A stretch of DNA of 64,000 bases from Poseidonibacter lekithochrous (GTDB lineage: Bacteria > Campylobacterota > Campylobacteria > Campylobacterales > Arcobacteraceae): contig NZ_CP054052.1 of NCBI RefSeq assembly GCF_013283835.1, positions 2,666,001 to 2,730,000 of the forward strand, read 5' to 3'. Under the pieces are notes generated by a model that was not told the origin of the DNA, made no database searches, and was given only the letters and a program-made list of their open reading frames with translations. Of this stretch, positions 1-64,000 are shown one piece after another; the stretch's first letter is position 1, and each line of letters opens with the position of its first letter. The position numbers were made by a program, and so were the translations under genes.

Positions 1-241
1 AAACCCAATCATTTGAAGCTAGTTCAACTGCTTTATTTTTTTGAGCACCAAATCCTAACCACTCTTGAAATAAAACTTTTGCACCTAATTCTTTTGCAAT
101 TTCACATGTTTTATCAGATGAACCACTATCTAAAATAAGCACTTCATCAGCAAATAAAGAAGATTTAATTGCATCTGCAATAAATTTTTCTTCATTTTTA
201 GTAATAATTACAATTGAAAGCTTATTTGTATAAGTGTTCAT
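1..241 (-). CDS. Family 2 glycosyltransferase, WaaE/LgtF-like, 5' part only
   Basis: The reading frame opens at an ATG at 241 and runs off the window, so only about 80 N-terminal residues are visible. They show a GT-A nucleotide-sugar fold start: a beta strand LSIVIITKNEE, then FADEVLILDSGSSDKT, with the DSGS acidic motif near residue 38, then WLGFGAQKNKAVELA. This WxGFGxQKNxA pattern is typical of the WaaE/KdtX-type LPS core glucosyltransferases. Its start overlaps the end of the lpxL-like gene by 20 bases, and it follows waaC and lpxL, so a role in LPS core or lipooligosaccharide assembly is likely. Sugar and acceptor cannot be told from this fragment. Confidence 0.8.
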   Translation of the reverse strand, partial: MNTYTNKLSIVIITKNEEKFIADAIKSSLFADEVLILDSGSSDKTCEIAKELGAKVLFQEWLGFGAQKNKAVELASNDWV

Positions 242-1112
242 ATTGATTCTTCCATCTTTGGTGTAACCAGAACCACTCTTCGGGTTTATCTTCAATAATT
301 TTTTGTGTAACATCAGCTTGTGATTGTACACATTTTCTAATATCTTCTTCTTTATTATCTGTATTATCAACTGGTATTGCTTCAAAAAACTTAACTACAA
401 AATCACCATCATTCTTATTTTGAATAAATGCTGGAATAATTATAGCATCAAACTTTTTAGCAAGTACTGCAATACTTGGAGTATGTCTTGCTTTTTTACC
501 AAAGAAATCAATTAAAATACCTTCTGTATCTTTTGTATTTTGATCTACAAGTAATCCAACTGGTCTATTAGATTTTAATGATTTAACCATTCCCTTCATA
601 GCACCAGATTTACTTAACAATTCAATATCAAACTGCTCTCTATTTTTTGTAAGAATTTTATTCATTACTTCTGAATCTAAATCTCTTCCAACAACAGCTA
701 AAGGCGTAAATTTAGCGGCAATACTTAAAGATAGTAGTTCCCAGTTTCCATAATGAGCAGTAAGTAATATAATTCTTTTATTTTCACTTAAAGCATTTTC
801 AATAATTTCACTATTTTCAAAAGTAACTTTTTCTAATACTTCTTCTTTACTAGCCCCTTGATTTTTTATAAAATCTGCTAATGTATAAATTAAATTCTTA
901 TAACACTTTTTAGTAATATTTGTTTTTTCTTCTTCAGATATTCTATCTTCATAAGCTAAATCAAGATTTACTTTTGCTATTTTTCTGTGTTTTTTATCCA
1001 CAGAATAAATTAGAAAAGCTAAAAAGTTTAGAATTGGATTTATAATAAATTTAGGAGTAAATTTTATAAAAAATCTAAATACATAAAATATTGATAAATA
1101 AATACTATCCAT
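222..1112 (-). CDS. lpxL: Lipid A acyltransferase, LpxL/HtrB (WaaM) family
   Basis: Predicted inner-membrane acyltransferase of 296 residues that adds a secondary acyl chain to Kdo-lipid A. The catalytic HX4E motif is visible as HYGNWE (H120, E125), followed by the glycine-rich LLVDQN and FFGKKARHTPSIAVLAKK region typical of the LpxL/LpxM family. A hydrophobic N-terminal segment at about residues 5-37 would anchor it. Length is close to the family norm of about 300. It overlaps waaC upstream by 8 bases and the glycosyltransferase downstream by 20, so the three LPS genes are probably translationally coupled. Whether the donor is lauroyl or myristoyl ACP cannot be read from sequence. Confidence 0.88.
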   Translation of the reverse strand: MDSIYLSIFYVFRFFIKFTPKFIINPILNFLAFLIYSVDKKHRKIAKVNLDLAYEDRISEEEKTNITKKCYKNLIYTLADFIKNQGASKEEVLEKVTFENSEIIENALSENKRIILLTAHYGNWELLSLSIAAKFTPLAVVGRDLDSEVMNKILTKNREQFDIELLSKSGAMKGMVKSLKSNRPVGLLVDQNTKDTEGILIDFFGKKARHTPSIAVLAKKFDAIIIPAFIQNKNDGDFVVKFFEAIPVDNTDNKEEDIRKCVQSQADVTQKIIEDKPEEWFWLHQRWKNQYEHLYK

Positions 1113-2106
1113 TTAATAAGTTCTTTGACATTTGTATTATAGTTTCCTCTTTAATTTCACATATTGAGAAATCATTTTTATTTAGTTTAAAGTGGTTTAC
1201 TTTAGAAGAAGATTTTACCACTTTATTAATTGGAGTTTCATAAACCCTATTTATTGGTGTTGGACCAAAAATTGTGATAGAAGGAATATTAAGTCCCCAT
1301 GCCATATGTGTAGGACCAGTATCATTTCCTATTAGTAGGTCAGATTTAGCAATTAAAGCCTTTAAAGAGTTTAAATTACATTTAGGCATAGCGTTAGCAT
1401 AAGAAGAGTTTTCTTCAATATATAAAGCTTTTTGTCTCTCGTTTTCATTTCCCCAAACAACAATACAGTTCTCTTTTAGTTCATTTGCAATATTTGCAAA
1501 CTTCTCTTTTGGATAGTTTCGACTTTCCCAAGTAGATCCAACAACAAAAACAATATTTTTTTTCTCTTGAGATAAAACTTCATTTACCACATCAGCTTCA
1601 TTGGAATAAGATAAAAAAGCTTTTTTATTTAATATATTTTCACTTGTAATATCAAAATCTAAAGGATTAGATAAAACTCTCACATTTCTATCAATTGTAT
1701 TTTCATCATAAGCAATATCTACTTGTTTATTATAAAACAAAGATGCAAACTTTTCACGAATTGAGTCTTTTGAGAATCCTGCAATATTTTTTCCTAATAA
1801 CTTAGCAACAATTGCAGATTTTATTAGTCCTTGTGCATCAATAACTAAATCATAATTATTCTTAGAATATTTTCTAAGTAAAGAAATTTGTGAAAATATT
1901 GCTTTTTTATTTTTTTTGATACTTTTTAGATTAACAGTATATATATTATCTATATCTTTATTTCCTTGAAGTACAGAAGAGAAAGCCTCTTCTACAAACC
2001 AATCAATGATAATATTTGGGTATTGTTTTTTTATGTATTGTAAAGCTACCATTGCATGGATAATATCACCCATTGCAGATAGCTTAACTATTGCAAGCCT
2101 ATTCAT
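1105..2106 (-). CDS. waaC: Lipopolysaccharide heptosyltransferase I
   Basis: GT9-family heptosyltransferase of 333 residues that would transfer the first L-glycero-D-manno-heptose onto Kdo of the LPS inner core at the cytoplasmic face of the inner membrane. The N-terminus RLAIVKLSAMGDIIHAMVAL is characteristic of WaaC. The C-terminal ADP-heptose-binding half shows FVVGSTWESRNYP and the signature LLIGNDTGPTHMAWGL at about residues 257-272, then ITIFGPTP. It starts on the base where the ppx stop ends and overlaps lpxL. WaaF is the alternative, but the KLSAMGDIIH start and DTGPTHMAW favour heptosyltransferase I. Confidence 0.88.
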   Translation of the reverse strand: MNRLAIVKLSAMGDIIHAMVALQYIKKQYPNIIIDWFVEEAFSSVLQGNKDIDNIYTVNLKSIKKNKKAIFSQISLLRKYSKNNYDLVIDAQGLIKSAIVAKLLGKNIAGFSKDSIREKFASLFYNKQVDIAYDENTIDRNVRVLSNPLDFDITSENILNKKAFLSYSNEADVVNEVLSQEKKNIVFVVGSTWESRNYPKEKFANIANELKENCIVVWGNENERQKALYIEENSSYANAMPKCNLNSLKALIAKSDLLIGNDTGPTHMAWGLNIPSITIFGPTPINRVYETPINKVVKSSSKVNHFKLNKNDFSICEIKEETIIQMSKNLLNG

Positions 2107-3574
2107 TATAATAGCTTTAGTTCTAGACTTTTTGGTAGTTCCAATTTATCAATATTTGCATTTAGCATAAATGATTTATTTTCTAAATCAATTGTTAAGT
2201 TATTATTAGAAAGCATGTATGAAACCTTTGGTCTAGATAAATCTTGATTTACTGCAATATTTAATGAAATCATAAAAGACATCCATTGCATAATTTCTAG
2301 TTTAGGTAAAAGTTCATTATATTCTAATAAATCTTTCTTAGTAGGTAATGATTTTTTTGAATATTTAATAGTATGAGCAATAATTACTCTTGAAGTATGT
2401 AAAAAATCATAATTCAAACCATTTAATATAAAATCAAATGCATTATCATTTGACTTATAGAAGTTAAGTGTTGTACCTATTGTATGTAACTTAGAAGCGA
2501 TTACTAATAAAGTTTTATATTTATCATCTAAATTGTGTAATGGTTTTAAGACTTCAAATATCTTCCCAGCATTAGTTCCAAAATAAGCACTTTGTTTTTC
2601 ATCGATTTCAAATCTATCTAATAAGCTTCTAACACTAACGTTATAGTTATTAGGAAACTTACAATTAGAGTTTCTTAATAAATCACTTAAATATACACCT
2701 TCACGTACACCTGCACCTGAAGTAATTACTTTAGAGATATTTAATTCATCTAAAATAGTTTTAAAAATAAAAGTACCTTCTTTAATTGTGTCAAATCTAT
2801 CTTTTTTAACACCTAAAGATTTAAGTTCTTTAATATCTTTTGCATTAATGATTGTTTCTAAATAATCTAATTCTTTTGATGTTTTATATTTATACCCATG
2901 AATAATATCTAAAGGATATTCATTCCTTTGCATAATTAATTTAGATAAAGATCTAATACTTCCACCAATACCTACAACAGTATCAGGTATTTCAACACCT
3001 AGATTAAAAATCTCTTTTAAATTTTCTAAAATATACTTTTTAGCACCATCAATATCATTCTTATTAAAGAACAATTCTTTCATACGAACAGTTCCTATAT
3101 TTAATGAAATAGATTTTTGAATTTCACCATCTTTGATAAATGAAAATTCTGTAGATCCACCACCTATATCAACAGTAACAAAATTCTTTTGATGTAATAA
3201 ATTTAATGCAGCAACTCCACCATAATAGGCTTCTTTTTCACCGTCAATAACTTTGATATTTAAACCAAAATCTTTACTAACTTTAGATAAAAAAACTTTT
3301 GCATTAGGAGCATCTCTTAATGCAGATGTAGCTACACAAATAACTTTTCTAGATTTTAATGATTTAGAAATATTTAAAAAAGACTTCAAAGATTCGTAGG
3401 CTCTATTCATAGGTTCTTCTTGAAGGTTACCATTATTTTCATAACAACCCTCAGAGATTTTTACCCTACTTTTAGTTTCATTTATTAAGTTAAATGCAAA
3501 CCTACTACTCTTTTGTAGTACAACCATACGCATTGAGTTCGACCCAATGTCTATAATAGTTGTGATTTTAGCCA

Positions 3575-3575
<1 letters not shown>
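2106..3575 (-). CDS. ppx: Exopolyphosphatase / pppGpp phosphohydrolase (Ppx/GppA family)
   Basis: 489-residue member of the ASKHA superfamily that hydrolyses terminal phosphates of polyphosphate or of pppGpp. Phosphate-binding loops are visible: DIGSNSMRM at residues 9-17, SALRDAPN at about 84-91, the second phosphate loop VDIGGGSTEFSF at about 140-151, and GIGGSIRSLSKL at about 203. A C-terminal HD-like helical region with HTSRVIIAHTIKYS is present, as in the longer bacterial Ppx proteins. Its start overlaps the last base of the ferredoxin gene. Campylobacterota often have two such proteins, and sequence alone does not separate polyphosphatase from GppA activity. Confidence 0.9.
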
Positions 3576-3829
<254 letters not shown>

Positions 3830-3874
3830 TTAATACCAATCCTATAGTTAAAATATTTATCTTGGAGTTATAAC

Positions 3875-4630
3875 CTATTCTTCTTTAATAAATTCTTTAA
3901 TTAGCTCAAATTTTAGCTTATTTTTAGATATAAGTAGATTTTTGTGTGTTTTATAAATAAATAAATCACTACAAATATATAAAGCTGCAGCAATATCAAA
4001 CTCTCTTATCTCACCACAGAAAAGTACAAAATCGTAATTTTTAGCATTAGATAGTGAGAGTGCAACTGCACCTGGTGATCTATATTTTATTTTATTTTCG
4101 TAAAGTTTTTGACAAATTGTAGGATAGGCATAAGCTCTTTCAAAAATTCCAATTTTAGAAAGTCTATTTATATTTAAATCAAGTTTTGAAGAATTAAACA
4201 ATTTTAAACTTATGATATTACTATCAAAAGCTTTATATATCATCGTATCATTAGCTAAGTTATATACAAAACCAGCAATAATATTATCTTTGTATTTTAA
4301 GGCTATTGAAGTACCGTAATAAGGTAAGTTAGACATAAAGTTATCACTACCATCAATAGGATCGATAATAATATTAAAATCGCTTTTAGTATCAATAAAA
4401 CCACATTCTTCAGAATAAATATTTCCAAAAGTTTTTAGATGTTTAATAAATAGTTTTTCTGCATATAAATCAATATTTAAAGAGTTATCTCCACCATATC
4501 CAATAGTATTAGAATAGGATAAATCATTAGAGTTAAGATTAGTATGTATGTAAGTGTAAAGTTCTTTATTAGAAGATAATACAGCCTTTATAAAATTGTT
4601 TTTATAAAGGTCTGTAATATTAGTAAGCAT
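3875..4630 (-). CDS. Inositol monophosphatase family phosphatase
   Basis: 251-residue Mg2+-dependent phosphatase of the IMPase/CysQ/FBPase superfamily. The metal-binding signature DPIDGSDNF is at residues 90-98, with E74/E75 upstream (YSEECGF) and a C-terminal EFDIAAALYIC segment standing in for the usual WDxAAG motif. The N-terminal fifty residues are divergent and the protein is slightly short. Substrate might be inositol phosphate, a sugar phosphate or phosphoadenosine phosphate. The gene is 5 bases after gltD and 45 bases before the ferredoxin, so it is probably in the same transcript. Confidence 0.82.
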   Translation of the reverse strand: MLTNITDLYKNNFIKAVLSSNKELYTYIHTNLNSNDLSYSNTIGYGGDNSLNIDLYAEKLFIKHLKTFGNIYSEECGFIDTKSDFNIIIDPIDGSDNFMSNLPYYGTSIALKYKDNIIAGFVYNLANDTMIYKAFDSNIISLKLFNSSKLDLNINRLSKIGIFERAYAYPTICQKLYENKIKYRSPGAVALSLSNAKNYDFVLFCGEIREFDIAAALYICSDLFIYKTHKNLLISKNKLKFELIKEFIKEE

Positions 4631-4635
4631 TTAGA

Positions 4636-6006
4636 TTATGATAATGCTTCGATTATAGTTTTTGCAGCTTCTCTACCATCAACAGCAGCAGTAACAGCTA
4701 AGTGAGCACCTCTTTGGCAATCTCCACCTGCATATACTTTTGCATTAGATGTTTGATATTTATTTGTTTCTACTCCACCCCATGCGTTAGTATCAACATT
4801 TAAATCTTTAAGGAAGCTTGGTTTCTCAGGAGAGAATCCTAATGCCATAATAACAACATCAGCCTCTTCAATATATTCACTACCATCATTAATAACAACT
4901 TTTTGTCTTCCAGATTCATCTGGCTCAGACATAGAAGTAGTTAATAATTCAACACCAGTAGCTTTTCCATTTTCAACAGCAATAGATTTAGGGCTTACAT
5001 TAAATACATATTCAACACCCTCTTCTTTTGCGTTTACAACTTCTTTTTTAGATCCTGGCATATTTGCTTCGTCTCTTCTGTATAAACATTTAACAGACTT
5101 AGCTTTTTCTCTTACTGATGTTCTAACACAGTCCATAGCAGTATCTCCACCACCAATTACAACTACATTTTTATCTTTTACATCAATATATTCAACATCT
5201 TTACCAAGATTTCTTTTTTGAATTCCTGTTAATAAATCCATTGCTAAATGAACGTTAGATGCTTTTTCACCATCAATTCCTGCAAATCTTCCAGCAGTAG
5301 CTCCAATTCCTAAATAAATAGCATCGAATTCTTCTTCTAATTGTGAAGCAGCAATATCTTTTCCAATTTCGCAATCTAAGTGAAGTTTCATACCAGCTTC
5401 TTGAAGCCAATTAATTCTTCTATCAACTGCAGATTTATCAAGTTTAAATCCTGGGATTCCATACATTAATAATCCACCAGCTCTGTCAGATCTCTCAAAC
5501 ATTTCAACACCATAACCTTTTCTTAAAAGGAAAGTTGCTGCAGAAATACCTGTAGGTCCAGAACCAATAATAGCAATTTTTTTATTTACTTTTTTATCAG
5601 TAAATTTAGGTTTCATTCCCTTTGCAAAAGCAGTTTCAGAAATATGAGTTTCAATTGCACCAATTGAAATAGCACCGTGTCCAGTATTTAATGAACAAGC
5701 ACCTTCACAAAGTACATCTTGAGGACAAATTCTTCCTAAAATCTCTGGGAAAGGAGAAGTTTCATTTGATAAAGCAAATGCTAAATCTGGATTCTTAGTA
5801 GCTGTTTGTTTTAACCATGCTGGAATAAAGTTTCCTAATGGACAACCTGTATGACAGTATGGATCACCACACTGCATACATCTATCAGCTTGTTCTTTAG
5901 CTCTAGATTTTCCAAATACTTGATATACTTCACCATAATCTTTCAATCTTTGAAGTACATCTCTTTTCTCTGGGTTTATTCTTTCAAATTTAGTAAAGTT
6001 TAACAT
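4636..6006 (-). CDS. gltD: Glutamate synthase (NADPH) small subunit
   Basis: 456-residue beta subunit that oxidises NADPH and passes electrons through FAD and Fe-S clusters to GltB for glutamate formation from 2-oxoglutarate and glutamine. The N-terminal cysteine set C43, C46, C51, C55 (CMQCGDPYCHTGC) and the second set ICPQDVLCEGAC bind [4Fe-4S] clusters. Two Rossmann motifs follow: IIGSGPTGISAA for FAD at about residue 146 and VVIGGGDTAMDC for NADPH at about 286. The end AGGDCQRGAHLAVTAAVDGREAA is standard. It starts one base after gltB ends, so the two subunits are coupled. Confidence 0.95.
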   Translation of the reverse strand: MLNFTKFERINPEKRDVLQRLKDYGEVYQVFGKSRAKEQADRCMQCGDPYCHTGCPLGNFIPAWLKQTATKNPDLAFALSNETSPFPEILGRICPQDVLCEGACSLNTGHGAISIGAIETHISETAFAKGMKPKFTDKKVNKKIAIIGSGPTGISAATFLLRKGYGVEMFERSDRAGGLLMYGIPGFKLDKSAVDRRINWLQEAGMKLHLDCEIGKDIAASQLEEEFDAIYLGIGATAGRFAGIDGEKASNVHLAMDLLTGIQKRNLGKDVEYIDVKDKNVVVIGGGDTAMDCVRTSVREKAKSVKCLYRRDEANMPGSKKEVVNAKEEGVEYVFNVSPKSIAVENGKATGVELLTTSMSEPDESGRQKVVINDGSEYIEEADVVIMALGFSPEKPSFLKDLNVDTNAWGGVETNKYQTSNAKVYAGGDCQRGAHLAVTAAVDGREAAKTIIEALS

Positions 6007-6007
6007 A

Positions 6008-9000
6008 TTAATCTCCCTCGTCCGGATCTAATGGTAACACTGTCATATTTTTAGGTTTTACCATCCAGAAGTTTCTAATTTCTGCTCTAAAGTTTTCTAA
6101 AATATTTTGAGCTGCATCACTTTCAGTTTCATGAACATAATCTAAAAGTAATCTTTTCAGATATAGTCTTTCTCTTTCAGTATCATCAGTATCGATTCTA
6201 ACTGCTTCAATTAACTCTTGGTTCATTTTATCAACAAATGATTTTTCTGGATCATAAACAAATCCAAGTCCACCAGTCATACCAGCACCGAAGTTAATTC
6301 CAGTATTTCCTAAGATTACTACAATTCCACCTGTCATATATTCACAAGCATTATCTCCAGTACCTTCAACTACAGAAATACATCCTGAGTTTCTTACACC
6401 AAATCTTTCACCTACAGATGCTCTAATGTATAATTTACCACCAGTAGCTCCATATAAACAAGTATTACCACCACCAGCAAATTCCTGACCTTGGTGCATT
6501 GGATTAATGATGATTTTACCACCATTCATTCCCTTACCAACATAATCATTAGCAGCGCCATCTAAATGTAAATTCATACCCTTAGAAAGGAAAGCACCAA
6601 ATGATTGACCAGCAATACCTTTTAGGTTAATATTAATTGAGTTATCTGGTAATCCAGCGTCACCATAGAATCTAGCAACTTCACCAGAAATTAATGCACC
6701 AAATGATCTATTTAAGTTAGTAATTTCAGTATTAACTTTAATTGGAGAGTTTGGATTCTCAATTGTTTTATGAACTTTCTTTAATAATTCTTTTTCATAT
6801 CTATTATCATCAAATGGATCATTTGAAGGTTTTTGACAAGTATCAATACCGTCAATTTTTCTTAAAATATTTTGGAAGTCAAATTTTTGTGCAAATTTGT
6901 CATCAATTACTTTTAATAAATCAGATCTACCTACAATTTCTTCAATTGTTGAGTATCCTAATTCAGCTAAGATTTCTCTAACTTCTTCAGCAATAAATGT
7001 GAAGTAAGAAATTAATCTCTCAACAGTTCCAGTAAAGTGACCTCTTAAATCTTCATCTTGAGTTGCAACACCAACAGAACATTTGTTAGTATGACAAATT
7101 CTTAAGATTTTACATCCAAGTAGTGTTAATGCAGCAGTTCCGAATGCATAAGATTCAGCACCAAGCATAGCAGCTTTAACAACATCTAAACCAGTTTTTA
7201 ATCCACCATCAGTTTGAACGTGAACGAACTCTCTTAAGTGGTTAGCTTTTAAGGCATTATGAGCTTCTGAAAGACCCATTTCCCAAGAGTTACCAGCATG
7301 TTTTAATGAAGTTAATGGAGCAGCACCTGTTCCACCATCTCCACCTGAGATAATAATTTTATCAGCATATGCTTTAGCAACACCTGCTGCAATTGTTCCA
7401 ACACCAATAGAAGATACTAATTTAACAGTAATTCTTGCTTGAGTATTTACTTGTTTTAAATCGTAGATTAGCTGAGCTAAATCTTCAATAGAGTAAATAT
7501 CATGATGTGGTGGAGGCGAAATTAGAGTAACACCAGCAACTGTATGTCTTAAAGACGCAATTAAAGGAGTTACTTTGTGACCTGGTAATTGACCACCTTC
7601 ACCTGGTTTTGCACCTTGTGCAACTTTAATTTGTAATTCTTCTGCTGATCTTAAGTAACCTGGAGTTACACCAAATCTACCAGAAGCAATTTGTTTAATT
7701 TTAGAATTTTTTAAAGTACCAAATCTTTTTGGATCTTCACCACCCTCACCTGAGTTTGATGCTCCACCAATTGTATTCATAGCCATCGCCATTGCTTCGT
7801 GAGCTTCTGGAGAAATAGAACCACATGACATAGCAGCTGATGCAAATCTTTTAAATACTTCTTCTTTTGATTCTACTTCATCAATAGAAATAGATTTTTT
7901 ATCAGAATTAAATTCAAAGAAATCTCTAATGAATTTCTTATCTCTATTTCTAACTAATTGTTTTAAACCTTCGAAATCAGTAATTTCTTCTTTTTTCGTA
8001 GCAGATTTATTATGCATAGCTTTAGTAGTAGCTGGACCATAATCGTGATATTCACCACCATTTAAGTACTTGTAGAAACCACCTAAATCTAATGGGAACA
8101 TATGATTATCATCATGATATGCATTAAAGTGAGATTTTTCAATTCTTTCTTCAATATCTTCGTAATCTAAACCAGCTAAATCACTATGTGCATCAGGGAA
8201 ACAAGCAGTTACGATTTCATCAGATAATCCAATAGCATCGAATAAACCAGAGTTTCTATATGAAGCAATAGTACAAATACCCATTTTAGACATAATCTTA
8301 AGAAGACCAGCGTTTAATGCTTTTTGAGTATTTTTAAGAACTCTTTGCATTTCGTACTTAGATAATTCTTTTCTTTCATATAATGCAACAGTTGTAGCAT
8401 ACATCATATATGGATACATTGCAGTTGCACCGAATCCTAATAATACTGCTGCCATATGTGGATCATAAACTTCACCAGTTACAGGTACAATTGATACATA
8501 ATGTCTTACTTCTTGTTTTAATAACTCTTGGTTAATATAACCAACAGCCATTGCCATTGGAATAAGCTTAGAAGTTTCATTTACTGCTCTATCATCTAAA
8601 ATAACAACAGAAACACCATTATCTTTAACAGCTTTTACAACATTATCACAAAGTGATTTTAATGATGCTCTTAAATCAGATTTAAATGTAGTTGAGAAGA
8701 TTTGGTTTTTGTAGTATTCATCATATCTTGGAGATTTTTCATCACCAAATGATACTAATACATCAAATTTTTCTTTCATTAAAACAGGAGATGCAACTTT
8801 TAATCTTTTTGCATACTCTGGCTTTTCATCAAGAATATTGTGAATTTGACCAAATCCAGTCTCTAAAGACATTACAACTTTTTCTCTATATGGATCAATT
8901 GGAGGATTTGTAACTTGAGCAAACTTTTGTTTGAAGAAGTCAGTAAAGTTTCTATTAACTTGTGAGAAACATGCTAATGGAGTATCATCACCCATAGAAC

Positions 9001-10447
9001 CTACAGGTTCTTTACCATCTTTAGCCATTGGCTCAATCATTTGATCAATTGCTTCATAAGTAATATTGAAATATTTTTGTTTCTTTTCTAACTCTTCAAA
9101 TTTATAATCAGAAGTGTTTAAGAATGAATCTTCAATATACTCTTGTAAGTAATCCATATCTTCATTTAACCACTTAGAGTAGTATTGAGAAGATTTAAGA
9201 TAATCATTAATATCATCTTCTTTTAAAACTTTTCCGTGTTTAAGGTCAAGAGCAATCATTTCACCTGATTGTAATCTTCCTCGCTCTAAAATGTTTTCTT
9301 CCTCTAAAGATAAAGTACCATACTCAGAAGTAATGTATAATTTGTGATCTTTAGTGATTACATATTTAGATGGTCTTAAACCATTTCTGTCAATTAAACA
9401 TCCAATATGTCTACCATCTGTTAAAGAAACAGCAGCAGGACCATCCCATGCTTCCATTGCAGTTGCAGTGTATTCATAGAATGCTCTTAAATCTGGATCC
9501 ATATGAGGTGCATTTTGCCAAGGTGCAGGAACTAATGATCTTGCAGCTTTAAAGAAATCAACACCATTTGCTAACATGAATTCAAACATATTATCTAATG
9601 AAGCAGAATCTGAAGAACCAGTTTGAAGAATTGGTAATAATCTTGCAATTTCTTCATCTGAGAAAATTTCTGATTGAAGTTGTTCAGATTTAATTTCAAC
9701 ATTAAATCTATTTGCTTCAACTGAGTTAATTTCACCATTATGTGCGATTGCTCTAAACGGTTGTGCTAATCTCCATTGAGGTAGAGTATTCGTTGAGAAT
9801 CTTTGGTGAAATAATGAGAACGAGATTTTAAAGTCGTCATCTCTTAAGTCAACATAAAAATGCTTAATATGCGTTGGCATAATAAGCCCTTTGTACGCAA
9901 TTACTTTAGATGAGAACGTAGGAATATAAAAATCTTTCTTATCTATTAGTTTATGCTCACACTCTTTTCTTGTTAAGTAAAGCATTGCATCAAATCTCTT
10001 TGATGACATTAAAGTATTAGGAACGACAAATACTTGAATAATATTTGGTAATGAATCTAATGCTTGTTGTCCAAGAGCATCAGTATCAACTGGAACATTT
10101 CTAGTTAATACAACTTTTAAATCATTAAGTTCACAAAACTCTTTAAAAGTATCGATATCTTCAAGATCTTTTGCAAAGATCATTGCTACACCATAAGTTT
10201 CAGGTAAATCAATACCATCTTTTGTAGCTACTTTTCTCATAAATTGATCTGGCATAGATAAAAGTAATCCTGAACCATCTCCAGTTTTACCATCTGCTGC
10301 CACTGCACCTCTGTGCATCATTCTTTCTAGTGAAGTTATTGCATCTTCTAAATTTTTATGACTTGGTCTGTTTTTCATATCAGCAACAAGACCGAAACCA
10401 CAGTTGTCTTTAAAAGAAGTTAGTAAGTCTAAATTACAACCCATCAT
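6008..10447 (-). CDS. gltB: Glutamate synthase large subunit
   Basis: 1479-residue alpha subunit. The N-terminal Ntn-type glutaminase domain begins at C16 (DNCGFGLVADM) after a propeptide of about 15 residues expected to be removed. The central and FMN domains include SCGSISPEAH, the FMN/2-oxoglutarate region with IISGGDGGTGAAP, and the 3Fe-4S site CKILRICHTNKCSVGVATQ. The C-terminal GXGXG beta-helix domain shows GNTCLYGATGGKLY and GGIVVILGNTGINFGAGMTGG. Length is typical. Two adjacent ATGs (10447 and 10444) are possible starts after AAAGGA; the second has the better spacing. It is first in a long operon reading toward LPS genes. Confidence 0.96.
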   Translation of the reverse strand: MMGCNLDLLTSFKDNCGFGLVADMKNRPSHKNLEDAITSLERMMHRGAVAADGKTGDGSGLLLSMPDQFMRKVATKDGIDLPETYGVAMIFAKDLEDIDTFKEFCELNDLKVVLTRNVPVDTDALGQQALDSLPNIIQVFVVPNTLMSSKRFDAMLYLTRKECEHKLIDKKDFYIPTFSSKVIAYKGLIMPTHIKHFYVDLRDDDFKISFSLFHQRFSTNTLPQWRLAQPFRAIAHNGEINSVEANRFNVEIKSEQLQSEIFSDEEIARLLPILQTGSSDSASLDNMFEFMLANGVDFFKAARSLVPAPWQNAPHMDPDLRAFYEYTATAMEAWDGPAAVSLTDGRHIGCLIDRNGLRPSKYVITKDHKLYITSEYGTLSLEEENILERGRLQSGEMIALDLKHGKVLKEDDINDYLKSSQYYSKWLNEDMDYLQEYIEDSFLNTSDYKFEELEKKQKYFNITYEAIDQMIEPMAKDGKEPVGSMGDDTPLACFSQVNRNFTDFFKQKFAQVTNPPIDPYREKVVMSLETGFGQIHNILDEKPEYAKRLKVASPVLMKEKFDVLVSFGDEKSPRYDEYYKNQIFSTTFKSDLRASLKSLCDNVVKAVKDNGVSVVILDDRAVNETSKLIPMAMAVGYINQELLKQEVRHYVSIVPVTGEVYDPHMAAVLLGFGATAMYPYMMYATTVALYERKELSKYEMQRVLKNTQKALNAGLLKIMSKMGICTIASYRNSGLFDAIGLSDEIVTACFPDAHSDLAGLDYEDIEERIEKSHFNAYHDDNHMFPLDLGGFYKYLNGGEYHDYGPATTKAMHNKSATKKEEITDFEGLKQLVRNRDKKFIRDFFEFNSDKKSISIDEVESKEEVFKRFASAAMSCGSISPEAHEAMAMAMNTIGGASNSGEGGEDPKRFGTLKNSKIKQIASGRFGVTPGYLRSAEELQIKVAQGAKPGEGGQLPGHKVTPLIASLRHTVAGVTLISPPPHHDIYSIEDLAQLIYDLKQVNTQARITVKLVSSIGVGTIAAGVAKAYADKIIISGGDGGTGAAPLTSLKHAGNSWEMGLSEAHNALKANHLREFVHVQTDGGLKTGLDVVKAAMLGAESYAFGTAALTLLGCKILRICHTNKCSVGVATQDEDLRGHFTGTVERLISYFTFIAEEVREILAELGYSTIEEIVGRSDLLKVIDDKFAQKFDFQNILRKIDGIDTCQKPSNDPFDDNRYEKELLKKVHKTIENPNSPIKVNTEITNLNRSFGALISGEVARFYGDAGLPDNSININLKGIAGQSFGAFLSKGMNLHLDGAANDYVGKGMNGGKIIINPMHQGQEFAGGGNTCLYGATGGKLYIRASVGERFGVRNSGCISVVEGTGDNACEYMTGGIVVILGNTGINFGAGMTGGLGFVYDPEKSFVDKMNQELIEAVRIDTDDTERERLYLKRLLLDYVHETESDAAQNILENFRAEIRNFWMVKPKNMTVLPLDPDEGD

Positions 10448-10829
10448 TTTCCTTTATGTTAATCTTTATATATTCCTTAGTAAAGTGGGATAATATACTA
10501 TTTTTTTGTTTAAAATTCGGTTAAAAGAGTTTTAGAATCACTATATACATTATATAGAGAACAACAAAGTGTCACTTTCTGAAATGATGGTATGATGGTA
10601 TTAGTAGCAACTTAATTGCAATTAATATGTGACTTTTATGTGACTTTAGAGTAGTACTTTTAGAAGTACTTTTTGTAGTACAAAAACATATAAAATCAAA
10701 AAATAATCACTATATTATTAGTTCTATTTTATGGTCTTTAGTAACTTTTAAAATTTAAAAAAATGTACATAATAGTTACACAAGTTTTTACTATAATTTT
10801 CTTATATCGAAATATTAAGGAGAAATGAT
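10448..10829. promoter_or_regulatory. Divergent intergenic region between gltB and the TRAP transporter
   Basis: 382 bases without a gene, between two divergent operons. It contains two ATGTGACTTT direct repeats at about 10627-10648, a tandem TGATGGTA pair at about 10585-10600, and an inverted repeat AGTACTT/AAGTACT at about 10654-10671. These could be sites for regulators acting on gltB or dctP, but no known operator consensus was recognised. No sigma-54 type GG-N10-GC element was found. Confidence 0.5.
10792..10797 (+). promoter_or_regulatory. -10 element of the dctP promoter
   Basis: A perfect TATAAT lies 38 bases before the dctP start, preceded by a T-rich tract as is usual in Campylobacterota where the -35 is weak. 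The ribosome site AAGGAG at 10817-10822 follows and sets the ATG at 10830. Confidence 0.6.
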
Positions 10830-11825
10830 ATGAAAAAATTAGTACTAGGAACTATTGCAGCAGCAATGGTAGCAACTTCAGGATTAGCAGCAGAATATAC
10901 ATTAAAATTCTCTCACGTAGTTAGCCCAAATACTCCAAAAGGTAAAGCGGCAGATTTCTTTGAAAAAAGATTAGAAGAATTATCAGCTGGAAAGATTGAT
11001 GTTCAAGTTTATCCATCTTCACAGTTATATAAAGATAATGCAGTATTAAAAGCATTAAGATTAAACTCTGTTCAAATGGCAGCTCCATCTTTTTCTAAAT
11101 TTGGTAAGATTGTACCTCAATTAGCTCTATTTGATTTACCATTTCTTTTCAAAGACATTGACCACTTACATAGAGTACAAGATGGTGAAGTTGGAGCAGC
11201 TTTAAAAGCTAAAGTTACAGCTAAAGGTATCGTTGCCTTAAATTTCTGGGATAATGGATTCAAACAATTATCTTCAAATAAAAAACCTTTATTAGTACCA
11301 GCAGATGCTAAAGGTCAAAAATTTAGAATTATGTCTTCAAAAGTATTAGAAGCTCAATTCCATGCAGTTGGAGCAAATCCACAAATGATGCCATTCTCTG
11401 AAGTATATTCAGGGTTACAGCAAGGTGTTATTGATGGTCAAGAGAATACAAACTCTAATATCTTCACAAAAAAATTCCACGAAGTACAAAAACACTTAAC
11501 AATTACTGATCACGGTTACTTAGGTTACCTTGTAGTAATGTCTAAAAAATTCTGGAATAAATTACCAGCTGATTTACAAGCAAATGTAACTCAAGCAATG
11601 AATGAAGCTACTGAAAAAGAAAGAGAATATGCTCAAGAGTTAAATGATTCTCAATTAGCTGAAATCAAAGCTTATGCTGAAAAAACTGGTAAATTAAAAA
11701 TTTATAACTTAACTGCAGACCAAAAAGAATCTTGGAGAAATGCAGTAAGTAAGATTTACCCTGAGTTCTATTCTGACAGAAAAATCGGAAAAGATTTAAT
11801 CGAGAAAACTTTAACAACAAAGTAA
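10830..11825 (+). CDS. dctP: TRAP dicarboxylate transporter, periplasmic binding protein DctP
   Basis: 331-residue periplasmic solute-binding protein of the DctP/SiaP family. A Sec signal peptide (MKKLVLGTIAAAMVATSGLAA) precedes the mature start at about residue 22, EYTLKFSHVVSPNTPKGK. The ligand-carboxylate arginine is probably that in GQKFRIMSS at about residue 166, followed by the family-typical EVYSGLQQGVIDGQEN. The family binds C4-dicarboxylates or related organic acids; succinate, fumarate or malate are likely here but not proven. It leads the dctPQM operon, with a clear AAGGAG ribosome site. Confidence 0.93.
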   Translation: MKKLVLGTIAAAMVATSGLAAEYTLKFSHVVSPNTPKGKAADFFEKRLEELSAGKIDVQVYPSSQLYKDNAVLKALRLNSVQMAAPSFSKFGKIVPQLALFDLPFLFKDIDHLHRVQDGEVGAALKAKVTAKGIVALNFWDNGFKQLSSNKKPLLVPADAKGQKFRIMSSKVLEAQFHAVGANPQMMPFSEVYSGLQQGVIDGQENTNSNIFTKKFHEVQKHLTITDHGYLGYLVVMSKKFWNKLPADLQANVTQAMNEATEKEREYAQELNDSQLAEIKAYAEKTGKLKIYNLTADQKESWRNAVSKIYPEFYSDRKIGKDLIEKTLTTK

Positions 11826-11835
11826 GTAGGAAATT

Positions 11836-12453
11836 ATGTTTAGTATTATAAGTAAAATTATAGGCTTCATAAATCAATCAATAGCTGTCATCGGTATTAC
11901 CGGTGGCGTTGCTATTGCTTTTACTAATGTTGTTGCAAGATACGTATTTGATGCATCATTAGTATGGGCAACAGAGCTTACAATCTTTTTATTCTTATGG
12001 AGTGCGTTCTTCGCAGCTGCATATTGTTTCAAAAAAGATGCTCATATTGCAGTAACAATTGTATTAGATGTAGTTCCATCACATATTGCAAAGCCAATGT
12101 TATTAATTTCACATACAGTGACATTTATATTTCTAATGGCCGTTGCATATTTTGGATACGAATATTTATTACTTGTTGATGAAATAGATGAAAGATCGAT
12201 TGACTTATGGGATATGCCTATGTGGATAGTGTATTTAGTTATTCCTATTTCTTTTGCATTTGCATCATATAGAGTGGGTGAAAAAATAGTTCAAATTATT
12301 AAAACTCCTCATAATGAAGTAGTAGCAGAGAGTGAAGCTGAACAAGTTTTAGCTGGAATGGGAATTGGTTCAAAAGACAATTCAAATGAACATGTTAAAG
12401 AATTAAATGACATGGTTAAAGAAGTAGAAAAGAAAACAGGAGGAATGTTATAA
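11836..12453 (+). CDS. dctQ: TRAP transporter small permease DctQ
   Basis: 205-residue inner-membrane subunit with four predicted helices at about residues 10-32, 45-66, 86-108 and 125-147. It has the family-typical VVARYVFDASLVWATELTIFLF region. The small permease pairs with DctM to form the sodium-coupled transport channel. An unusual soluble C-terminal tail of about 50 charged residues (from about 155) extends into the cytoplasm. It starts 10 bases after dctP and its stop overlaps the dctM start (TAATG). Confidence 0.93.
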   Translation: MFSIISKIIGFINQSIAVIGITGGVAIAFTNVVARYVFDASLVWATELTIFLFLWSAFFAAAYCFKKDAHIAVTIVLDVVPSHIAKPMLLISHTVTFIFLMAVAYFGYEYLLLVDEIDERSIDLWDMPMWIVYLVIPISFAFASYRVGEKIVQIIKTPHNEVVAESEAEQVLAGMGIGSKDNSNEHVKELNDMVKEVEKKTGGML

Positions 12454-13736
12454 TGAGTGTAGCAGTATTATTTGGTATATTTTTCTTCCTAGTTATCTTA
12501 GGTACGCCAATCGCAATTTGTTTAGGTGCGGCAACATTTACAACATTAATGTTATTTACTGATATCTCTCCAATTGAAGTATCAGCAATGATGTTTGAAA
12601 AAATTGAGCATTATTCATTAATGGCAATTCCAATGTTTATTTTAGCAGGTAACTTGTTATCTAAGGGTTCTGCAGCAACTAGAATTATTGAGTTTGCAAA
12701 ATCAATTGTTGGTCACCTTCCAGGTGGTTTACCGATTTCTGCAATTTTTGCTTCAATTATTTTCGCAGCTGTTTCTGGATCATCTCCTGCAACTGTTGTT
12801 GCTATTGGTTCTATTATGTTCGGTGCAATTATGCAAGCTGGTTATCCTAAGAAATATGCTGTTGGTACTATTGCAACTGCAGGTTCATTAGGTATTTTAA
12901 TTCCACCTTCAATTGTACTAATCGTATATGGTGTTACAGCAGAAGTTTCTATTGGTAAGTTATTTATGGCCGGTGTTGTTCCAGGTATTATGCTTGGAGT
13001 AATGATGATGGTTGTTACTTATATTGGTGCTAGAAGATTAGGTTTCAAAAGAACTGAGCCAGCTCCATTTAAAGAAAGACTTACAAAAATGAAAGATGCT
13101 TCGTGGGGACTAATGACAATTGTTATTGTTATTGGTGGTATTTACGGTGGTATATTCACTCCTACTGAAGCTGCAGCTGTTGCTTGTATTTGGGCATTTA
13201 TTATTTCTGTTTTTGTTTATAGAGATATTAAACTTCCAGATTTTTGGTCTGTTTCTTTAGAGTCAGCAAAAACAACTGCAATGATTATGTTTATTATTGC
13301 AAATGCAATGTTATTTGCTCACTTCTTAACAATTGAAAATATTCCTCAAGGAATTACAAATGCGTTAATTGAAGCAAATGTTGACAAGTATATGTTCTTA
13401 TTAATGGTAAACGTTCTTTTAATTTTAGCTGGTTCATTCATGGAACCATCTGCGATTATTATGATTATGGTTCCATTATTACTTCCAGTTGCTATGGCAC
13501 TGGGAATTGACCCAATTCACTTCGGTATTGTAATTACAATCAATATGGAGCTTGGAATGGTATCTCCACCTGTTGGTCTGAATTTATTCGTAACTTCAGG
13601 ATTAACTGGTATGAGTATCAAAGATGTTATTGTAGCCGCTTTCCCTTGGACAATGACTATCTTAGCAGGTTTATTACTTGTAACTTATATTCCAGAAATT
13701 GCATTATGGTTACCAAACCTAATGTATGGTGGATGA
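12453..13736 (+). CDS. dctM: TRAP transporter large permease DctM
   Basis: 427-residue, roughly 12-helix DctM subunit that carries substrate and sodium across the inner membrane. Recognisable family segments include IPMFILAGNLLSKG, GGLPISAIFASIIFAAVSGSS, GILIPPSIVLIVYGV and ELGMVSPPVGLNLFVTSG. The start overlaps the dctQ stop by one base, which couples translation. A rho-independent terminator follows 24 bases after the stop, so the operon is dctPQM only. Confidence 0.95.
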   Translation: MSVAVLFGIFFFLVILGTPIAICLGAATFTTLMLFTDISPIEVSAMMFEKIEHYSLMAIPMFILAGNLLSKGSAATRIIEFAKSIVGHLPGGLPISAIFASIIFAAVSGSSPATVVAIGSIMFGAIMQAGYPKKYAVGTIATAGSLGILIPPSIVLIVYGVTAEVSIGKLFMAGVVPGIMLGVMMMVVTYIGARRLGFKRTEPAPFKERLTKMKDASWGLMTIVIVIGGIYGGIFTPTEAAAVACIWAFIISVFVYRDIKLPDFWSVSLESAKTTAMIMFIIANAMLFAHFLTIENIPQGITNALIEANVDKYMFLLMVNVLLILAGSFMEPSAIIMIMVPLLLPVAMALGIDPIHFGIVITINMELGMVSPPVGLNLFVTSGLTGMSIKDVIVAAFPWTMTILAGLLLVTYIPEIALWLPNLMYGG

Positions 13737-13760
13737 TAAGTAGATTTACTAAAAATAAAA

Positions 13761-13793
13761 AAGGTAAGAGTGTGCTTCTCTTACCTTTTTTTA
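13761..13793. terminator. Bidirectional rho-independent terminator
   Basis: Ten-base stem AAGGTAAGAG / CTCTTACCTT with a 7-base loop, followed by a T-run on the plus strand and preceded by an A-run that would give a U-run on the minus strand. It lies between the convergent dctM and DsbA-family genes and probably serves both. Confidence 0.85.
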
Positions 13794-13819
13794 TGTCTAA
13801 TAAATTTTATAAACAGCTT

Positions 13820-14485
13820 CTATAAACTATTATTCTTATTACCTAATAAATCATTGATTATCTGTTTATAACTCTCAACTGGATATGCTCCACTTATTTT
13901 AGATGATTGGTTAAATATCATAGTTGGTACAGAATTAATACCTCTTTGAAGCCAAAACATCTCTTTATCTTTTATATTTCCTCTACTATCAGGATTATCT
14001 AGCTTTTCCATTGCTTTAGTGCTATCTAAACCTACACTTTTTACAACTTCTTCTAAGACTTCTCTATTTGATACATCTTTACTTTGTGCAAAATAAGCTT
14101 TAAAAAGTGCTAGTTTTAACTCAGTTTGTTTTCCACTATTCTTTGCAAAATCTAATAAAACATGAGCATCGATTGTTTTTAGCATTCTTCTACCTTCTTG
14201 ATACTCAAAAGGAAAGCCGACTTCTGCAAAAGATTCTTTGAATTTATCTTGTGTTTCTTTTGCTTGCTCAATTGACATTCCATACTTTTTACTTAAGTGT
14301 TCAAGTACTTCTTCTCCCTCATCTACAATATCTGGATTTAACTCAAAAGGATGCCAAGTAATTTGAAACTTATCTTCAACACCTAACTCTTTCAAAGCTT
14401 GCTCGAAACGTTTATATCCTACTAAACACCAAGGGCACATAACATCAGAGATGATGTCAACATTTATTTTGTCACTTAAAATCAT
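13820..14485 (-). CDS. DsbA family (FrnE-like) thiol oxidoreductase
   Basis: 221-residue thioredoxin-fold protein with an active-site CPWC at C17/C20 (VISDVMCPWCLVGYKRFEQA) and the cis-Pro region RGINSVPTMIFN near the C-terminus. This pattern matches the FrnE/2-hydroxychromene-2-carboxylate isomerase-like branch, and no signal peptide is present, so it is probably cytoplasmic. The start at 14485 is chosen because AAGGAG lies 5 bases before it; an in-frame ATG at 14530 would overlap the upstream selO gene and has no such site. It follows selO by about 30 bases and may be co-transcribed, which fits a redox stress role. Confidence 0.85.
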   Translation of the reverse strand: MILSDKINVDIISDVMCPWCLVGYKRFEQALKELGVEDKFQITWHPFELNPDIVDEGEEVLEHLSKKYGMSIEQAKETQDKFKESFAEVGFPFEYQEGRRMLKTIDAHVLLDFAKNSGKQTELKLALFKAYFAQSKDVSNREVLEEVVKSVGLDSTKAMEKLDNPDSRGNIKDKEMFWLQRGINSVPTMIFNQSSKISGAYPVESYKQIINDLLGNKNNSL

Positions 14486-14517
14486 ATTAACTCCTTTATT
14501 TTTATTTTTTATTAAAC

Positions 14518-16236
14518 TTACGAAGAACAACTAACATGAGATACCCCTGCAAGGTTAAAAAACTGTGTTGGTTTAAGACTATAGAATTTCTCTTCTATCT
14601 CTTTTGATTGCTCAAGATATGGATTTATCATAATTTCTTGTAGCTCTTTTATTAAAGAATATTTCCCAACACTTGCTTGTTTATACGCTGGAACTAAGAA
14701 CCATTCTCTTAAAGTATATTTTGGATTTACTAGTTTCATTTTCTTTGAAATTTCATCTTTTGATTTTGAGGTACTTAAAATAGATAATTTCCATTTTTCA
14801 AACCACTGTGACCAACGATTTTCAAGCTCAGTATTTGATGATATATCTTTATAAAAACTCTTTTTTAAAGCTTCAATACTTTCAGGTATTTGAGATAATT
14901 CTCTAAAGAAAATAGTATAGTCAACAGAAGTTTGAACAAGAAGTATTTCAAGATCAACATACAGTTCTTCATCATAAGTATCAAGTCCTAGTTTTGAAGC
15001 CCACATTTTTTCCATTTGCGTTTTCATTACACTTTCAAAACTATCTTTAATCTCTTCTAATTTAAGTAAATACTCTTTATTTGATTCTAATAAAACTTTT
15101 AATGAATTACAAAATACATTGAAATTCTGTTCAGCGGCAACTGTTTGATTTAAAAATGCAAAATGTCCTCCACCACTTGTCCACGGTTGATATTCAGGGT
15201 CAAATTCATCAATAAATCCAAAAGGACCATAATCAAGAGTAAATCCACCAGCTGCACAATTATCACTATTAAAGTTACCTTGACAATATCCAACTCGAAT
15301 CCAATTTGAGATAAGAGAAGTAAGTCTATTTCTAAACTGCATTGCAAGTAATAATACTTTTTCTTCAAGGCTTAAACTATCATCTATTACCTCACTGTAT
15401 TCCCTCTCTATTAAATGTAATACCATTTTTTCTAGCTCTTCTTTTGCTGTATCATATTCATTTTTTCTAGCACGACGCGCAAAAAGTTCTACTTGTCCAA
15501 CTCGGATAAAAGAAGGAGCAACACGAGTAGAAATAGCTACATCTTCTAATATCATTCTATCTGGGTCTTTTGAATATAAACCTTCTGAGAACCAAGGACG
15601 TCTTACTTTTTCTTTTTTTGAAGTAAACAGACTCAAAGACCTTGAAGTAGGAATTCCAAGTGAGTGCATATGTTCTTGTGCTAAAAACTCTCTAACACTT
15701 GAACGTAAAACTGCTCGTCCATCAGCTCCTCTACAATATGGAGTTTGTCCACCACCTTTTAGTTGCATTTCCCAACGCTTACCATTTAATACTGCTTCAA
15801 GAATAGAAACCGCTCTTCCATCTCCATATCCATTACCAGTTTTAAAAGGACACTGATGATAATATTCATTTCCATAAATAGAAAGAGCATATCCTGTTGC
15901 CCACCCTACTTTACTCATAGGTTCAGGTACATTTGAGATATCTCCTGAGAACATTTTAGTAAACTCATCATCCTTTGCTAAACTATCATCAAAGCCTAAT
16001 TCTTTGAATAGAGTTTCACTATGAGCGATATACTCTGGCTCTTTTATAGGTGTAGGTTTTACGGTCACATAATGACCTGAAAAGACTTGTCTAGGAGAAT
16101 AGTCTATTCCATCCTCCTTAGCATCTGGATCATGATTTAGATTATTCATCAGTGAATAATCTACATATTTTGAAAGCTCATTAAGTGTTTTTATATTTTG
16201 TTTTATTTGTTTAGTTTCGTTCATAATTGTTTCCAT
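14518..16236 (-). CDS. selO: Protein adenylyltransferase SelO (YdiU family)
   Basis: Pseudokinase-fold enzyme that moves AMP from ATP onto hydroxyl side chains of proteins in redox stress. Visible motifs are the nucleotide-binding [20 protein letters not shown], the [19 protein letters not shown] catalytic and metal-binding region, and the C-terminal redox cysteine in VSCSS (the last residues, as in E. coli SelO). At 572 residues it is longer than E. coli SelO (about 480), with extra N-terminal sequence. A second in-frame ATG at 16224 has GGAAAC 7 bases before it and may be the true start. Confidence 0.92.
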
Positions 16237-16291
16237 TTAAAATTTTAATTTGATTTTATCATAACAAAGAAATTCCACAGTACATATTAAA

Positions 16292-16297
16292 TATAAT
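16292..16297 (+). promoter_or_regulatory. TATAAT -10-like element just before the polymerase gene
   Basis: TATAAT lies only 9 bases before the ATG at 16307. If used, transcription would begin within a few bases of the start codon. No Shine-Dalgarno sequence is visible between it and the ATG, so the message may be leaderless. Confidence 0.35.
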
Positions 16298-16306
16298 ACT
16301 CGAACT

Positions 16307-18253
16307 ATGAAATACTACATTTATGATTTAGAAACCTTTCCCAATATCTTCACTTGTGTTATACAAAACTCACAAACAAAAGAGTTACGAGTATTTGAAC
16401 TAAGCACTAGAAAAAATGATTTAGATAAATTTCTAAAGACATTAGAATGGCTGAGTAAAAATGAGAAAGTATTAGTTGGATACAACAATCTAAACTTTGA
16501 TTACGCAGTATTACAATTCATCTATAAAAATGCAAAGAATTATGAAATAAAAGAACTGGTTTACCAAATATTTTTTTTTGCAGATGGACTTATTAAAAAT
16601 AATATCCTTTACAGAGAAGATAAAAGTAGTATAAAAATAAATCAACTAGACCTTATGAAAGTTCATAACTTTGATTATAAAGCTACACGAGTTAGTCTAA
16701 AAGTATTAGAAGTAAATATGTGTATGGATTCTATTGAGGATTTAAACTTCACTATTGGTGAGAATTTAAAAGTAGAAGAATTCGATGATTTAATCAAATA
16801 CAATAAACACGATGTTGAAGCAACACTATTATTTTTTGATCACTCTATTGAAGCTATTGAATTTAGAGAAGAATTAGGCACAAAATACAAAGAGAATATG
16901 CTCAACTACAGTGATACAAAGATAGGTAAACGATACTTTATTCGAAACCTAGAAGAAAAGCTTGGGAAAAATGTATGTTATATAAATGGTAAACCAAAAC
17001 AAACTATTAGAAACTACTTGAACTTTGGTGAGATTATTTTTGATTATATTAGTTTTGAAACGCCAGAGTTTCAAAGTCTACTAAAGTATCTGAAAAAGCA
17101 GTATTCAAACTCTATGAATGAAGTCTTTTCTAATATTCCAAAAGAAAAATTAGAAGAGCTTAGTTCTTTTTGTAATCTTAATGCCAAAAAAGAAGCTCAT
17201 TCCTTACATCTAAACTATCAAGGTTTTTCTTTCTATTTAGGAACTGGTGGATTACATGGAAGTGTAGAGAGTAAGTTCTATGATAAAAATGATGAGTATC
17301 TAATCATCGATGTTGATGTAGCTAGTTATTATCCCTCTATTGTAATTCAAAACAGACTTTATCCAGAGCATTTAGGTGAGGAGTTTGTTGATATATATAA
17401 AGAGATTAGGGATTTGAGATTCTCATATAAAAAAGGTACATCTCAAAACAAAATGCTAAAACTAGCTCTTAACTCAGCTTATGGAGATACAAATAATCAA
17501 TTCAGTCCTTTTTATGATTATAAAATGACACTTGATATTACTCTAAATGGGCAGTTAATGTTATGTATGTTAGCTGAGAAACTAATGCAAATAGAAACAG
17601 TATCTTTAATACAAGCAAACACAGATGGTCTTACTTTTGCAATTGCAAAAAAAGACAAGGCAATATATGAGAATATTTCTAAAAATTGGCAAGAGTTCAC
17701 AGGATTAGAACTAGAAGAAATCATATATGAAAAACTGTGGATTAGAGATGTAAATAACTATGTAGCTCTAAAAGAAGATGGCAAAGCTAAAAAAATAGGT
17801 GCTTATAAATACGACCTAGCATGGAATCAAAACCACTCTTCCCTAGTAGTTCAAAAAGCAGTAGAAGCTCATCTTTTAGAGGGTATTTCAATTGAAGACT
17901 TTGTATACAATCATAGAAATAAATATGACTTTTTATTGAACTTCAAAGCTACTAGAAATATAGATTTAGTCTTAGAAAAAGTATATTCATTACAGAAAAC
18001 TTATTTGCCATTGTCTAATACTATTAGATATTTTATTAGTAAAAATGGACTACCTCTAAAAAAGATTCTTCCAGCTTTAAATAAAGATTCAGAACAAAGA
18101 GTCATAGGAATAAATGTAGGTTATAAAGTAGAGCTTTGTAATAATATAAATGACTTTTCTTATGAGTTCTTGGATTTTGATTATTATGTAAAAGAGGCTT
18201 ATAAACTAATAGAACCTTTTAGACAAAAACAAGAATCACTTTTTGATTTCTAA
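16307..18253 (+). CDS. Orphan family B DNA polymerase with 3'-5' exonuclease
   Basis: 648-residue family B polymerase. The N-terminal DEDD exonuclease shows Exo I YDLETFPN (D7, E9), Exo II VGYNNLNFDY and Exo III YNKHDVEAT at about residues 160-170. The polymerase has motif A DVDVASYYPSIV at about 336-347, motif B KLALNSAYGD at about 385-394, and a motif C QANTDGLTF at about 436 where N replaces the first D of the usual DTD. A KxY-like segment NNYVALKEDG follows. It is shorter than E. coli Pol II (783), with compact fingers (about 45 residues between motifs A and B). Such proteins are common in phages and mobile elements; no terminal protein or phage neighbour is seen. Confidence 0.85.
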   Translation: MKYYIYDLETFPNIFTCVIQNSQTKELRVFELSTRKNDLDKFLKTLEWLSKNEKVLVGYNNLNFDYAVLQFIYKNAKNYEIKELVYQIFFFADGLIKNNILYREDKSSIKINQLDLMKVHNFDYKATRVSLKVLEVNMCMDSIEDLNFTIGENLKVEEFDDLIKYNKHDVEATLLFFDHSIEAIEFREELGTKYKENMLNYSDTKIGKRYFIRNLEEKLGKNVCYINGKPKQTIRNYLNFGEIIFDYISFETPEFQSLLKYLKKQYSNSMNEVFSNIPKEKLEELSSFCNLNAKKEAHSLHLNYQGFSFYLGTGGLHGSVESKFYDKNDEYLIIDVDVASYYPSIVIQNRLYPEHLGEEFVDIYKEIRDLRFSYKKGTSQNKMLKLALNSAYGDTNNQFSPFYDYKMTLDITLNGQLMLCMLAEKLMQIETVSLIQANTDGLTFAIAKKDKAIYENISKNWQEFTGLELEEIIYEKLWIRDVNNYVALKEDGKAKKIGAYKYDLAWNQNHSSLVVQKAVEAHLLEGISIEDFVYNHRNKYDFLLNFKATRNIDLVLEKVYSLQKTYLPLSNTIRYFISKNGLPLKKILPALNKDSEQRVIGINVGYKVELCNNINDFSYEFLDFDYYVKEAYKLIEPFRQKQESLFDF

Positions 18254-18302
18254 TAATATCTCTTGTTATAATTGGTTAATGATTTTTTGTTAAAATATAA
18301 GT

Positions 18303-18911
18303 ATGAAAAAAACAATATTAATCTTATTTTTACTTACTTTGCAATTTATCTATGCAAATTCAAATACCAAAACTATTCTATTTTTAGGTGATTCACTAAC
18401 AGAAGGATTAGGAGTATCAAAACAAAGCGCTTATCCTAACTTAGTACAAAATCTAATACAAACAAAACTAAACAAAAATATCAAAGCTATAAATGCAGGA
18501 GTTAGTGGCTCAACTACAAATGATGGACTATCTAGACTAAAGTGGTATCTAAAAAGAAAGCCTGATATTATCTTTGTTGCTCTTGGTGCAAATGATGGTC
18601 TTAGAGGTTTAGATTTGAAACAAAGTCAAAAGAATCTTGAAGAAATTATAAATTATGCTTTAAAATCAAAAGCAAAAGTTTTATTAGCAGGTATGTTAAT
18701 CCCACCTAATTATGGACCAAAATATTCACAAGACTTTAAAAAAATGTATGAAAATATTCAAAGTAAATACAATCTAAAATTTATGCCATTTCTATTAAAA
18801 GATGTAGCAGGAGTACAAAAACTAAATCAAGCAGATGGGATCCATCCAAATGAAAAAGGTCATGAACTAATCGCAAAAGAAGTATATGAGTTTCTAAAGG
18901 AAGAAATATAA
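18303..18911 (+). CDS. tesA: Periplasmic SGNH hydrolase, TesA-like arylesterase/thioesterase
   Basis: 202-residue GDSL esterase with an N-terminal signal peptide (residues 1-18). Block I FLGDSLTEGLG contains nucleophile S31, block III GANDGLRG carries the oxyanion asparagine near 99, and block V DGIHPNEKGH holds the catalytic Asp and His. The family hydrolyses acyl-CoA, lysophospholipids or aryl esters in the periplasm. It overlaps the ABC ATPase gene downstream by one base, reproducing the known tesA/ybbA/ybbP association, here as one co-directional operon. Confidence 0.9.
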   Translation: MKKTILILFLLTLQFIYANSNTKTILFLGDSLTEGLGVSKQSAYPNLVQNLIQTKLNKNIKAINAGVSGSTTNDGLSRLKWYLKRKPDIIFVALGANDGLRGLDLKQSQKNLEEIINYALKSKAKVLLAGMLIPPNYGPKYSQDFKKMYENIQSKYNLKFMPFLLKDVAGVQKLNQADGIHPNEKGHELIAKEVYEFLKEEI

Positions 18912-19573
18912 TGTTAAAACTAAAATCACTAAAAAAATCTTATCTTCAAGGAACTCAAAATATTCATATATTTGAAGATTTAAACTTCCATATTCAAAAA
19001 GGACAAAGAGTTGCTATCATGGGAAAATCAGGAAGTGGTAAATCAACTCTACTTTCACTAATCTCTGGAATTATAAAACCAAACGATGGGGAGATAGTTC
19101 TAAATGACACTTCATACAATGCTCTAAAAGAGAGCCAACTAAATGACTTTCGAGCTTCAAATATTGGTTTTGTATTTCAAAACTTTCATTTAGTTTCCTA
19201 TCTAAATGCGTTAGAAAATGTAATGCTTCCTGCAAAAGTAAACAATATCTCAAATGCAAAAGAAAAAGCAATTGAACTTCTAAAAAGTGTAGGCTTAGAG
19301 CATAGACTTGATCACTTACCTTCACAGCTAAGTGGTGGAGAGAAACAAAGAGTTGCAATAGCAAGAGCGCTTATTCATAATCCTAAAATCATCTTAGCAG
19401 ATGAACCTAGCGGAAACTTAGATGAAGAAACAGGTATTTCTGTAATGGATAAACTTTTTGAGTTAATTATCAAAAATGGAACTACTTTGATTTTAGTAAC
19501 TCACTCAAAAGATGTTGCAAAACGATGCGAAGAAACCTATGAATTAATACATGGAAACCTAAGTAAATGTTAG
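18911..19573 (+). CDS. ybbA: ABC transporter ATP-binding protein, YbbA/LolD-type
   Basis: 220-residue ABC ATPase. Walker A GKSGSGKS is at about residues 39-46, the Q-loop is in FVFQNFHLVSYL, the signature is LSGGEKQRVAIARAL at about 140, Walker B is IILADEP, and the switch histidine is in LVTHS. This belongs to the MacB/LolD class that powers FtsX-like permeases acting on periplasmic substrates rather than solute import. It overlaps the permease gene by 7 bases and follows the TesA-like esterase. Confidence 0.93.
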   Translation: MLKLKSLKKSYLQGTQNIHIFEDLNFHIQKGQRVAIMGKSGSGKSTLLSLISGIIKPNDGEIVLNDTSYNALKESQLNDFRASNIGFVFQNFHLVSYLNALENVMLPAKVNNISNAKEKAIELLKSVGLEHRLDHLPSQLSGGEKQRVAIARALIHNPKIILADEPSGNLDEETGISVMDKLFELIIKNGTTLILVTHSKDVAKRCEETYELIHGNLSKC

Positions 19574-22038
19574 CAGTCCAGTTAGTTTTAAAAGCTTTAG
19601 CTCGTTCAAAATCTTTTAGTTTTATTTTTATACTAAACTTTTGTCTTGCTATTGCTTCTCTTTCATACTTACAGTTTTTCAAAGGAAGTGTAGATAACTC
19701 ACTAGATGTAAAAGCAAAAAGCTTACTTGGAGCTGATTTAGTAATAAACTCTAGATTTCCAATAAATGAAAAACAAAAAGAACAAATACTAAGTAAACTA
19801 CCCCAAATAAAAAACTACAATGAAGGTATCTCAACAGTTAGTATGGTAGCCTCTTCTAAAAGAGCTAGACTTATGGAAGTAGTGAAAGTTGCGGATGGTT
19901 TTCCATATTATGGGGGATTAGTTTTCAAAGACAAATCAGCTTTTCCAAATCAAACAACAATTCCAAAAGATAATGAAGTATGGGTTTACCAAGAAGTATT
20001 AGACTTATTAGGATTACAAAAGAATCAAACTCTTAAAATAGGTCAACAAAACTTCATCGTCAAAAAAGTAATAGAATCAGACTCACAAAAAAATGTAAGC
20101 TTTAGTGGTTTTATGCCAAAAGTTTATATAAGTGAAGAAGGACTAGAAAAAACTGAACTTTTACAGTTTGGTTCAACAGCTAGATATAAACTAAACTATC
20201 AGTTTAAAGAGACTTTTTCAAATGATAAATTAGAAGAGTTAGAAAATTCTCTTGAAAAACAGTTTGATAGAACACTTAGGGTTTTATCTCCAAATGATGG
20301 AAGAGATAGACTTCTAAATACTCTGAATTTCTTAACAAACTTTTTATCATTAGTATCTCTAATCTCATTCTTTTTAGGATTAGTTGGGCTTATTTATCTA
20401 TACTCTGGATATTTACGAAAACATCAAAATGATATCAAAGTTTTAAATGACATAGGTGTTAGTAAAAAAAGCTTGATTTATACATATTTACTTCATCTTT
20501 TTGTATTGATTTCTATATCTACTATTATAGTATTTTCATTTATAGCTTTTAGTGCCAAGTTTTTAGCTCCACTACTTCAAAGTTATATTGATTTGGATTT
20601 TGACTTTACTCTTGATTATTTCTTTTTTGCAAAATCTGCTCTTGTACTTTTTGTATTGAGTATTAGTATTGGACTTCCTATGATTTTGCCAATGGTGCAA
20701 AGTGAAAAGAGAAGTTTTACTAAAACTATTTTGAGTTTCACTCCATTTATAGTGTTTTTACTTCTATTATCTCATGCAGTAACTCCTGCTAAATATATAG
20801 GGTTTTTCTTTGCTTTAGTAGTATTAGTTTTAATTATTGTGTTTTTTACTATTGGCTCATTTATATTAAAAAGATTTGATTTTACTGGACATTTTGATAA
20901 TCTATCTTTGTCTTTAGCTATCAAAAATATCACAAGACAAAAGAAAACATCACTTACTTTATTTACTGCTATTTTACTTTGTACTGCGTTTTTCAGTCTT
21001 ATTCCACAAGTGGGAACATCACTAGCAACTGCTTTGACTTCTAGCGTAGAAGATAGACCAAGATTCTTTGTAGTTGATGCAAAAGAAGAGCAAATACCAA
21101 GTCTTGAAAAACAAGTATCAAATCTTGGTGGAAAATTAGAAAATGTTACACCAATGATTCGAGCAAGAATCATAAAAATAAATGACAAAAAACAAAAAGC
21201 AAGTGCAAGTAATAACTCTAGAAATGCAGCAGTAAATTTATCTTATAGAACAAACTTAAAAGATACAGAGGAGTTATTAGAAGGTAGGGAATTTAGCGGA
21301 GTTTATGACTCAACTGATTTTTCAAAACCAATAGAGCTTAGTGTTGAAAAAAGATATGCAAATAGAAGAGGAATAAAACTAGGAGATAAAGTACTATTTG
21401 ATGTATTAGGGTTAGAGATTGAAACAAAAGTAGTGAATATCCGTACAGTTAAATGGACAGAGTTTACTCCTAACTTTTTCTTAGTTTTACAAAAAGGAGC
21501 TATTGATGATGCTCCAAAAACTATGCTTTCAACTATATCAACGGGTGATTATAATGCCTCACAACTGATGCTAAAACTAACAGATACTTTCCCATCACTT
21601 ACAATCATAGATGTAAAAAGCCTATTTGAATCATTTGCAGATGTAGTAAAAAGTGTGACTTCAATAACAGAAAAGATGAGTTTATACTCTATTGCTATTG
21701 GGCTTCTTATGAGTTTTATTATCATTCAATACCAAATGAATCTACAAAAAAACAATATTCTTAGACTTAAAATGATAGGAATAAACAATAAAACTATCAA
21801 AAATTCATTTTTAATAGAGTTTGGTCTTATTTCATTTTTGGCAAGTAGTTTAGGAATTATATTAGGAAGTGTAGCTTCTTATTTTATTAGTAGTTTGCTT
21901 TTTGAGTCATATTGGGATTTTAGAGCAGATATATTATTGCTTTATTTTTCACTTATTCCACTTCTTACTTTGGCAGTGGTTTGGGTATTTACTTCTAAAA
22001 TTATTCATCAAAAAGAAAATGTTCTTTTTGGGGAGTAA
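19567..22038 (+). CDS. ybbP: FtsX-family ABC permease, YbbP-like
   Basis: 823-residue permease with an N-terminal helix at about 14-34, a periplasmic domain (about 40-245), a central helix bundle (about 255-450), a second periplasmic domain and four C-terminal helices (about 690-815). This duplicated FtsX/MacB_PCD layout is that of YbbP (E. coli 804 residues). It probably extracts lipids or lipophilic compounds from the membrane outer leaflet using YbbA, with TesA as periplasmic partner; the substrate is not established. A strong palindromic terminator follows directly. Confidence 0.9.
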   Translation: MLAVQLVLKALARSKSFSFIFILNFCLAIASLSYLQFFKGSVDNSLDVKAKSLLGADLVINSRFPINEKQKEQILSKLPQIKNYNEGISTVSMVASSKRARLMEVVKVADGFPYYGGLVFKDKSAFPNQTTIPKDNEVWVYQEVLDLLGLQKNQTLKIGQQNFIVKKVIESDSQKNVSFSGFMPKVYISEEGLEKTELLQFGSTARYKLNYQFKETFSNDKLEELENSLEKQFDRTLRVLSPNDGRDRLLNTLNFLTNFLSLVSLISFFLGLVGLIYLYSGYLRKHQNDIKVLNDIGVSKKSLIYTYLLHLFVLISISTIIVFSFIAFSAKFLAPLLQSYIDLDFDFTLDYFFFAKSALVLFVLSISIGLPMILPMVQSEKRSFTKTILSFTPFIVFLLLLSHAVTPAKYIGFFFALVVLVLIIVFFTIGSFILKRFDFTGHFDNLSLSLAIKNITRQKKTSLTLFTAILLCTAFFSLIPQVGTSLATALTSSVEDRPRFFVVDAKEEQIPSLEKQVSNLGGKLENVTPMIRARIIKINDKKQKASASNNSRNAAVNLSYRTNLKDTEELLEGREFSGVYDSTDFSKPIELSVEKRYANRRGIKLGDKVLFDVLGLEIETKVVNIRTVKWTEFTPNFFLVLQKGAIDDAPKTMLSTISTGDYNASQLMLKLTDTFPSLTIIDVKSLFESFADVVKSVTSITEKMSLYSIAIGLLMSFIIIQYQMNLQKNNILRLKMIGINNKTIKNSFLIEFGLISFLASSLGIILGSVASYFISSLLFESYWDFRADILLLYFSLIPLLTLAVVWVFTSKIIHQKENVLFGE

Positions 22039-22042
22039 ATAA

Positions 22043-22074
22043 AAATCTCCACTTAAAATTTTAAGTGGAGATTT
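22043..22074. terminator. Perfect 32-base palindromic terminator
   Basis: Arms of 16 bases (AAATCTCCACTTAAAA at 22043-22058 and its exact complement at 22059-22074) with no spacer, forming a hairpin with T-rich edges. It sits between convergent ybbP and the nitrite/sulfite reductase gene and probably ends both transcripts. Confidence 0.85.
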
Positions 22075-22099
22075 CATCAAAATTCAAACAGATTAAAAT

Positions 22100-23674
22100 C
22101 TATTTTTTTAACTCAACAATATTCAAATACTCTTTGAAAGTGTTTTGTCCTAAATCGTCCATTTCATAAGATGCTATTAAATCATTTACGAAACCTACAA
22201 GTTTTGTAGCTTCTACTTTTACACCTGTTTTATGTGCAATTCTACTTCCATTTACACCGTGAAGTTGTCCACCTAAAATTACATCATAACCTTCTACTCT
22301 ATTTCCCTCTTCATCTCTTACTTTTGTACCTACAAAACCAATATCAGATATTTGAGGATGAGAACATGCATTACCACATCCTGAGATTGCCATAGTAATA
22401 TTCTCAGTGAAATTAGGATTATCTTTTTCTAATTTAGCAACAACTACTTTTGCATACTCTTTTGTTTCTGTAATACCAAACTTACAGAACTCTTTTCCTG
22501 TACATGATTGTAATCTAGCTCTAAAAGGACTAGGTTTATATGGATAACCTAAATCATCAATTTCATCAGCAAGGCTTTGAGCATCTTCAGTTTTCACACC
22601 ATAAATAATAAAGTTTTGAGTTGAAGTAAGAGCTACTCCACCTACATTATATTTTCTACAGATTTTACTAATAGATTCAAAATCTTCTCCAGCTACACGA
22701 CCTGAGTTAATTGCAAAACCAATAAAAGATTCCCCTATCTGTTTAGCTTCATGAATTCCAAAATGATTTCTATTTTCAAATGGTGTGATTTGTGGTTCTA
22801 TTAAACCTTCTTGTAAATCATAAGCTAATCTCTTTTCAATCTCAGCTACAAATACTTCTAAACCCCACTCATTTACTAGATGTCTAACTCTTGCTTTATT
22901 TCTATTATGTCTATTTCCATGGTCTCTAAAAATCTCAGCACAAACAACTGCTACTTCTCTTACTTGTTCTGGTTTTACATATTTATTAGCTCTATAAGCA
23001 ATTTGTTTTGATTTTGATAATCCACCTGCAAGTGTTAAATCAAATAATACTTCACCCTCTTCTGTTTTGAAAGCAGTAAAAGCAACATCTTGAATTTCAT
23101 GAGCTGCTGTGTGTCTACCACATCCTGAAATACCTACTTTATATTTTCTAGAGAAGTTACAAAACCTATCATCATTTTTATCAAAATATGAATCTAATTC
23201 TTTTACTAAATATGAAGCATCTAGTATCTCTTTTGGGTCAATTCCTGCAACTGGCGAAGTCATAATTGGTCTAGGACCATCACCTGATGCCATTCTTGAA
23301 GTTAGTCCAACAGAATCTAAAAGTTTGAAAATAGCTGGGATGTCTTTGATCTCTATATAATGAAATTGTATATTTTGTCTATTTGTAAAATCCACTAATC
23401 CTTGGGCATATTTTTGTCCAATTTGTGCTAATACATCTAATTGATCTAAAGTAATTTTTGCATCAACTATTTTGATTCTTTTCATAAAATATTTTTTTTC
23501 TTCTGTACCTTCACTATTAATATGAGGATACATTCCATACCATTTTAGTAGACTGATATGATCATCACTTAATGGTATTCCTTCTTGTGCTTCTTTAAAC
23601 ATATCTTCCACTACTTTTAGTGGATTTCTGGACGCTTTTAATTGCTCTAAAGCTGATAATTCTTTTTCTATCAT
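22100..23674 (-). CDS. nirA: Siroheme nitrite/sulfite reductase (NirA/CysI type)
   Basis: 524-residue assimilatory reductase with duplicated ferredoxin-like and siroheme domains, carrying out six-electron reduction of nitrite or sulfite. The [4Fe-4S]-siroheme ligands are C-x5-C in CTGKEFCKFG and C-x3-C in GCGNACSHPQISDIGFVG toward the C-terminus. The siroheme-binding RQNIQFHYIEIKD and SGCGRHTAAHEI segments are also present. Substrate choice cannot be settled by eye. The gene lies 32 bases downstream of a tiny membrane-peptide gene that ends the cbb3 operon, and the next terminator is after this gene, so it may be read from the ccoN promoter. Confidence 0.88.
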   Translation of the reverse strand: MIEKELSALEQLKASRNPLKVVEDMFKEAQEGIPLSDDHISLLKWYGMYPHINSEGTEEKKYFMKRIKIVDAKITLDQLDVLAQIGQKYAQGLVDFTNRQNIQFHYIEIKDIPAIFKLLDSVGLTSRMASGDGPRPIMTSPVAGIDPKEILDASYLVKELDSYFDKNDDRFCNFSRKYKVGISGCGRHTAAHEIQDVAFTAFKTEEGEVLFDLTLAGGLSKSKQIAYRANKYVKPEQVREVAVVCAEIFRDHGNRHNRNKARVRHLVNEWGLEVFVAEIEKRLAYDLQEGLIEPQITPFENRNHFGIHEAKQIGESFIGFAINSGRVAGEDFESISKICRKYNVGGVALTSTQNFIIYGVKTEDAQSLADEIDDLGYPYKPSPFRARLQSCTGKEFCKFGITETKEYAKVVVAKLEKDNPNFTENITMAISGCGNACSHPQISDIGFVGTKVRDEEGNRVEGYDVILGGQLHGVNGSRIAHKTGVKVEATKLVGFVNDLIASYEMDDLGQNTFKEYLNIVELKK

Positions 23675-23706
23675 ATTTTTATCCTATATAAATTCTTATA
23701 ATTTAA

Positions 23707-23799
23707 TTAACCAACAAACACTCTTGCTGAATCGAAGAAAGCGTAATAAGCAGTCATAACGGCTGATACTACAAGTAAAATACCTATAATTTTTTCCAT
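23707..23799 (-). CDS. 30-residue single-helix membrane peptide at the end of the cbb3 operon
   Basis: A short frame starting MEKIIGILLVVSAV and ending RVFVG, preceded by AGGGG at proper spacing. It holds one predicted transmembrane helix (residues 3-21) and little else. It lies 10 bases after the DUF4006 gene and 32 before nirA. Size and position suggest a small accessory subunit of the cbb3 oxidase, like CcoM of Pseudomonas stutzeri, but similarity to CcoM was not shown. It is too short for routine gene calling. Confidence 0.65.
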   Translation of the reverse strand: MEKIIGILLVVSAVMTAYYAFFDSARVFVG

Positions 23800-23809
23800 A
23801 TCTTACCCC

Positions 23810-24052
23810 TTATTTACCAGTACCAACAAGTTGGTACTGTTTATGGTTATCTGTGCTATTCATTTTTAATCCATTTAAATCTTGGTTGATTTTATAGAAA
23901 TTGTTAGCCTCTTTTTGTTGTACTAATACTGAATTGAATACTAAAACTGCTAATATTGTTAATAACAATACTGTAGCAATTAACATTCCAGTGATACCAT
24001 TAAGTTTAAAGATACCTCTTTCATTTTCGTTCATTTGTGTATTTCCAGCCAT
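23810..24052 (-). CDS. DUF4006 family membrane protein
   Basis: 80-residue protein with a cytoplasmic N-terminus, the segment RGIFKLNGITGMLIA leading into one transmembrane helix (about 22-44), and a polar C-terminal region. This pattern matches the DUF4006 family found beside ccoP in Campylobacterota. The start follows ccoP by one base. Function is unknown; the constant linkage to cbb3 oxidase suggests assembly or regulation. Confidence 0.75.
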   Translation of the reverse strand: MAGNTQMNENERGIFKLNGITGMLIATVLLLTILAVLVFNSVLVQQKEANNFYKINQDLNGLKMNSTDNHKQYQLVGTGK

Positions 24053-24053
24053 C

Positions 24054-24941
24054 TTACTCTCCTAAACTTCTAAGGTAAGAAGCTATTGCTTTCTGTTGAG
24101 TTTCATTAAGTCTTCCATCAAAGCTAGGCATTGAACCAATATTTGATTTTTTACCATCTTTTAAAACTGCAATAACTAAAGCATCATCGTATTCTCTAAT
24201 GTTTGGAGCAACGTAAGGCATACCTTTACCATCTACACCATGACATCCAGCACATACTGCGTATGCTGCAGGTTGTTCACCTTTGAATCCACCAGCTACA
24301 TATTCAGCAATTACATCAACATCAGGACCAAATGCCATTCCACCTGGCATACCACCTGGATATGCAGTTGTTAAGCTATTTGAACCATTATTAATTACAT
24401 GAACAACTTGTTCTTTTGCAATTCTTTTAGTTAAGTTTTGAGCTTTTCCTTCAATACCTTCAGCATCAACACCATGACAAGGTGAACACTGTACTAAGTA
24501 TGTAGATTGACCCATTGCTTCTAAAGTCTCTTGAGATGGATTTTGCCATTTTGACTCAAACTTTTGGTTATATTCAATAGTCTCTTCATTCCATTGTCCA
24601 ATTTGAGAGAACCCATTAATTGGATAACCAACAGTGAAGTACCAGAACATCCAAATGATTGAACCAATAAATGCTAATGCCCATCCAGTTGGAACAGGGT
24701 TTTTATATTCACCAATACCATCCCATCTTTCTTCTGCTAAATCACCACTAGCAGTATCATTTTTCATTTGATTAATATACTTTAACGCAACAAATACAGT
24801 AATTGTAATAATTGCAATTGCCCCTAGCATTGTTAAGCTATTAATATAATCATCGCCGATAAAAGCATCACCTGCCGCAAAGTAAGTTCCTGCCATTAAA
24901 GCGATGATAAGAATAATTCCACCTATAATCATAGATTTCAT
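24054..24941 (-). CDS. ccoP: cbb3-type cytochrome c oxidase subunit III (dihaem CcoP)
   Basis: 295-residue membrane-anchored dihaem cytochrome c. The two CxxCH sites are CSPCHG and CAGCHG, each followed by a distal Met (GGMPGGMAFG; GSMPSFDG). N-terminal helices lie at about residues 3-22, 34-53 and 84-104. The first helix is extra compared with the shorter N-terminus I recall for Helicobacter CcoP. No separate ccoQ lies between ccoO and ccoP (15-base gap), so the added N-terminal helix may take that place. It passes electrons to CcoO and CcoN. Confidence 0.93.
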   Translation of the reverse strand: MKSMIIGGIILIIALMAGTYFAAGDAFIGDDYINSLTMLGAIAIITITVFVALKYINQMKNDTASGDLAEERWDGIGEYKNPVPTGWALAFIGSIIWMFWYFTVGYPINGFSQIGQWNEETIEYNQKFESKWQNPSQETLEAMGQSTYLVQCSPCHGVDAEGIEGKAQNLTKRIAKEQVVHVINNGSNSLTTAYPGGMPGGMAFGPDVDVIAEYVAGGFKGEQPAAYAVCAGCHGVDGKGMPYVAPNIREYDDALVIAVLKDGKKSNIGSMPSFDGRLNETQQKAIASYLRSLGE

Positions 24942-24956
24942 ACTATTTTCTCCCTC

Positions 24957-25640
24957 TTACTTTAAAGAATTTAAATATGCAATTAATGCAACTATTTCAG
25001 GAATTTGACCTTTTGTAACAGCGTCTTTTACAGCTTGATTTTTCATATCAGCTGCAATTGCTGCAGCATCTGCTTTAGCATTTGCAATAGCTGAGTTATA
25101 CTCACCTAATTCAACGTCAACTTTTCCATCACCATTTAAATCTTGATCATATGGCGTAGCAAATACAGTTTTTACTGTGTATGCTTCTGCATACGCTGTA
25201 TCTAAGTCTGCTATATTCTCAAATTGGTGTGGGTAAGCTGGCATTACTGTTCCTGGAACAACAGAAGCTGGATCCATCATATGATTCTCATGCCAATCTG
25301 TAGTTCTGTAATTTCCAACTCTCCATAAATCTGGTCCAGTTCTTTTTGATCCCCATAAAAATGGTCTATCATAAGCATATTCACCAGATAATGAATACAT
25401 ACCATATCTATCAGTCTCTGATTTAAATGGTCTTACTAATTGCGAGTGACAAGCATTACAAGATTCTTTGATATATACTTGTCTACCAGCTAATTCAAGA
25501 ACAGAATAAGGTTTTGTACCTACTGTTGGTCTTGATTGTTTTGCGAAATCTGGAATTACTTCGATGATCCCTGCAAATGAAATAAATACGAATACTAATA
25601 CCGCAAAGAAAAACGGTCTTTGTTCAAACCAATGAAACAT
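24957..25640 (-). CDS. ccoO: cbb3-type cytochrome c oxidase subunit II (monohaem CcoO)
   Basis: 227-residue subunit with one N-terminal helix (about 8-28) and a periplasmic cytochrome c domain whose haem site is CNACHSQLVRPFKSETDRYG, a stretch typical of CcoO. The methionine ligand is probably in PGTVMPAYPHQF. It lies between ccoN and ccoP with gaps of 15 bases on each side, so the three form one transcript. Confidence 0.95.
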   Translation of the reverse strand: MFHWFEQRPFFFAVLVFVFISFAGIIEVIPDFAKQSRPTVGTKPYSVLELAGRQVYIKESCNACHSQLVRPFKSETDRYGMYSLSGEYAYDRPFLWGSKRTGPDLWRVGNYRTTDWHENHMMDPASVVPGTVMPAYPHQFENIADLDTAYAEAYTVKTVFATPYDQDLNGDGKVDVELGEYNSAIANAKADAAAIAADMKNQAVKDAVTKGQIPEIVALIAYLNSLK

Positions 25641-25655
25641 AATAATCCCTCCTTC

Positions 25656-27122
25656 TTACGCAGCTACTGGAGTTGCATTAACTGGTTCTTTGTCAAGTAC
25701 TCTACCACATTTAATAGTTTTGTAAATGTTGTATGCGAACATAAAGAATCCAACTAGATATAATAATCCACCAACAGCTCTAATAGTATAGTATGGTTTT
25801 AATACAATAACTGTATCAATAAATGAGTATACTAATGAACCATATTCATCGTAAGCTCTCCACATCATACCTTGAGTAATTCCTGCAATCCACATAGATG
25901 TAAAGTATAAAACGATACCTGTAGTTTGTAACCAGAATTGAGTATCCATTAATGATTTAGAGTATATTTCTCTTTTATACATTCTTGGAACCATATGGAA
26001 TAATGCAGCCATAATCATAAATACAACCCATCCAAGTACACCATCGTGAACGTGTCCAGGAATCCAATCTGTAAAGTGCGCAATAGCATTTACTGATTTA
26101 ATTGCTTGAATTGGTCCTTCAATAGTTGATAACATATAGAAAGTTGAAGCTAATACCATGAATTTAATTAATGTGTTTGTTTGTAATTGTTGCCACTCAC
26201 CTTTCATAGTTAAAAGCATATTAATAGCTGATCCCCATGATGGTAAAATTAATACAACTGACATTACAGAACCCATTGTTTGCATCCAGTCTGGTACTGT
26301 TGAGTAAATAAGGTGATGTCCACCTGCCCAAAGGTAAACGAATAACAATCCCCAGAATGCTAATATCGATAACTTGTATGAATAAACATTTTGTCCTGAT
26401 TCTTTTGGTAAAAAGTAGTAATTCAAAGCAATAATAGGCACAGTAAATACAAAGGCTACGGCATTATGACCGTACCACCACTGTACAATTGCGTCATTTG
26501 TTCCAGAATACATAGAAACAGAGTGAATCCATGAACCATAACCAGAAACTAAAGCAGTAGGAACTTCCATATTATTAAATAAATATAACATAGCAATTGC
26601 TAAGAATGTAGCAATGAAGTACCATAAAGAAATATATAATGTTCTCTCTCTTCTAATTCCGATTAAACCAAAAATTGAGATTCCCCATAAAACCCACCAA
26701 ACAACTACTAAAACATCTAATGGCCATTCTAGTTCAGCATATTCTTTCGAAGTTGTAATACCCATGAAAAGAGTAACTACAGCTAATATAATTGTAATAA
26801 AGTATAAAACAAAATGTAGTTTTGCAATTGCCATTAAAAATGGTGATTCTTTTAAAGAAACTTTTAAAACTCTCTGCGAGATATAATACCAACCCGCAAA
26901 AACCCCACTAAGTGTAAATCCAAATGTTACCCCATTTGTATGAATTGGTCTTAATCTACCGAAAGTACCATATTCACCAGCTAAATTACTAAGCTCTGGA
27001 AATGCCAACTGAAATGCTAATACAACACCCAAAGACATACCGATAATACCAAATAAAATAGCTACTACAGCAAAGGCTTTTGCAACTGAGTAATCATACT
27101 CAACGTGAACGCTCTTTTGCAT
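25656..27122 (-). CDS. ccoN: cbb3-type cytochrome c oxidase subunit I (CcoN)
   Basis: 488-residue catalytic subunit with about 12 transmembrane helices, binding haem b and the haem b3-CuB centre. Segments such as WWYGHNAVAFVFTVPIIA and GHHLIYSTVPDWMQ hold copper and haem histidines, and WIPGHVHDGVLGWVVFM carries further haem ligands. The start at 27122 (MQKSVHVEYDYS) is chosen for TTAGGAG 7 bases before it; the longer frame beginning at 27185 adds a non-homologous leader. It heads the cco operon and gives high-affinity oxygen respiration, as expected for a microaerophile. Confidence 0.95.
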   Translation of the reverse strand: MQKSVHVEYDYSVAKAFAVVAILFGIIGMSLGVVLAFQLAFPELSNLAGEYGTFGRLRPIHTNGVTFGFTLSGVFAGWYYISQRVLKVSLKESPFLMAIAKLHFVLYFITIILAVVTLFMGITTSKEYAELEWPLDVLVVVWWVLWGISIFGLIGIRRERTLYISLWYFIATFLAIAMLYLFNNMEVPTALVSGYGSWIHSVSMYSGTNDAIVQWWYGHNAVAFVFTVPIIALNYYFLPKESGQNVYSYKLSILAFWGLLFVYLWAGGHHLIYSTVPDWMQTMGSVMSVVLILPSWGSAINMLLTMKGEWQQLQTNTLIKFMVLASTFYMLSTIEGPIQAIKSVNAIAHFTDWIPGHVHDGVLGWVVFMIMAALFHMVPRMYKREIYSKSLMDTQFWLQTTGIVLYFTSMWIAGITQGMMWRAYDEYGSLVYSFIDTVIVLKPYYTIRAVGGLLYLVGFFMFAYNIYKTIKCGRVLDKEPVNATPVAA

Positions 27123-27277
27123 ATATTTTCTCCTAATAATTTTATATATACGTATAATTGTCAAATTGAAATAAACAAAAAACAATAGTCTAAATACAAA
27201 TAAACTTTTATTTGTTTTGTACTTTATATGCTTTTGGTGTCCATTTAGTGGTAGATTTTATTTTGGGAGGGGGAATG

Positions 27278-27307
27278 AGATAAGGGAGGAGTTCTCTTAT
27301 CTTTTTT
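27278..27307 (+). terminator. Plus-strand terminator with no annotated plus-strand gene upstream
   Basis: Stem AGATAAGGGA / TCTCTTATCT (one G-U pair) with a 5-base loop and a run of six T on the plus strand. Adjacent genes are all on the minus strand. A TATAAT on the plus strand at 27153-27158 could start a transcript of about 140 bases ending here, that is, a small RNA antisense to the ccoN leader. The orientation is unsuited to ending the toxin-antitoxin transcript. Confidence 0.5.
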
Positions 27308-27327
27308 GTGTATTTAAAAGTAAGTTT

Positions 27328-27657
27328 TTATTTCTTAATATCAATATGTTTTTTTAAAATATCTGTAAGTTCATCGTCACTTAAATTTTCTTTTTCAGTT
27401 TTTGAGTAAATTGATATTAAAACAATTTTATTTTCAATTTGTTTATAAATGATTATTCTAAAACCACCACTTTTACCTGTTGGTATTGATGAGTTTTTTA
27501 CTCTTTTTTTGAATAGATTAAAACCTAAATAAACACCTAAATCATTTTTTGTTTCAATTTCATCAACTGCTTGTTTTAAATCAGGTTTTAAAAGTTTGAA
27601 TTTTTTTGATAGTTTTTTAGCTTCTTTGAGAAAACTGTCACTATATTCAATAATCAC
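27328..27657 (-). CDS. RelE/ParE-family toxin
   Basis: 109-residue basic protein with the RelE/ParE fold pattern: YSDSFLKEAKKLSKKFKLL at the start, then SGGFRIIIYKQIENKIVLISIYSKTEKENL. The arginine in GGFRII and the YSKTEKENL end match YoeB/HigB/RelE-like ribosome-dependent mRNA interferases. It overlaps the upstream antitoxin by 4 bases, the normal coupling of such pairs. The antitoxin is transcribed first, which allows joint autoregulation. Confidence 0.82.
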   Translation of the reverse strand: MIIEYSDSFLKEAKKLSKKFKLLKPDLKQAVDEIETKNDLGVYLGFNLFKKRVKNSSIPTGKSGGFRIIIYKQIENKIVLISIYSKTEKENLSDDELTDILKKHIDIKK

Positions 27658-27935
27658 AATTCATCCCATAATTTATCAATAGAATTAGTTTTACCCTCTT
27701 CTACATCTTTTAATCCAGCATCAATAGATTTCAAAATCTTTTTTGCTTCTACTTCTTTTAGGGCTTCTTTCATAGCTTCATACTCATCTTTTGAGATAAT
27801 AACTGCTTCTACTTTGTTGTTTTTAAGTACAGCTAATTTATCTACTGTATTATCTTTGATTTGAGATAGATATGTACCAAATTTTTTTGCAAGTTCAGAT
27901 GATGATATAAGTTCATTTGTTGAATAAGTTACCAT
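27654..27935 (-). CDS. Phd/YefM-family antitoxin
   Basis: 93-residue protein whose N-terminal half follows the Phd/YefM pattern: SSSELAKKFGTYLSQI, KLAVLKNNKVEAVIISKDEYEAM, then an acidic helical tail EVEEGK..DKLWDEL that would cover the toxin active site. The N-terminal half normally binds the operon promoter. It has its own upstream A+T-rich stretch (27936-28040) between it and the ORF6N gene, a likely promoter and operator. Confidence 0.82.
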   Translation of the reverse strand: MVTYSTNELISSSELAKKFGTYLSQIKDNTVDKLAVLKNNKVEAVIISKDEYEAMKEALKEVEAKKILKSIDAGLKDVEEGKTNSIDKLWDEL

Positions 27936-28040
27936 ATATTTTCCTTATAATTATCCGTATAATTTTACTATTAATATTATAGCATAAAATTTAATCATAT
28001 ACTTTTTTCAATAATATAGATATTTTTATTTTTGATTAAT

Positions 28041-28967
28041 TTAGACAACTTTACCTAACCTAGTTAAGATATCAAAAGATTCAATATCCAATTTCGAAAA
28101 AGCAAACCATTTTTTACCCAAATCTTTTAAACTAGCACCTATATGATAGACATCTTTATTATCAATAATTAAAAATCTATCATGAGAACTATTAAATTGT
28201 TTTATTTTAATATCGGGATATTGTGAATTGTGTTTTTCTAAATCTTGGAGTAATTGCTTTGATATGTTTTTTGTATATATTGCACATTTTACATCTGTAT
28301 TTCTTTTGGACAAAAGTGTAAGTACACTATCATCACAATAGTTATCAATGAGTACAATTGATTGTTTTGAAGTTCTTATAAGATCAGATATAAATACATA
28401 AGCATCATACATCTGACCATCATAAAATATACCTTGTTTTGGTTTTAGTGATTTATCTTCAAGAGCATTAAAAATTCTGTCAAATTTCTCATCTATTTCA
28501 ATTTTGTCTTTGATTCTTAGAGTTTCTATATTTTCTAATCGTTGAAAGATATATGAATTATCAGAGAGAACTTTTCTCATGTTTACAAAACTATTTATAA
28601 TCTTGATACTTACTTCAATTGCTACTTTACTTTTTAGAATAGCACTTAACATAGAAACACCTTGTTCTGTGAAGACATAAGGTAAATACCTTCTTCCTCC
28701 ATGTTCTAATGTCACAATTTGTGACCTTAAAGAATCATCAGAACTTGAGGTCACAATTTGTGACCTCAAGTTTTGATACTCTTCATCTGTTAATTGAAAC
28801 CTAAAGTTTTCAGGAAATCTTTCACTATTTCTTTTAACTGCTTGATTAAATACTTTTGTTTCAACTTCATAAAGCTCTGCTAAATCTCTATCTAGCATCA
28901 CGGATAATCCTCTTATTGTAAAGATTTTATTTTTGATTTTATTTTCATTTATTAATAATTCATTCAT
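28041..28967 (-). CDS. ORF6N-domain DNA-binding protein with C-terminal PLD-like domain
   Basis: 308-residue protein. Residues 8-105 form an ORF6N domain: IFTIRGLSVMLDRDLAELY, VFNQAVKRNSERFPENFRF and RRYLPYVFTEQGVSMLSAIL are its classical segments. These domains are frequent in phage and island proteins. A coiled region follows, and residues about 190-300 resemble a degenerate phospholipase D domain with SHDRFLIIDNKDVYHIGASL in place of HxKx4D. The heptad LRSQIVT occurs twice in tandem (about residues 67-88), encoded by palindromic DNA. It probably acts as a regulator or DNA-end sensor; function unproven. Confidence 0.82.
   Translation of the reverse strand: MNELLINENKIKNKIFTIRGLSVMLDRDLAELYEVETKVFNQAVKRNSERFPENFRFQLTDEEYQNLRSQIVTSSSDDSLRSQIVTLEHGGRRYLPYVFTEQGVSMLSAILKSKVAIEVSIKIINSFVNMRKVLSDNSYIFQRLENIETLRIKDKIEIDEKFDRIFNALEDKSLKPKQGIFYDGQMYDAYVFISDLIRTSKQSIVLIDNYCDDSVLTLLSKRNTDVKCAIYTKNISKQLLQDLEKHNSQYPDIKIKQFNSSHDRFLIIDNKDVYHIGASLKDLGKKWFAFSKLDIESFDILTRLGKVV
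28711..28770. repeat. Tandem palindromes inside the ORF6N gene
   Basis: GTCACAATTTGTGAC occurs at 28711-28725 and again at 28751-28765. The second copy is the core of a 27-base perfect inverted repeat at 28744-28770 with 13-base arms (CTTGAGGTCACAA and its complement) around a single T. Both copies encode part of the repeated LRSQIVT heptad on the minus strand. They might be an internal operator or simply an in-frame duplication. Confidence 0.8.
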
Positions 28968-29116
28968 GTAAAACTCCCTAAAAACTCTCTCTTAGCTTTG
29001 AGAATTATGTCATAATTTTTTATTATTATTTAAAAACATTACAAACTGTCATGATTTTAAAGTAATAGAAAATCTTTATATATAATCCAAGAAATAAAAT
29101 ATTCTTAGGAGTTACA

Positions 29117-30466
29117 ATGCAATTAATAATAGGATCACAAGTTAAACTTATAGATGGAGCTATTGAAAAAATCTTCCCTTATGGTGAAGTGTTGCAATTG
29201 TTAAGTAAATTTAAGAATATATGTACTGATATAAAATGGAACGTAAATGTACCCGCTAGAGATAAGTGTCAGATTATAGAAAATCAAGAAACAATTAATA
29301 TCAAAAACTTTAAGGCAAGAGATTTTCAACAAGCTTGTGTTGATAAATTTACAAGAACTACACTTACAGGTTATATTTTTGCTCCTACTGGCTCTGGTAA
29401 AACAAATATAGCTGCATATTTAATTGCAAAAAGAAATATAAGGACACTATTTATTGTTCCTAAATATGATTTAGTAAAACAAACCAAAAAAAGATTTCAA
29501 GATATTTTAGATATTGATCCATCAATGATAGGTGAGCTTAGCTCTCACAAGAAAGAGTTTGGAGCTCCTATTCTAATCACTACATGGCAATCATTAAATA
29601 AAGAAGCTACATTACAAAGAGTTAAAGAAGATAAATACTCACAGATCATTTGTGATGAGATGCATAAAGCTAGTGCAGATGTTTATTATGATGTTGTATC
29701 ATCAATTCCAGCCATGTATAAACACGGTCTTACTGCGACACCATATAGAAATAATATCAAAAACGAACAAAGACTTTACGATTTAGTTGGAAATGAGATT
29801 GCAAGTGTAAATATACTAGATTTATATAAACATGGATTTTTAGTTCAACCAAATATAAAGTTTAAAAATACACATTATAAAATCAATATAGATCAAGAAT
29901 ATTTGAGATCATTGGATTTTAATATAAAACTAGGAATGCTTAAAAAAAATATTGATAAATCCAAAAAGAGAAAAGAGTTCATACTAAATGATATTAAAAG
30001 AGCTCTAGAGCTTGAAAGACGTGAGTCTAATTCTAATCAATCTGTAATTTTAATGAATACCTTAGAGCTAGGACAAATGTTAAAAGAAGAGTTATCTGCT
30101 GATTATAATGTATTATATATTGATGCAAATACAAAAGCAAAAGAAAGAAATGAAATATTTTCTGATTTAACAGAGAATAAAATCACGGATTATGTTCTAA
30201 TAGGAACTTCTAAACTTCTAGGAGAAGGTACAGATATTCCCTCTATTAAAAATGTATTTTGTGCAAGTCCTGCTTATCCTCCTTTTGAAGATACAGCACG
30301 TTTACAACAAATCATAGGAAGAGCTATGAGACCATTCCCAAATAAGAATTCTGCAAATATAATTATCTACAATGATGAAACAACAGGCTGGATAAATAAA
30401 AAGAAAAATGAAGTTTTAGATATTGTTATTAATAAGGTTAAGCCTATTATAAATCATTCCAAATAG
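29117..30466 (+). CDS. SF2 DEAD/DEAH-type helicase, phage UvsW-like
   Basis: 449-residue superfamily 2 helicase. Motif Q/RxFQ region KARDFQQACVDKF precedes Walker A APTGSGKT (residues about 94-101), motif II DEMH at about 179-182, motif III TATP near 207, motif IV/V LGEGTDIP, and motif VI QQIIGRAMRPF near 400. Size and layout resemble phage T4 UvsW-type branch-migration helicases more than chromosomal RecG or UvrB. TTAGGAG precedes the ATG. It stands alone on the plus strand in an island of minus-strand genes and overlaps the next gene tail to tail by 20 bases. Confidence 0.82.
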   Translation: MQLIIGSQVKLIDGAIEKIFPYGEVLQLLSKFKNICTDIKWNVNVPARDKCQIIENQETINIKNFKARDFQQACVDKFTRTTLTGYIFAPTGSGKTNIAAYLIAKRNIRTLFIVPKYDLVKQTKKRFQDILDIDPSMIGELSSHKKEFGAPILITTWQSLNKEATLQRVKEDKYSQIICDEMHKASADVYYDVVSSIPAMYKHGLTATPYRNNIKNEQRLYDLVGNEIASVNILDLYKHGFLVQPNIKFKNTHYKINIDQEYLRSLDFNIKLGMLKKNIDKSKKRKEFILNDIKRALELERRESNSNQSVILMNTLELGQMLKEELSADYNVLYIDANTKAKERNEIFSDLTENKITDYVLIGTSKLLGEGTDIPSIKNVFCASPAYPPFEDTARLQQIIGRAMRPFPNKNSANIIIYNDETTGWINKKKNEVLDIVINKVKPIINHSK

Positions 30467-31109
30467 TTTTATATTCAATAAGTGATTCTTTTGTTTTTTC
30501 ATTTATTATTCTAAATGAAACAGGATATTTTGATTTATCATTTTTAGGACAAGACCTAAAGAAGTTCCCAATTGGATGTAGAGAAATTTTATTATTCTCT
30601 AATACCAGTCCACCACTGACACCTTCAAGTATTAAAATCATGTCTTTCTGGAATTTTAAAATTTTTGTAGCTTCTCCTTTACTTACATTCTTAAGAACAA
30701 TACTTTTAATATTAGAAAGCTCTATCGTAATATTGTCAGTTTTTGCATTGCTAAAATATTTTTTATTTAAAAAAGTATTTTCTAAATATTTTGGTCCGTA
30801 GCAGTTTTTACATTTTTTAAAAATATCCACTAAATGAGCAAAATTATCTCTAAATGTAAGAACTAATTCTTTTGATGTTTTATTGTATTTTATATTTAGA
30901 TTATTTTTTCTTAGATATTTTATAGATTTATTACAATAAGATGTATCATTTTTATTACTCTCTACATTCCACCAATTTATTATTTTATATAACAACACCT
31001 GATTATTTTCCACATATTGAAAGTTTGAGTATAAATCTGAACTATTTGCTAATAATAAACTAGAACTTATAAAAATAGCAATAATGCTTTTAGGGATGAT
31101 TTTTTTCAT
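30447..31109 (-). CDS. Hypothetical secreted protein
   Basis: 220-residue protein with a clear Sec signal peptide (KKIIPKSIIAIFISSSLLLAN), cleaved at about residue 22. The mature part is basic, holds five or so cysteines including a KKCKNCYG cluster at about residues 117-124 that could form a disulfide, and has no recognised domain. I do not recognise the family. It is convergent with the helicase and overlaps its 3' end by 20 bases. Upstream is an 86-base A+T-rich gap to the DUF2779 gene. Confidence 0.7.
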   Translation of the reverse strand: MKKIIPKSIIAIFISSSLLLANSSDLYSNFQYVENNQVLLYKIINWWNVESNKNDTSYCNKSIKYLRKNNLNIKYNKTSKELVLTFRDNFAHLVDIFKKCKNCYGPKYLENTFLNKKYFSNAKTDNITIELSNIKSIVLKNVSKGEATKILKFQKDMILILEGVSGGLVLENNKISLHPIGNFFRSCPKNDKSKYPVSFRIINEKTKESLIEYKTIWNDL

Positions 31110-31195
31110 ATTCTACTTTGATTTTTTTAGTTATTTATTCGATATTATTATATATATTTTTTCTGTATTTAGTTTTAATAATATTTAAATTTTGT

Positions 31196-32677
31196 CTAAT
31201 GTTCACTTTTTAATTTTTCTAATATCTTCACCATCGCTAAAGTATCTAACTTACAATACTCAATAAGTGATGCTCTCATTTTGCTTTTACTTACCTCATC
31301 AAGCTTTCCTAGGTTTGCAAAGGCATTCATAGCTTGGCTTCCATTTTGTACTCCATCTAGTTCTTTGTATGCTTTGGTAAACTCTGGTACTAAGGCTGGT
31401 AATACATACTTGATAGAATAAGATCCATTCATTGATGGAGTTACATAGTATTTCTTCTGAAAAGGTATCATTAGGTCTTTCATATTTTCATTTATACTTA
31501 GAAGATGGGTACTAAGCTCTGGGTATAAGTCTGCTAGTCTTTTGATAACACTTTTTTCAAAACTCATGTTATATGCTAATACGTTCACGTCACTTGGTAT
31601 ATGCTCACACAAACTTTTGGCTATTTGCTCTCTTGGGTCTATACCATCTTTAGCTAAATACTCTTTGTGTTCTAATGTGCCATCTTCATGCTCACAATGA
31701 AGTGAGTATTGAAATGGTATTTGCTGATATGGACTAATACCTTTGAATTCTGGTATAGCTTGCTGAAATGTCTCAAAATCTAAGTGATAGATAGGATAAG
31801 TCAAAGTATCTACAAACTCTTTGATTTTTTCTTTATTTATGAAAGTCTCTTTTGATTTGTAGTTTTCTACTGCTTGGGATTGATTTGCAGTCATGGCAAA
31901 GTCATCTGGTATATCTTCTATCTTTGTTATACCTTGTGAATATAACTCTACTTGTTTTTTACTTCCTAGATTGAAGATATTAAAAATAGAGTATTCAGGT
32001 ATAGTTCTTTGAGTTTTCCAACAGTAATCTTTGGCATCACATACATATGGATTATGACAGTGTTTTCCTATATCAATATTTGGTTCATTTATTTTATTTT
32101 CTAGTATAGTTCCAAACTCTTTTAGAATAGTAGGAATATTCTCTTGTAAGACTAGAACTTCATCACTAACATCTGCAATAGTAAAAAGCTCATCTAACTC
32201 TAAATCATCACCTCTTACATAAGAGCTATTGATATGTACTACATTTGCCGATACTATTGAAAATCCAAGTTGTTCTAATACATAGTATTGAATAGAAGTA
32301 TCATGTACATATATATCTTTTACACTTGATGAGCTTTTTACTTCGTATATGGATACACTACCATCTTCATGTATTTCTAATACATCTACTAGGACTAAAA
32401 TACCATTGAAATTAAAAGTAGCTTCATATATATACTTGATACCATCATCTATGTATTTGGCTGTTTGCTTTATCATCTCATCGAAGTTTGTAGAATATGG
32501 TATTTCTACTCCATTTGGAAAAAGCTTGCAAGCTAAATCCCCTACTACGTTTCCAGTGTCAAATCTAGCTAAGGCTGAATCATCTGGTAAAGTTAATACT
32601 TCTTTATTGTACTTTTTTAACCAAAGTGCTTTTTGGCATTGGATGCCTTTTGTGTAGAGGGATTTAGATAGGTTCAT
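31196..32677 (-). CDS. DUF2779 protein: Fe-S PD-(D/E)XK nuclease joined to a DEDD exonuclease-like domain
   Basis: 493-residue protein. The N-terminal half looks like a RecB/Cas4-type nuclease: LYTKGIQCQKALWLKKY with C14, acidic E85, D98 (LVDVLEI), E112-V-K114, and the triple cysteine set C207, C213, C219 (CHNPYVCDAKDYC). C14 plus these three match the split four-cysteine Fe-S pattern of Cas4 and AddB. The C-terminal half (from about 290) starts YHLDFETFQ (D299, E301), continues with LAYNMSFEKSVIK and ends YCKLDTLAM, like a DEDD RNase H-fold exonuclease; this is the DUF2779 region. Likely DNA repair or defence nuclease; activity not known. Confidence 0.78.
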   Translation of the reverse strand: MNLSKSLYTKGIQCQKALWLKKYNKEVLTLPDDSALARFDTGNVVGDLACKLFPNGVEIPYSTNFDEMIKQTAKYIDDGIKYIYEATFNFNGILVLVDVLEIHEDGSVSIYEVKSSSSVKDIYVHDTSIQYYVLEQLGFSIVSANVVHINSSYVRGDDLELDELFTIADVSDEVLVLQENIPTILKEFGTILENKINEPNIDIGKHCHNPYVCDAKDYCWKTQRTIPEYSIFNIFNLGSKKQVELYSQGITKIEDIPDDFAMTANQSQAVENYKSKETFINKEKIKEFVDTLTYPIYHLDFETFQQAIPEFKGISPYQQIPFQYSLHCEHEDGTLEHKEYLAKDGIDPREQIAKSLCEHIPSDVNVLAYNMSFEKSVIKRLADLYPELSTHLLSINENMKDLMIPFQKKYYVTPSMNGSYSIKYVLPALVPEFTKAYKELDGVQNGSQAMNAFANLGKLDEVSKSKMRASLIEYCKLDTLAMVKILEKLKSEH

Positions 32678-32713
32678 TTATGAGTTCCAATTTTTATATA
32701 ATTTCCATATAAC

Positions 32714-32757
32714 ACCCAGTGAGTCTTAAACCTTTGAGTTTAAGCTTGGGTTTTTTT
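32714..32757 (+). terminator. Orphan plus-strand terminator between two minus-strand genes
   Basis: Inner stem CTTAAAC / GTTTAAG (32725-32731, 32738-32744) within an outer ACCCA / TGGGT pair, followed by seven T at 32751-32757. A plus-strand TATAAT lies at 32697-32702, so transcription could start near 32709 and end here, giving an RNA of about 50 bases. No plus-strand gene lies upstream. Confidence 0.5.
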
Positions 32758-32849
32758 ATGTACTTTTTTACTAGTATCTTATTTTAGTTAAACAACCATC
32801 AACCAATTTATAAGAATTATTTAATATATTTCTTATTTCCTTAAATATT

Positions 32850-33734
32850 TTACAATATTAAAGTACCAATATAATACCCATGCGTATTAGCTTTTTTTTC
32901 ATCATCTAAAAATCTTACTGAATAATTTTGATTTGATACATATATATGGACTTTATTATTTTCAGACTCAAAAGTTATTTCACCAGCACTATTTTGAGTA
33001 ATAGTATTATAACCTTTATAATAATTCAAATGTTCAGAGGGCGCTTCACCAATTATCACTAATTTGGGAGATATTTCTTTTAACCAACTTTCTGGAATCT
33101 TTCCACTTTTCCTGCCATGATGTGGAGCAAAAAGAATATCAATATCAGGCATATTTACGCTACTTTCAATATTTAACATAAATTCAGTTTCTAAATCACC
33201 CATCCATAAAAACTTTACACCACCTTCGGAATGGTACTTTATTATTGGTGAAAGATTATTTGGACTATCTCCATCTTTTGCTTTTTCCAATGCATTCTTA
33301 AAAAAATTATTTGATGTATCAGGCCATAATATATGAACACCAGAGCTACCTCTTTCATCACTACTTTCATTCATCCATTTTCTTTTACAATTCTTATAAA
33401 TAAAATATGATTTATCACTATCTCTCAAATCACAATATTCTCCAAAATCTGTAGTTTGTTCAACTTTTGTTGCTTTGTTTTCAACACAATAAAATTTTTC
33501 AATTCCTATATGCTCATTTAAATATTCTAAACCTTTAATATGGTCTTCATCAGGATGTGTAGAAATAAATCTTGATATTCCTTTATCTTTTTTTTGCTCT
33601 TTAATTTCTTCAACTATTTGTACCTTATTATCTTCTTTCAAAAAAGAATCAATAATAGTAAAATTATTACTTGTATGTTTTATATAAAACATATCTCCAT
33701 TACCTACCGAAAAAGACTTTACAATACTGCTCAT
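32850..33734 (-). CDS. ComEC-like metallo-beta-lactamase-fold hydrolase (MBL1)
   Basis: 294-residue soluble MBL-fold protein related to the C-terminal domain of ComEC/Rec2. The zinc motif STHPDEDHIKG holds H60, D62, D64 and H65; further ligands are the aspartate in WMGDLETEF and the histidines in APHHGRKSG. No signal peptide or membrane segment is seen. It begins 13 bases after a 4TM membrane gene and is the last gene of the mirror-ordered block. In known ComEC domains this fold hydrolyses DNA; other members act on nucleotides or RNA. Its actual substrate is unknown. Confidence 0.82.
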   Translation of the reverse strand: MSSIVKSFSVGNGDMFYIKHTSNNFTIIDSFLKEDNKVQIVEEIKEQKKDKGISRFISTHPDEDHIKGLEYLNEHIGIEKFYCVENKATKVEQTTDFGEYCDLRDSDKSYFIYKNCKRKWMNESSDERGSSGVHILWPDTSNNFFKNALEKAKDGDSPNNLSPIIKYHSEGGVKFLWMGDLETEFMLNIESSVNMPDIDILFAPHHGRKSGKIPESWLKEISPKLVIIGEAPSEHLNYYKGYNTITQNSAGEITFESENNKVHIYVSNQNYSVRFLDDEKKANTHGYYIGTLIL

Positions 33735-33747
33735 ATATTTTATTCCT

Positions 33748-34338
33748 CTATTTTATTTCTATATAACTTTTTATAATCTGTTCTGCATAACGCTGACTTG
33801 AAATATATAAACATATCAGAGAAAATACTAAAAAAAATATATTTTCAAAAATAAAGTAGTCAAAATATATGATATTTATAAACAAAAAAAACACAACCAA
33901 AAAACTGAAGTTTCTCATAAAACCATAAAAAATATTTTTTGAAAATAGTAATCTATCTTCTCTAGTCATTTTAAGCATATTTGAGATTAATATGTTTTCA
34001 TCATCAAATTCATTTAGTAAATTTTGATATACATTATTCTTACTTTTTTTTAGATATTTGATTATTGTGTTTCCGAATTTGTCCCAATATAATGTTTGTA
34101 AATATCCAGAAATTGCCGTAGCACAAAATTTAGGTATTAATGAAAGAAACAATGAAGTTAATACAATAATTGGGATTTTAAAAAAATCTATCCATCCTAA
34201 ATCTAAAATAACTAGATATTTAAAATATACCATAATTAGTAATATGCTTGTGAAAATTAATGCAGGAATATACCTAGCTTTTAACTCATATTCTTGTTTT
34301 GTCAACCATCTTATTATTTTAAAATATATATTATTCAT
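33748..34338 (-). CDS. Four-helix membrane protein (4TM-1), effector-like topology
   Basis: 196-residue protein. Predicted helices are at about residues 23-45, 52-76, 141-160 and 164-182, with about 60 polar residues between helices 2 and 3 on the cytoplasmic side. It shares an alignable pattern with the other 4TM protein of this block: ELKARYIPA versus FNARVKPAF, LYWDKFGNTI versus LFSKWGGAATTI, and FSKNIFYGFMRNFSF versus FKENISYGFSRNLRA. The arrangement resembles pore-forming effectors such as the S-4TM class in topology only. It is followed by MBL1. Function unknown. Confidence 0.7.
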   Translation of the reverse strand: MNNIYFKIIRWLTKQEYELKARYIPALIFTSILLIMVYFKYLVILDLGWIDFFKIPIIVLTSLFLSLIPKFCATAISGYLQTLYWDKFGNTIIKYLKKSKNNVYQNLLNEFDDENILISNMLKMTREDRLLFSKNIFYGFMRNFSFLVVFFLFINIIYFDYFIFENIFFLVFSLICLYISSQRYAEQIIKSYIEIK

Positions 34339-34444
34339 AATTATCTACATCCTAATTTTTTATATAAAGTTACCGAGACAAGATACTTAATTATCTGCAC
34401 TTGTCACGAAATAAAGTTTTAAATTTTAACTATAGAACATATTA

Positions 34445-35509
34445 TCATGAAACGCTAATGCCATATCTTGGTAATATATCATTTATAACGTCAAACCTAT
34501 GTGCTTTTAAGGCAACATGAAATTTTCTCCAATCACTATTCATAAATTCTTCTGTAAATTCAAATCTATCATCCTTATCATCTGTCTCTTTGTCTTGTTT
34601 GATTGCATCATATTTCCAAGAACCAATACCTTTCGCAATGTATTCTAGTTCAACACTTCCAAAACTAAAATCACCTTTGTTAATTGAATCAAGCCACATT
34701 TTATGTCTTTTTTCTCCATCTTCTTCTTTAAATGAAATAAAATTGTCTTTGATTTTGTCGAAGTCTTCTTGAATAATATCTTTAACATCTCTACCTATTT
34801 CAGATAAATATCGACCTAATTGTCCATATAAGTCATAACAAGCTTTCATAAAAATATCTAAATTATCTCTATTGATTCTTTCTCCCAACCCGTCTGTATA
34901 ACTCCACTCTAAAAATGGCATATCTGGACAACTAAGTGCTGCACCATGGCCCATTGGGAATGTTGTATTTAAAGTTGTGGCAGTTGCTTTATCCCAAAAA
35001 CCGAATGTATAGTTATGACATTCTAAATCATTGACTTCATTTATTTTATGTAGTTTTCCCGCAAATCCTTGATGTGCGAAAGTATCTGCAAAGACGTGTA
35101 TTGTAATACCTAGTCTATGTAATGCATATGATTTGTCTTTATCTAACATACATGCATCTAGCATATCAACTGCTACATCACTATAAGGGCGACAAACTAG
35201 TTTCTTTACAAAAGAACCTTCTACTACTGCATCTGATGGTTGAGTATCATTTCCGGGAAGAAAATGAAAAGGTACCCAAACTAAATTATTTTCATGAGCA
35301 TCTGTGTAATATTTCAAGTCATATGCTGTCATTGTATGTGCTGAGCTAATTCTACTAAACGTAGCTCCATTAGTAAAATTGATAATTCCTGCATTTGTTG
35401 CATCATCTACATATTGTGCCGAATAGGCTACTGTATTTGCTTCTTCGTGCGTAAACCCTACCATTCTTGATAGTGTGTAAGTTAATGTATGGTGTCCATC
35501 TATTTGCAT
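34445..35509 (-). CDS. DUF6765-type protein, phospholipase C / P1 nuclease-like zinc hydrolase
   Basis: 354-residue, probably all-helical protein. Putative zinc ligands are spread through it: D4/H6/H7 (IDGHHTL), D35/D36, H58 (SAHTM), H72, H82, and a HxxxDxxxH motif H138-D142-H146 (HVFADTFAHQGF), which is the hallmark of the zinc phospholipase C / P1 nuclease fold. No signal peptide is visible, so it would act inside the cell. It occupies the centre of the MBL-4TM-x-4TM-MBL block, 39 bases after 4TM-2. An intracellular phospholipase would be a plausible membrane-damaging effector, but activity is inferred. Confidence 0.7.
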   Translation of the reverse strand: MQIDGHHTLTYTLSRMVGFTHEEANTVAYSAQYVDDATNAGIINFTNGATFSRISSAHTMTAYDLKYYTDAHENNLVWVPFHFLPGNDTQPSDAVVEGSFVKKLVCRPYSDVAVDMLDACMLDKDKSYALHRLGITIHVFADTFAHQGFAGKLHKINEVNDLECHNYTFGFWDKATATTLNTTFPMGHGAALSCPDMPFLEWSYTDGLGERINRDNLDIFMKACYDLYGQLGRYLSEIGRDVKDIIQEDFDKIKDNFISFKEEDGEKRHKMWLDSINKGDFSFGSVELEYIAKGIGSWKYDAIKQDKETDDKDDRFEFTEEFMNSDWRKFHVALKAHRFDVINDILPRYGISVS

Positions 35510-35548
35510 TTTAATTTCCTTATTTAAGTTTTAATTCAATTATATTTA

Positions 35549-36301
35549 TTATGTAGTTTCACAAGACGCAAGTAATGCTCTTGCATAAGCAAAAGCCCTT
35601 ATTTCAACCCATTTTTCAGTAATAGCAAAAATCCAGAATATTAACATGCAGATAAGAGCCATAATCAAGCCAATATATTCAAAAGGTATTGTAGTAAATG
35701 ATTCAGAAAAAGATTTATCTAAACCTTTAAAATAGTTATTCCAAATCAAATAAAAATTAATAGTTAAGGATAATATGCAAATAAAAATTCCTACACTCTT
35801 GAATGCTCTTAGATTTCTACTAAATCCATACGATATATTTTCTTTAAATACTAAGGGATACACTGAAATATCTCTTGTTTTTTCTCTGAGATAAGAAGAA
35901 GCACTTCTATACATTTCATCAGTATCAGCTGGTTCATCACGTTCTTTTTCCAAGCTAACTGAAATAAAATTTGGAATTAATATTTCTAGTTTTTTCATAT
36001 ATCTTTCTTTTGTATATTTATCTAATCTATCATCAGAGTGTCTAAATATAATTGTTGTTGCAGCACCACCCCATTTACTAAAGAGTCTTTCTTGAAGAAT
36101 ATTTCCCTTTGTCGACATTTGACTAGAAGCGAATGAAATAATTCCAAATGAAATTATAAATGTTAATGAAGCACCTCCCCAAGTTCGCGAATCTTCAAGC
36201 CAAACAAAGATAGACATAACAATAGGAAATACCAAAAAGAAAGCAGGTTTCACTCTTGCATTAAAACTATATTTATCAAATAGTTTTTCTAGTTCTCCCA
36301 T
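35549..36301 (-). CDS. Four-helix membrane protein (4TM-2), paralogue of 4TM-1
   Basis: 250-residue protein with predicted helices at about residues 17-36, 42-62, 177-197 and 212-232. A long cytoplasmic charged section (about 63-170) separates the two helix pairs and contains LERLFSKWGG-like and YLREKTRDIS segments. It aligns by eye with 4TM-1 at several conserved points (NARVKPAF; KWGGAATTI; ENISYGFSRNLR; the C-terminal AFAYARALL). It starts 5 bases after MBL2 ends, so the pair is likely co-translated. No known family was recognised. Confidence 0.7.
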   Translation of the reverse strand: MGELEKLFDKYSFNARVKPAFFLVFPIVMSIFVWLEDSRTWGGASLTFIISFGIISFASSQMSTKGNILQERLFSKWGGAATTIIFRHSDDRLDKYTKERYMKKLEILIPNFISVSLEKERDEPADTDEMYRSASSYLREKTRDISVYPLVFKENISYGFSRNLRAFKSVGIFICILSLTINFYLIWNNYFKGLDKSFSESFTTIPFEYIGLIMALICMLIFWIFAITEKWVEIRAFAYARALLASCETT

Positions 36302-36306
36302 AATAA

Positions 36307-37398
36307 CTATGCCTCAACTTTTTCATGAAAAGGCTCGGGATCAATTGAAGTCCATCCTTCACGTTCTGGTGCATTATATGGAAGACACTTATTTCCACCA
36401 GCAGTTATGATAACCCTAGCTCCTCTACGTGTAAAGGCGTTTAAAACTTTTTTAGAGGGATGCTTAGGAGCTCCATTCTTTGCAGAAGAACAAAATGCAG
36501 TAAAATGTGACACATGTTCTTTTGACTTTTTCTCTCCCACCAACTTATTAAGTACAGTGGGACCAATATTTCTAAAACTACCATGGTGAGGAATTTGAAT
36601 AAATTGTAAATCACACATATTATCAATATGTCCAATATAGTCAGCTACATTTTGTAATGATTCTTTCCCTGCATCTCCCGTAAATAATAATCTACGGTTT
36701 TCAATTGTTATTTGAACTACAGCACTAGAATGATTTTGAGGACTAGTTGTTTCTCCATTATCAGTAATTAAATCAATATCCCATCCATCAGAAATCCATT
36801 CCATTATCACATCTTTTGCTTTTGTAAATAAAGATTCATTAGATGACTCCAACTTGAGTTCTGGCATTCCTGAAAAACCAAGTAGTAGTTCATTATAATA
36901 TTTTATTGTAGGGCCTACAACTTCAATCAATCCTGTAGTATCAATGGTACCCGTAAAAGGTTCTTCTATTGGTATACTTTTTCTAACTGCTAGATTGTGC
37001 AATTGGTATGCTGTTTCTAATGCAGATTTAAGTCTTTCAGATATACTATTATCCGTAATTCTTCCATCAACAAACTTTACTGCCTTACCATCATTATGCT
37101 CCCATGGTTTATGCATCCAAAGTTTTTTTACTGTTAATTCTTCTAGTACTACATGTAAACCTGATGCATGGTCAGAATCAGGGTGAGTGAGAATGACTAA
37201 ATCAACAACATCTGTGCAATAATGCTCCTTAATATGAGATACTAAATCCTCGCCAGATTTTTTGTAACCTCCATCGATAACAACAACAGTTTGATTAGAA
37301 CGGTCTCCTTCTAAATCTCCAAACCTAATTGCAATAGCATCACCACTTTTACTTTCTTCCCCAACCGCAATAAAATCTATTTCATAACCCATTTTCAT
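36307..37398 (-). CDS. ComEC-like metallo-beta-lactamase-fold hydrolase (MBL2)
   Basis: 363-residue MBL-fold protein, longer than its partner MBL1. Zinc ligands are H72, D74, D76 and H77 in LTHPDSDHASG, the aspartate in LLFTGDAGKESL and the histidines in IPHHGSFRNIG. The N-terminus IDFIAVGEESKSGDAIAIRFG is the usual first strand of ComEC-type domains. It is the first gene of the five-gene minus-strand block, preceded by 130 bases that may hold the promoter, and lies next to the sbcC remnant. Substrate unknown; a DNA, RNA or nucleotide phosphodiester is the family expectation. Confidence 0.82.
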   Translation of the reverse strand: MKMGYEIDFIAVGEESKSGDAIAIRFGDLEGDRSNQTVVVIDGGYKKSGEDLVSHIKEHYCTDVVDLVILTHPDSDHASGLHVVLEELTVKKLWMHKPWEHNDGKAVKFVDGRITDNSISERLKSALETAYQLHNLAVRKSIPIEEPFTGTIDTTGLIEVVGPTIKYYNELLLGFSGMPELKLESSNESLFTKAKDVIMEWISDGWDIDLITDNGETTSPQNHSSAVVQITIENRRLLFTGDAGKESLQNVADYIGHIDNMCDLQFIQIPHHGSFRNIGPTVLNKLVGEKKSKEHVSHFTAFCSSAKNGAPKHPSKKVLNAFTRRGARVIITAGGNKCLPYNAPEREGWTSIDPEPFHEKVEA

Positions 37399-37530
37399 TC
37401 TCCTTTATTTTAATAAACTAAAACTTGTTATAATCTATCCCGCAAAACTACATTATTCTTAAAAAATCCGAGAACAACATAGTAATTTTCCTTAGCCTAT
37501 CCCAAGATATATTTTTATTAATTTATCCAT

Positions 37531-38056
37531 TTAACTTCCAATCTCAACAAAACTCGTCCCATCACCCTTAGGAACAACTTTTATCTGCAATGGTATTCTT
37601 TCTTTCAATGCTTCCACATGAGAAATAACACCTACCATTTTTCCACTACTTTGAAGCAAATTTAGAGCATTTAGTGCTGTCTCTAAACTATCCTCATCTA
37701 GTGTCCCAAACCCTTCATCTAAGAAAAGTGAATCTATAGCTATCTTTTGACTAGCTAACTCTGAAAGTCCAAGAGCAAGAGATAGACTTACTATAAAACT
37801 CTCCCCACCTGATAATGCACTTACAGGTCTGATTACATTTCCTTATAAACGATCAATTACTTCTATTTCTAGTAGTTGTTTTTGCTCAGTATTTCTTTGT
37901 AATTTATATCTATTTGATAGTACACTTAAGTGATTGTTTGCTAGGCTTATTAGTTGATTTAGTGTGATACCTTGGGCAAATTTAATAAACTTATTTCCAT
38001 CTCCTGAATCTATCATTTCATTTAGTTTTATCCATACTTTAAAAGCTTCTTTTTTT
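37531..38056 (-). pseudogene. sbcC: Truncated sbcC remnant with an internal stop
   Basis: The minus strand encodes the last 170 or so residues of the SbcC exonuclease ATPase. Visible are [17 protein letters not shown] (ABC signature), Walker [16 protein letters not shown] and the end [17 protein letters not shown]. An in-frame TAA near 37841 breaks the frame between IEVIDRL and [10 protein letters not shown], where intact relatives would read through. Just upstream, at about 38056, the frame meets TGA and homology stops, so Walker A, the coiled coil and sbcD are missing. This is decayed DNA from a deletion or insertion at the island edge. Confidence 0.88.
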
Positions 38057-38252
38057 CACTAGATAATATAATATTTATTTAATTATACATATTTATTATT
38101 TAATTACATATAAGAATTAATTATTTTAATATTATTCTAGTTGCGTCACACCTAGCGTCACAAAATATGATTACTTTTTTACTTACAGATTCAATTTCAC
38201 TTTATATATACAAGAAGTTTAGATATACTTCCAAAAAATCTCAAGGTTTTTA
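38057..38252. other. A+T-rich junction at the right edge of the accessory island
   Basis: About 195 bases with no gene, rich in TTATTT/AATTAT runs, between the sbcC break and a small lipoprotein gene. It contains a repeated GCGTCAC (38143-38149 and 38155-38161). No tRNA end, integrase or obvious attachment repeat is seen. Confidence 0.5.
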
Positions 38253-38444
38253 ATGACTTCAAAATTAATACAAGTATCGTTTTTATTATTTACAGCACTT
38301 TATTTTCAGGGTTGTATAGTAGGGACAGTTGTCGCTGCACCATTTCATGTGGCAGGAGCAGTTATAAATACAGTTACACCAGATATCGTAGGCGATAGTG
38401 TATCTGCAACAGGAGACGTACTAGATACGGTGATACCTTTCTAA
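38253..38444 (+). CDS. Small lipoprotein, DUF6726-like
   Basis: 63-residue protein with a lipoprotein signal (LLFTALYFQGC, lipobox cysteine at residue 21) and a short mature part VVAAPFHVAGAVINTV..DSVSATGDVLDTVIPF. The PFxVAGAxI / ATGDxLDxxIPF pattern resembles the small DUF6726 lipoproteins. It probably sits in the inner or outer membrane facing the periplasm. Its stop overlaps the start of a 38-residue membrane-peptide gene by one base, so the two are coupled. Confidence 0.72.
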   Translation: MTSKLIQVSFLLFTALYFQGCIVGTVVAAPFHVAGAVINTVTPDIVGDSVSATGDVLDTVIPF

Positions 38445-38560
38445 TGGATGATTTAATAGCAGAAATAATCGGTTTTACAATTGTTACTTTAGTAGTAATA
38501 ATGTTAGCATTCTTTACAAAAATAATGGAAGATAAATACAAAGAAGATGAAAAGAACTAG
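38444..38560 (+). CDS. 38-residue membrane peptide
   Basis: A frame starting MDDLIAEIIGFTIVTLVV and ending KYKEDEKN. Residues 8-27 form one transmembrane helix followed by a charged tail. The ATG shares one base with the lipoprotein stop (TAATG), and the hairpin at 38566 ends the transcript. No family recognised. Confidence 0.6.
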   Translation: MDDLIAEIIGFTIVTLVVIMLAFFTKIMEDKYKEDEKN

Positions 38561-38565
38561 CCAAG

Positions 38566-38585
38566 AAGAAACCCATAGGTTTCTT
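38566..38585. terminator. Hairpin between convergent genes
   Basis: Stem AAGAAACC / GGTTTCTT with a CATA loop. It lies between the small membrane-peptide gene and the universal stress gene and can serve both strands, although T-runs are weak. Confidence 0.6.
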
Positions 38586-38587
38586 AC

Positions 38588-39412
38588 TTAGTGTGCCATA
38601 AAAATTGGAATATTAGTATGCTCTAGCATATATTTAGTTGTTCCACCAAACATTAAGTCTTTAAAACCTTTATGTCCAAATGCTCCCGCAACAATTAAAT
38701 CAAAGTTTCCATCTTTAGCATTATTCAGTAGTGCTTGTCCCGGTTTTTTTGTAGTTTTTACTAACTCAAAACTTGTTTCAATTCCATGTGTTGATAGATA
38801 ACTTTGTAGTTTCTCAATTTGATTTGTTTTTTTAGTGAACTCTTTCGAGCTAATTATATGTACTTTTTTTGCTTTCTTCATAAGAGGAATAGCTGCTGTA
38901 ACTGCTCTTGATGCTTCAGGTGAGTTATTCCATCCAATCAAAATATTATCAGTTTTAAACTCTTTCATTTCTCTAGGAAACATTAATGCTGGTTTTCCAC
39001 TTTTTGTAATAGTAGTTTCAAACGTTGCAGTAATACGATTATTATGAGGAGTAGAAACAACAACTAAATCACAAAACTTAGATTCTTGTTCGATTAGTTT
39101 ACTTCTATATCCTTCTCCTGAAGTTATTTGTGCTGTTGCTTTGTCATTTCCTACTTTTTTTAGCTCTTCTTTGAAAATAGTCTCATGAATATCTAAATCA
39201 GATTCTAGTTTGTCTTTTGCCATAGCATTTAGTTCTTTTAGTACATTTTCTGGCAAACTATCATCAAATTTCATTATTTGGCTAGGTTTAGCTTGAGATT
39301 TGAAAATCTCAATATTTGAATTAAAATATTTAGCAATTAATAGTGCACCATGTATTCTTCCTCTAAGCTCTTCTCCACCACCAATTGGGAAGAATAATTT
39401 CTTATATTCCAT
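38588..39412 (-). CDS. Universal stress protein, two UspA domains
   Basis: 274-residue cytoplasmic protein built from two tandem Usp folds, about residues 1-140 and 145-274. The second domain has the ATP-binding-type pattern ILIGWNNSPEASRAV at about 151-165 and ends DLIVAGAFGHKGFKDLMFGGTTKYML, which contains the G-2x-G-9x-G/S/T motif. Tandem Usp proteins of this size are linked to oxidative and starvation stress in other bacteria. The gene is monocistronic between a hairpin and an intergenic region of 175 bases. Confidence 0.88.
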   Translation of the reverse strand: MEYKKLFFPIGGGEELRGRIHGALLIAKYFNSNIEIFKSQAKPSQIMKFDDSLPENVLKELNAMAKDKLESDLDIHETIFKEELKKVGNDKATAQITSGEGYRSKLIEQESKFCDLVVVSTPHNNRITATFETTITKSGKPALMFPREMKEFKTDNILIGWNNSPEASRAVTAAIPLMKKAKKVHIISSKEFTKKTNQIEKLQSYLSTHGIETSFELVKTTKKPGQALLNNAKDGNFDLIVAGAFGHKGFKDLMFGGTTKYMLEHTNIPIFMAH

Positions 39413-39561
39413 ATAGTATCCTTTTAAAATTTCTATTATATTTATATAAATTACATATTATATACATAAATATAGCAGGTTTTATTCAAAAAATATACAA
39501 GTTTATACTAAGATTTTAAAATTTATACAGGTAAGTTGTGAGATTTGATTTAAGTAAAATA

Positions 39562-39585
39562 GATAGATACAAAGAAGATGAAAAG
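39562..39585 (+). repeat. Second copy of the 3' coding end of the 38-residue peptide
   Basis: 24 bases here match 38531-38554 with one mismatch. In frame it reads DRYKEDEKP then a stop, close to DKYKEDEKN of the membrane peptide. A possible 17-residue frame starts GTG near 39540. It may be a decayed paralogue just before the glycerophosphodiesterase gene end. Confidence 0.5.
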
Positions 39586-39587
39586 CC

Positions 39588-40295
39588 TTAAGGCTTCACA
39601 TTTTCAAAGACTATGTTATCTACGATAGCTTTAGCTTTTAGTTTTTTCTTTTTGCTATTTATTGTCCAAGAGACAATAGGAATCTTAGCTCTTCTACAAA
39701 ACACGGGAATTAGTGTATCAAGTAGTTTATAATCAAGAGATATGAAATTTGGTTTTGTTTTGAAAAAATACTTTAAAAAAGTGGTTTTATAGAACCTTAT
39801 TTGAAACTTCTTTATATCCCCAAAAATCAATCCTCTTTTATAATCAGGTCTATTTTTTCTAAACCAATATATAACTTCAGGATTAAAAGAACATATAGCT
39901 ATCTCACCTACATATCCTTCTAGTTCTTCCACTAGTCTTTCTTCGAATTTTCCTACTGTTCCGTAGTTTTTTACCTCAACAACTATAGGTACTTTTCCAT
40001 TTACTAGCTCTAGTACATCTTTGAATAATGGTATTGTTTGATTTGAGTGATAGAGGTTTATTTTATTTAGAGTACTTGCAGTTTGAGAACGTATCTTTTT
40101 TCTATTTGCACATACTCTAATAAGATTCTTATCATGAAAGACTACTAGTTTATTATCTTTTGTAAGTCTAACATCTAATTCAATTGCATAGTTTTTACTA
40201 ATCGCTCTTTTGAAAGCCTTCATAGAATTCTCAGGTATTGAGAAACCTTTGTGTAAACCTCGATGAGCAATAGGAGTGTTTTGTAACCAATTCAT
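39588..40295 (-). CDS. Glycerophosphodiester phosphodiesterase
   Basis: 235-residue GDPD-family TIM-barrel enzyme. The signature IAHRGLHKGFSIPENSMKAF (residues 9-28) holds the catalytic histidine, followed by IELDVRLTKDNKLVVFHDKN with the metal-binding E, D and second histidine. It hydrolyses glycerophosphodiesters to glycerol-3-phosphate and an alcohol. No signal peptide, so it is cytoplasmic like UgpQ. The protein is basic and slightly short. Single gene; upstream neighbour azlD is 72 bases away. Confidence 0.88.
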   Translation of the reverse strand: MNWLQNTPIAHRGLHKGFSIPENSMKAFKRAISKNYAIELDVRLTKDNKLVVFHDKNLIRVCANRKKIRSQTASTLNKINLYHSNQTIPLFKDVLELVNGKVPIVVEVKNYGTVGKFEERLVEELEGYVGEIAICSFNPEVIYWFRKNRPDYKRGLIFGDIKKFQIRFYKTTFLKYFFKTKPNFISLDYKLLDTLIPVFCRRAKIPIVSWTINSKKKKLKAKAIVDNIVFENVKP

Positions 40296-40367
40296 ATATA
40301 ATCTTTTTATTTATTATATACAAGAATTTATACAATTTAGTTACAAAAGCCTTAATATTTTGAATTT

Positions 40368-40673
40368 TTACAAAAATCCAAAGTTTCTATTCAATCCAAC
40401 AATAGCTATTCCTATACACATAGAAAGTAAAATATTGTTAGTTTTATACATACATAGTATTATAAAAGCAGTGGCTACTAATCCAGAAATTCCCTCTTTT
40501 ATGATAGATGGTAAAATCAATGCTAATAATAAAGTAGCAGGAAGATAATCTAAAAATATTTTGATTCTTCCTTCCTTTACTAATCTATTAGACAATAACA
40601 ATCCAGATACTCGTAAAGAGTAAGTACCCAAAGCCACAATAGCAATAAGTATTAGTGAACTAAACTCTAACAT
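40368..40673 (-). CDS. azlD: AzlD family branched-chain amino acid export subunit
   Basis: 101-residue membrane protein with about four helices; SLILIAIVALGTYSLRVSG and LPATLLLALILPSI fit AzlD. The start at 40673 (MLEFSSLI) is preceded by AAGGAGG at 7 bases; the longer reading to 40706 has none. The start overlaps the azlC gene by 14 bases. With AzlC it forms an exporter of branched-chain amino acids or analogues. Confidence 0.82.
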   Translation of the reverse strand: MLEFSSLILIAIVALGTYSLRVSGLLLSNRLVKEGRIKIFLDYLPATLLLALILPSIIKEGISGLVATAFIILCMYKTNNILLSMCIGIAIVGLNRNFGFL

Positions 40674-41352
40674 GAGAAGATTCCTCCTTATATAAAAAAG
40701 CAGCAAACAGTGAGCCTACAATAGCAGCTATTACAATATATGCTTTCCCACCCATATAATGCTCACATATTACAGCTACCAAAGCTGTAACAATCCAAGG
40801 CAAGATATTTTCTTTTCCTTTATACATTCCAAAAGTAAGTGCAGTAAAAATAGCAATAAATGCAAAATCCAATCCAAACTTAGCAGGATCAGAGATAAAC
40901 TCTCCTAGAGTAAAGCCAAGAATCGTGCCACAAAACCAAAAGGTAAAAATACATATTCCCCCACCAAATAAAAAAGTAGGAGTTAGTTCTTGGTGTTTTA
41001 GTCTATTCATAGTAATAGCCCAACACTCATCTGTAACAAAATGCATAAATTTGAATTTCTCTTTTTTAGAGCTATTCATAAACAAGTCATTCAAAGAAGC
41101 ACCAATTAGAAAATACCTAAGATTTATCATCAAAGCAGCAAGAGTAATACCTATAATATCAAGAGTACTACTCCACATATCCACCATTACAAACTGTGCA
41201 GAACCTGCAAAAATAAAAACATTCATTAATACTAATTCATAAACTGATATATCTTTTTGTACACATAACATTCCTAATACAGAACCATATGCAAATACAC
41301 TAATAGCTATTGGGATATTGGCTATAAAGCCGTCATTAAATTCATTTTTCAT
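40660..41352 (-). CDS. azlC: AzlC family branched-chain amino acid exporter subunit
   Basis: 230-residue membrane protein with about six helices. Segments GFIANIPIAISVFAYGSVLG, VFIAGSAQFVMVDMW-like and LMINLRYFLIGASL, then FVTDECWAITMNR, are diagnostic of AzlC/YgaZ. It pairs with the overlapping azlD product. An AraC-type regulator lies immediately upstream on the same strand (46 bases), which is the frequent genomic pairing and suggests control in response to an amino acid. Confidence 0.88.
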   Translation of the reverse strand: MKNEFNDGFIANIPIAISVFAYGSVLGMLCVQKDISVYELVLMNVFIFAGSAQFVMVDMWSSTLDIIGITLAALMINLRYFLIGASLNDLFMNSSKKEKFKFMHFVTDECWAITMNRLKHQELTPTFLFGGGICIFTFWFCGTILGFTLGEFISDPAKFGLDFAFIAIFTALTFGMYKGKENILPWIVTALVAVICEHYMGGKAYIVIAAIVGSLFAAFLYKEESSHVRV

Positions 41353-41398
41353 AAGAAGAGTTTATCTGATAAAAAATCAGAAGTATTGGAGCATATTG

Positions 41399-42229
41399 CT
41401 AATGGAAAAACTTTTTATAATTACCCGGTGTTATTCCCGTAGCTAATTTAAATCTTCTGTTTAGATGGCTTTGATCATTAAATCCACACATATGTGCAGT
41501 ATTTATAAGACTCTCACCTTTTTGTAGTAGTTGCTTAGATTTTTCTATTCTTTTTATCATCAGATATGAGTGAGGTGAAAGAAAAGTTTTTTCTTTGAAT
41601 AATCGCAAGAAATGATACTTTGAAATATCAAGTTCATCTGATATATCCCCTAATTGTAAATCAAAAGATAGATTATCATTGATATACTCTTTTGCTCTAT
41701 TTATCATATTGTCATGTGATGTAAAACTTGGAACTTGTTTGATTTTTGAGTTATTCTCAAATAAAGAGTTTATTGTATTTACTACTTCACACTCAAAGTC
41801 TATTTTTGTACTTTGATTACTTTCATTTAGTTTTAGTATGTTTATTAATCTATTAGCAAGATATTCATTTTGGAAAATACCACTTGAAAAATACAACTCT
41901 TGTTTATTGAAGTTTTCTTCTTCTAGTTTTTTCACAAAATTTGGTTTTAGATATATTGAGTAGTGAGTATATCCTTTGGAATGCTTTGTTTGACAAGCAT
42001 GTGTTTCATCAGGATTTATTGTAATGATAGTTGATTTATTTAGTTCTTGTTTTCCACCATCTACAAAAGCATCCATTCGACCCTCAGTTATAAGTCCAAT
42101 AGTATAATCTTCATGTACATGTTTATCAAAACCATAGTTACTAAAGTGAGCTTTGTGTAAAACTATATCTTCATTGATATCAGGTTTCCAAAACTTTGCA
42201 TCATATATTACTTCATCATTTTTTTTCAT
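41399..42229 (-). CDS. AraC family transcriptional regulator with cupin sensor
   Basis: 276-residue regulator. The N-terminal part (about 20-110) is an AraC-type cupin, with HVHEDYTIGLITEGRMD and TINPDETHACQ. The C-terminal 100 residues hold two HTH motifs: LQLGDISDELDISKYHFLRLFKEKTFLSPHSYL-like and SLINTAHMCGFNDQSHLNRRFK. The ligand is likely an amino acid or analogue because azlCD follows directly. It probably activates azlCD. Confidence 0.87.
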   Translation of the reverse strand: MKKNDEVIYDAKFWKPDINEDIVLHKAHFSNYGFDKHVHEDYTIGLITEGRMDAFVDGGKQELNKSTIITINPDETHACQTKHSKGYTHYSIYLKPNFVKKLEEENFNKQELYFSSGIFQNEYLANRLINILKLNESNQSTKIDFECEVVNTINSLFENNSKIKQVPSFTSHDNMINRAKEYINDNLSFDLQLGDISDELDISKYHFLRLFKEKTFLSPHSYLMIKRIEKSKQLLQKGESLINTAHMCGFNDQSHLNRRFKLATGITPGNYKKFFH

Positions 42230-42281
42230 AATGTATTAGTATATCATGTTAAAAGAATAAAGTTTTGGACGATATTGCTAT

Positions 42282-43841
42282 TTATACTTCTTTGGGAATA
42301 CTTATTGCAAACCTAGCACCTTTTTTAGTATTGCTAACTCTTAGTTTACCTTTCATATTCTTATCTACAATTACCTTAGACATATATAGACCAATACCAG
42401 TACCATCACTATCATCTTTTGTTGAGAAGTACGGCTCAAAGATTTTAGCTTTTGGCTCTACAGTAATACCACCGCCATTATCTTCTATATACAGAATTAT
42501 ACATTTACCAGTATCTTCTGCACTTATTTTAATAATTGGTTTTTTTGTATTCTTTTCTATTAATACATCTTTTGCATTTTTTAGTATATTTAGTACTACT
42601 TGCTCATACTCATTTAGATATGTAGTAACTTGTGTATTTAGATCAAGATTAATATCTACTTTGATATTAGAGTTTTCCAAAGAACTAGAAACAATAGTCA
42701 TTACAGAATCAATAATTCCATATAAATAGAAAGTTTCTTTCTCTTTTTTTGGCATGAAGAAGTTTCTAAAGTCATCAATAGTATGTGACATATAATCTAG
42801 CACTTTATCTGCTTCTTTTGATTTTTTTACCATTGTTTCATCATCTAAAGCATTAATACTATGTTTGAATTTTATATACATCAAAATAGATGATAATTCA
42901 GATAGTGGCTGTCTCCACTGATGGGCAATATTAGAGATCATTTCACCCAAGGCAATAAATCTAGATTTTTGAACAAGGACTTGTTCTTTTTCTCTATTTT
43001 TTTCAACCTCTTCTGTTACTCTTCTCTCTAGGGTTTCATTTAGTTCTTCTAACTCTTCTGTTTTTACTTTTACTTTATTTTGATAAGTTTTTAAAACCTC
43101 ATCAATTTTTTGTGAAACTGCAATAGATATTAAAATAGCAATAGATAAGAACATAATAAACAGTACAATATTTTGTCCTACTTGACTACGTATTTTTGTT
43201 TCTAAAGCTTTTCTTTTCTTTTCAATTTCTACTTCTATATCATCAGTATATACTCCCACTGCTATTACCCAGTTCCAGTTTTTGTAGTGTTTGAAATATG
43301 ATAGTTTTTGTTTTATACTTATTGAGTTTGGTTTTTTATAGGCATATTGAGTATATGATTCCCCATGTACTCTAATATTAGATAAGAACTCTTCTCTAAA
43401 CTTCTTACCATCTGCATCTTTGAAATTTGTAGAGATTAAATTTCCTAATAAATCAGGTCTATTTGGATTTACTATAAGTCTAGCAAAGTCATCTCCGCCT
43501 TTCATCTTTTTTATATCGTATACAAAGTAGTAGTTACTTTTGCTCTCTTGGAATGAGATATTATTAAGAAGCCTAATAGTATCTGCTTTCAAATCTTTCT
43601 CAGGAATATTCTCTTTTGTGATATTATAATTCATTACATCAATAATAGTATCAATCTCTTTTTTTAATATCTTTTTTTGTCCAGCGTAATACTCTTGGGT
43701 AAATTTTTCCATTTGTATTTCAAAATCTTCATAAGCATTTGTTACATAAAAATAAGAAACCATAAAAATCATAGTAGACATGATAATAATAAAAATATAA
43801 ATTATGATTTTGGATAAGTTTTTTTCTGTGATTAAGTTCAA
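42282..43841 (-). CDS. Cache-domain sensor histidine kinase
   Basis: 519-residue inner-membrane kinase. TM1 is at about residues 10-32, then a periplasmic single Cache/SMP_2-like domain (33-215: YYFVYDIKKMKGGDDFARLI, NWNWVIAVGVYTDDIE), TM2 at about 224-246, a coiled coil, the phosphoacceptor histidine near 305 in IAHQWRQPLSELSS, and the ATPase boxes NILKNAKDVL (N), DNGGGI (G1) and GTGIGLYMSK (G2). The HQWRQPL kinase class is abundant in Arcobacter-like bacteria. It is divergent from a response regulator gene 102 bases away, its likely partner. Confidence 0.88.
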   Translation of the reverse strand: MNLITEKNLSKIIIYIFIIIMSTMIFMVSYFYVTNAYEDFEIQMEKFTQEYYAGQKKILKKEIDTIIDVMNYNITKENIPEKDLKADTIRLLNNISFQESKSNYYFVYDIKKMKGGDDFARLIVNPNRPDLLGNLISTNFKDADGKKFREEFLSNIRVHGESYTQYAYKKPNSISIKQKLSYFKHYKNWNWVIAVGVYTDDIEVEIEKKRKALETKIRSQVGQNIVLFIMFLSIAILISIAVSQKIDEVLKTYQNKVKVKTEELEELNETLERRVTEEVEKNREKEQVLVQKSRFIALGEMISNIAHQWRQPLSELSSILMYIKFKHSINALDDETMVKKSKEADKVLDYMSHTIDDFRNFFMPKKEKETFYLYGIIDSVMTIVSSSLENSNIKVDINLDLNTQVTTYLNEYEQVVLNILKNAKDVLIEKNTKKPIIKISAEDTGKCIILYIEDNGGGITVEPKAKIFEPYFSTKDDSDGTGIGLYMSKVIVDKNMKGKLRVSNTKKGARFAISIPKEV

Positions 43842-43943
43842 AGGGATACCTTCATTTGAGTATTAAAATTTAAGTTTTTCACGACTTGATTAACTTAAAC
43901 TATGGTATCATATCATAATTTTTCTAATAAGGATTTTTAGCAC

Positions 43944-44633
43944 ATGCCAGAGAGTATTACTAGCAAACTTAACGCATTTTCAGTACTTTACATAGAAGAT
44001 GAAGATGGAATAAGAAACAATATAAAAGAGATATTAAACCACCTTTTCAAAGAAACATACACTGCAAAAAATGCAAATGAAGGTTATATGAAATATGTTC
44101 AAAATAAACCTGACTTAATAATAACCGATATCAGAATGCCTCCGGGAGATACGGGAATAGATTTAATCAAAAGAATTAGAGAAGAAGATTCAAAAACTAG
44201 AATTATTGTAACTTCTGCACATACAGATTTAGAGTATATGTTAACAGCTGCTGAATTGCATTTAGTTAAATATATCATCAAACCAATAACTCAAGAAAAA
44301 CTAATGGATGCATTAGAAGCTTTTCTAAAAACACATGATGAAAGTAAGATTTATACTATCAATGAAACATGGTTTTTTGATTATAGTAAATCTATTATCT
44401 CAAATGGAGAAGAAGACTTCAATTTAACAAAAAAAGAATCGAAATTCTTAAAATTATTGTTAACAAAAAATAGAATCATTACTTATGAAGAAATGGAAAA
44501 TCATATTTGGGATGAAGACTCAGTAATGACTCAAAATGCTATGAGATTATTTATTAAAAATTTTAGAAAAAAACTACCAGAAAAATCTTTGAAGAATATT
44601 CAAGGAACTGGATATAGATTGATAAGGGAATAG
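43944..44633 (+). CDS. Response regulator with winged-helix output, likely partner of the Cache kinase
   Basis: 229-residue OmpR-like regulator. Receiver domain: acidic E18/D19, phosphoacceptor D62 (LIITDIRMPPG), T/S in VTSAHTD and the lysine in YIIKPIT. The C-terminal DNA-binding domain includes FNLTKKESKFLKLLL and RLFIKNFRKKLP ending in GTGYRLI. The stop TAG directly abuts the ATG of the next gene, so the regulator is in one operon with a subtilisin propeptide and a subtilisin gene. Confidence 0.88.
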   Translation: MPESITSKLNAFSVLYIEDEDGIRNNIKEILNHLFKETYTAKNANEGYMKYVQNKPDLIITDIRMPPGDTGIDLIKRIREEDSKTRIIVTSAHTDLEYMLTAAELHLVKYIIKPITQEKLMDALEAFLKTHDESKIYTINETWFFDYSKSIISNGEEDFNLTKKESKFLKLLLTKNRIITYEEMENHIWDEDSVMTQNAMRLFIKNFRKKLPEKSLKNIQGTGYRLIRE

Positions 44634-45017
44634 ATGAAGTTTATATTATTAATTCTTGTTACCTTTTCTACTCTTTTTGCTAGCGACTTTTTTTATGAGT
44701 TTGGTAAAAAAGTAGAAATGAAACCAAGTTTAAAAACACAAAGCACATCTGAAAATGCTATTTTAGAATATGAAACAACAGATGGGAAAACAGTTAAATT
44801 CAAAAATGAAATTATGGTTGTATGTAAAAAAAATGCTTATTGTGAAGATGATTTTAGTGATTTATCAATCTCTAATTATGAAGAAATTGCAAGTGGCTAT
44901 TTTCTGATTCAAGTGGAATCATCACAAAATATTTTTATATTAGCACAAGAGTTATATCTAAAAAATGATATTAAAACAGCCCATCCAAATTATGTACAAA
45001 ATAGAGTTAAAAGATGA
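44634..45017 (+). CDS. Secreted stand-alone subtilisin propeptide-like protein
   Basis: 127-residue protein with a signal peptide (MKFILLILVTFSTLFAS). The mature part KFKNEIMVVCKKNAYCEDDF..YEEIASGYFLIQVE..NDIKTAHPNYVQNRV follows the beta-alpha-beta pattern of subtilase N-terminal prodomains, whose last strand reads like AHPNYV. It holds two cysteines. The next gene, overlapping by 4 bases, encodes a subtilisin that lacks such a prodomain, so this may be its chaperone or inhibitor made as a separate protein. Domain assignment is by pattern only. Confidence 0.65.
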   Translation: MKFILLILVTFSTLFASDFFYEFGKKVEMKPSLKTQSTSENAILEYETTDGKTVKFKNEIMVVCKKNAYCEDDFSDLSISNYEEIASGYFLIQVESSQNIFILAQELYLKNDIKTAHPNYVQNRVKR

Positions 45018-46213
45018 TAGAAATGGCTAAGATGAGAAATATTTTACTTTCTACAAGTACAGCAATATTACTAAGTGCTTGTGGTGGTGGAGGCGGTGGT
45101 GGTGGATCGGAGAGTTCAACTCCAACACCTACACCTACAGCAACAACTGCTACTGATTATTCAACATATCAATGGGCTACAAATAGTAATATTAATGCTT
45201 CATATAAAACAACTTATAGTATAGATTCTAATGCTCATATAAATGTAGAAACTGCATGGGCTACAACTAAAGGTAAATATACAGTAGGTGCTAATATAAA
45301 TCAAGCAGTTAAAGTTGCAGTAATTGATGAAGATTTTGAAGTAACTCATCCTGATATTAAAGACAAAATTATATCTACATATAATGCTAGTGATACAAGT
45401 ACTACAAATATTGCAGATGTAGATGGTGATACTTTTTATCATGGTTTAGCAGTAGCTGGTTTTATTGCTTCTACTTACTTAGGTGTTGCTCCTGAAGTTG
45501 AGTTAATTTTAATTAATATTAATTTAGATTCTAGTATTCCTGATTCCGATATTATTAGAGCCTTTGATCATGCTCAAGCACAAGGAGCAAAGGTAATAAA
45601 TTGTAGTTGGGGAGGCAGTGCTGTTTCTAATACAATTCAAAATAAAATATCTGATTTAAAAACTGCTGGTATTACAGTAGTATTTGCTTCTGGAAATGGT
45701 AATAGTTCAGGGGTTGCACTTAATTTAGATTCAGCCGGAAATGAAGATCCAGCAGAACTTACTACAGTTCTAGGAGTTGGAGCAACAAGTGTATTAAATG
45801 ATGTTACAACATACTCAAACTATGGTTCAACAATTGATGTTTTAGCTCCAGGTGGTGGAGGTAAAAATGGTGGTAATAACTTATTAGGAATTTTAGGATT
45901 AGATGCTACTGGAAACTCTGGTGAAAATAATGCAACAGATACTATATCTGGTAATAGTCTAGTTAATAATAACTATACATTTACATCTGGTACTAGTTTC
46001 TCTGCACCAGTAACATCAGGAGTAATTGCTCTTATGTTAGGTGTTAATCCTAATCTTACACCTGATGATATAAGAAGAATTCTAACAACTACTACTGAAA
46101 AAGTGGGAACGGGAAATGGAGCTGACTATTCTGTAGGTAACTTTGATACTACAAGAGCTTATGGAAAGATTCACGCTACAAATGCTGTAAACCAAGCATC
46201 AAGCGAATTCTAA
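45014..46213 (+). CDS. Lipoprotein subtilisin-like serine protease (S8)
   Basis: 399-residue protease. A lipobox LLSAC puts the lipid-modified C23 before a Gly/Ser/Thr-Pro linker (about 24-46). The catalytic triad is D105 (AVIDEDFEVTHPD), H143 (YHGLAVAGF) and S328 (GTSFSAPVTSG), with oxyanion N228 (ASGNGN). It is membrane-tethered and probably periplasmic or surface exposed. Its own N-terminus lacks a prodomain. The first ATG overlaps the preceding gene by 4 bases; an ATG at residue 7 (MRNILLSTSTA) gives a more typical lipoprotein signal and may be the true start. Confidence 0.88.
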   Translation: MIEMAKMRNILLSTSTAILLSACGGGGGGGGSESSTPTPTPTATTATDYSTYQWATNSNINASYKTTYSIDSNAHINVETAWATTKGKYTVGANINQAVKVAVIDEDFEVTHPDIKDKIISTYNASDTSTTNIADVDGDTFYHGLAVAGFIASTYLGVAPEVELILININLDSSIPDSDIIRAFDHAQAQGAKVINCSWGGSAVSNTIQNKISDLKTAGITVVFASGNGNSSGVALNLDSAGNEDPAELTTVLGVGATSVLNDVTTYSNYGSTIDVLAPGGGGKNGGNNLLGILGLDATGNSGENNATDTISGNSLVNNNYTFTSGTSFSAPVTSGVIALMLGVNPNLTPDDIRRILTTTTEKVGTGNGADYSVGNFDTTRAYGKIHATNAVNQASSEF

Positions 46214-46217
46214 TTTA

Positions 46218-46245
46218 AAGATAAGTAAAAACTTTTACTTATCTT
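46218..46245. terminator. Hairpin after the subtilisin gene
   Basis: 13-base complementary arms (AAGATAAGTAAAA / TTTTACTTATCTT) around a 2-base centre. It lies between convergent subtilisin and EI24 genes and overlaps the last bases of the latter. Confidence 0.65.
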
Positions 46246-47107
46246 CTAATAACTTCTGATTTTCTAAAGCCTTTGGCTTATCTTCATTTGCTTGACTATT
46301 ATCTTTCTCTTCATTCAAATTAGAGTTTGGAATATCCAATTTATACATTTCATCTAGTTTTGTTAAATACGCATGACCTAAATATATAATATAAAATACA
46401 GCAGTAAACAAAGTAATAAATGGAATCATAGATATAAAATATAAAAACAGAGTTCTTAATCTAAACGCAGTTGATTCTTTTTTGTATATAGTATGAAACT
46501 CTTCTTTACTTAATAATGTAGAAGCTACATCATAATTCAATAACTTATGAAAAAAGTAATATATAGGGAAAGAAAAAGCAATAATATTTAATACAGGTAT
46601 AAAATACACTGGAATTAAAACTACAAATAAGATAATCATAATAAGTGAACTCTTTAACAGTACCCATAAAGGTGACATTAAATTCCCATGACCATGAAGT
46701 GTAAGATGACTATAGTGTCGCCTATGAACTCGAGCTAAAATCATTGGAGTTAAAAACCCAATAACTACAAGTGTTAATAAAACAGAAGCTTGTAATACAA
46801 CAATACTTCCAATTGTATATAATAAGAAACCAGCCAAAGATGCTGTAAAAGAGTACTTGAATAAAAATACAATCAAATACGTAAGCCACACAAAATAAAA
46901 AGGTGCATTTTCATCTATAATGATTTCTTCTCCATTTTGAGAAGCTTGGGCAATCTCTTGTAATGAAGAGATACCAAAATCAGCAGCTGTAAAAAATAGA
47001 ATATAAATTACTATCATTGTTACAATCAAAGGTATTAATGCAATTCTTAACATACTTGAAGTAAAGAAGTCTTTTATACTTTTACCAAAAATTTCTATTT
47101 CGTTCAC
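46235..47107 (-). CDS. EI24 domain membrane protein, CysZ-like
   Basis: 290-residue protein with about six hydrophobic segments: residues 20-40, 70-85, 90-125, 140-180 and 210-235. The segments FSFPIYYFFHKLLNYDVAS and STAFRLRTLFLYFISMIPFI fit the EI24/CysZ family, whose founder CysZ handles sulfate uptake. The C-terminal 30 residues are charged. Whether it moves sulfate here is unknown. It follows the radical SAM gene by 15 bases and is probably co-transcribed with it. Confidence 0.72.
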   Translation of the reverse strand: MNEIEIFGKSIKDFFTSSMLRIALIPLIVTMIVIYILFFTAADFGISSLQEIAQASQNGEEIIIDENAPFYFVWLTYLIVFLFKYSFTASLAGFLLYTIGSIVVLQASVLLTLVVIGFLTPMILARVHRRHYSHLTLHGHGNLMSPLWVLLKSSLIMIILFVVLIPVYFIPVLNIIAFSFPIYYFFHKLLNYDVASTLLSKEEFHTIYKKESTAFRLRTLFLYFISMIPFITLFTAVFYIIYLGHAYLTKLDEMYKLDIPNSNLNEEKDNSQANEDKPKALENQKLLEDK

Positions 47108-47121
47108 GTTTTTCCTTTTTA

Positions 47122-47997
47122 TTATTTATCGAATCTTGTTCTATATTCACATTTCTGACAAAGTTCTTCAATAACCTGCCCTTTTCTAAATCCATTTTGA
47201 ATAGCTTTTACTCTTGATGAATTTAAAATATCACTTATTTGTGAAGTATTTGTATTTCCAAGATTAATACAGGCATTTTGGTCTAAACAACAAGGAACTA
47301 CATCTCCTGATGTTAATATTCCAAAGTGAGAATCTAAACCATAACAAAAACCTTTGTCAGAGACAAAATCATTCTCTAAACTAGGCCAGTTAAAATACTC
47401 ATCAAAATTAAAAAATAGTTTTCTAGCAACTCTAATATTTTTTGGTCTCGTTGAATATACATCTTCAATATCAATATCTGAACCAAATACAGAATTCACT
47501 CTATCAAATACTTTTTGATTGAACTCTTTTGCACTTTTGTCTTCATCTAGATTCCAAATTCTCAAGTTTATAAAATATTCATGTTTTAAACTCTGAGCAT
47601 ATGAAATAAAATCCAAAATAGGATTTAAATACTCTTCAAGTGATTTTTTATGAGAGTTTGCATTATAAGAATTAATAGAAAAATTTATCTGTTTTATTGT
47701 TTGATTACTTAAAGCTTTATAGTGTTTTTCATTTATATTATTTGCTGTTGTCGTAATATTTACTTTCAAATCATGTTTAGCTGAAATATCTAGATAATCA
47801 TTTAGATTTGTAAGAACTAAAGGGTCACCAACTATATGATAAGCCAACTCTTTTGTAAAAGGTTTTAATTGTTCATTAATAGAATCGAAATGCTCTAATG
47901 ACATAATTCCTGTTGGTTTTGTTTTAGGTGGACAAAATGTACATTTTAAATTACATATATTAGTTATTTCAATATGTACTTTTCTAAACTTTTTAAT
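47122..47997 (-). CDS. Radical SAM/SPASM protein with an ATT start codon
   Basis: 291 residues if started at ATT 47997-47995, which lies 7 bases after AAAGG. This start supplies the radical SAM cluster motif C15-x3-C19-x2-C22 (ITNICNLKCTFCPPK). The first ATG (47904) would start at residue 32 and lose the whole motif, and no ATG, GTG or TTG occurs between the in-frame TGA at 48003 and the motif. The C-terminal SPASM domain has KGFCYGLDSHFG, VVPCCLDQNACINLGN and LCQKC for auxiliary Fe-S clusters. It would modify a peptide or another macromolecule; no obvious peptide substrate gene is next to it. Confidence 0.8.
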   Translation of the reverse strand: MKKFRKVHIEITNICNLKCTFCPPKTKPTGIMSLEHFDSINEQLKPFTKELAYHIVGDPLVLTNLNDYLDISAKHDLKVNITTTANNINEKHYKALSNQTIKQINFSINSYNANSHKKSLEEYLNPILDFISYAQSLKHEYFINLRIWNLDEDKSAKEFNQKVFDRVNSVFGSDIDIEDVYSTRPKNIRVARKLFFNFDEYFNWPSLENDFVSDKGFCYGLDSHFGILTSGDVVPCCLDQNACINLGNTNTSQISDILNSSRVKAIQNGFRKGQVIEELCQKCEYRTRFDK

Positions 47998-48112
47998 AGT
48001 TCAACCTTTCTTAGAATTTTTGCAATTGTATCTAATGCTAGATAAAATCTCAGCCTTAAGTAATTGTAGTTTAATTATAATTCCAATTAAGTTTATTAAA
48101 CAAAGGTTTAAA

Positions 48113-48436
48113 ATGGAAATGATTTTAAATGAAAACGATATGGTTGTTGGTGCAAGTTTCGAAAATGGAACAATTCAAGACTACGTTAATGAAGAAAGAA
48201 CGTATGGACTAGTAAGAATTGGCGAAGCATCAGCAAATTGGTTTTTATTCAATAAAGAAGAAAGTGATGATGATTTACAAACATTATATTCAACTATTAT
48301 TTTAGGTGAACACAAAATTCAAGATGATTTTGGTGAAGAAATTGTAGTTTTTAATAAAATTGGTGATGTAAGTTTTGATGATTTTGTAAAAAAAATTGAT
48401 GAATATTTAAATGACGAAATGGGTAATCTTTTCTAG
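48113..48436 (+). CDS. Hypothetical acidic protein
   Basis: 107-residue protein, soluble and acidic, beginning MEMILNENDMVVGASFENGT. It has no recognised domain. The start at 48113 is set by AAAGG at 48103-48107; a longer reading from 48020 would run into the divergent radical SAM promoter. It faces a hypothetical gene that converges on it 20 bases later. The divergent 115-base gap to the radical SAM gene probably holds both promoters. Confidence 0.65.
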   Translation: MEMILNENDMVVGASFENGTIQDYVNEERTYGLVRIGEASANWFLFNKEESDDDLQTLYSTIILGEHKIQDDFGEEIVVFNKIGDVSFDDFVKKIDEYLNDEMGNLF

Positions 48437-48456
48437 ATTCCCACTTGTCATTATAT

Positions 48457-48993
48457 TTACTTTAATAAATAAGGTAAATCTCTTTTAAGACTTTCTAATA
48501 AGTCCTCATTTAAAAAGAATTTTGCTTCTTCTTTTTCTCTATTTTTAAAACAATAAGCACAAACATATCTATTTCTTTTGATTAACTCTACTGTCCCTTC
48601 TAAAGAAACTTGTAAATCTTCATTATTCATATAATATTTATACATATCATTTAAATCAGCAGCTATGGCTGTATCTTTAAGAAAAACAACACTTTCTTCC
48701 ATGAATTCAATAACATTTTCTTCATTAGTTTTAATATTTAAAAATGCTTCTTTGATATCATTGAAAAGCATATCAAACTTTCCACCGTTTAATAATACTT
48801 CTTTTAAATTTTTTAAATCATTAGCTTGAAAATAGTATTGCATTAATAAATTCAAATAATGTTCTTGAACATCTAAATCATAAGACTCAATATAATCAAA
48901 AACCAATGAAGCGTCTTTTATTTTTCCACTTTTTACTAATTCATTATGAAATACGCCTATTTCAGCTATTACTTCGTGTAATCTATCACTCAT
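48457..48993 (-). CDS. Hypothetical helical protein with a CxxC pair
   Basis: 178-residue protein predicted mostly alpha helical, with a repeat-like look (TPR-type spacing from residues 20 to 125). Near the C-terminus VCAYCFKNREKEE holds a CxxC that could bind a metal or form a disulfide. No signal peptide. I do not recognise the family. Upstream is a 180-base A+T-rich gap shared with the divergent DsrE gene. Confidence 0.65.
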   Translation of the reverse strand: MSDRLHEVIAEIGVFHNELVKSGKIKDASLVFDYIESYDLDVQEHYLNLLMQYYFQANDLKNLKEVLLNGGKFDMLFNDIKEAFLNIKTNEENVIEFMEESVVFLKDTAIAADLNDMYKYYMNNEDLQVSLEGTVELIKRNRYVCAYCFKNREKEEAKFFLNEDLLESLKRDLPYLLK

Positions 48994-49173
48994 AAAATAT
49001 CCTATTAAAATTTGAAATATTATATCTAAAGAATTATATTAAAAATATAATCTTTATATATTTATTTTGTTACATAACTAAACTTAATAATTATTAAATA
49101 ATAATTACTTATATATTTAAATCAATATATATATTACTAATTATACTATTATAAAAACACAAAAAGGAAACAA

Positions 49174-49668
49174 ATGAAAAATATGGGCAAACTTTTTTTA
49201 TTATCACTTTTATTCTTTTCTTTTACAACACTAAATGCAAAAGAAATCAATGATAAAGTAGCTTTAAATGGAATCAAAACAGCAAAAAGTGTATTTTTAA
49301 TAGACTTTACAAATGCAGCTAAAACAGCTTTTTATTTAAGAGTAATAGAAGGGACACACAAAGGTTTTGTAAATCAAGGTGTTAAACCTAAAATGGTTTT
49401 AGTATTCATAGGTGAAACAGTTAAATACCTAAGTACAAAACAAGATGAAGCTTTTGAAATGGAAAATGAAGAGCATTTAATGTCAATTCAAGAATCAATA
49501 AAAAACATCTCAAAATTAGGTGTTAGAATGGAAGTATGTGCAGTAGCAACAAAAGTGTTCAATGTGGATAATAATACTATTCCAAAAGAGATGGACATAG
49601 TAGCGGATGGTTTTATTTCATTAATTGGTTGGCAAACTCAAGATCATAAACTAGTGCCAATATTCTAA
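49174..49668 (+). CDS. Secreted DsrE family protein
   Basis: 164-residue protein with a signal peptide (residues 1-22, ending LNA) and a DsrE/DsrF-like fold. The segment KLGVRMEVCAVATKVFNVD holds the conserved cysteine, and the end DIVADGFISLIGWQTQDHKLVPIF is typical of DsrE-family proteins of Campylobacterota. These take part in sulfur or thiol transfer in other systems, but a periplasmic role is less clear. AAAAGGAAAC precedes the ATG. A hairpin terminator follows the stop. Confidence 0.8.
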   Translation: MKNMGKLFLLSLLFFSFTTLNAKEINDKVALNGIKTAKSVFLIDFTNAAKTAFYLRVIEGTHKGFVNQGVKPKMVLVFIGETVKYLSTKQDEAFEMENEEHLMSIQESIKNISKLGVRMEVCAVATKVFNVDNNTIPKEMDIVADGFISLIGWQTQDHKLVPIF

Positions 49669-49669
49669 G

Positions 49670-49697
49670 AAAGATATATCCAAGTGGATATATCTTT
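49670..49697. terminator. Hairpin between DsrE and Nudix genes
   Basis: 12-base arms AAAGATATATCC / GGATATATCTTT with an AAGT loop and flanking T's. Both genes converge on it. Confidence 0.8.
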
Positions 49698-50107
49698 TAT
49701 AAATCCTTTAAAAAATCTTCAATTATATCTTTGTGATCAAATACTAACTTATCAAGAGGCAAAGACTCTAAATCATATATGAATATCTCTTTTGCATCAT
49801 CGCAAGCCTTAGGCTCTCCATATGCTTTACAAACATATACAACTGATGCAGTATGAAACCTTGGATCTCTATTAGGATTTGAATACACATTTTGTAAGGA
49901 TTGTATTTCTACATCTAAAGATGTTTCTTCTTTCATTTCACGAACTAAAGCATGTTCAACAGACTCTCCAATATCAACAAAACCACCAGGTATTGCTAAA
50001 CCAAAAGGTTTATTTAATCTCTCAATTAGAATAATACCTCTAAAATTTTCTTCATTATCATATAGTTTAATAATACCATCTACACTAAGATGTGGTGTTT
50101 TTATCAT
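49697..50107 (-). CDS. Nudix hydrolase
   Basis: 136-residue Nudix protein. The box GGFVDIGESVEHALVREMKEET at about residues 40-60 fits GX5EX7REUXEE, and metal-binding glutamates are in MKEET. It lacks extra domains, so substrates such as ADP-ribose or oxidised nucleotides are possible. It is short but complete. The next gene downstream is convergent; upstream is the Rof-like gene, 39 bases away on the same strand. Confidence 0.88.
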   Translation of the reverse strand: MIKTPHLSVDGIIKLYDNEENFRGIILIERLNKPFGLAIPGGFVDIGESVEHALVREMKEETSLDVEIQSLQNVYSNPNRDPRFHTASVVYVCKAYGEPKACDDAKEIFIYDLESLPLDKLVFDHKDIIEDFLKDL

Positions 50108-50146
50108 GGAAAGTCCTAAATATTTTTTTAATTATAGTATATTATA

Positions 50147-50392
50147 TTAATAGTGATTTAAAATTTTAGTATCTTCGCCGTTAAATAAAACAATTTTATC
50201 TAATCTAATTCTAGCTCCATTTTCTACATCCATATATTCAGAACCATTAATATTTAAAAACTTTACAATTTTTGATTTCATATTACATTCATCTTTATTT
50301 TCTAAATATGTAAACTCACACTCTTTTTCTTTTTTTGCTGCTGCTTCAAATTCGTTATATAACGCATTTGAAATTCTAATATATTTGCTCAT
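50147..50392 (-). CDS. Small protein, possibly Rof-like Rho-binding
   Basis: 81-residue soluble protein. The end EYMDVENGARIRLDKIVLFNGED resembles the Rho inhibitor Rof/YaeO pattern (RLDKI after a beta strand), and the length is close to Rof. The middle has two cysteines. Similarity is by eye and modest, so the call is tentative. AAAAGGG precedes the ATG. It sits between MarR and Nudix genes on the same strand. Confidence 0.45.
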   Translation of the reverse strand: MSKYIRISNALYNEFEAAAKKEKECEFTYLENKDECNMKSKIVKFLNINGSEYMDVENGARIRLDKIVLFNGEDTKILNHY

Positions 50393-50430
50393 ATTTTCCC
50401 TTTTAATATTTTATAATTTTTTATACAACT

Positions 50431-50847
50431 TTACAGTTCTAGTTTATCAAGGATTTTAAAAAAAGATTCAATCTCTTCTTTTGTTAGTTTTGCATTTAAA
50501 CTCTCTCTATACGATGTAACTTCATCAATAGTGTTCTCTAAGATATCTTCGCCCTCTTTTGTAAGTTCAACTTTATTACTTCTTTTATCACCAGTAATCT
50601 CAGACTTAGAAATAAGACCTTTTTTTTCTAAAGAATTCAAAGAACGACTAATTGTAGTTTTGTCTTTTCCTAAAAGGTTTGCAATTTTAGTTTGATTTAC
50701 ATCTTCTTCAAATTTTATTATTTCAAGTGTAGCTCTTTGCTCAATGGCAATATCGTAAGGACTTAACTTATTGTTTAATGTTTTATTTACACTATTTGCT
50801 GCTCTAATAAAACGATAAGCAATAGAATTTTTTAAAGCATGATTCAT
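50431..50847 (-). CDS. MarR family transcriptional regulator
   Basis: 138-residue winged-helix regulator. The HTH is TKIANLLGKDKTTISRSLNSLEKKGLISKSE (about residues 54-84), followed by the wing GDKRSNKVELTKEGEDIL. MarR proteins are dimers that usually repress nearby genes and respond to phenolic or oxidant signals. An inverted repeat TGCATATGCA-type pattern occurs in the 110 bases upstream (TTGCATATGCAATTATTGCATATAC at about 50861-50885), a good candidate self-operator. Confidence 0.88.
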   Translation of the reverse strand: MNHALKNSIAYRFIRAANSVNKTLNNKLSPYDIAIEQRATLEIIKFEEDVNQTKIANLLGKDKTTISRSLNSLEKKGLISKSEITGDKRSNKVELTKEGEDILENTIDEVTSYRESLNAKLTKEEIESFFKILDKLEL

Positions 50848-50959
50848 TTAGCTCCTTTAGTTGCATATGCAATTATTGCATATACAACCTTTTAAGTAAA
50901 TTAACTAATTTAAGATATTTTTAATGGAATAAGAAAAAAGTGTGTAAATTTGTAATTAT

Positions 50960-52795
50960 TTATATTCTTACTTTAAAACTAGACCAGCAATCAAGTGAAG
51001 AATAAGTTAAAGATCCATTAAATCTATCTTCTATAATTAATTTAGCAATATAAAGACCTAACCCTGTTCCTTCATTTGAACTTTTTGTTGTAAAATATGG
51101 TTCAAATATTTCCTTACGAATATCAGGAGGTATTGATCCACCGTTATTTGAAATCTCTATTTCTAATTGATTATTATTAGATACCGAAATAAAAACTTTT
51201 CCATCATTAGTTTTACTATTAATAATTGCATCTTTAGCATTTATTAGTAAAATCATAAGAACTTGTACTAATTCATTTTTATTTAATTCTACCTCTATAT
51301 TTCTATCTTTAAAGTCACTTTTAATGCTGATTTTATTTGTATTAAAAGAAAACTTAATTATAGAGATAACTTCATGAAGCAAATTCTCAATTTTGAAAGA
51401 ATCAATTTTTTTGTTATCAAGAGAGAAGTTACGAAAGTCATCTAAAGTATGAGATAAATAGTTTGTTATTGATTCAATATTATTTAGCTTATCATCTAAT
51501 TTTGTAGAGGTTAACTTATTACTAGAATAATCACTATCAATACTATATACAACAGAATTGATTTGAGATAAAGGTTGTCTCCATTGGTGAACTAGATTAT
51601 TAAGCATTTCACCAAGAGTAGCTAGTTTTTGTTTATTTATTAACAGTTCTTCTGTTTCTATTCTTTTTGTTTTTTCTAATTCTTTTTCATATTCAAGTAA
51701 CTTATATTTATAAGATAAGGCAAAAGACATAAGAATAACTTCGAAAACTACACCCCAAATATATGAATTATCAATAAAAAAAGATCCTTCAATAAATCCT
51801 AGTTCAGATAGAACTAATGAAATATTTCCACTAAGTAAAAATATTTTTGAAATAAAAAGATATTGAGCAGTTTTTAATTTAAATACAATCATTAAATAAA
51901 TAGTCACAGCAATTGAAAAGAAAGAAGAGATAATAGAAAAAACTTCATAGACCGTAACATATGATTCAAAAATAGAAGTTATAGCAAATATTAAAGGAAT
52001 ATATACAAAAAGTTTCAAGTACTTTAACATTTTGGGTAAATATTTTTTTATATTTAAATAATGAATAAGAAATAACATATTAAAAGCATAGATTAAATTA
52101 CCTAATATTCCATATGTATATTGATTAATATTTGGTATAGTAGGCCAAATATATTCAAAACCAAAACCTGTCCAAGAAACAATTCCTAAGATAAATAAGA
52201 AATGAAAAGATACATAATAAAAATATGATTTTTCTTTAATTATTAACCATATAAAAAAGTTATATAAAACCATAGATATTAATATTCCATATACAAAATC
52301 AAATATTCTTTTATAAAAAATAAGGTTTGATTCATATTCAGAAATAGAAAAGTTATTCATAAAGGTTTTAATAGCAAAAGAAGAAGATAGTCTTAAATAT
52401 ATAGTTTTATTCTCTTTTTCTTTAATAAAAACTTTAAATGCAGCATTATTTAAAGATTTGATATTTGTATTAAAATTTTGTAGTTGTCCAAATTTTTGAA
52501 CTTTATTATCATTATATAAATCAATATAATCAATAAAAGGTATTTTAAATTCAAAATATCTATTTTGTTCTAAATTAGTATTATTTTTAATTTCAATTTT
52601 TAACCAACAATAAGAATCAATTATTCCAAAGTTATCACCCTTTGAAGTCTTGAAATCTTTTACTGTTTTTATTTGAGATAGAGTCAAGTCTTTTTCAGTC
52701 AAGTAATAACTTGTACTTACTTCAAAATCATTTTGGGAATAAGCTAGTTGAGTAAAAAAATAAAAAAATATTAATGATTTAAAAAAAATATTCAT
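50960..52795 (-). CDS. 7TMR-DISM sensor histidine kinase (A)
   Basis: 611-residue kinase. A signal peptide (about 1-20) is followed by a periplasmic 7TMR-DISMED2 sugar-binding-like domain (about 25-155), a seven-helix membrane region (about 165-365), a coiled coil, the phosphoacceptor histidine in VHQWRQPLSQINS, and ATPase boxes LLINAKDAI, SNNGGSI and GTGLGLYIAK. The ligand is unknown; related sensors detect carbohydrates or lipids. It begins one base after the response regulator stop and is probably co-transcribed with it. It is a paralogue of the kinase at 53657. Confidence 0.87.
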   Translation of the reverse strand: MNIFFKSLIFFYFFTQLAYSQNDFEVSTSYYLTEKDLTLSQIKTVKDFKTSKGDNFGIIDSYCWLKIEIKNNTNLEQNRYFEFKIPFIDYIDLYNDNKVQKFGQLQNFNTNIKSLNNAAFKVFIKEKENKTIYLRLSSSFAIKTFMNNFSISEYESNLIFYKRIFDFVYGILISMVLYNFFIWLIIKEKSYFYYVSFHFLFILGIVSWTGFGFEYIWPTIPNINQYTYGILGNLIYAFNMLFLIHYLNIKKYLPKMLKYLKLFVYIPLIFAITSIFESYVTVYEVFSIISSFFSIAVTIYLMIVFKLKTAQYLFISKIFLLSGNISLVLSELGFIEGSFFIDNSYIWGVVFEVILMSFALSYKYKLLEYEKELEKTKRIETEELLINKQKLATLGEMLNNLVHQWRQPLSQINSVVYSIDSDYSSNKLTSTKLDDKLNNIESITNYLSHTLDDFRNFSLDNKKIDSFKIENLLHEVISIIKFSFNTNKISIKSDFKDRNIEVELNKNELVQVLMILLINAKDAIINSKTNDGKVFISVSNNNQLEIEISNNGGSIPPDIRKEIFEPYFTTKSSNEGTGLGLYIAKLIIEDRFNGSLTYSSLDCWSSFKVRI

Positions 52796-52796
52796 G

Positions 52797-53489
52797 TTAA
52801 CCTATTTTGTACCCTATTCCATATTCATTTCTTATTGTATTTTTAGGCAATTTTTTTCTTATATTTGTCATCATAGTTTTTAATGATGATAAAGTGTATT
52901 CATTATAATCATCCCATAAAGAGTATAAAATTTCTTCATATGAAGTTAATGCCTTACCATTACCTGCATTTTCAAATAAAAGGGCTAATAAATCTTTTTC
53001 TTTTGACGTAAAGTTAATTTGTTTATTTACATAATAAACTTCATTCTCTAAAAAAGACCAATAATAATTGTCATTTAATTCAAATCTTCTCATTGAAATG
53101 ACTTTATAATTCTTAAGTTCATCTATAGCATTATTTAGTGATTCATTTAAATCTTGTCTTCTTACTGGTTTTATTAAATAATCTGTTAATTTTAAAGTAC
53201 TGGCATCTAATAAAGTTTTTTTATCACTATAAGAAGTTAATAATATCGCTTTTGTATTTAGGTCATTTTTTCTAACTTTTTTTAGAAAATCTAGTCCATT
53301 CATATGAGGTAAATCAACATCAATAATCATTATGTCAGGTTTCTTTTCCAAATATAATTCATAGGCTTCTAAACCATTTCCAGCTTCATATACATTTGAA
53401 AAACTTTTTTTTAATACATTAGTATAGTTTTGTCTAATATCAATATCATCTTCAATAAAAAGTATTGAATAGTTATTTTCATTTTCCAT
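52797..53489 (-). CDS. Response regulator with winged-helix output, partner of the 7TMR-DISM kinases
   Basis: 230-residue regulator. The receiver shows FIEDDIDIR, phosphoacceptor D57 (DIMIIDVDLPHMNG) and K in YLIKPVR. The C-terminal DNA-binding domain ends NIRKKLPKNTIRNEYGIGYKIG. It begins in a 167-base gap shared with the divergent second kinase, and its stop abuts the first kinase, so one regulator sits between two paralogous kinases and may serve both. Confidence 0.87.
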   Translation of the reverse strand: MENENNYSILFIEDDIDIRQNYTNVLKKSFSNVYEAGNGLEAYELYLEKKPDIMIIDVDLPHMNGLDFLKKVRKNDLNTKAILLTSYSDKKTLLDASTLKLTDYLIKPVRRQDLNESLNNAIDELKNYKVISMRRFELNDNYYWSFLENEVYYVNKQINFTSKEKDLLALLFENAGNGKALTSYEEILYSLWDDYNEYTLSSLKTMMTNIRKKLPKNTIRNEYGIGYKIG

Positions 53490-53656
53490 TTTTATCCTTA
53501 CATATTATACAACAAATAATTAACTCAACTTGTATTTTATAAAGTGAATATTACCATAAAATAGTAAGTAAATAGTAAATTTTCTAATAATCATTATTAA
53601 AAAAAGATTCTAATTATATTTATTGTAGAATACAAAAAATATAAGGAAAACAATAT

Positions 53657-55510
53657 ATGAACAAAAAATTATTGCTATTTATCTTTTTATTTATAAGTTT
53701 CACTTCATCTCTTTTTGCAAGCTTCCAAGTTTCATATTTAAATGATTCAAAAAAATACAAAAATATAAATGATGTTATAAATAAAGACTTTACTAGTATT
53801 CCAAAAAAAATGACTTTTGGAAATAAAAAAGATGTATGGATTAAAATAAGAATAGAAAATAAGACTAATAAAAAAATAGATAACTATTCATCAATAAACA
53901 ATATTCAAATAATGGAAAATGTACATTTTTATACTATTTTAAAAAATCAAGTTATTAAAAAAAATGAATTGTTCAATAAATATAAGAATTATAATGTAGA
54001 CCATAGAATTGGTAATTCACTTATATATAATAATAAAATCAATGCAAATCAAAATCTTGATGTATATATTCATATTACAGCAAAAAGTCATATTTATTTT
54101 GATATAAATAATGGTACATTTAGTGAAATTACAACAAAATCATCGAGAACCACTACTTTACTTATTTTCTTAGTAGGAGCGTTATCTGCACTAGGTATAT
54201 ACTATGCATTCTTATATATTTTCACTCCTAATTCATCATATTTATATTATACGCTCTTCGTTTTTTCTTTATTATTTTGGAGCTTTTACATATATGGTGG
54301 GTATGCTTACCACTTTGATATTTTTACAGTAGGTGGATTTTCAAATACATTTGTAGTATTAATTCCAATTTTCACGATAATGTTTTTTAAATCAATATAT
54401 AAAAACTATTCAGAATTTTATAAATATAATCTTATATTGAATTTTTTGCTTTCATTTTTAGTTCTATTTTTAGTACTGTATATATTAAGTCAATTAGATT
54501 TAATTTTTTATATTTCAATTGGTAAATATGGCGCTCTAATATATTTATTTACTCTTATTATTACTGTGACTATTTCAATAATTATATATATCAAAAAACT
54601 TCCATATAGTGGTATTTTTCTTTTGGGATATAGTGCTAACTTCATAGGAACAATTACATCAATTGGCTTTTTTCTAGGAAAAACACCTTATAATATTTTT
54701 ACTTTGCATGGGAATATAATAGGTGGAGTAATTGAAGCAATACTATTTTCTATACTTTTAACTTATAAAATGAGAAAAGTCTATAAAGAAAAAGAGGATG
54801 CAATTAATTCAAGTAAAATAAAGAATATTAAAATAAATATTCTTAATGAAACTATTGATTTTATATCACATCAATGGAGACAACCATTATCCCAAATTAA
54901 TTCATCAGTTTTTGCTATAGATAATATTGCAAATCAAAATAAACTTCAAATAAAAAAACTTGATGAAGAACTATTATATATAGAAAGTATTACAAGTTAC
55001 ATGTCATCAACAATTGATGATTTTAGAAATTTGTTTTCAAATAATAAAAAAGATGAAGTGTTTTCATTAAACTCTATTATTACAAAAACCCTAAGTATTC
55101 TTAAAAAAGTACTTATTAATAGAAATATTGAACTAAATCTTAATATAAAAGAAGAGTTAATGATTACAGGAAATAAAGGTGATATAACACAAGTACTTTT
55201 AATAATTTTAAATAATGCGAAAGACGTACTAGAAGAAAGACAAATACTTAGCCCTAAAATAAATATTTCATTAATAAAAGAAGATAATAAAGCTAATTTA
55301 ATTATATGCGATAATGCAGGAGGAATATCTCCTAAAAATGAAGAAAAAATATTTACTGCAAACTACTCAACAAAAGATAATGATAAAAATTCTGGATTAG
55401 GATTATATATTGCAAAAACACTTATTGAAAATAAGATGATGGGAGAGCTAAGTGTTTCCAATGATAATCAAGGTGCTTGTTTTTGTATTAAAATGCAAGT
55501 AGTTCAATAA
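53657..55510 (+). CDS. 7TMR-DISM sensor histidine kinase (B)
   Basis: 617-residue paralogue of kinase A: signal peptide (about 1-21), DISMED2-like periplasmic domain, seven-helix region (about 165-375), phosphoacceptor histidine in ISHQWRQPLSQINSS, and ATPase boxes ILNNAKDVL, DNAGGI and GLGLYIAKT. It is divergent from the response regulator. TAAGGA precedes the ATG. Cognate sensing of a different ligand is likely but not seen in sequence. Confidence 0.85.
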   Translation: MNKKLLLFIFLFISFTSSLFASFQVSYLNDSKKYKNINDVINKDFTSIPKKMTFGNKKDVWIKIRIENKTNKKIDNYSSINNIQIMENVHFYTILKNQVIKKNELFNKYKNYNVDHRIGNSLIYNNKINANQNLDVYIHITAKSHIYFDINNGTFSEITTKSSRTTTLLIFLVGALSALGIYYAFLYIFTPNSSYLYYTLFVFSLLFWSFYIYGGYAYHFDIFTVGGFSNTFVVLIPIFTIMFFKSIYKNYSEFYKYNLILNFLLSFLVLFLVLYILSQLDLIFYISIGKYGALIYLFTLIITVTISIIIYIKKLPYSGIFLLGYSANFIGTITSIGFFLGKTPYNIFTLHGNIIGGVIEAILFSILLTYKMRKVYKEKEDAINSSKIKNIKINILNETIDFISHQWRQPLSQINSSVFAIDNIANQNKLQIKKLDEELLYIESITSYMSSTIDDFRNLFSNNKKDEVFSLNSIITKTLSILKKVLINRNIELNLNIKEELMITGNKGDITQVLLIILNNAKDVLEERQILSPKINISLIKEDNKANLIICDNAGGISPKNEEKIFTANYSTKDNDKNSGLGLYIAKTLIENKMMGELSVSNDNQGACFCIKMQVVQ

Positions 55511-55539
55511 ATTTAAATATTAACAAAAAGTCGAGAGAA

Positions 55540-56145
55540 TTATAGTAACTCTATTTTTCCACGACTTAGTTTTAGAATACCTTTTTCTTCAAAGTTTTTT
55601 AGGATTCTACTTATTATTTCTCGAGAAGTACCTAGATGTGAAGCTATAATATCATGAGTAGTAGTGATAACTTTTTGGTTTTGTAATTCAAGCCATTCAA
55701 GTAGTCTTTCATCAATATTTTTGAATCTTAAGTCTTCTATTAAATTAGCCATACTATCTAATCTACTTGCAAACAATTCAAGTACATAGTATCTAAAAGA
55801 CTCTTCTTTGAAAAATATCTCTTTTATAATATTTGAGTCAATATAATAGCCTTCTACTTCATCTTCTGTTATAGCAGACCCAATTGCTAGAATATTACTT
55901 AATCCACCGCTTAGATTAACATTACATTGTTCAAATGGTTGTAAATAATAAAGAGTTATTTCTTTCCCTGATTCATGTTGACGATAAACACGAACAGTTC
56001 CTTTTGTCAAAAAAAGTATATCTTGACATCTATCACCTTGATGAAAAAGTTGAGTATTTTTTGGTATTGTAGTTTTTCTTGCAGATGATAATAAAATATC
56101 TTGTGATTCTTTTGATAGTTTATTAAAAAATTTATAATTGTGAAT
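55540..56145 (-). CDS. Crp/Fnr family regulator with an ATT start codon
   Basis: 201 residues if started at ATT 56145-56143, which lies 6 bases after AAGGA. This gives a full cyclic-nucleotide-binding-like domain beginning HNYKFFNKLSKESQ, with FHQGDRCQDILFLTKGTVRVY. The first standard start in frame is TTG at 56010, inside the beta roll, and no ATG, GTG or TTG lies between the in-frame TAA upstream and it. The C-terminal HTH is TTHDIIASHLGTSREIISRILKNFEEKG. The R-E-x-x-S-R recognition helix mixes CRP and FNR features. No Fe-S cysteines are seen. Confidence 0.85.
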   Translation of the reverse strand: MHNYKFFNKLSKESQDILLSSARKTTIPKNTQLFHQGDRCQDILFLTKGTVRVYRQHESGKEITLYYLQPFEQCNVNLSGGLSNILAIGSAITEDEVEGYYIDSNIIKEIFFKEESFRYYVLELFASRLDSMANLIEDLRFKNIDERLLEWLELQNQKVITTTHDIIASHLGTSREIISRILKNFEEKGILKLSRGKIELL

Positions 56146-56160
56146 AGTTAGTCCTTAATA

Positions 56161-56194
56161 ATAAAAAACTAGCTACCTTATAAAGTAACTAGTT
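56161..56194 (-). terminator. Terminator of the YHS gene
   Basis: On the minus strand, stem AACTAGTTAC / GTAGCTAGTT (one G-U pair) with an 8-base loop, then TTTTTTATT. It ends the YHS transcript before the Crp/Fnr gene. Confidence 0.7.
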
Positions 56195-56212
56195 CTTTTA
56201 ATTTAAAGTATA

Positions 56213-56659
56213 TTATAACGAACTTATAGGTTTGTTTTTAATTTCTTCCCATTTAATATCAGCTTTTTTGATATATCCTGGAATATCTTGTAACCATAAA
56301 CCTTTTACTTTATTGTTAAGATTCACATAAAGTTTCCCATCAACAATTTCCCAAACTAATGGATCACCGTGGAACTTTTTACCAGCAGTTACACCAAATG
56401 CACACCAACCACCGTAAGCAGGAGCATATTTTTCTGGATTATTATCAAATAAATTTTTATTTTCTTCTGTAATAAAAAGGTAAACCTCACCATTGTATTG
56501 AGATACATGACTTCCATTACCCATTACAGGTCTTCCAATTGTATGGTAACTAACCGCATCATAACCTCTTAATACAGGTGTAGAATATGTTTCACTAGCA
56601 AATGCCATTGAAGATATAAACATTATAAATACTGCTATTGCTGCTTTAATATTTTTCAT
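56213..56659 (-). CDS. Secreted YHS domain protein
   Basis: 148-residue protein with a signal peptide (about 1-21, ending AFA). The YHS domain includes GYDAVSYHT at about 33-41, VYLFITEENKNLFDNNPEKYAPAYGGWCAFGV and ends near residue 105. This small domain is often metal-associated (copper or heme) and typically follows ATPases or stands alone in the periplasm. A Crp-type operator lies 72-98 bases upstream of the start and the Crp/Fnr gene is the next one downstream, so it is probably regulated by that protein. Confidence 0.85.
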   Translation of the reverse strand: MKNIKAAIAVFIMFISSMAFASETYSTPVLRGYDAVSYHTIGRPVMGNGSHVSQYNGEVYLFITEENKNLFDNNPEKYAPAYGGWCAFGVTAGKKFHGDPLVWEIVDGKLYVNLNNKVKGLWLQDIPGYIKKADIKWEEIKNKPISSL

Positions 56660-56731
56660 TTTAAATTCCTTATAGATGTTAATTCATCTTTTATTTTTAA
56701 AGTAATAGAACTATAACAAAAAAAAATATTC

Positions 56732-56757
56732 TTGTATGTGAGCAATGTTACATACAA
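56732..56757 (-). promoter_or_regulatory. Crp/Fnr-type operator of the YHS gene
   Basis: Inverted repeat TTGTATGTGA - GCAATG - TTACATACAA with 10-base arms (one mismatch). The core TGTGA-N6-TTACA is one base from the CRP consensus. On the minus strand a -10-like TATAGT lies at 56715-56710. Its predicted start, near 56703, puts the operator centre at about -41, the class II activator position. Confidence 0.6.
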
Positions 56758-56871
56758 TATAAAAGAGTAGATAAAATAAGGAAAAAGGGGAAAAAATTGC
56801 TTTTTATTAGTAGATAAATAGAAGTTCAAAGAACCTCTATTAGGTTTTATACAGATATTATTAGATTAGTA

Positions 56872-57351
56872 TTACTTTTTTCGTAAAGATACTCGTCTAT
56901 CTATTTCAACATTTAATATATTTTCATCATTAGTAGTAATAAATTTAGTTATAGAAGGAACTTTTACTTCTTTAATATTTAAATACTCTGGGCGCTGTGA
57001 TGTAAGAATTTTATATTGATCAAGTACATTTGATTTATATTCATCAAAATTTACTTTCTCCATGGGAGTTAGCTCTGCTACACTTTTTGCAACATATACT
57101 AAATATTTTAATGAACCATTAATATACTTATGAGCAGTTTCATAGTCATTTAGTTTAAAACAAAGAATCGTTTTCATTACAAAGTAAGAAGGTACTATTT
57201 TAAAAAGAATTACACTGTTTTCAAACTCTTCACACTCTTTTAATAAAGTCTCATAATTTGGCTCTTCTTCTTTACAAATTGCTAATGAAATATTATCAAA
57301 TGCAAAAGCATCATCTTTCATATATTCTTTTAAATTTAAGTTTTCTGACAT
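56872..57351 (-). CDS. Hypothetical helical protein
   Basis: 159-residue cytoplasmic protein with mostly helical sequence and a TPR-like stretch (FVMKTILCFKLNDYETAHKYIN at about 58-79). No known family was recognised. It lies between the YHS gene and the tRNA array and is read in the same direction as both; a strong tRNA terminator precedes it, so it probably has its own promoter in the 30-base gap or just inside the terminator region. Confidence 0.62.
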   Translation of the reverse strand: MSENLNLKEYMKDDAFAFDNISLAICKEEEPNYETLLKECEEFENSVILFKIVPSYFVMKTILCFKLNDYETAHKYINGSLKYLVYVAKSVAELTPMEKVNFDEYKSNVLDQYKILTSQRPEYLNIKEVKVPSITKFITTNDENILNVEIDRRVSLRKK

Positions 57352-57380
57352 TGTTTATATCCTTTTTTCTATACTAGCTA

Positions 57381-57432
57381 AAAAAAAAGCTTTTAACTAA
57401 AAGAACTAATGTTCAAATAGTTAAAAGCTTTT
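57381..57432 (-). terminator. Terminator of the tRNA array
   Basis: Perfect 15-base arms (TAGTTAAAAGCTTTT and complement at 57385-57399 and 57418-57432) with an 18-base loop, followed on the minus strand by a run of eight U. It lies just after the last tRNA gene. Confidence 0.88.
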
Positions 57433-57434
57433 AG

Positions 57435-57511
<77 letters not shown>

Positions 57512-57529
57512 ACATTGTAAAATTAAAAA

Positions 57530-57606
57530 TGGTGTCAAAAGAGAGACTTGAACTCTCGACCTCCGGCTTATGAGACCAGCGCTCTAGCCAGCTGAGCTAC
57601 TTTGAC
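57530..57606 (-). tRNA. tRNA with CAT anticodon, probably elongator Met
   Basis: GTCAAAGTAGCTCAGC start, loop CTCATAA, CCA encoded. Lacks the GGG/CCC anticodon stem of the initiator. Ile2 (lysidine) is the alternative. Identical to the copy at 58157. Confidence 0.88.
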
Positions 57607-57616
57607 ATAGGTTAAT

Positions 57617-57693
<77 letters not shown>

Positions 57694-57716
57694 TTATATA
57701 AGAACTAAGTTTAATT

Positions 57717-57793
<77 letters not shown>

Positions 57794-57835
57794 TCATTTA
57801 AATAAAATGTTTTGATTAAACTTAATTAAAAAAAG

Positions 57836-57913
57836 TGGAGCTGGTGAAGGGACTTGAACCCCCGACCTGCTGATTACAAATCAGCTGCTCTAGCCAAGCT
57901 GAGCTACACCAGC
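57836..57913 (-). tRNA. tRNA-Thr (TGT)
   Basis: Begins GCTGGTGTAGCTCAGCTTGG, anticodon loop TTTGTAA with TGT, CCA encoded. Nearly identical to the gene at 58033 (one T-arm difference, AAG versus GAG). Confidence 0.93.
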
Positions 57914-57937
57914 GCCTAACAAATAAATTTGTTATAG

Positions 57938-58012
57938 TGGATGGGGTAGAAGGATTCGAACCTTCGAATGACGGCACCAAAAGCCGTTGCCTTACCACTT
58001 GGCGATACCCCA
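57938..58012 (-). tRNA. tRNA-Gln (TTG)
   Basis: Begins TGGGGTATCGCCAAGTGG, loop TTTTGGT with TTG, CCA encoded. The only Gln gene in the window. Confidence 0.95.
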
Positions 58013-58032
58013 TGAGTGTGTTAGTTATTTAG

Positions 58033-58110
58033 TGGAGCTGGTGAAGGGACTCGAACCCCCGACCTGCTGATTACAAATCAGCTGCTCTAGCCAAGCTGAG
58101 CTACACCAGC
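58033..58110 (-). tRNA. tRNA-Thr (TGT)
   Basis: Second Thr copy, on the other side of the Gln gene, with anticodon TGT and encoded CCA. Confidence 0.93.
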
Positions 58111-58156
58111 ACTAAATAATTGTAAAAATGTTTAAAATCACTATTGTGAAATTAAA

Positions 58157-58233
58157 TGGTGTCAAAAGAGAGACTTGAACTCTCGACCTCCGGCTTATGA
58201 GACCAGCGCTCTAGCCAGCTGAGCTACTTTGAC
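58157..58233 (-). tRNA. tRNA with CAT anticodon, probably elongator Met
   Basis: Second identical copy of the gene at 57530, again directly followed by an initiator gene upstream. Confidence 0.88.
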
Positions 58234-58244
58234 ACAGGCTAAAT

Positions 58245-58321
<77 letters not shown>

Positions 58322-58340
58322 TTAACAAAATAATATAAAG

Positions 58341-58417
<77 letters not shown>

Positions 58418-58476
58418 ACACTTAAAAGTAATAAATTTGAATAATTAAGAAGTCTTACAAACTCTTCAAAACTATA

Positions 58477-58553
<77 letters not shown>

Positions 58554-58570
58554 ACTCTAAAAAATTGTTA

Positions 58571-58647
58571 TGGTGGGTCTAGAAGGACTCGAACCTTCGG
58601 CCACTCGGTTATGAGCCGAGTGCTCTAACCAGCTGAGCTATAGACCC
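58571..58647 (-). tRNA. tRNA with CAT anticodon, Ile2 or elongator Met
   Basis: Begins GGGTCTATAGCTCAGC; anticodon stem CTCGG/CCGAG around CTCATAA; CCA encoded. Distinct from both the initiator and the gene at 57530, so one of the two non-initiator types is likely Ile2, whose C is changed to lysidine by TilS. Which one cannot be read here. Confidence 0.85.
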
Positions 58648-58659
58648 TCTCATAAACAA

Positions 58660-58750
58660 TGGCGGACAGTGAGGGATTTGAACCCTCGATACCGTTGCCA
58701 GTATGCATCCTTAGCAGGGATGTGGTTTCAACCGCTCACCCAACTGTCCG
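58660..58750 (-). tRNA. tRNA-Ser (GCT)
   Basis: 91-base class II tRNA with a long variable arm, anticodon loop CTGCTAA with GCT and CCA encoded. First gene of the array in transcription order. Confidence 0.95.
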
Positions 58751-59011
58751 TATGTTTTCCGTATTTGTTCTACCAAATTTGGATGGGAATTATATAGGCA
58801 ATACACTTAAAAAACCCTTAATTTTTTTCTTTTGTTTGTTTTTTTGAAAAAAAGTTTTTTTTCATTAAAAAACACTATAAATAACTAATATTATTCTATT
58901 TTTGCATGTATAATTTATGTTTTTTCATAAATAAAAGAGGATTGGTTTTTACTATTTTTTTTGTTTTTTGAATTTTAATGATTATATTTATTATTTATTG
59001 GAGTTTTTTTT
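58751..59011. other. Gene-free region upstream of the tRNA array
   Basis: Very A+T-rich spacer with T- and A-runs. It contains the promoter of the array near 58789. No other structure was recognised in the rest (58800-59011). Confidence 0.5.
58789..58794 (-). promoter_or_regulatory. -10 element of the tRNA array
   Basis: TATAAT on the minus strand, 39 bases before tRNA-Ser. No clear -35 is seen. It is the only good promoter for the 13-gene array. Confidence 0.55.
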
Positions 59012-59051
59012 GCAAAAAAAAAGTCTAAATTCATAAAAGAATTTAGACTTT
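59012..59051 (-). terminator. Terminator of the ribH-nusB-pyrF operon
   Basis: Arms AAAGTCTAAATTC / GAATTTAGACTTT (59020-59032, 59039-59051) with an ATAAAA loop, then a run of U's on the minus strand. Directly after pyrF. Confidence 0.88.
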
Positions 59052-59059
59052 TTAATAAG

Positions 59060-59758
59060 TTAGATGTTTTTTAGTATTTTTTCAACTACTTCTTTTGGAT
59101 TATCCGCTTTATATATAGGACGACCTACAACTATAAAGTCAACTTTATTCTCTTTTGAGAAAGGAATATCAGCTACTCTTTTTTGATCCCCTGCATCTTC
59201 ACCAAAAGGTCTAATACCAGGACAAAGAGTAATAAACTCTTCTGAAGTGTTATTTTTAATATCTAAACTCTCAAAGGCAGAACATACAACACCATCAATT
59301 CCTGACTCATGTGTATCTTTTGCAAATTGAGTTGCTTTAGAAGCTATATCTTCATTATATACTGCTTTAAATGCATCATTATCAAATGATGTAAGTGCAG
59401 TAACTGCTAATACTAAAGGCTTATTAGGAATATCTTTAATTCTATCCATAACAGTAGTCATAGCTTTTACACCAGCACTTGCATGAACATTAAACATATC
59501 TACTAATCCAAAGTTAGCAATTTCTTCTGCTGCATCTGCCATAGTATTAGGAATATCATATAACTTTAGATCTAAAAAGATTTTAAAGTTAGGATTAATA
59601 GCTTTAATCTCTTCTAAAAATTCTTTTCCATCTCTAATATATGATCTAAATCCTACTTTTAACCAAACATCAAAATCTTTAATTTCTTTAACGATTTCTA
59701 AATTCTGTTTAGCAGTTGGTAAATCTAAAGATACACATAACTTCATATCATTACTCAT
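59060..59758 (-). CDS. pyrF: Orotidine 5'-phosphate decarboxylase
   Basis: 232-residue TIM-barrel enzyme making UMP from OMP. The catalytic DxKxxD motif is LDLKLYDIPNT (about residues 61-71), and VVGRPIYKADNP near the end binds phosphate. Length is standard. It starts four bases after nusB and is last in the ribH-nusB-pyrF operon. Confidence 0.95.
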   Translation of the reverse strand: MSNDMKLCVSLDLPTAKQNLEIVKEIKDFDVWLKVGFRSYIRDGKEFLEEIKAINPNFKIFLDLKLYDIPNTMADAAEEIANFGLVDMFNVHASAGVKAMTTVMDRIKDIPNKPLVLAVTALTSFDNDAFKAVYNEDIASKATQFAKDTHESGIDGVVCSAFESLDIKNNTSEEFITLCPGIRPFGEDAGDQKRVADIPFSKENKVDFIVVGRPIYKADNPKEVVEKILKNI

Positions 59759-59762
59759 GAAA

Positions 59763-60158
59763 CTAAGCCTTTTTTACTTTGTCTAATAGACCATTAATAA
59801 ATTTAGGAGCACCATCACTTGCTAATTTTTTAGATAATTCAATTGCTTCATTAATAACGATTGCTTTTTCTACACCTTCAACGAAGATTTCAAAAATAGC
59901 AAGTCTTAAAATTGATTTTTCAACAGAACCAATATCAGTAATTCCACCTTGTTTTAAGTGAGAAATTAATTCTTCATCAATTTTTTCAATGTTGTCAACT
60001 GTACCATTAAATAATTTTAAAGCAAAGTCTTTTTGTTTGTTTCTGATTTTTTTATCTTCTAAAATATCATCAACAAATTTAGCGATACCTTCATTACCTA
60101 AATCGTAAGCATATAATAAACCAATTACTGATTCTCTAGCTTGTGTTCTAGTTGCCAA
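59763..60158 (-). CDS. nusB: Transcription antitermination protein NusB
   Basis: 131-residue all-helical protein that binds boxA RNA with NusE (S10) for rRNA antitermination. TQARESVIGLLYAYDLGN at the start, then DIGSVEKSILRLAIFEI and KAIVINEAIELSKKLASDGAPKFINGLLDKV are classical NusB. It lies one base after ribH; the ribH-nusB pair is widespread. Confidence 0.95.
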   Translation of the reverse strand: MATRTQARESVIGLLYAYDLGNEGIAKFVDDILEDKKIRNKQKDFALKLFNGTVDNIEKIDEELISHLKQGGITDIGSVEKSILRLAIFEIFVEGVEKAIVINEAIELSKKLASDGAPKFINGLLDKVKKA

Positions 60159-60159
60159 A

Positions 60160-60630
60160 TTACTTCTCCATCGCTTTATATAAGTCTAACATCTCAATAA
60201 TAGTAACCATTGCTTCTGCACCTTTGTTACCTACTTTTGATCCAGCTCTTTCAATTGATTGCTCAATAGTATCAGTAGTTAAAACACCGTTTGCCACTGG
60301 TTTACCATATTTTAAAGCAACAGTTGCGATACCTTTTGTAGCTTCAGCTGAAATGTAATCAAAATGAGGAGTTGCCCCTCTAATTACTGCACCTACACAA
60401 CAAACTGCATCATACTTACCAGAAGCTAATGCTTTTTCTAATGCGAATGGAATTTCAAATGCACCAGGAACTAAAATTAGATCTAAGTTCTCAGTATTTC
60501 CACCATGTCTTTTGAATGCATCTTCTGCACCTTCAACTAATCTATCAGTTACGATATGGTTGAATCTTCCATTGATAACAGCAACTTTTTCGTTACCTTG
60601 TAATCTTAAATTACCTTCAATAATGTTCAT
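60160..60630 (-). CDS. ribH: 6,7-dimethyl-8-ribityllumazine synthase
   Basis: 156-residue enzyme of riboflavin synthesis, joining 5-amino-6-ribitylaminouracil with dihydroxybutanone phosphate; it forms icosahedral or pentameric shells. Signatures: [41 protein letters not shown] and [16 protein letters not shown]. It is first in the operon with nusB and pyrF. A TATAAT at 60700-60695 and an ATGATAAA/TTTATCAT hairpin (60646-60665) in the leader precede it. Confidence 0.96.
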
Positions 60631-60694
60631 TTATTTCTCCGAATGATGATAAATTATTTTATCATTTGTATTTAATTTCTATATTTATTTGGGG

Positions 60695-60700
60695 ATTATA
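60695..60700 (-). promoter_or_regulatory. -10 element of the ribH operon
   Basis: TATAAT on the minus strand, about 65 bases before the ribH start. It sits just after the kdsA hairpin, so ribH-nusB-pyrF form their own transcript. Confidence 0.5.
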
Positions 60701-60710
60701 TCTAAAAGTA

Positions 60711-60737
60711 AATTAATCCCTAAAAAAGGGATTAATT
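60711..60737 (-). terminator. Hairpin after kdsA
   Basis: Arms AATTAATCCCT / AGGGATTAATT with a five-base loop, 25 bases after the kdsA stop. The U-run is weak, so termination may be partial. Confidence 0.65.
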
Positions 60738-60761
60738 ATTTTGTATTTTGAAGCAGTATTC

Positions 60762-61559
60762 TTAGTTTCCTAAAACTTCTTTGATAGCAAAAATATCATT
60801 AACAACATTGTATAGTTCATCAACTTGAACCATATTTGGTCCATCACTTAATGCAACACTTGGATCAGTGTGAGTTTCAAAGAAGAAACCATCAACACCA
60901 ACAGCAGCCGCAGCTTTAGCAAGACTTGGTACAATTGCCGCGTTACCACCAGTTGTTCCACCAGTACTTGGTACTTGTGCAGAGTGAGTTGCATCAAAAA
61001 TAACAGGTGCATATTCTCTCATAGCAATTAGGTTTTTCATATCAACTACTAATGCTCCATAACCAAATGTATTTCCTCTCTCACAAAGCCATACACCATT
61101 GTCATTAGAATTTTCATAAGAAACCTCATCAACACCTCTAGTTTTTAATACTTTTTCAACTGGATGTTTCATAGAACCAGCTGCTAAGAACTGACCCTTT
61201 TTGATATTTACTTTACAGTTAGTTTTTGCAGCTTCTACTAATAAATCAGTTTGTCTACATAAAAATGCTGGAATTTGTAATACATCTAAAACTTCACCAG
61301 CTGGTGCTGCTTGATATGATTCATGAATATCACTTACTAATTTGTATCCGAATTGTTCTTTTATTTCTTGGAATAATTTTAAACCTTCTTCAAGTCCTGG
61401 TCCTCTAAAAGAGTCTAAACTTGTTCTATTTGCTTTATCAAATGAAGCTTTAAAATAAAATTCGATTCTTTTATCTTCACTCATTGGTAATAATTTTTCT
61501 GCAATTCTCATTACTGTGTCTCTATCTTCTAAAACACATGGTCCAGTTAAAATTTTCAT
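60762..61559 (-). CDS. kdsA: 3-deoxy-8-phosphooctulonate synthase
   Basis: 265-residue enzyme making Kdo-8-phosphate from PEP and arabinose-5-phosphate for LPS. TGPCVLEDRDTV at the start, FKASFDKANRTSLDSFRGPG and FDATHSAQVPSTGG are family signatures; the metal-type residue at TGPCVLE (Cys) suggests the class II metal-dependent form. It starts on the base after the potassium-channel gene ends, so the two are coupled. Confidence 0.95.
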   Translation of the reverse strand: MKILTGPCVLEDRDTVMRIAEKLLPMSEDKRIEFYFKASFDKANRTSLDSFRGPGLEEGLKLFQEIKEQFGYKLVSDIHESYQAAPAGEVLDVLQIPAFLCRQTDLLVEAAKTNCKVNIKKGQFLAAGSMKHPVEKVLKTRGVDEVSYENSNDNGVWLCERGNTFGYGALVVDMKNLIAMREYAPVIFDATHSAQVPSTGGTTGGNAAIVPSLAKAAAAVGVDGFFFETHTDPSVALSDGPNMVQVDELYNVVNDIFAIKEVLGN

Positions 61560-63245
61560 TTAATTCCTTTTAAAAATTGTTTGTTTTTCTTTACCTGTTA
61601 AAGCATAATAAAATTCATATATATTTTGGCATATATATTCAATATCATCTTTTGCATTTTCATCACATGCAAATAAAATCTTATCCCCTATTTCTAGTGG
61701 GAAAGAATTTTCAGGTAAAAGTATATTATCTTTTTCTCTTTGAAGCAGCAATGGTATCACATTATTACTCTGATCTTGATTATGTAAAGACCTATGAAAA
61801 ATATCCATACTTAGAGTATTATCCTCATCTAAGTGTTTGAATATCTCAGGTGTTTTTTTCTCATTTATCTCTATTTCTAAAAGTAAAGGGCTTTCATTAA
61901 TTTCTTGTAATAATTGTTTTACAAGTAAAGCTGCCCAATGTTCATCTTTCTTTAATATCATTTTTATGAATTCATCAGAGAGAGGTTTTAATAAAGCATT
62001 TGTTGTTTTATTAATAAGAATCTTTGCTGGCATAAAAATATGATCAATATTTGCATTTTGAAATATTGAGAAATCTTCCATTTCATTTTCACGAACAATT
62101 GTTAGAATATCACTATTTAATTTTTTTGCAGTTGCTAATATTGATAAGTTAATAGTATCATCATTTGTTGTTGCAATAATTGCAGCAGCATTTTCAATAC
62201 CTACACTTAATAACATCTCTTTATCATCTGCATTACCAAAGGTTAAATGAGATATTTCATCTCTTGAGAAATGATGTGATTTATTCTCATTAATCTCCAC
62301 AAGTTTAGCTTCAATATTATTTGATTTTAGTTTTTCAAATATTTTTTTACCTAATCTTCCATATCCACAAATAATATATTTACCTTTTGGAAAAATAGGT
62401 AGAGTTGAAACTAATGTCTCTAAGCCATATATCCACTTCTCTAATTTTAATAAATTTGGAGCTGTTAAAGCCATATTTATTTCAGATGAAATAATAGAAA
62501 ATGGATTTGCAATAGTTTCTACATCTAAATCTTTTAAGTTCTCTGTTTGATTTGTAGTTGTAGATTTTGCTACAAGTTGTACATGTTTGTTTAATAATTT
62601 TGAAGTTAAGGCAATTCGTAAATTCATACTATCTTCTTCAAATAAAGAAACAACAGCTTTACAATTATGTTTTTTTATTCCTGCAAACTCTAATGCTTTA
62701 ATAGAATAAGTATCACAATTTAAGACAGGAACTGTGGGAGTGAAACTTTCTAGTATTAATTCATTTACCTTACTTTTATCTTTTTCAATTACTACTGTTC
62801 TAATTCCCTCTTCTATTGCTTTATGTATTATCTCACTAGTGATTTGGTTGTATCCTAATACAATTATGAATTTTTCTTTTAGATTAATTACTTGTTTTTT
62901 AAACTTTGACTTTTCAATCTCTTTTAAAAAAAGTTTATCTTGAAGTAATGATACTAAAGAACCAATTCCATAAAACCAACCTAGTACTGTTAAATAAATA
63001 GAAAAAGTAACCCAGATTCTTTGTGAATATGTGAAGGTATATGGTGTTTCTCCAAAACCAATTGTTGTAGCCATATAAGAAACAAAATAAAAAGCATCGA
63101 AGATTGTCATTTGATGATGTTTTCCATCTATGTCAACACCATCAATAACAAGCAATCCAATGATTGCAATAGTATAAGAAAGAACAATTACCAGAAACGG
63201 TATTCTCATTCTTTGTAAGATTATAAAAAGTGAGCTATTTTCCAA
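61560..63245 (-). CDS. TrkA-domain (RCK) potassium channel-like protein
   Basis: 561-residue membrane protein. Two helices (about 13-35 and 75-100) flank a pore loop TTIGFGETPYTF, a TVGYG-like selectivity filter. Two RCK/TrkA-N domains follow, with NAD-binding-like FIIVLGYNQITSEII (about 127-141) and KYIICGYGRLGKKIFEKL (about 300), then TrkA-C-like parts. Kch- and MthK-type channels of this layout let K+ out under ligand control. Its 3' end touches kdsA. Confidence 0.85.
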   Translation of the reverse strand: MENSSLFIILQRMRIPFLVIVLSYTIAIIGLLVIDGVDIDGKHHQMTIFDAFYFVSYMATTIGFGETPYTFTYSQRIWVTFSIYLTVLGWFYGIGSLVSLLQDKLFLKEIEKSKFKKQVINLKEKFIIVLGYNQITSEIIHKAIEEGIRTVVIEKDKSKVNELILESFTPTVPVLNCDTYSIKALEFAGIKKHNCKAVVSLFEEDSMNLRIALTSKLLNKHVQLVAKSTTTNQTENLKDLDVETIANPFSIISSEINMALTAPNLLKLEKWIYGLETLVSTLPIFPKGKYIICGYGRLGKKIFEKLKSNNIEAKLVEINENKSHHFSRDEISHLTFGNADDKEMLLSVGIENAAAIIATTNDDTINLSILATAKKLNSDILTIVRENEMEDFSIFQNANIDHIFMPAKILINKTTNALLKPLSDEFIKMILKKDEHWAALLVKQLLQEINESPLLLEIEINEKKTPEIFKHLDEDNTLSMDIFHRSLHNQDQSNNVIPLLLQREKDNILLPENSFPLEIGDKILFACDENAKDDIEYICQNIYEFYYALTGKEKQTIFKRN

Positions 63246-63259
63246 AGTAAAAACCTACT

Positions 63260-63637
63260 TTATCTTTTTGATTTAAGAGTATCCCCTACATATAATGCAA
63301 CAGAAATAACATTAGCTAATAATGCTCCTCCTGATAGAGATACAATAGTAGCTACAATTTCAGCATCAACTGTATATACATAAGCTGCAACAGTCCATAC
63401 AATAGCAGCTGCAATTAATTGAATATCAGCAACTAAAGAAGTAGCTAAAAGAACAGAACCCATTTGAGTTCTATCTCCTAACTTTAATGTAGTTGCAATT
63501 ATATTAATAACAATTGCTGCAAATAACTCATACTTACTATGGCTTTCTAGAGAATATAAATCCCCATAGAAAAAACCAAAGTTTACAGTCATTGCAAGGA
63601 TTATAAAAAATCCTGCAATAACCTTATCGAGATTCAT
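63260..63637 (-). CDS. Small four-helix membrane protein
   Basis: 125-residue protein with four hydrophobic stretches (about 6-25, 38-50, 63-85 and 95-116) and a basic C-terminus. Starts at 63637 (MNLDKVIAG), 9 bases after GGAGG; the longer reading to 63703 overlaps the upstream gene. Family not recognised; it was seen as DUF-like in context with the K+ channel gene that follows 14 bases after it. Its job could be related to ion transport. Confidence 0.65.
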   Translation of the reverse strand: MNLDKVIAGFFIILAMTVNFGFFYGDLYSLESHSKYELFAAIVINIIATTLKLGDRTQMGSVLLATSLVADIQLIAAAIVWTVAAYVYTVDAEIVATIVSLSGGALLANVISVALYVGDTLKSKR

Positions 63638-64000
63638 GGTATTCATCCTCCAAATCTTTACCGATATCAAGTCTTCTTTTAAATACATGATCAATATTAT
63701 CATGTACTCTTGAATCTTTATCCAAGAACATAATTCTATGTTTATTTAACTGATTAATATTCTTAAGACCCATAATAGCTAACATACCCCTAACACTTTT
63801 TAATAAGTTGTTATGATAGTTTCTAACTTTTTTTGCTTGTTTATAAACAAAGTATTTTTTTCTTTTATCTTTATTTTGAGTTGCTAATCCAACGGGACAA
63901 TCATGACCTGTTGTACCTGAACAATACCTAGCTCTAATACAACCAGCACTCATCATAAATCCTCTAGCAATCTGAATAAAATCTGCACCTAATGATAAAA
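63624..64000 (-). CDS. FMN-binding glutamate synthase-like protein, 3' part
   Basis: C-terminal about 125 residues of a GltB-central-domain protein (Glu_synthase, PF01645-type). Visible are GADFIQIARGFM-like, GCIRARYCSGTTGHDCPVGLATQ with a conserved cysteine pair, and a basic C-terminal tail. It differs from gltB at 6008, being a short stand-alone version as found in archaeal-type GltS proteins. The 5' part is outside the window. Its stop overlaps the next gene start by 14 bases. Confidence 0.8.
   Translation of the reverse strand, partial: LSLGADFIQIARGFMMSAGCIRARYCSGTTGHDCPVGLATQNKDKRKKYFVYKQAKKVRNYHNNLLKSVRGMLAIMGLKNINQLNKHRIMFLDKDSRVHDNIDHVFKRRLDIGKDLEDEYHESR

What the first reader, a model, noticed from the sequence alone, without database searches (positions are those of the whole stretch)
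16307..18253. Orphan compact family B DNA polymerase with NTD in motif C
Seen: intact exonuclease motifs and motifs A and B, with motif C reading NTD in place of the usual DTD, in a 648-residue protein next to housekeeping genes. The gene has no SD and a TATAAT 9 bases before the ATG, hinting at a leaderless message. Known: such compact B polymerases are mostly phage or plasmid genes. Inference: a domesticated mobile-element polymerase, perhaps for translesion synthesis or repair.
Basis: partly seen in the sequence, partly recalled or inferred. Interest (0 to 1): 0.55.

Follow-up and report, generated by a model that had tools for sequence, protein, structure and literature searches.

The report
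Phage-derived DNA polymerase kept by bacteria
A marine bacterial lineage carries in its chromosome a DNA-copying enzyme of phage type that it has inherited and protected from change for a long time, and the enzyme ends in a short tail that looks made to dock on the cell's own replication clamp.

Summary
In detail: window 16307-18253 (+) encodes a 648-aa proofreading family B DNA polymerase without an N-terminal domain (AlphaFold2 pLDDT 92.5; PDB matches). NTD in motif C is not an oddity: it is invariant in all 44 relatives aligned and in 80 of 80 of the nearest viral relatives. It signs a phage polymerase family (PHROG 1252, E 2e-165). The gene is not an orphan. It is present in all 6 near-complete genomes of the genus (Poseidonibacter, inferred), in 7 of 10 overall and in 10 of 104 of the family. 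It sits among ordinary genes, evolves under strong purifying selection (dN/dS 0.07-0.10), and forms one clade apart from all phage sequences aligned (at most 46% identity). New here: 9 of 9 host proteins end in a predicted-disordered tail, ESLFDF or NLFDY, which resembles a sliding-clamp-binding motif; 0 of 80 nearest viral relatives have it. An SF2 helicase gene is often adjacent. Best reading: a phage replicase domesticated as a proofreading accessory polymerase recruited by the host clamp. Clamp binding and the repair role are inferred.

The parts
16307..18253 (+). Family B DNA polymerase of phage (PHROG 1252) type, 648 aa, proofreading exonuclease plus polymerase, no N-terminal domain
16292..16297 (+). 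TATAAT, -10-like element 9 nt before the ATG; candidate leaderless promoter
   Evidence: exact in 5 of 8 host loci, no SD in 8 of 8
17618..17626 (+). Motif C, N438-T439-D440, the family signature NTDG
18233..18250 (+). C-terminal tail ESLFDF (residues 643-648), putative sliding-clamp-binding motif, predicted disordered
29117..30466 (+). SF2 helicase (ResIII plus Helicase_C, PHROG 16, UvsW-like); adjacent to polB in five genus genomes, 10.9 kb away here
29036..29058 (+). Conserved element ACATTACAAACTGTCATGATTTT upstream of the helicase; the only exact match in this genome

Best explanation
This is a phage replicase of the PHROG 1252 (NTDG) family that entered the chromosome of an ancestor of Poseidonibacter and its near relatives and became a resident cellular gene. 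It most likely works as a proofreading accessory polymerase. The flexible C-terminal tail (xESLFDF) is held by the pocket of the host's single DnaN clamp. The clamp places the enzyme on primer-templates at gaps or stalled forks, where it synthesises DNA accurately and hands back to Pol III, much as Pol II does in other bacteria. It is probably made at a low level from a leaderless message. Shown by computation: family, fold, intact active sites, restricted distribution, purifying selection, a single host clade, and a host-specific conserved tail. Inferred: polymerase activity, clamp binding, expression level, and the repair or restart role.
For: Family: PHROG 1252 E 2.1e-165; 951 of 50,697 phage records matched, all under 60% identity. 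Fold: the model aligns from residue 1 onto residue 135 of KOD and 150 of E. coli Pol II. Cellular status: found in 6 of 6 genus genomes of about 100% completeness and 7 of 10 overall, and in 5 of 397 genomes drawn from the phylum. Flanked by ordinary genes, in rearranged but overlapping neighbourhoods. dN/dS 0.067-0.099 against the window gene, with dS 0.84-1.01, versus 0.12-0.13 for gltB, about 0.22 for selO and about 0.20 for tesA. Host clade 100/100, with branch order matching pairwise gltB distances where gltB was compared. Tail: 9 of 9 host proteins; in the 8 that read ESLFDF the codons differ only synonymously while all four linker positions before it change amino acids. 0 of 80 nearest viral relatives carry it. 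Residues 641-648 have pLDDT below 50. The same genome's DnaE has KQTTNSLFGDSE and its Y-family polymerase YTYNLFEYEGD. A signature ZXSLF was proposed for the H. pylori clamp (PMC4976356, passages and Conclusion read). The genome has one DnaN gene and no Pfam DNA_pol_B protein.
Against: No binding or activity data exist. The glutamine of the consensus clamp motif is kept in only 5 of 9 tails. The genome's DNA ligase shows no such motif, so the clade's clamp motif is not well calibrated. The tail could have come with the donor phage, because three relatives outside the host clade end in QxxLF-type tails. One host-clade member (G102) stands at 63% identity in a different locus, the only match in its genus g19, so one vertical origin is not proven. 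All genus genomes but one also have a Y-family polymerase (9 of 10), so there is no obvious gap to fill.
Confidence: 0.6

Rival explanations
1. The gene has been captured more than once from an unsampled lineage of Arcobacteraceae phages whose polymerases already bore the clamp tail; it serves, or served, those phages or related elements rather than the cell.
For: G102 carries a 63% relative at an unrelated locus; two phage-like relatives in G024 of the same family end in INQLTLF and INQMKLF and crAss cr114_1 in RQLELF, so tails of this kind occur in the wider viral family.
Against: No viral sequence closer than 46% among the sequences aligned; the gene is in 6 of 6 near-complete genus genomes; its distances follow gltB; no phage genes beside it in the neighbourhoods read.
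Confidence: 0.2
2. The polymerase and the neighbouring SF2 helicase form a two-gene module, for instance for break repair, fork restart or defence, and neither works alone.
For: The two genes are adjacent, about 80-110 bp apart, in G001, G003, G004, G006 and G008; both lie in the window; six of the seven genus genomes with polB hold the helicase.
Against: polB occurs without the orthologous helicase in G002, G011 and G102, and the helicase without polB in G023, G122, G060, G025 and G017. Helicase dS is only 0.40-0.46 against the window copy, even for another genus, so it has a different, more mobile history. Promoters differ: the helicase has an SD and its own conserved element. No PADLOC hit for the polymerase.
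Confidence: 0.1
3. It is a translesion polymerase.
For: Bacterial B-family enzymes such as Pol II act in translesion synthesis (PMC12926913, passages read); leaderless messages in C. jejuni include DNA repair genes (PMC3847290, passages read).
Against: Exonuclease residues are intact and invariant, and Y-family polymerases are already present in 9 of 10 genus genomes. Neither excludes the role.
Confidence: 0.07
4. A decaying prophage remnant without function.
For: Phage ancestry.
Against: Open frame in all complete copies, dN/dS 0.05-0.10 in all pairs compared, invariant catalytic residues.
Confidence: 0.03

Closest known systems
PHROG 1252 phage DNA polymerases (e.g. Klebsiella phage KP13-27, Salmonella phage Sasha, Marinobacter phage PS6, Rheinheimera Barbavirus)
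   Same: Full-length similarity of about 37-45%, same exonuclease and polymerase motifs, NTDG in motif C
   Different: The window protein is chromosomal, fixed in its genus, and has the extra C-terminal ESLFDF tail
crAss-like PolB group and bacterial G3 group (Kazlauskas et al. 2020, PMC7544198; passages and sections 13 and 17 read, figures not held)
   Same: A crAss polymerase (cr114_1) lies in the same tree and shares NTDG; the paper proposes viral sources for bacterial G1-G3
   Different: G3 has a glutamate in motif C (PMC7544198) and an N-terminal domain (PMC12926913); this protein has neither
E. coli DNA polymerase II (bacterial G1)
   Same: Exonuclease plus polymerase fold (Z 14.4 to 3maq, 482 residues aligned, rmsd 7.0); clamp motif, QLGLF in Pol II (PMC3716654, passages read)
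   Different: No N-terminal domain, no ExoII GWN, no match to PF00136
Minor bacterial PolB groups lacking the N-terminal domain (Timinskas et al. 2026, PMC12926913; section 18 and passages read)
   Same: Lack of N-terminal domain and, for most, an intact proofreader; this protein may belong to one of them
   Different: The text read names no lineage, no fixation in a genus and no clamp tail for them; their sequence lists are in supplements that I could not open

Membership tests
Family B DNA polymerase | ExoI-III and motifs A, B, C with catalytic acidic residues | tested here: met
Family B DNA polymerase | Fold of exonuclease plus palm, fingers and thumb | tested here: met
   (best rows Z 15.7, about 480 of 648 residues aligned, rmsd 6.0-6.5)
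PHROG 1252 phage DNA polymerase | Profile match over the whole length | tested here: met
   E 2.1e-165, residues 2-643, profile 53-656 of 663
Pol II (bacterial G1) | Match to Pfam DNA_pol_B (PF00136) | tested here: not met
   protein; 0 of 10 genomes; E. coli control rings
Pol II (bacterial G1) | ExoII motif GWN (definition from PMC7544198) | tested here: not met
   sequence: GYNNLNFD
Bacterial G3 PolB | Conserved glutamate in motif C and an N-terminal domain | tested here: not met
   motif C is QANTDGL; model residue 1 aligns with residue 135 of KOD
crAss-like PolB group | Membership by the group's own profile | tested here: inconclusive
   cr114_1 is in the same tree on a long branch; the group's profile was not at hand
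piPolB or protein-primed PolB | Terminal-protein-region insertions and clade membership | not tested
   no reference sequences were put in the tree
Sliding-clamp client | Clamp-binding short motif in a flexible region | tested here: inconclusive
   motif-like tail conserved and predicted disordered, but Q kept in only 5 of 9
Sliding-clamp client | Physical binding to DnaN | not testable with these tools
   needs a binding assay or a complex prediction
Resident (domesticated) cellular gene | Fixed in a lineage, purifying selection, no phage neighbourhood, vertical pattern | tested here: met
   G102 leaves a second capture open

The most novel reading that the evidence does not exclude
Poseidonibacter and close relatives hold a further, independently acquired kind of cellular bacterial PolB beside the G1, G2 and G3 groups: an NTDG phage replicase that gained a tail for the host clamp on the way to becoming a proofreading accessory polymerase, possibly working with a mobile UvsW-like helicase.
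Probability: 0.4. Interest if true: 0.65.

Novelty: new variant of a known kind. Interest (0 to 1): 0.5.

Why it matters
It was proposed that bacterial B-family polymerases came from viruses in separate events (PMC7544198). Here is a case confined to one genus and its near relatives, young enough for phage relatives to align end to end, with a specific and testable change: a short tail that could plug a phage enzyme into the bacterial replisome. If the tail binds DnaN, it shows how a viral replicase is put under host control.

Tried and rejected
Rejected: that NTD marks a damaged or adapted active site (invariant in 44 of 44 aligned and 80 of 80 nearest viral relatives). Rejected: decay. Tried: the helicases of Marinobacter phage PS6 and of phiTHAF39, which lie near their polymerases, as sources of the window helicase; no meaningful similarity. 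The phage records listed for the helicase are 24-29% identical (40 of 1712 records listed), and a viral scan gave one 23% hit, so its origin stays open. Tried: a regulon for the helicase's upstream element; one exact site and one with two mismatches in the genome. Tried: true absence of polB in G005, G007 and G009; all are 86-88% complete. The G009 contig with the best match ends at the edge of this region, the G007 helicase fragment starts a contig, and G005 has the helicase beside a PIF1-like gene without polB between. I cannot tell loss from gaps. A first AlphaFold2 model on 12 sequences was poor (pLDDT 63.2) and was not used. The fold lists showed no phi29-type or piPolB entry among the rows printed, which says nothing against them. 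DNA ligase of this genome has no SLF motif.

Literature: searches. None of the listings showed a paper on this polymerase in Poseidonibacter or on a clamp tail in this family; supplements were not open to me, and most subscription papers are not in the library. That the second aspartate of motif C is the metal ligand, while the first is less critical, is recalled and comes from no call.

Limits: the tree holds 39 rows, of 44 collected; five partial or duplicate viral rows were dropped (L058, L060, L061, L063, L064). A second tree of 122 rows (FastTree; L063 and L064 dropped) also kept the 8 host rows together (support 1.0). The 80 viral relatives are the best 80 kept by the tool of 589 found; they include near-copies, and one of them (L210) is the same contig as L051. 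dN/dS is pairwise Nei-Gojobori, on 6 of the host copies (window, G001, G003, G004, G006, G011). gltB was compared by pairwise distance, not by a tree.

Full report
The observation. Window 16307-18253 (+) is an open frame of 648 codons. The exonuclease residues D7, E9, D65, Y165 and D169, motif A D337, motif B K385 and motif C N438-T439-D440 are present and invariant in a 61-sequence alignment. Upstream, TATAAT stands 9 nt before the ATG and there is no Shine-Dalgarno-like stretch. The neighbours match DSBA, SelO, GDSL lipase, ABC ATPase and FtsX permease.

What family it is. Pfam's DNA_pol_B model does not see it, nor do NCBIfam or PADLOC. PHROG 1252, a phage DNA polymerase family, matches residues 2-643 with E 2.1e-165. 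In 50,697 phage records 951 match, 699 of them over at least 80% of the query, and none reaches 60% identity. Motif C reads NTDG in all 44 proteins aligned, from Klebsiella, Vibrio, Rhizobium and crAss-like phages to plasmids, and in all 80 nearest viral relatives. So NTD is the family's signature, not a peculiarity of this gene. An AlphaFold2 model on 61 sequences has mean pLDDT 92.5 and pTM 0.88. Its best PDB matches are archaeal and eukaryotic B polymerases (Z 15.7, 477-484 residues, rmsd 6.0-6.5), and model residue 1 falls on residue 135 of KOD: the usual N-terminal domain is missing.

Who has it. The window lies in a 3.57-Mb single-contig genome. Named contigs place its genus as Poseidonibacter (P. 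lekithochrous 89%, P. ostreae 87%; my inference). The gene is in 7 of 10 genus genomes, and in all 6 of about 100% completeness; the three without it are 86-88% complete, and an 85% complete one has it split over two contig ends. In the family 10 of 104 genomes match, including G011 of another genus (84%), G102 (63%) and two distant phage-like copies in G024 (33%). In a draw of 397 genomes from the phylum 5 match.

It behaves as a cellular gene. The surroundings are ordinary genes, rearranged between species but drawn from an overlapping set (SelO, a PIF1-like helicase, a carboxypeptidase-like protein, an MsrA-like protein, GDSL lipase and ABC genes; the PIF1, carboxypeptidase and MsrA names are my reading of the sequences). 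Against the window copy, dN/dS is 0.067-0.099 with dS 0.84-1.01. gltB has 0.123-0.130 with dS 0.54-0.60, selO about 0.22, tesA about 0.20. So the polymerase has diverged about as long as its neighbours and its protein has changed less than most of them. The eight complete host proteins form one clade (100/100) in a tree of 39 rows, standing among phage sequences, and their order (G102, G011, window, the rest) is the order of gltB distances where gltB was compared. A tree of 122 rows keeps the clade. The closest viral proteins aligned are 46% identical.

The tail. The host proteins run about ten residues past the point where the close phage relatives stop. Eight read ESLFDF; G102 reads NLFDYLD. 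In the eight, the six motif codons vary only synonymously, while all four linker positions before them change amino acids. Residues 641-648 are predicted disordered (pLDDT below 50). Under the patterns used ([SNTD]LF[DEG] or QxxLF type near the end), 0 of 80 nearest viral relatives have such a tail. Of the 36 non-host rows of the first set, three end in a QxxLF-type tail: crAss cr114_1 (RQLELF) and the two G024 copies (INQLTLF, INQMKLF); one more, RHph_Y5A, has QDLF eight residues before its end. Clamp-binding motifs have the consensus QL(S/D)LF or QxxL(x)F (PMC4976356, passages), Pol II has QLGLF (PMC3716654, passages), and for the H. pylori clamp ZXSLF was proposed (PMC4976356 Conclusion). 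In the window's genome DnaE has KQTTNSLFGDSE and the Y-family polymerase YTYNLFEYEGD, whereas DNA ligase has no such motif. There is one DnaN gene. In 17,249 residues of 47 window ORFs the pattern [SN]LF[DEG] occurs 4 times and at a C-terminus only here. Three phage relatives (RHEph04, Guyu, Seurat) have their polymerase next to a gene annotated as a clamp or polymerase beta subunit, so clamp use is in keeping with the family.

The helicase. An SF2 helicase (ResIII, Helicase_C, PHROG 16) follows polB directly in G001, G003, G004, G006 and G008 and lies 10.9 kb downstream in the window. Full-length orthologues (at least 75%) occur in 12 of 104 family genomes, six of them with polB. Its dS against the window copy is only 0.40-0.46, even for another genus, so it has moved between lineages more recently than the polymerase. 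It has an SD and a conserved upstream element, unlike polB. I treat it as a possible partner, not a proven one.

Mechanism. The parts suggest an accessory, proofreading polymerase brought to DNA by the host clamp, for gap filling or fork restart, like Pol II. Activity, clamp binding and biological role are inferred. A leaderless message fits 5 of 8 loci well; in C. jejuni leaderless messages include DNA repair genes (PMC3847290, passages). Translesion synthesis is neither supported nor excluded; 9 of 10 genus genomes have a Y-family polymerase.

Comparison with what is known. Kazlauskas et al. 2020 (PMC7544198) describe crAss-like phage polymerases and propose viral sources for bacterial G1-G3. 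Timinskas et al. 2026 (PMC12926913) find eight bacterial B-family groups, the minor ones without an N-terminal domain. This protein may fall in one of those minor groups; their lists were not open to me. By tested features it is not Pol II and not G3. What I did not find in the texts searched is a genus-wide fixed member with a clamp-like tail.

Noticed in passing
window 29036-29058 and the same place upstream of helicase orthologues in L026, L104, L027, L028, L100, L096, L097, L098, L099: A block like ACATTRCAAANTGTCATNNTTTT is conserved upstream of the helicase gene across several genera; it contains an imperfect palindrome and has one exact site in the genome.
   Followed up: partly
window 29117-30466 versus L096:7403-8743: The helicase is 91% identical, dS 0.40, to that of a different genus whose gltB pieces are only 70-77% identical: recent horizontal exchange.
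   Followed up: partly
L023 and L024 (G024, same family): Two phage-like loci with distant PHROG 1252-type polymerases (33%) whose ends, INQLTLF and INQMKLF, match the clamp-motif consensus closely.
   Followed up: no
L021, L022 (G008), L118 (G007): Some metagenome assemblies break inside or beside polB or the helicase: G008 in the middle of polB on both contigs, G007 inside the helicase. Cause unknown.
   Followed up: no
window 31196-32677 (-), also L027 and L102: A DUF2779 protein lies near the helicase or polB in three genomes; possible nuclease (recalled), link untested.
   Followed up: no
window 27328-28967 (-): RelE/Phd toxin-antitoxin pair and an ORF6N protein just upstream of the helicase, where other species have polB; may mark the insertion or rearrangement that separated the two genes.
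   Followed up: no
L101 (G102) polB, 7563-9551: Motif B carries an extra glycine (NSAGYGDT) and the gene starts at TTG close behind an EamA-like transporter gene (my reading), at a locus unlike that of the other hosts.
   Followed up: partly
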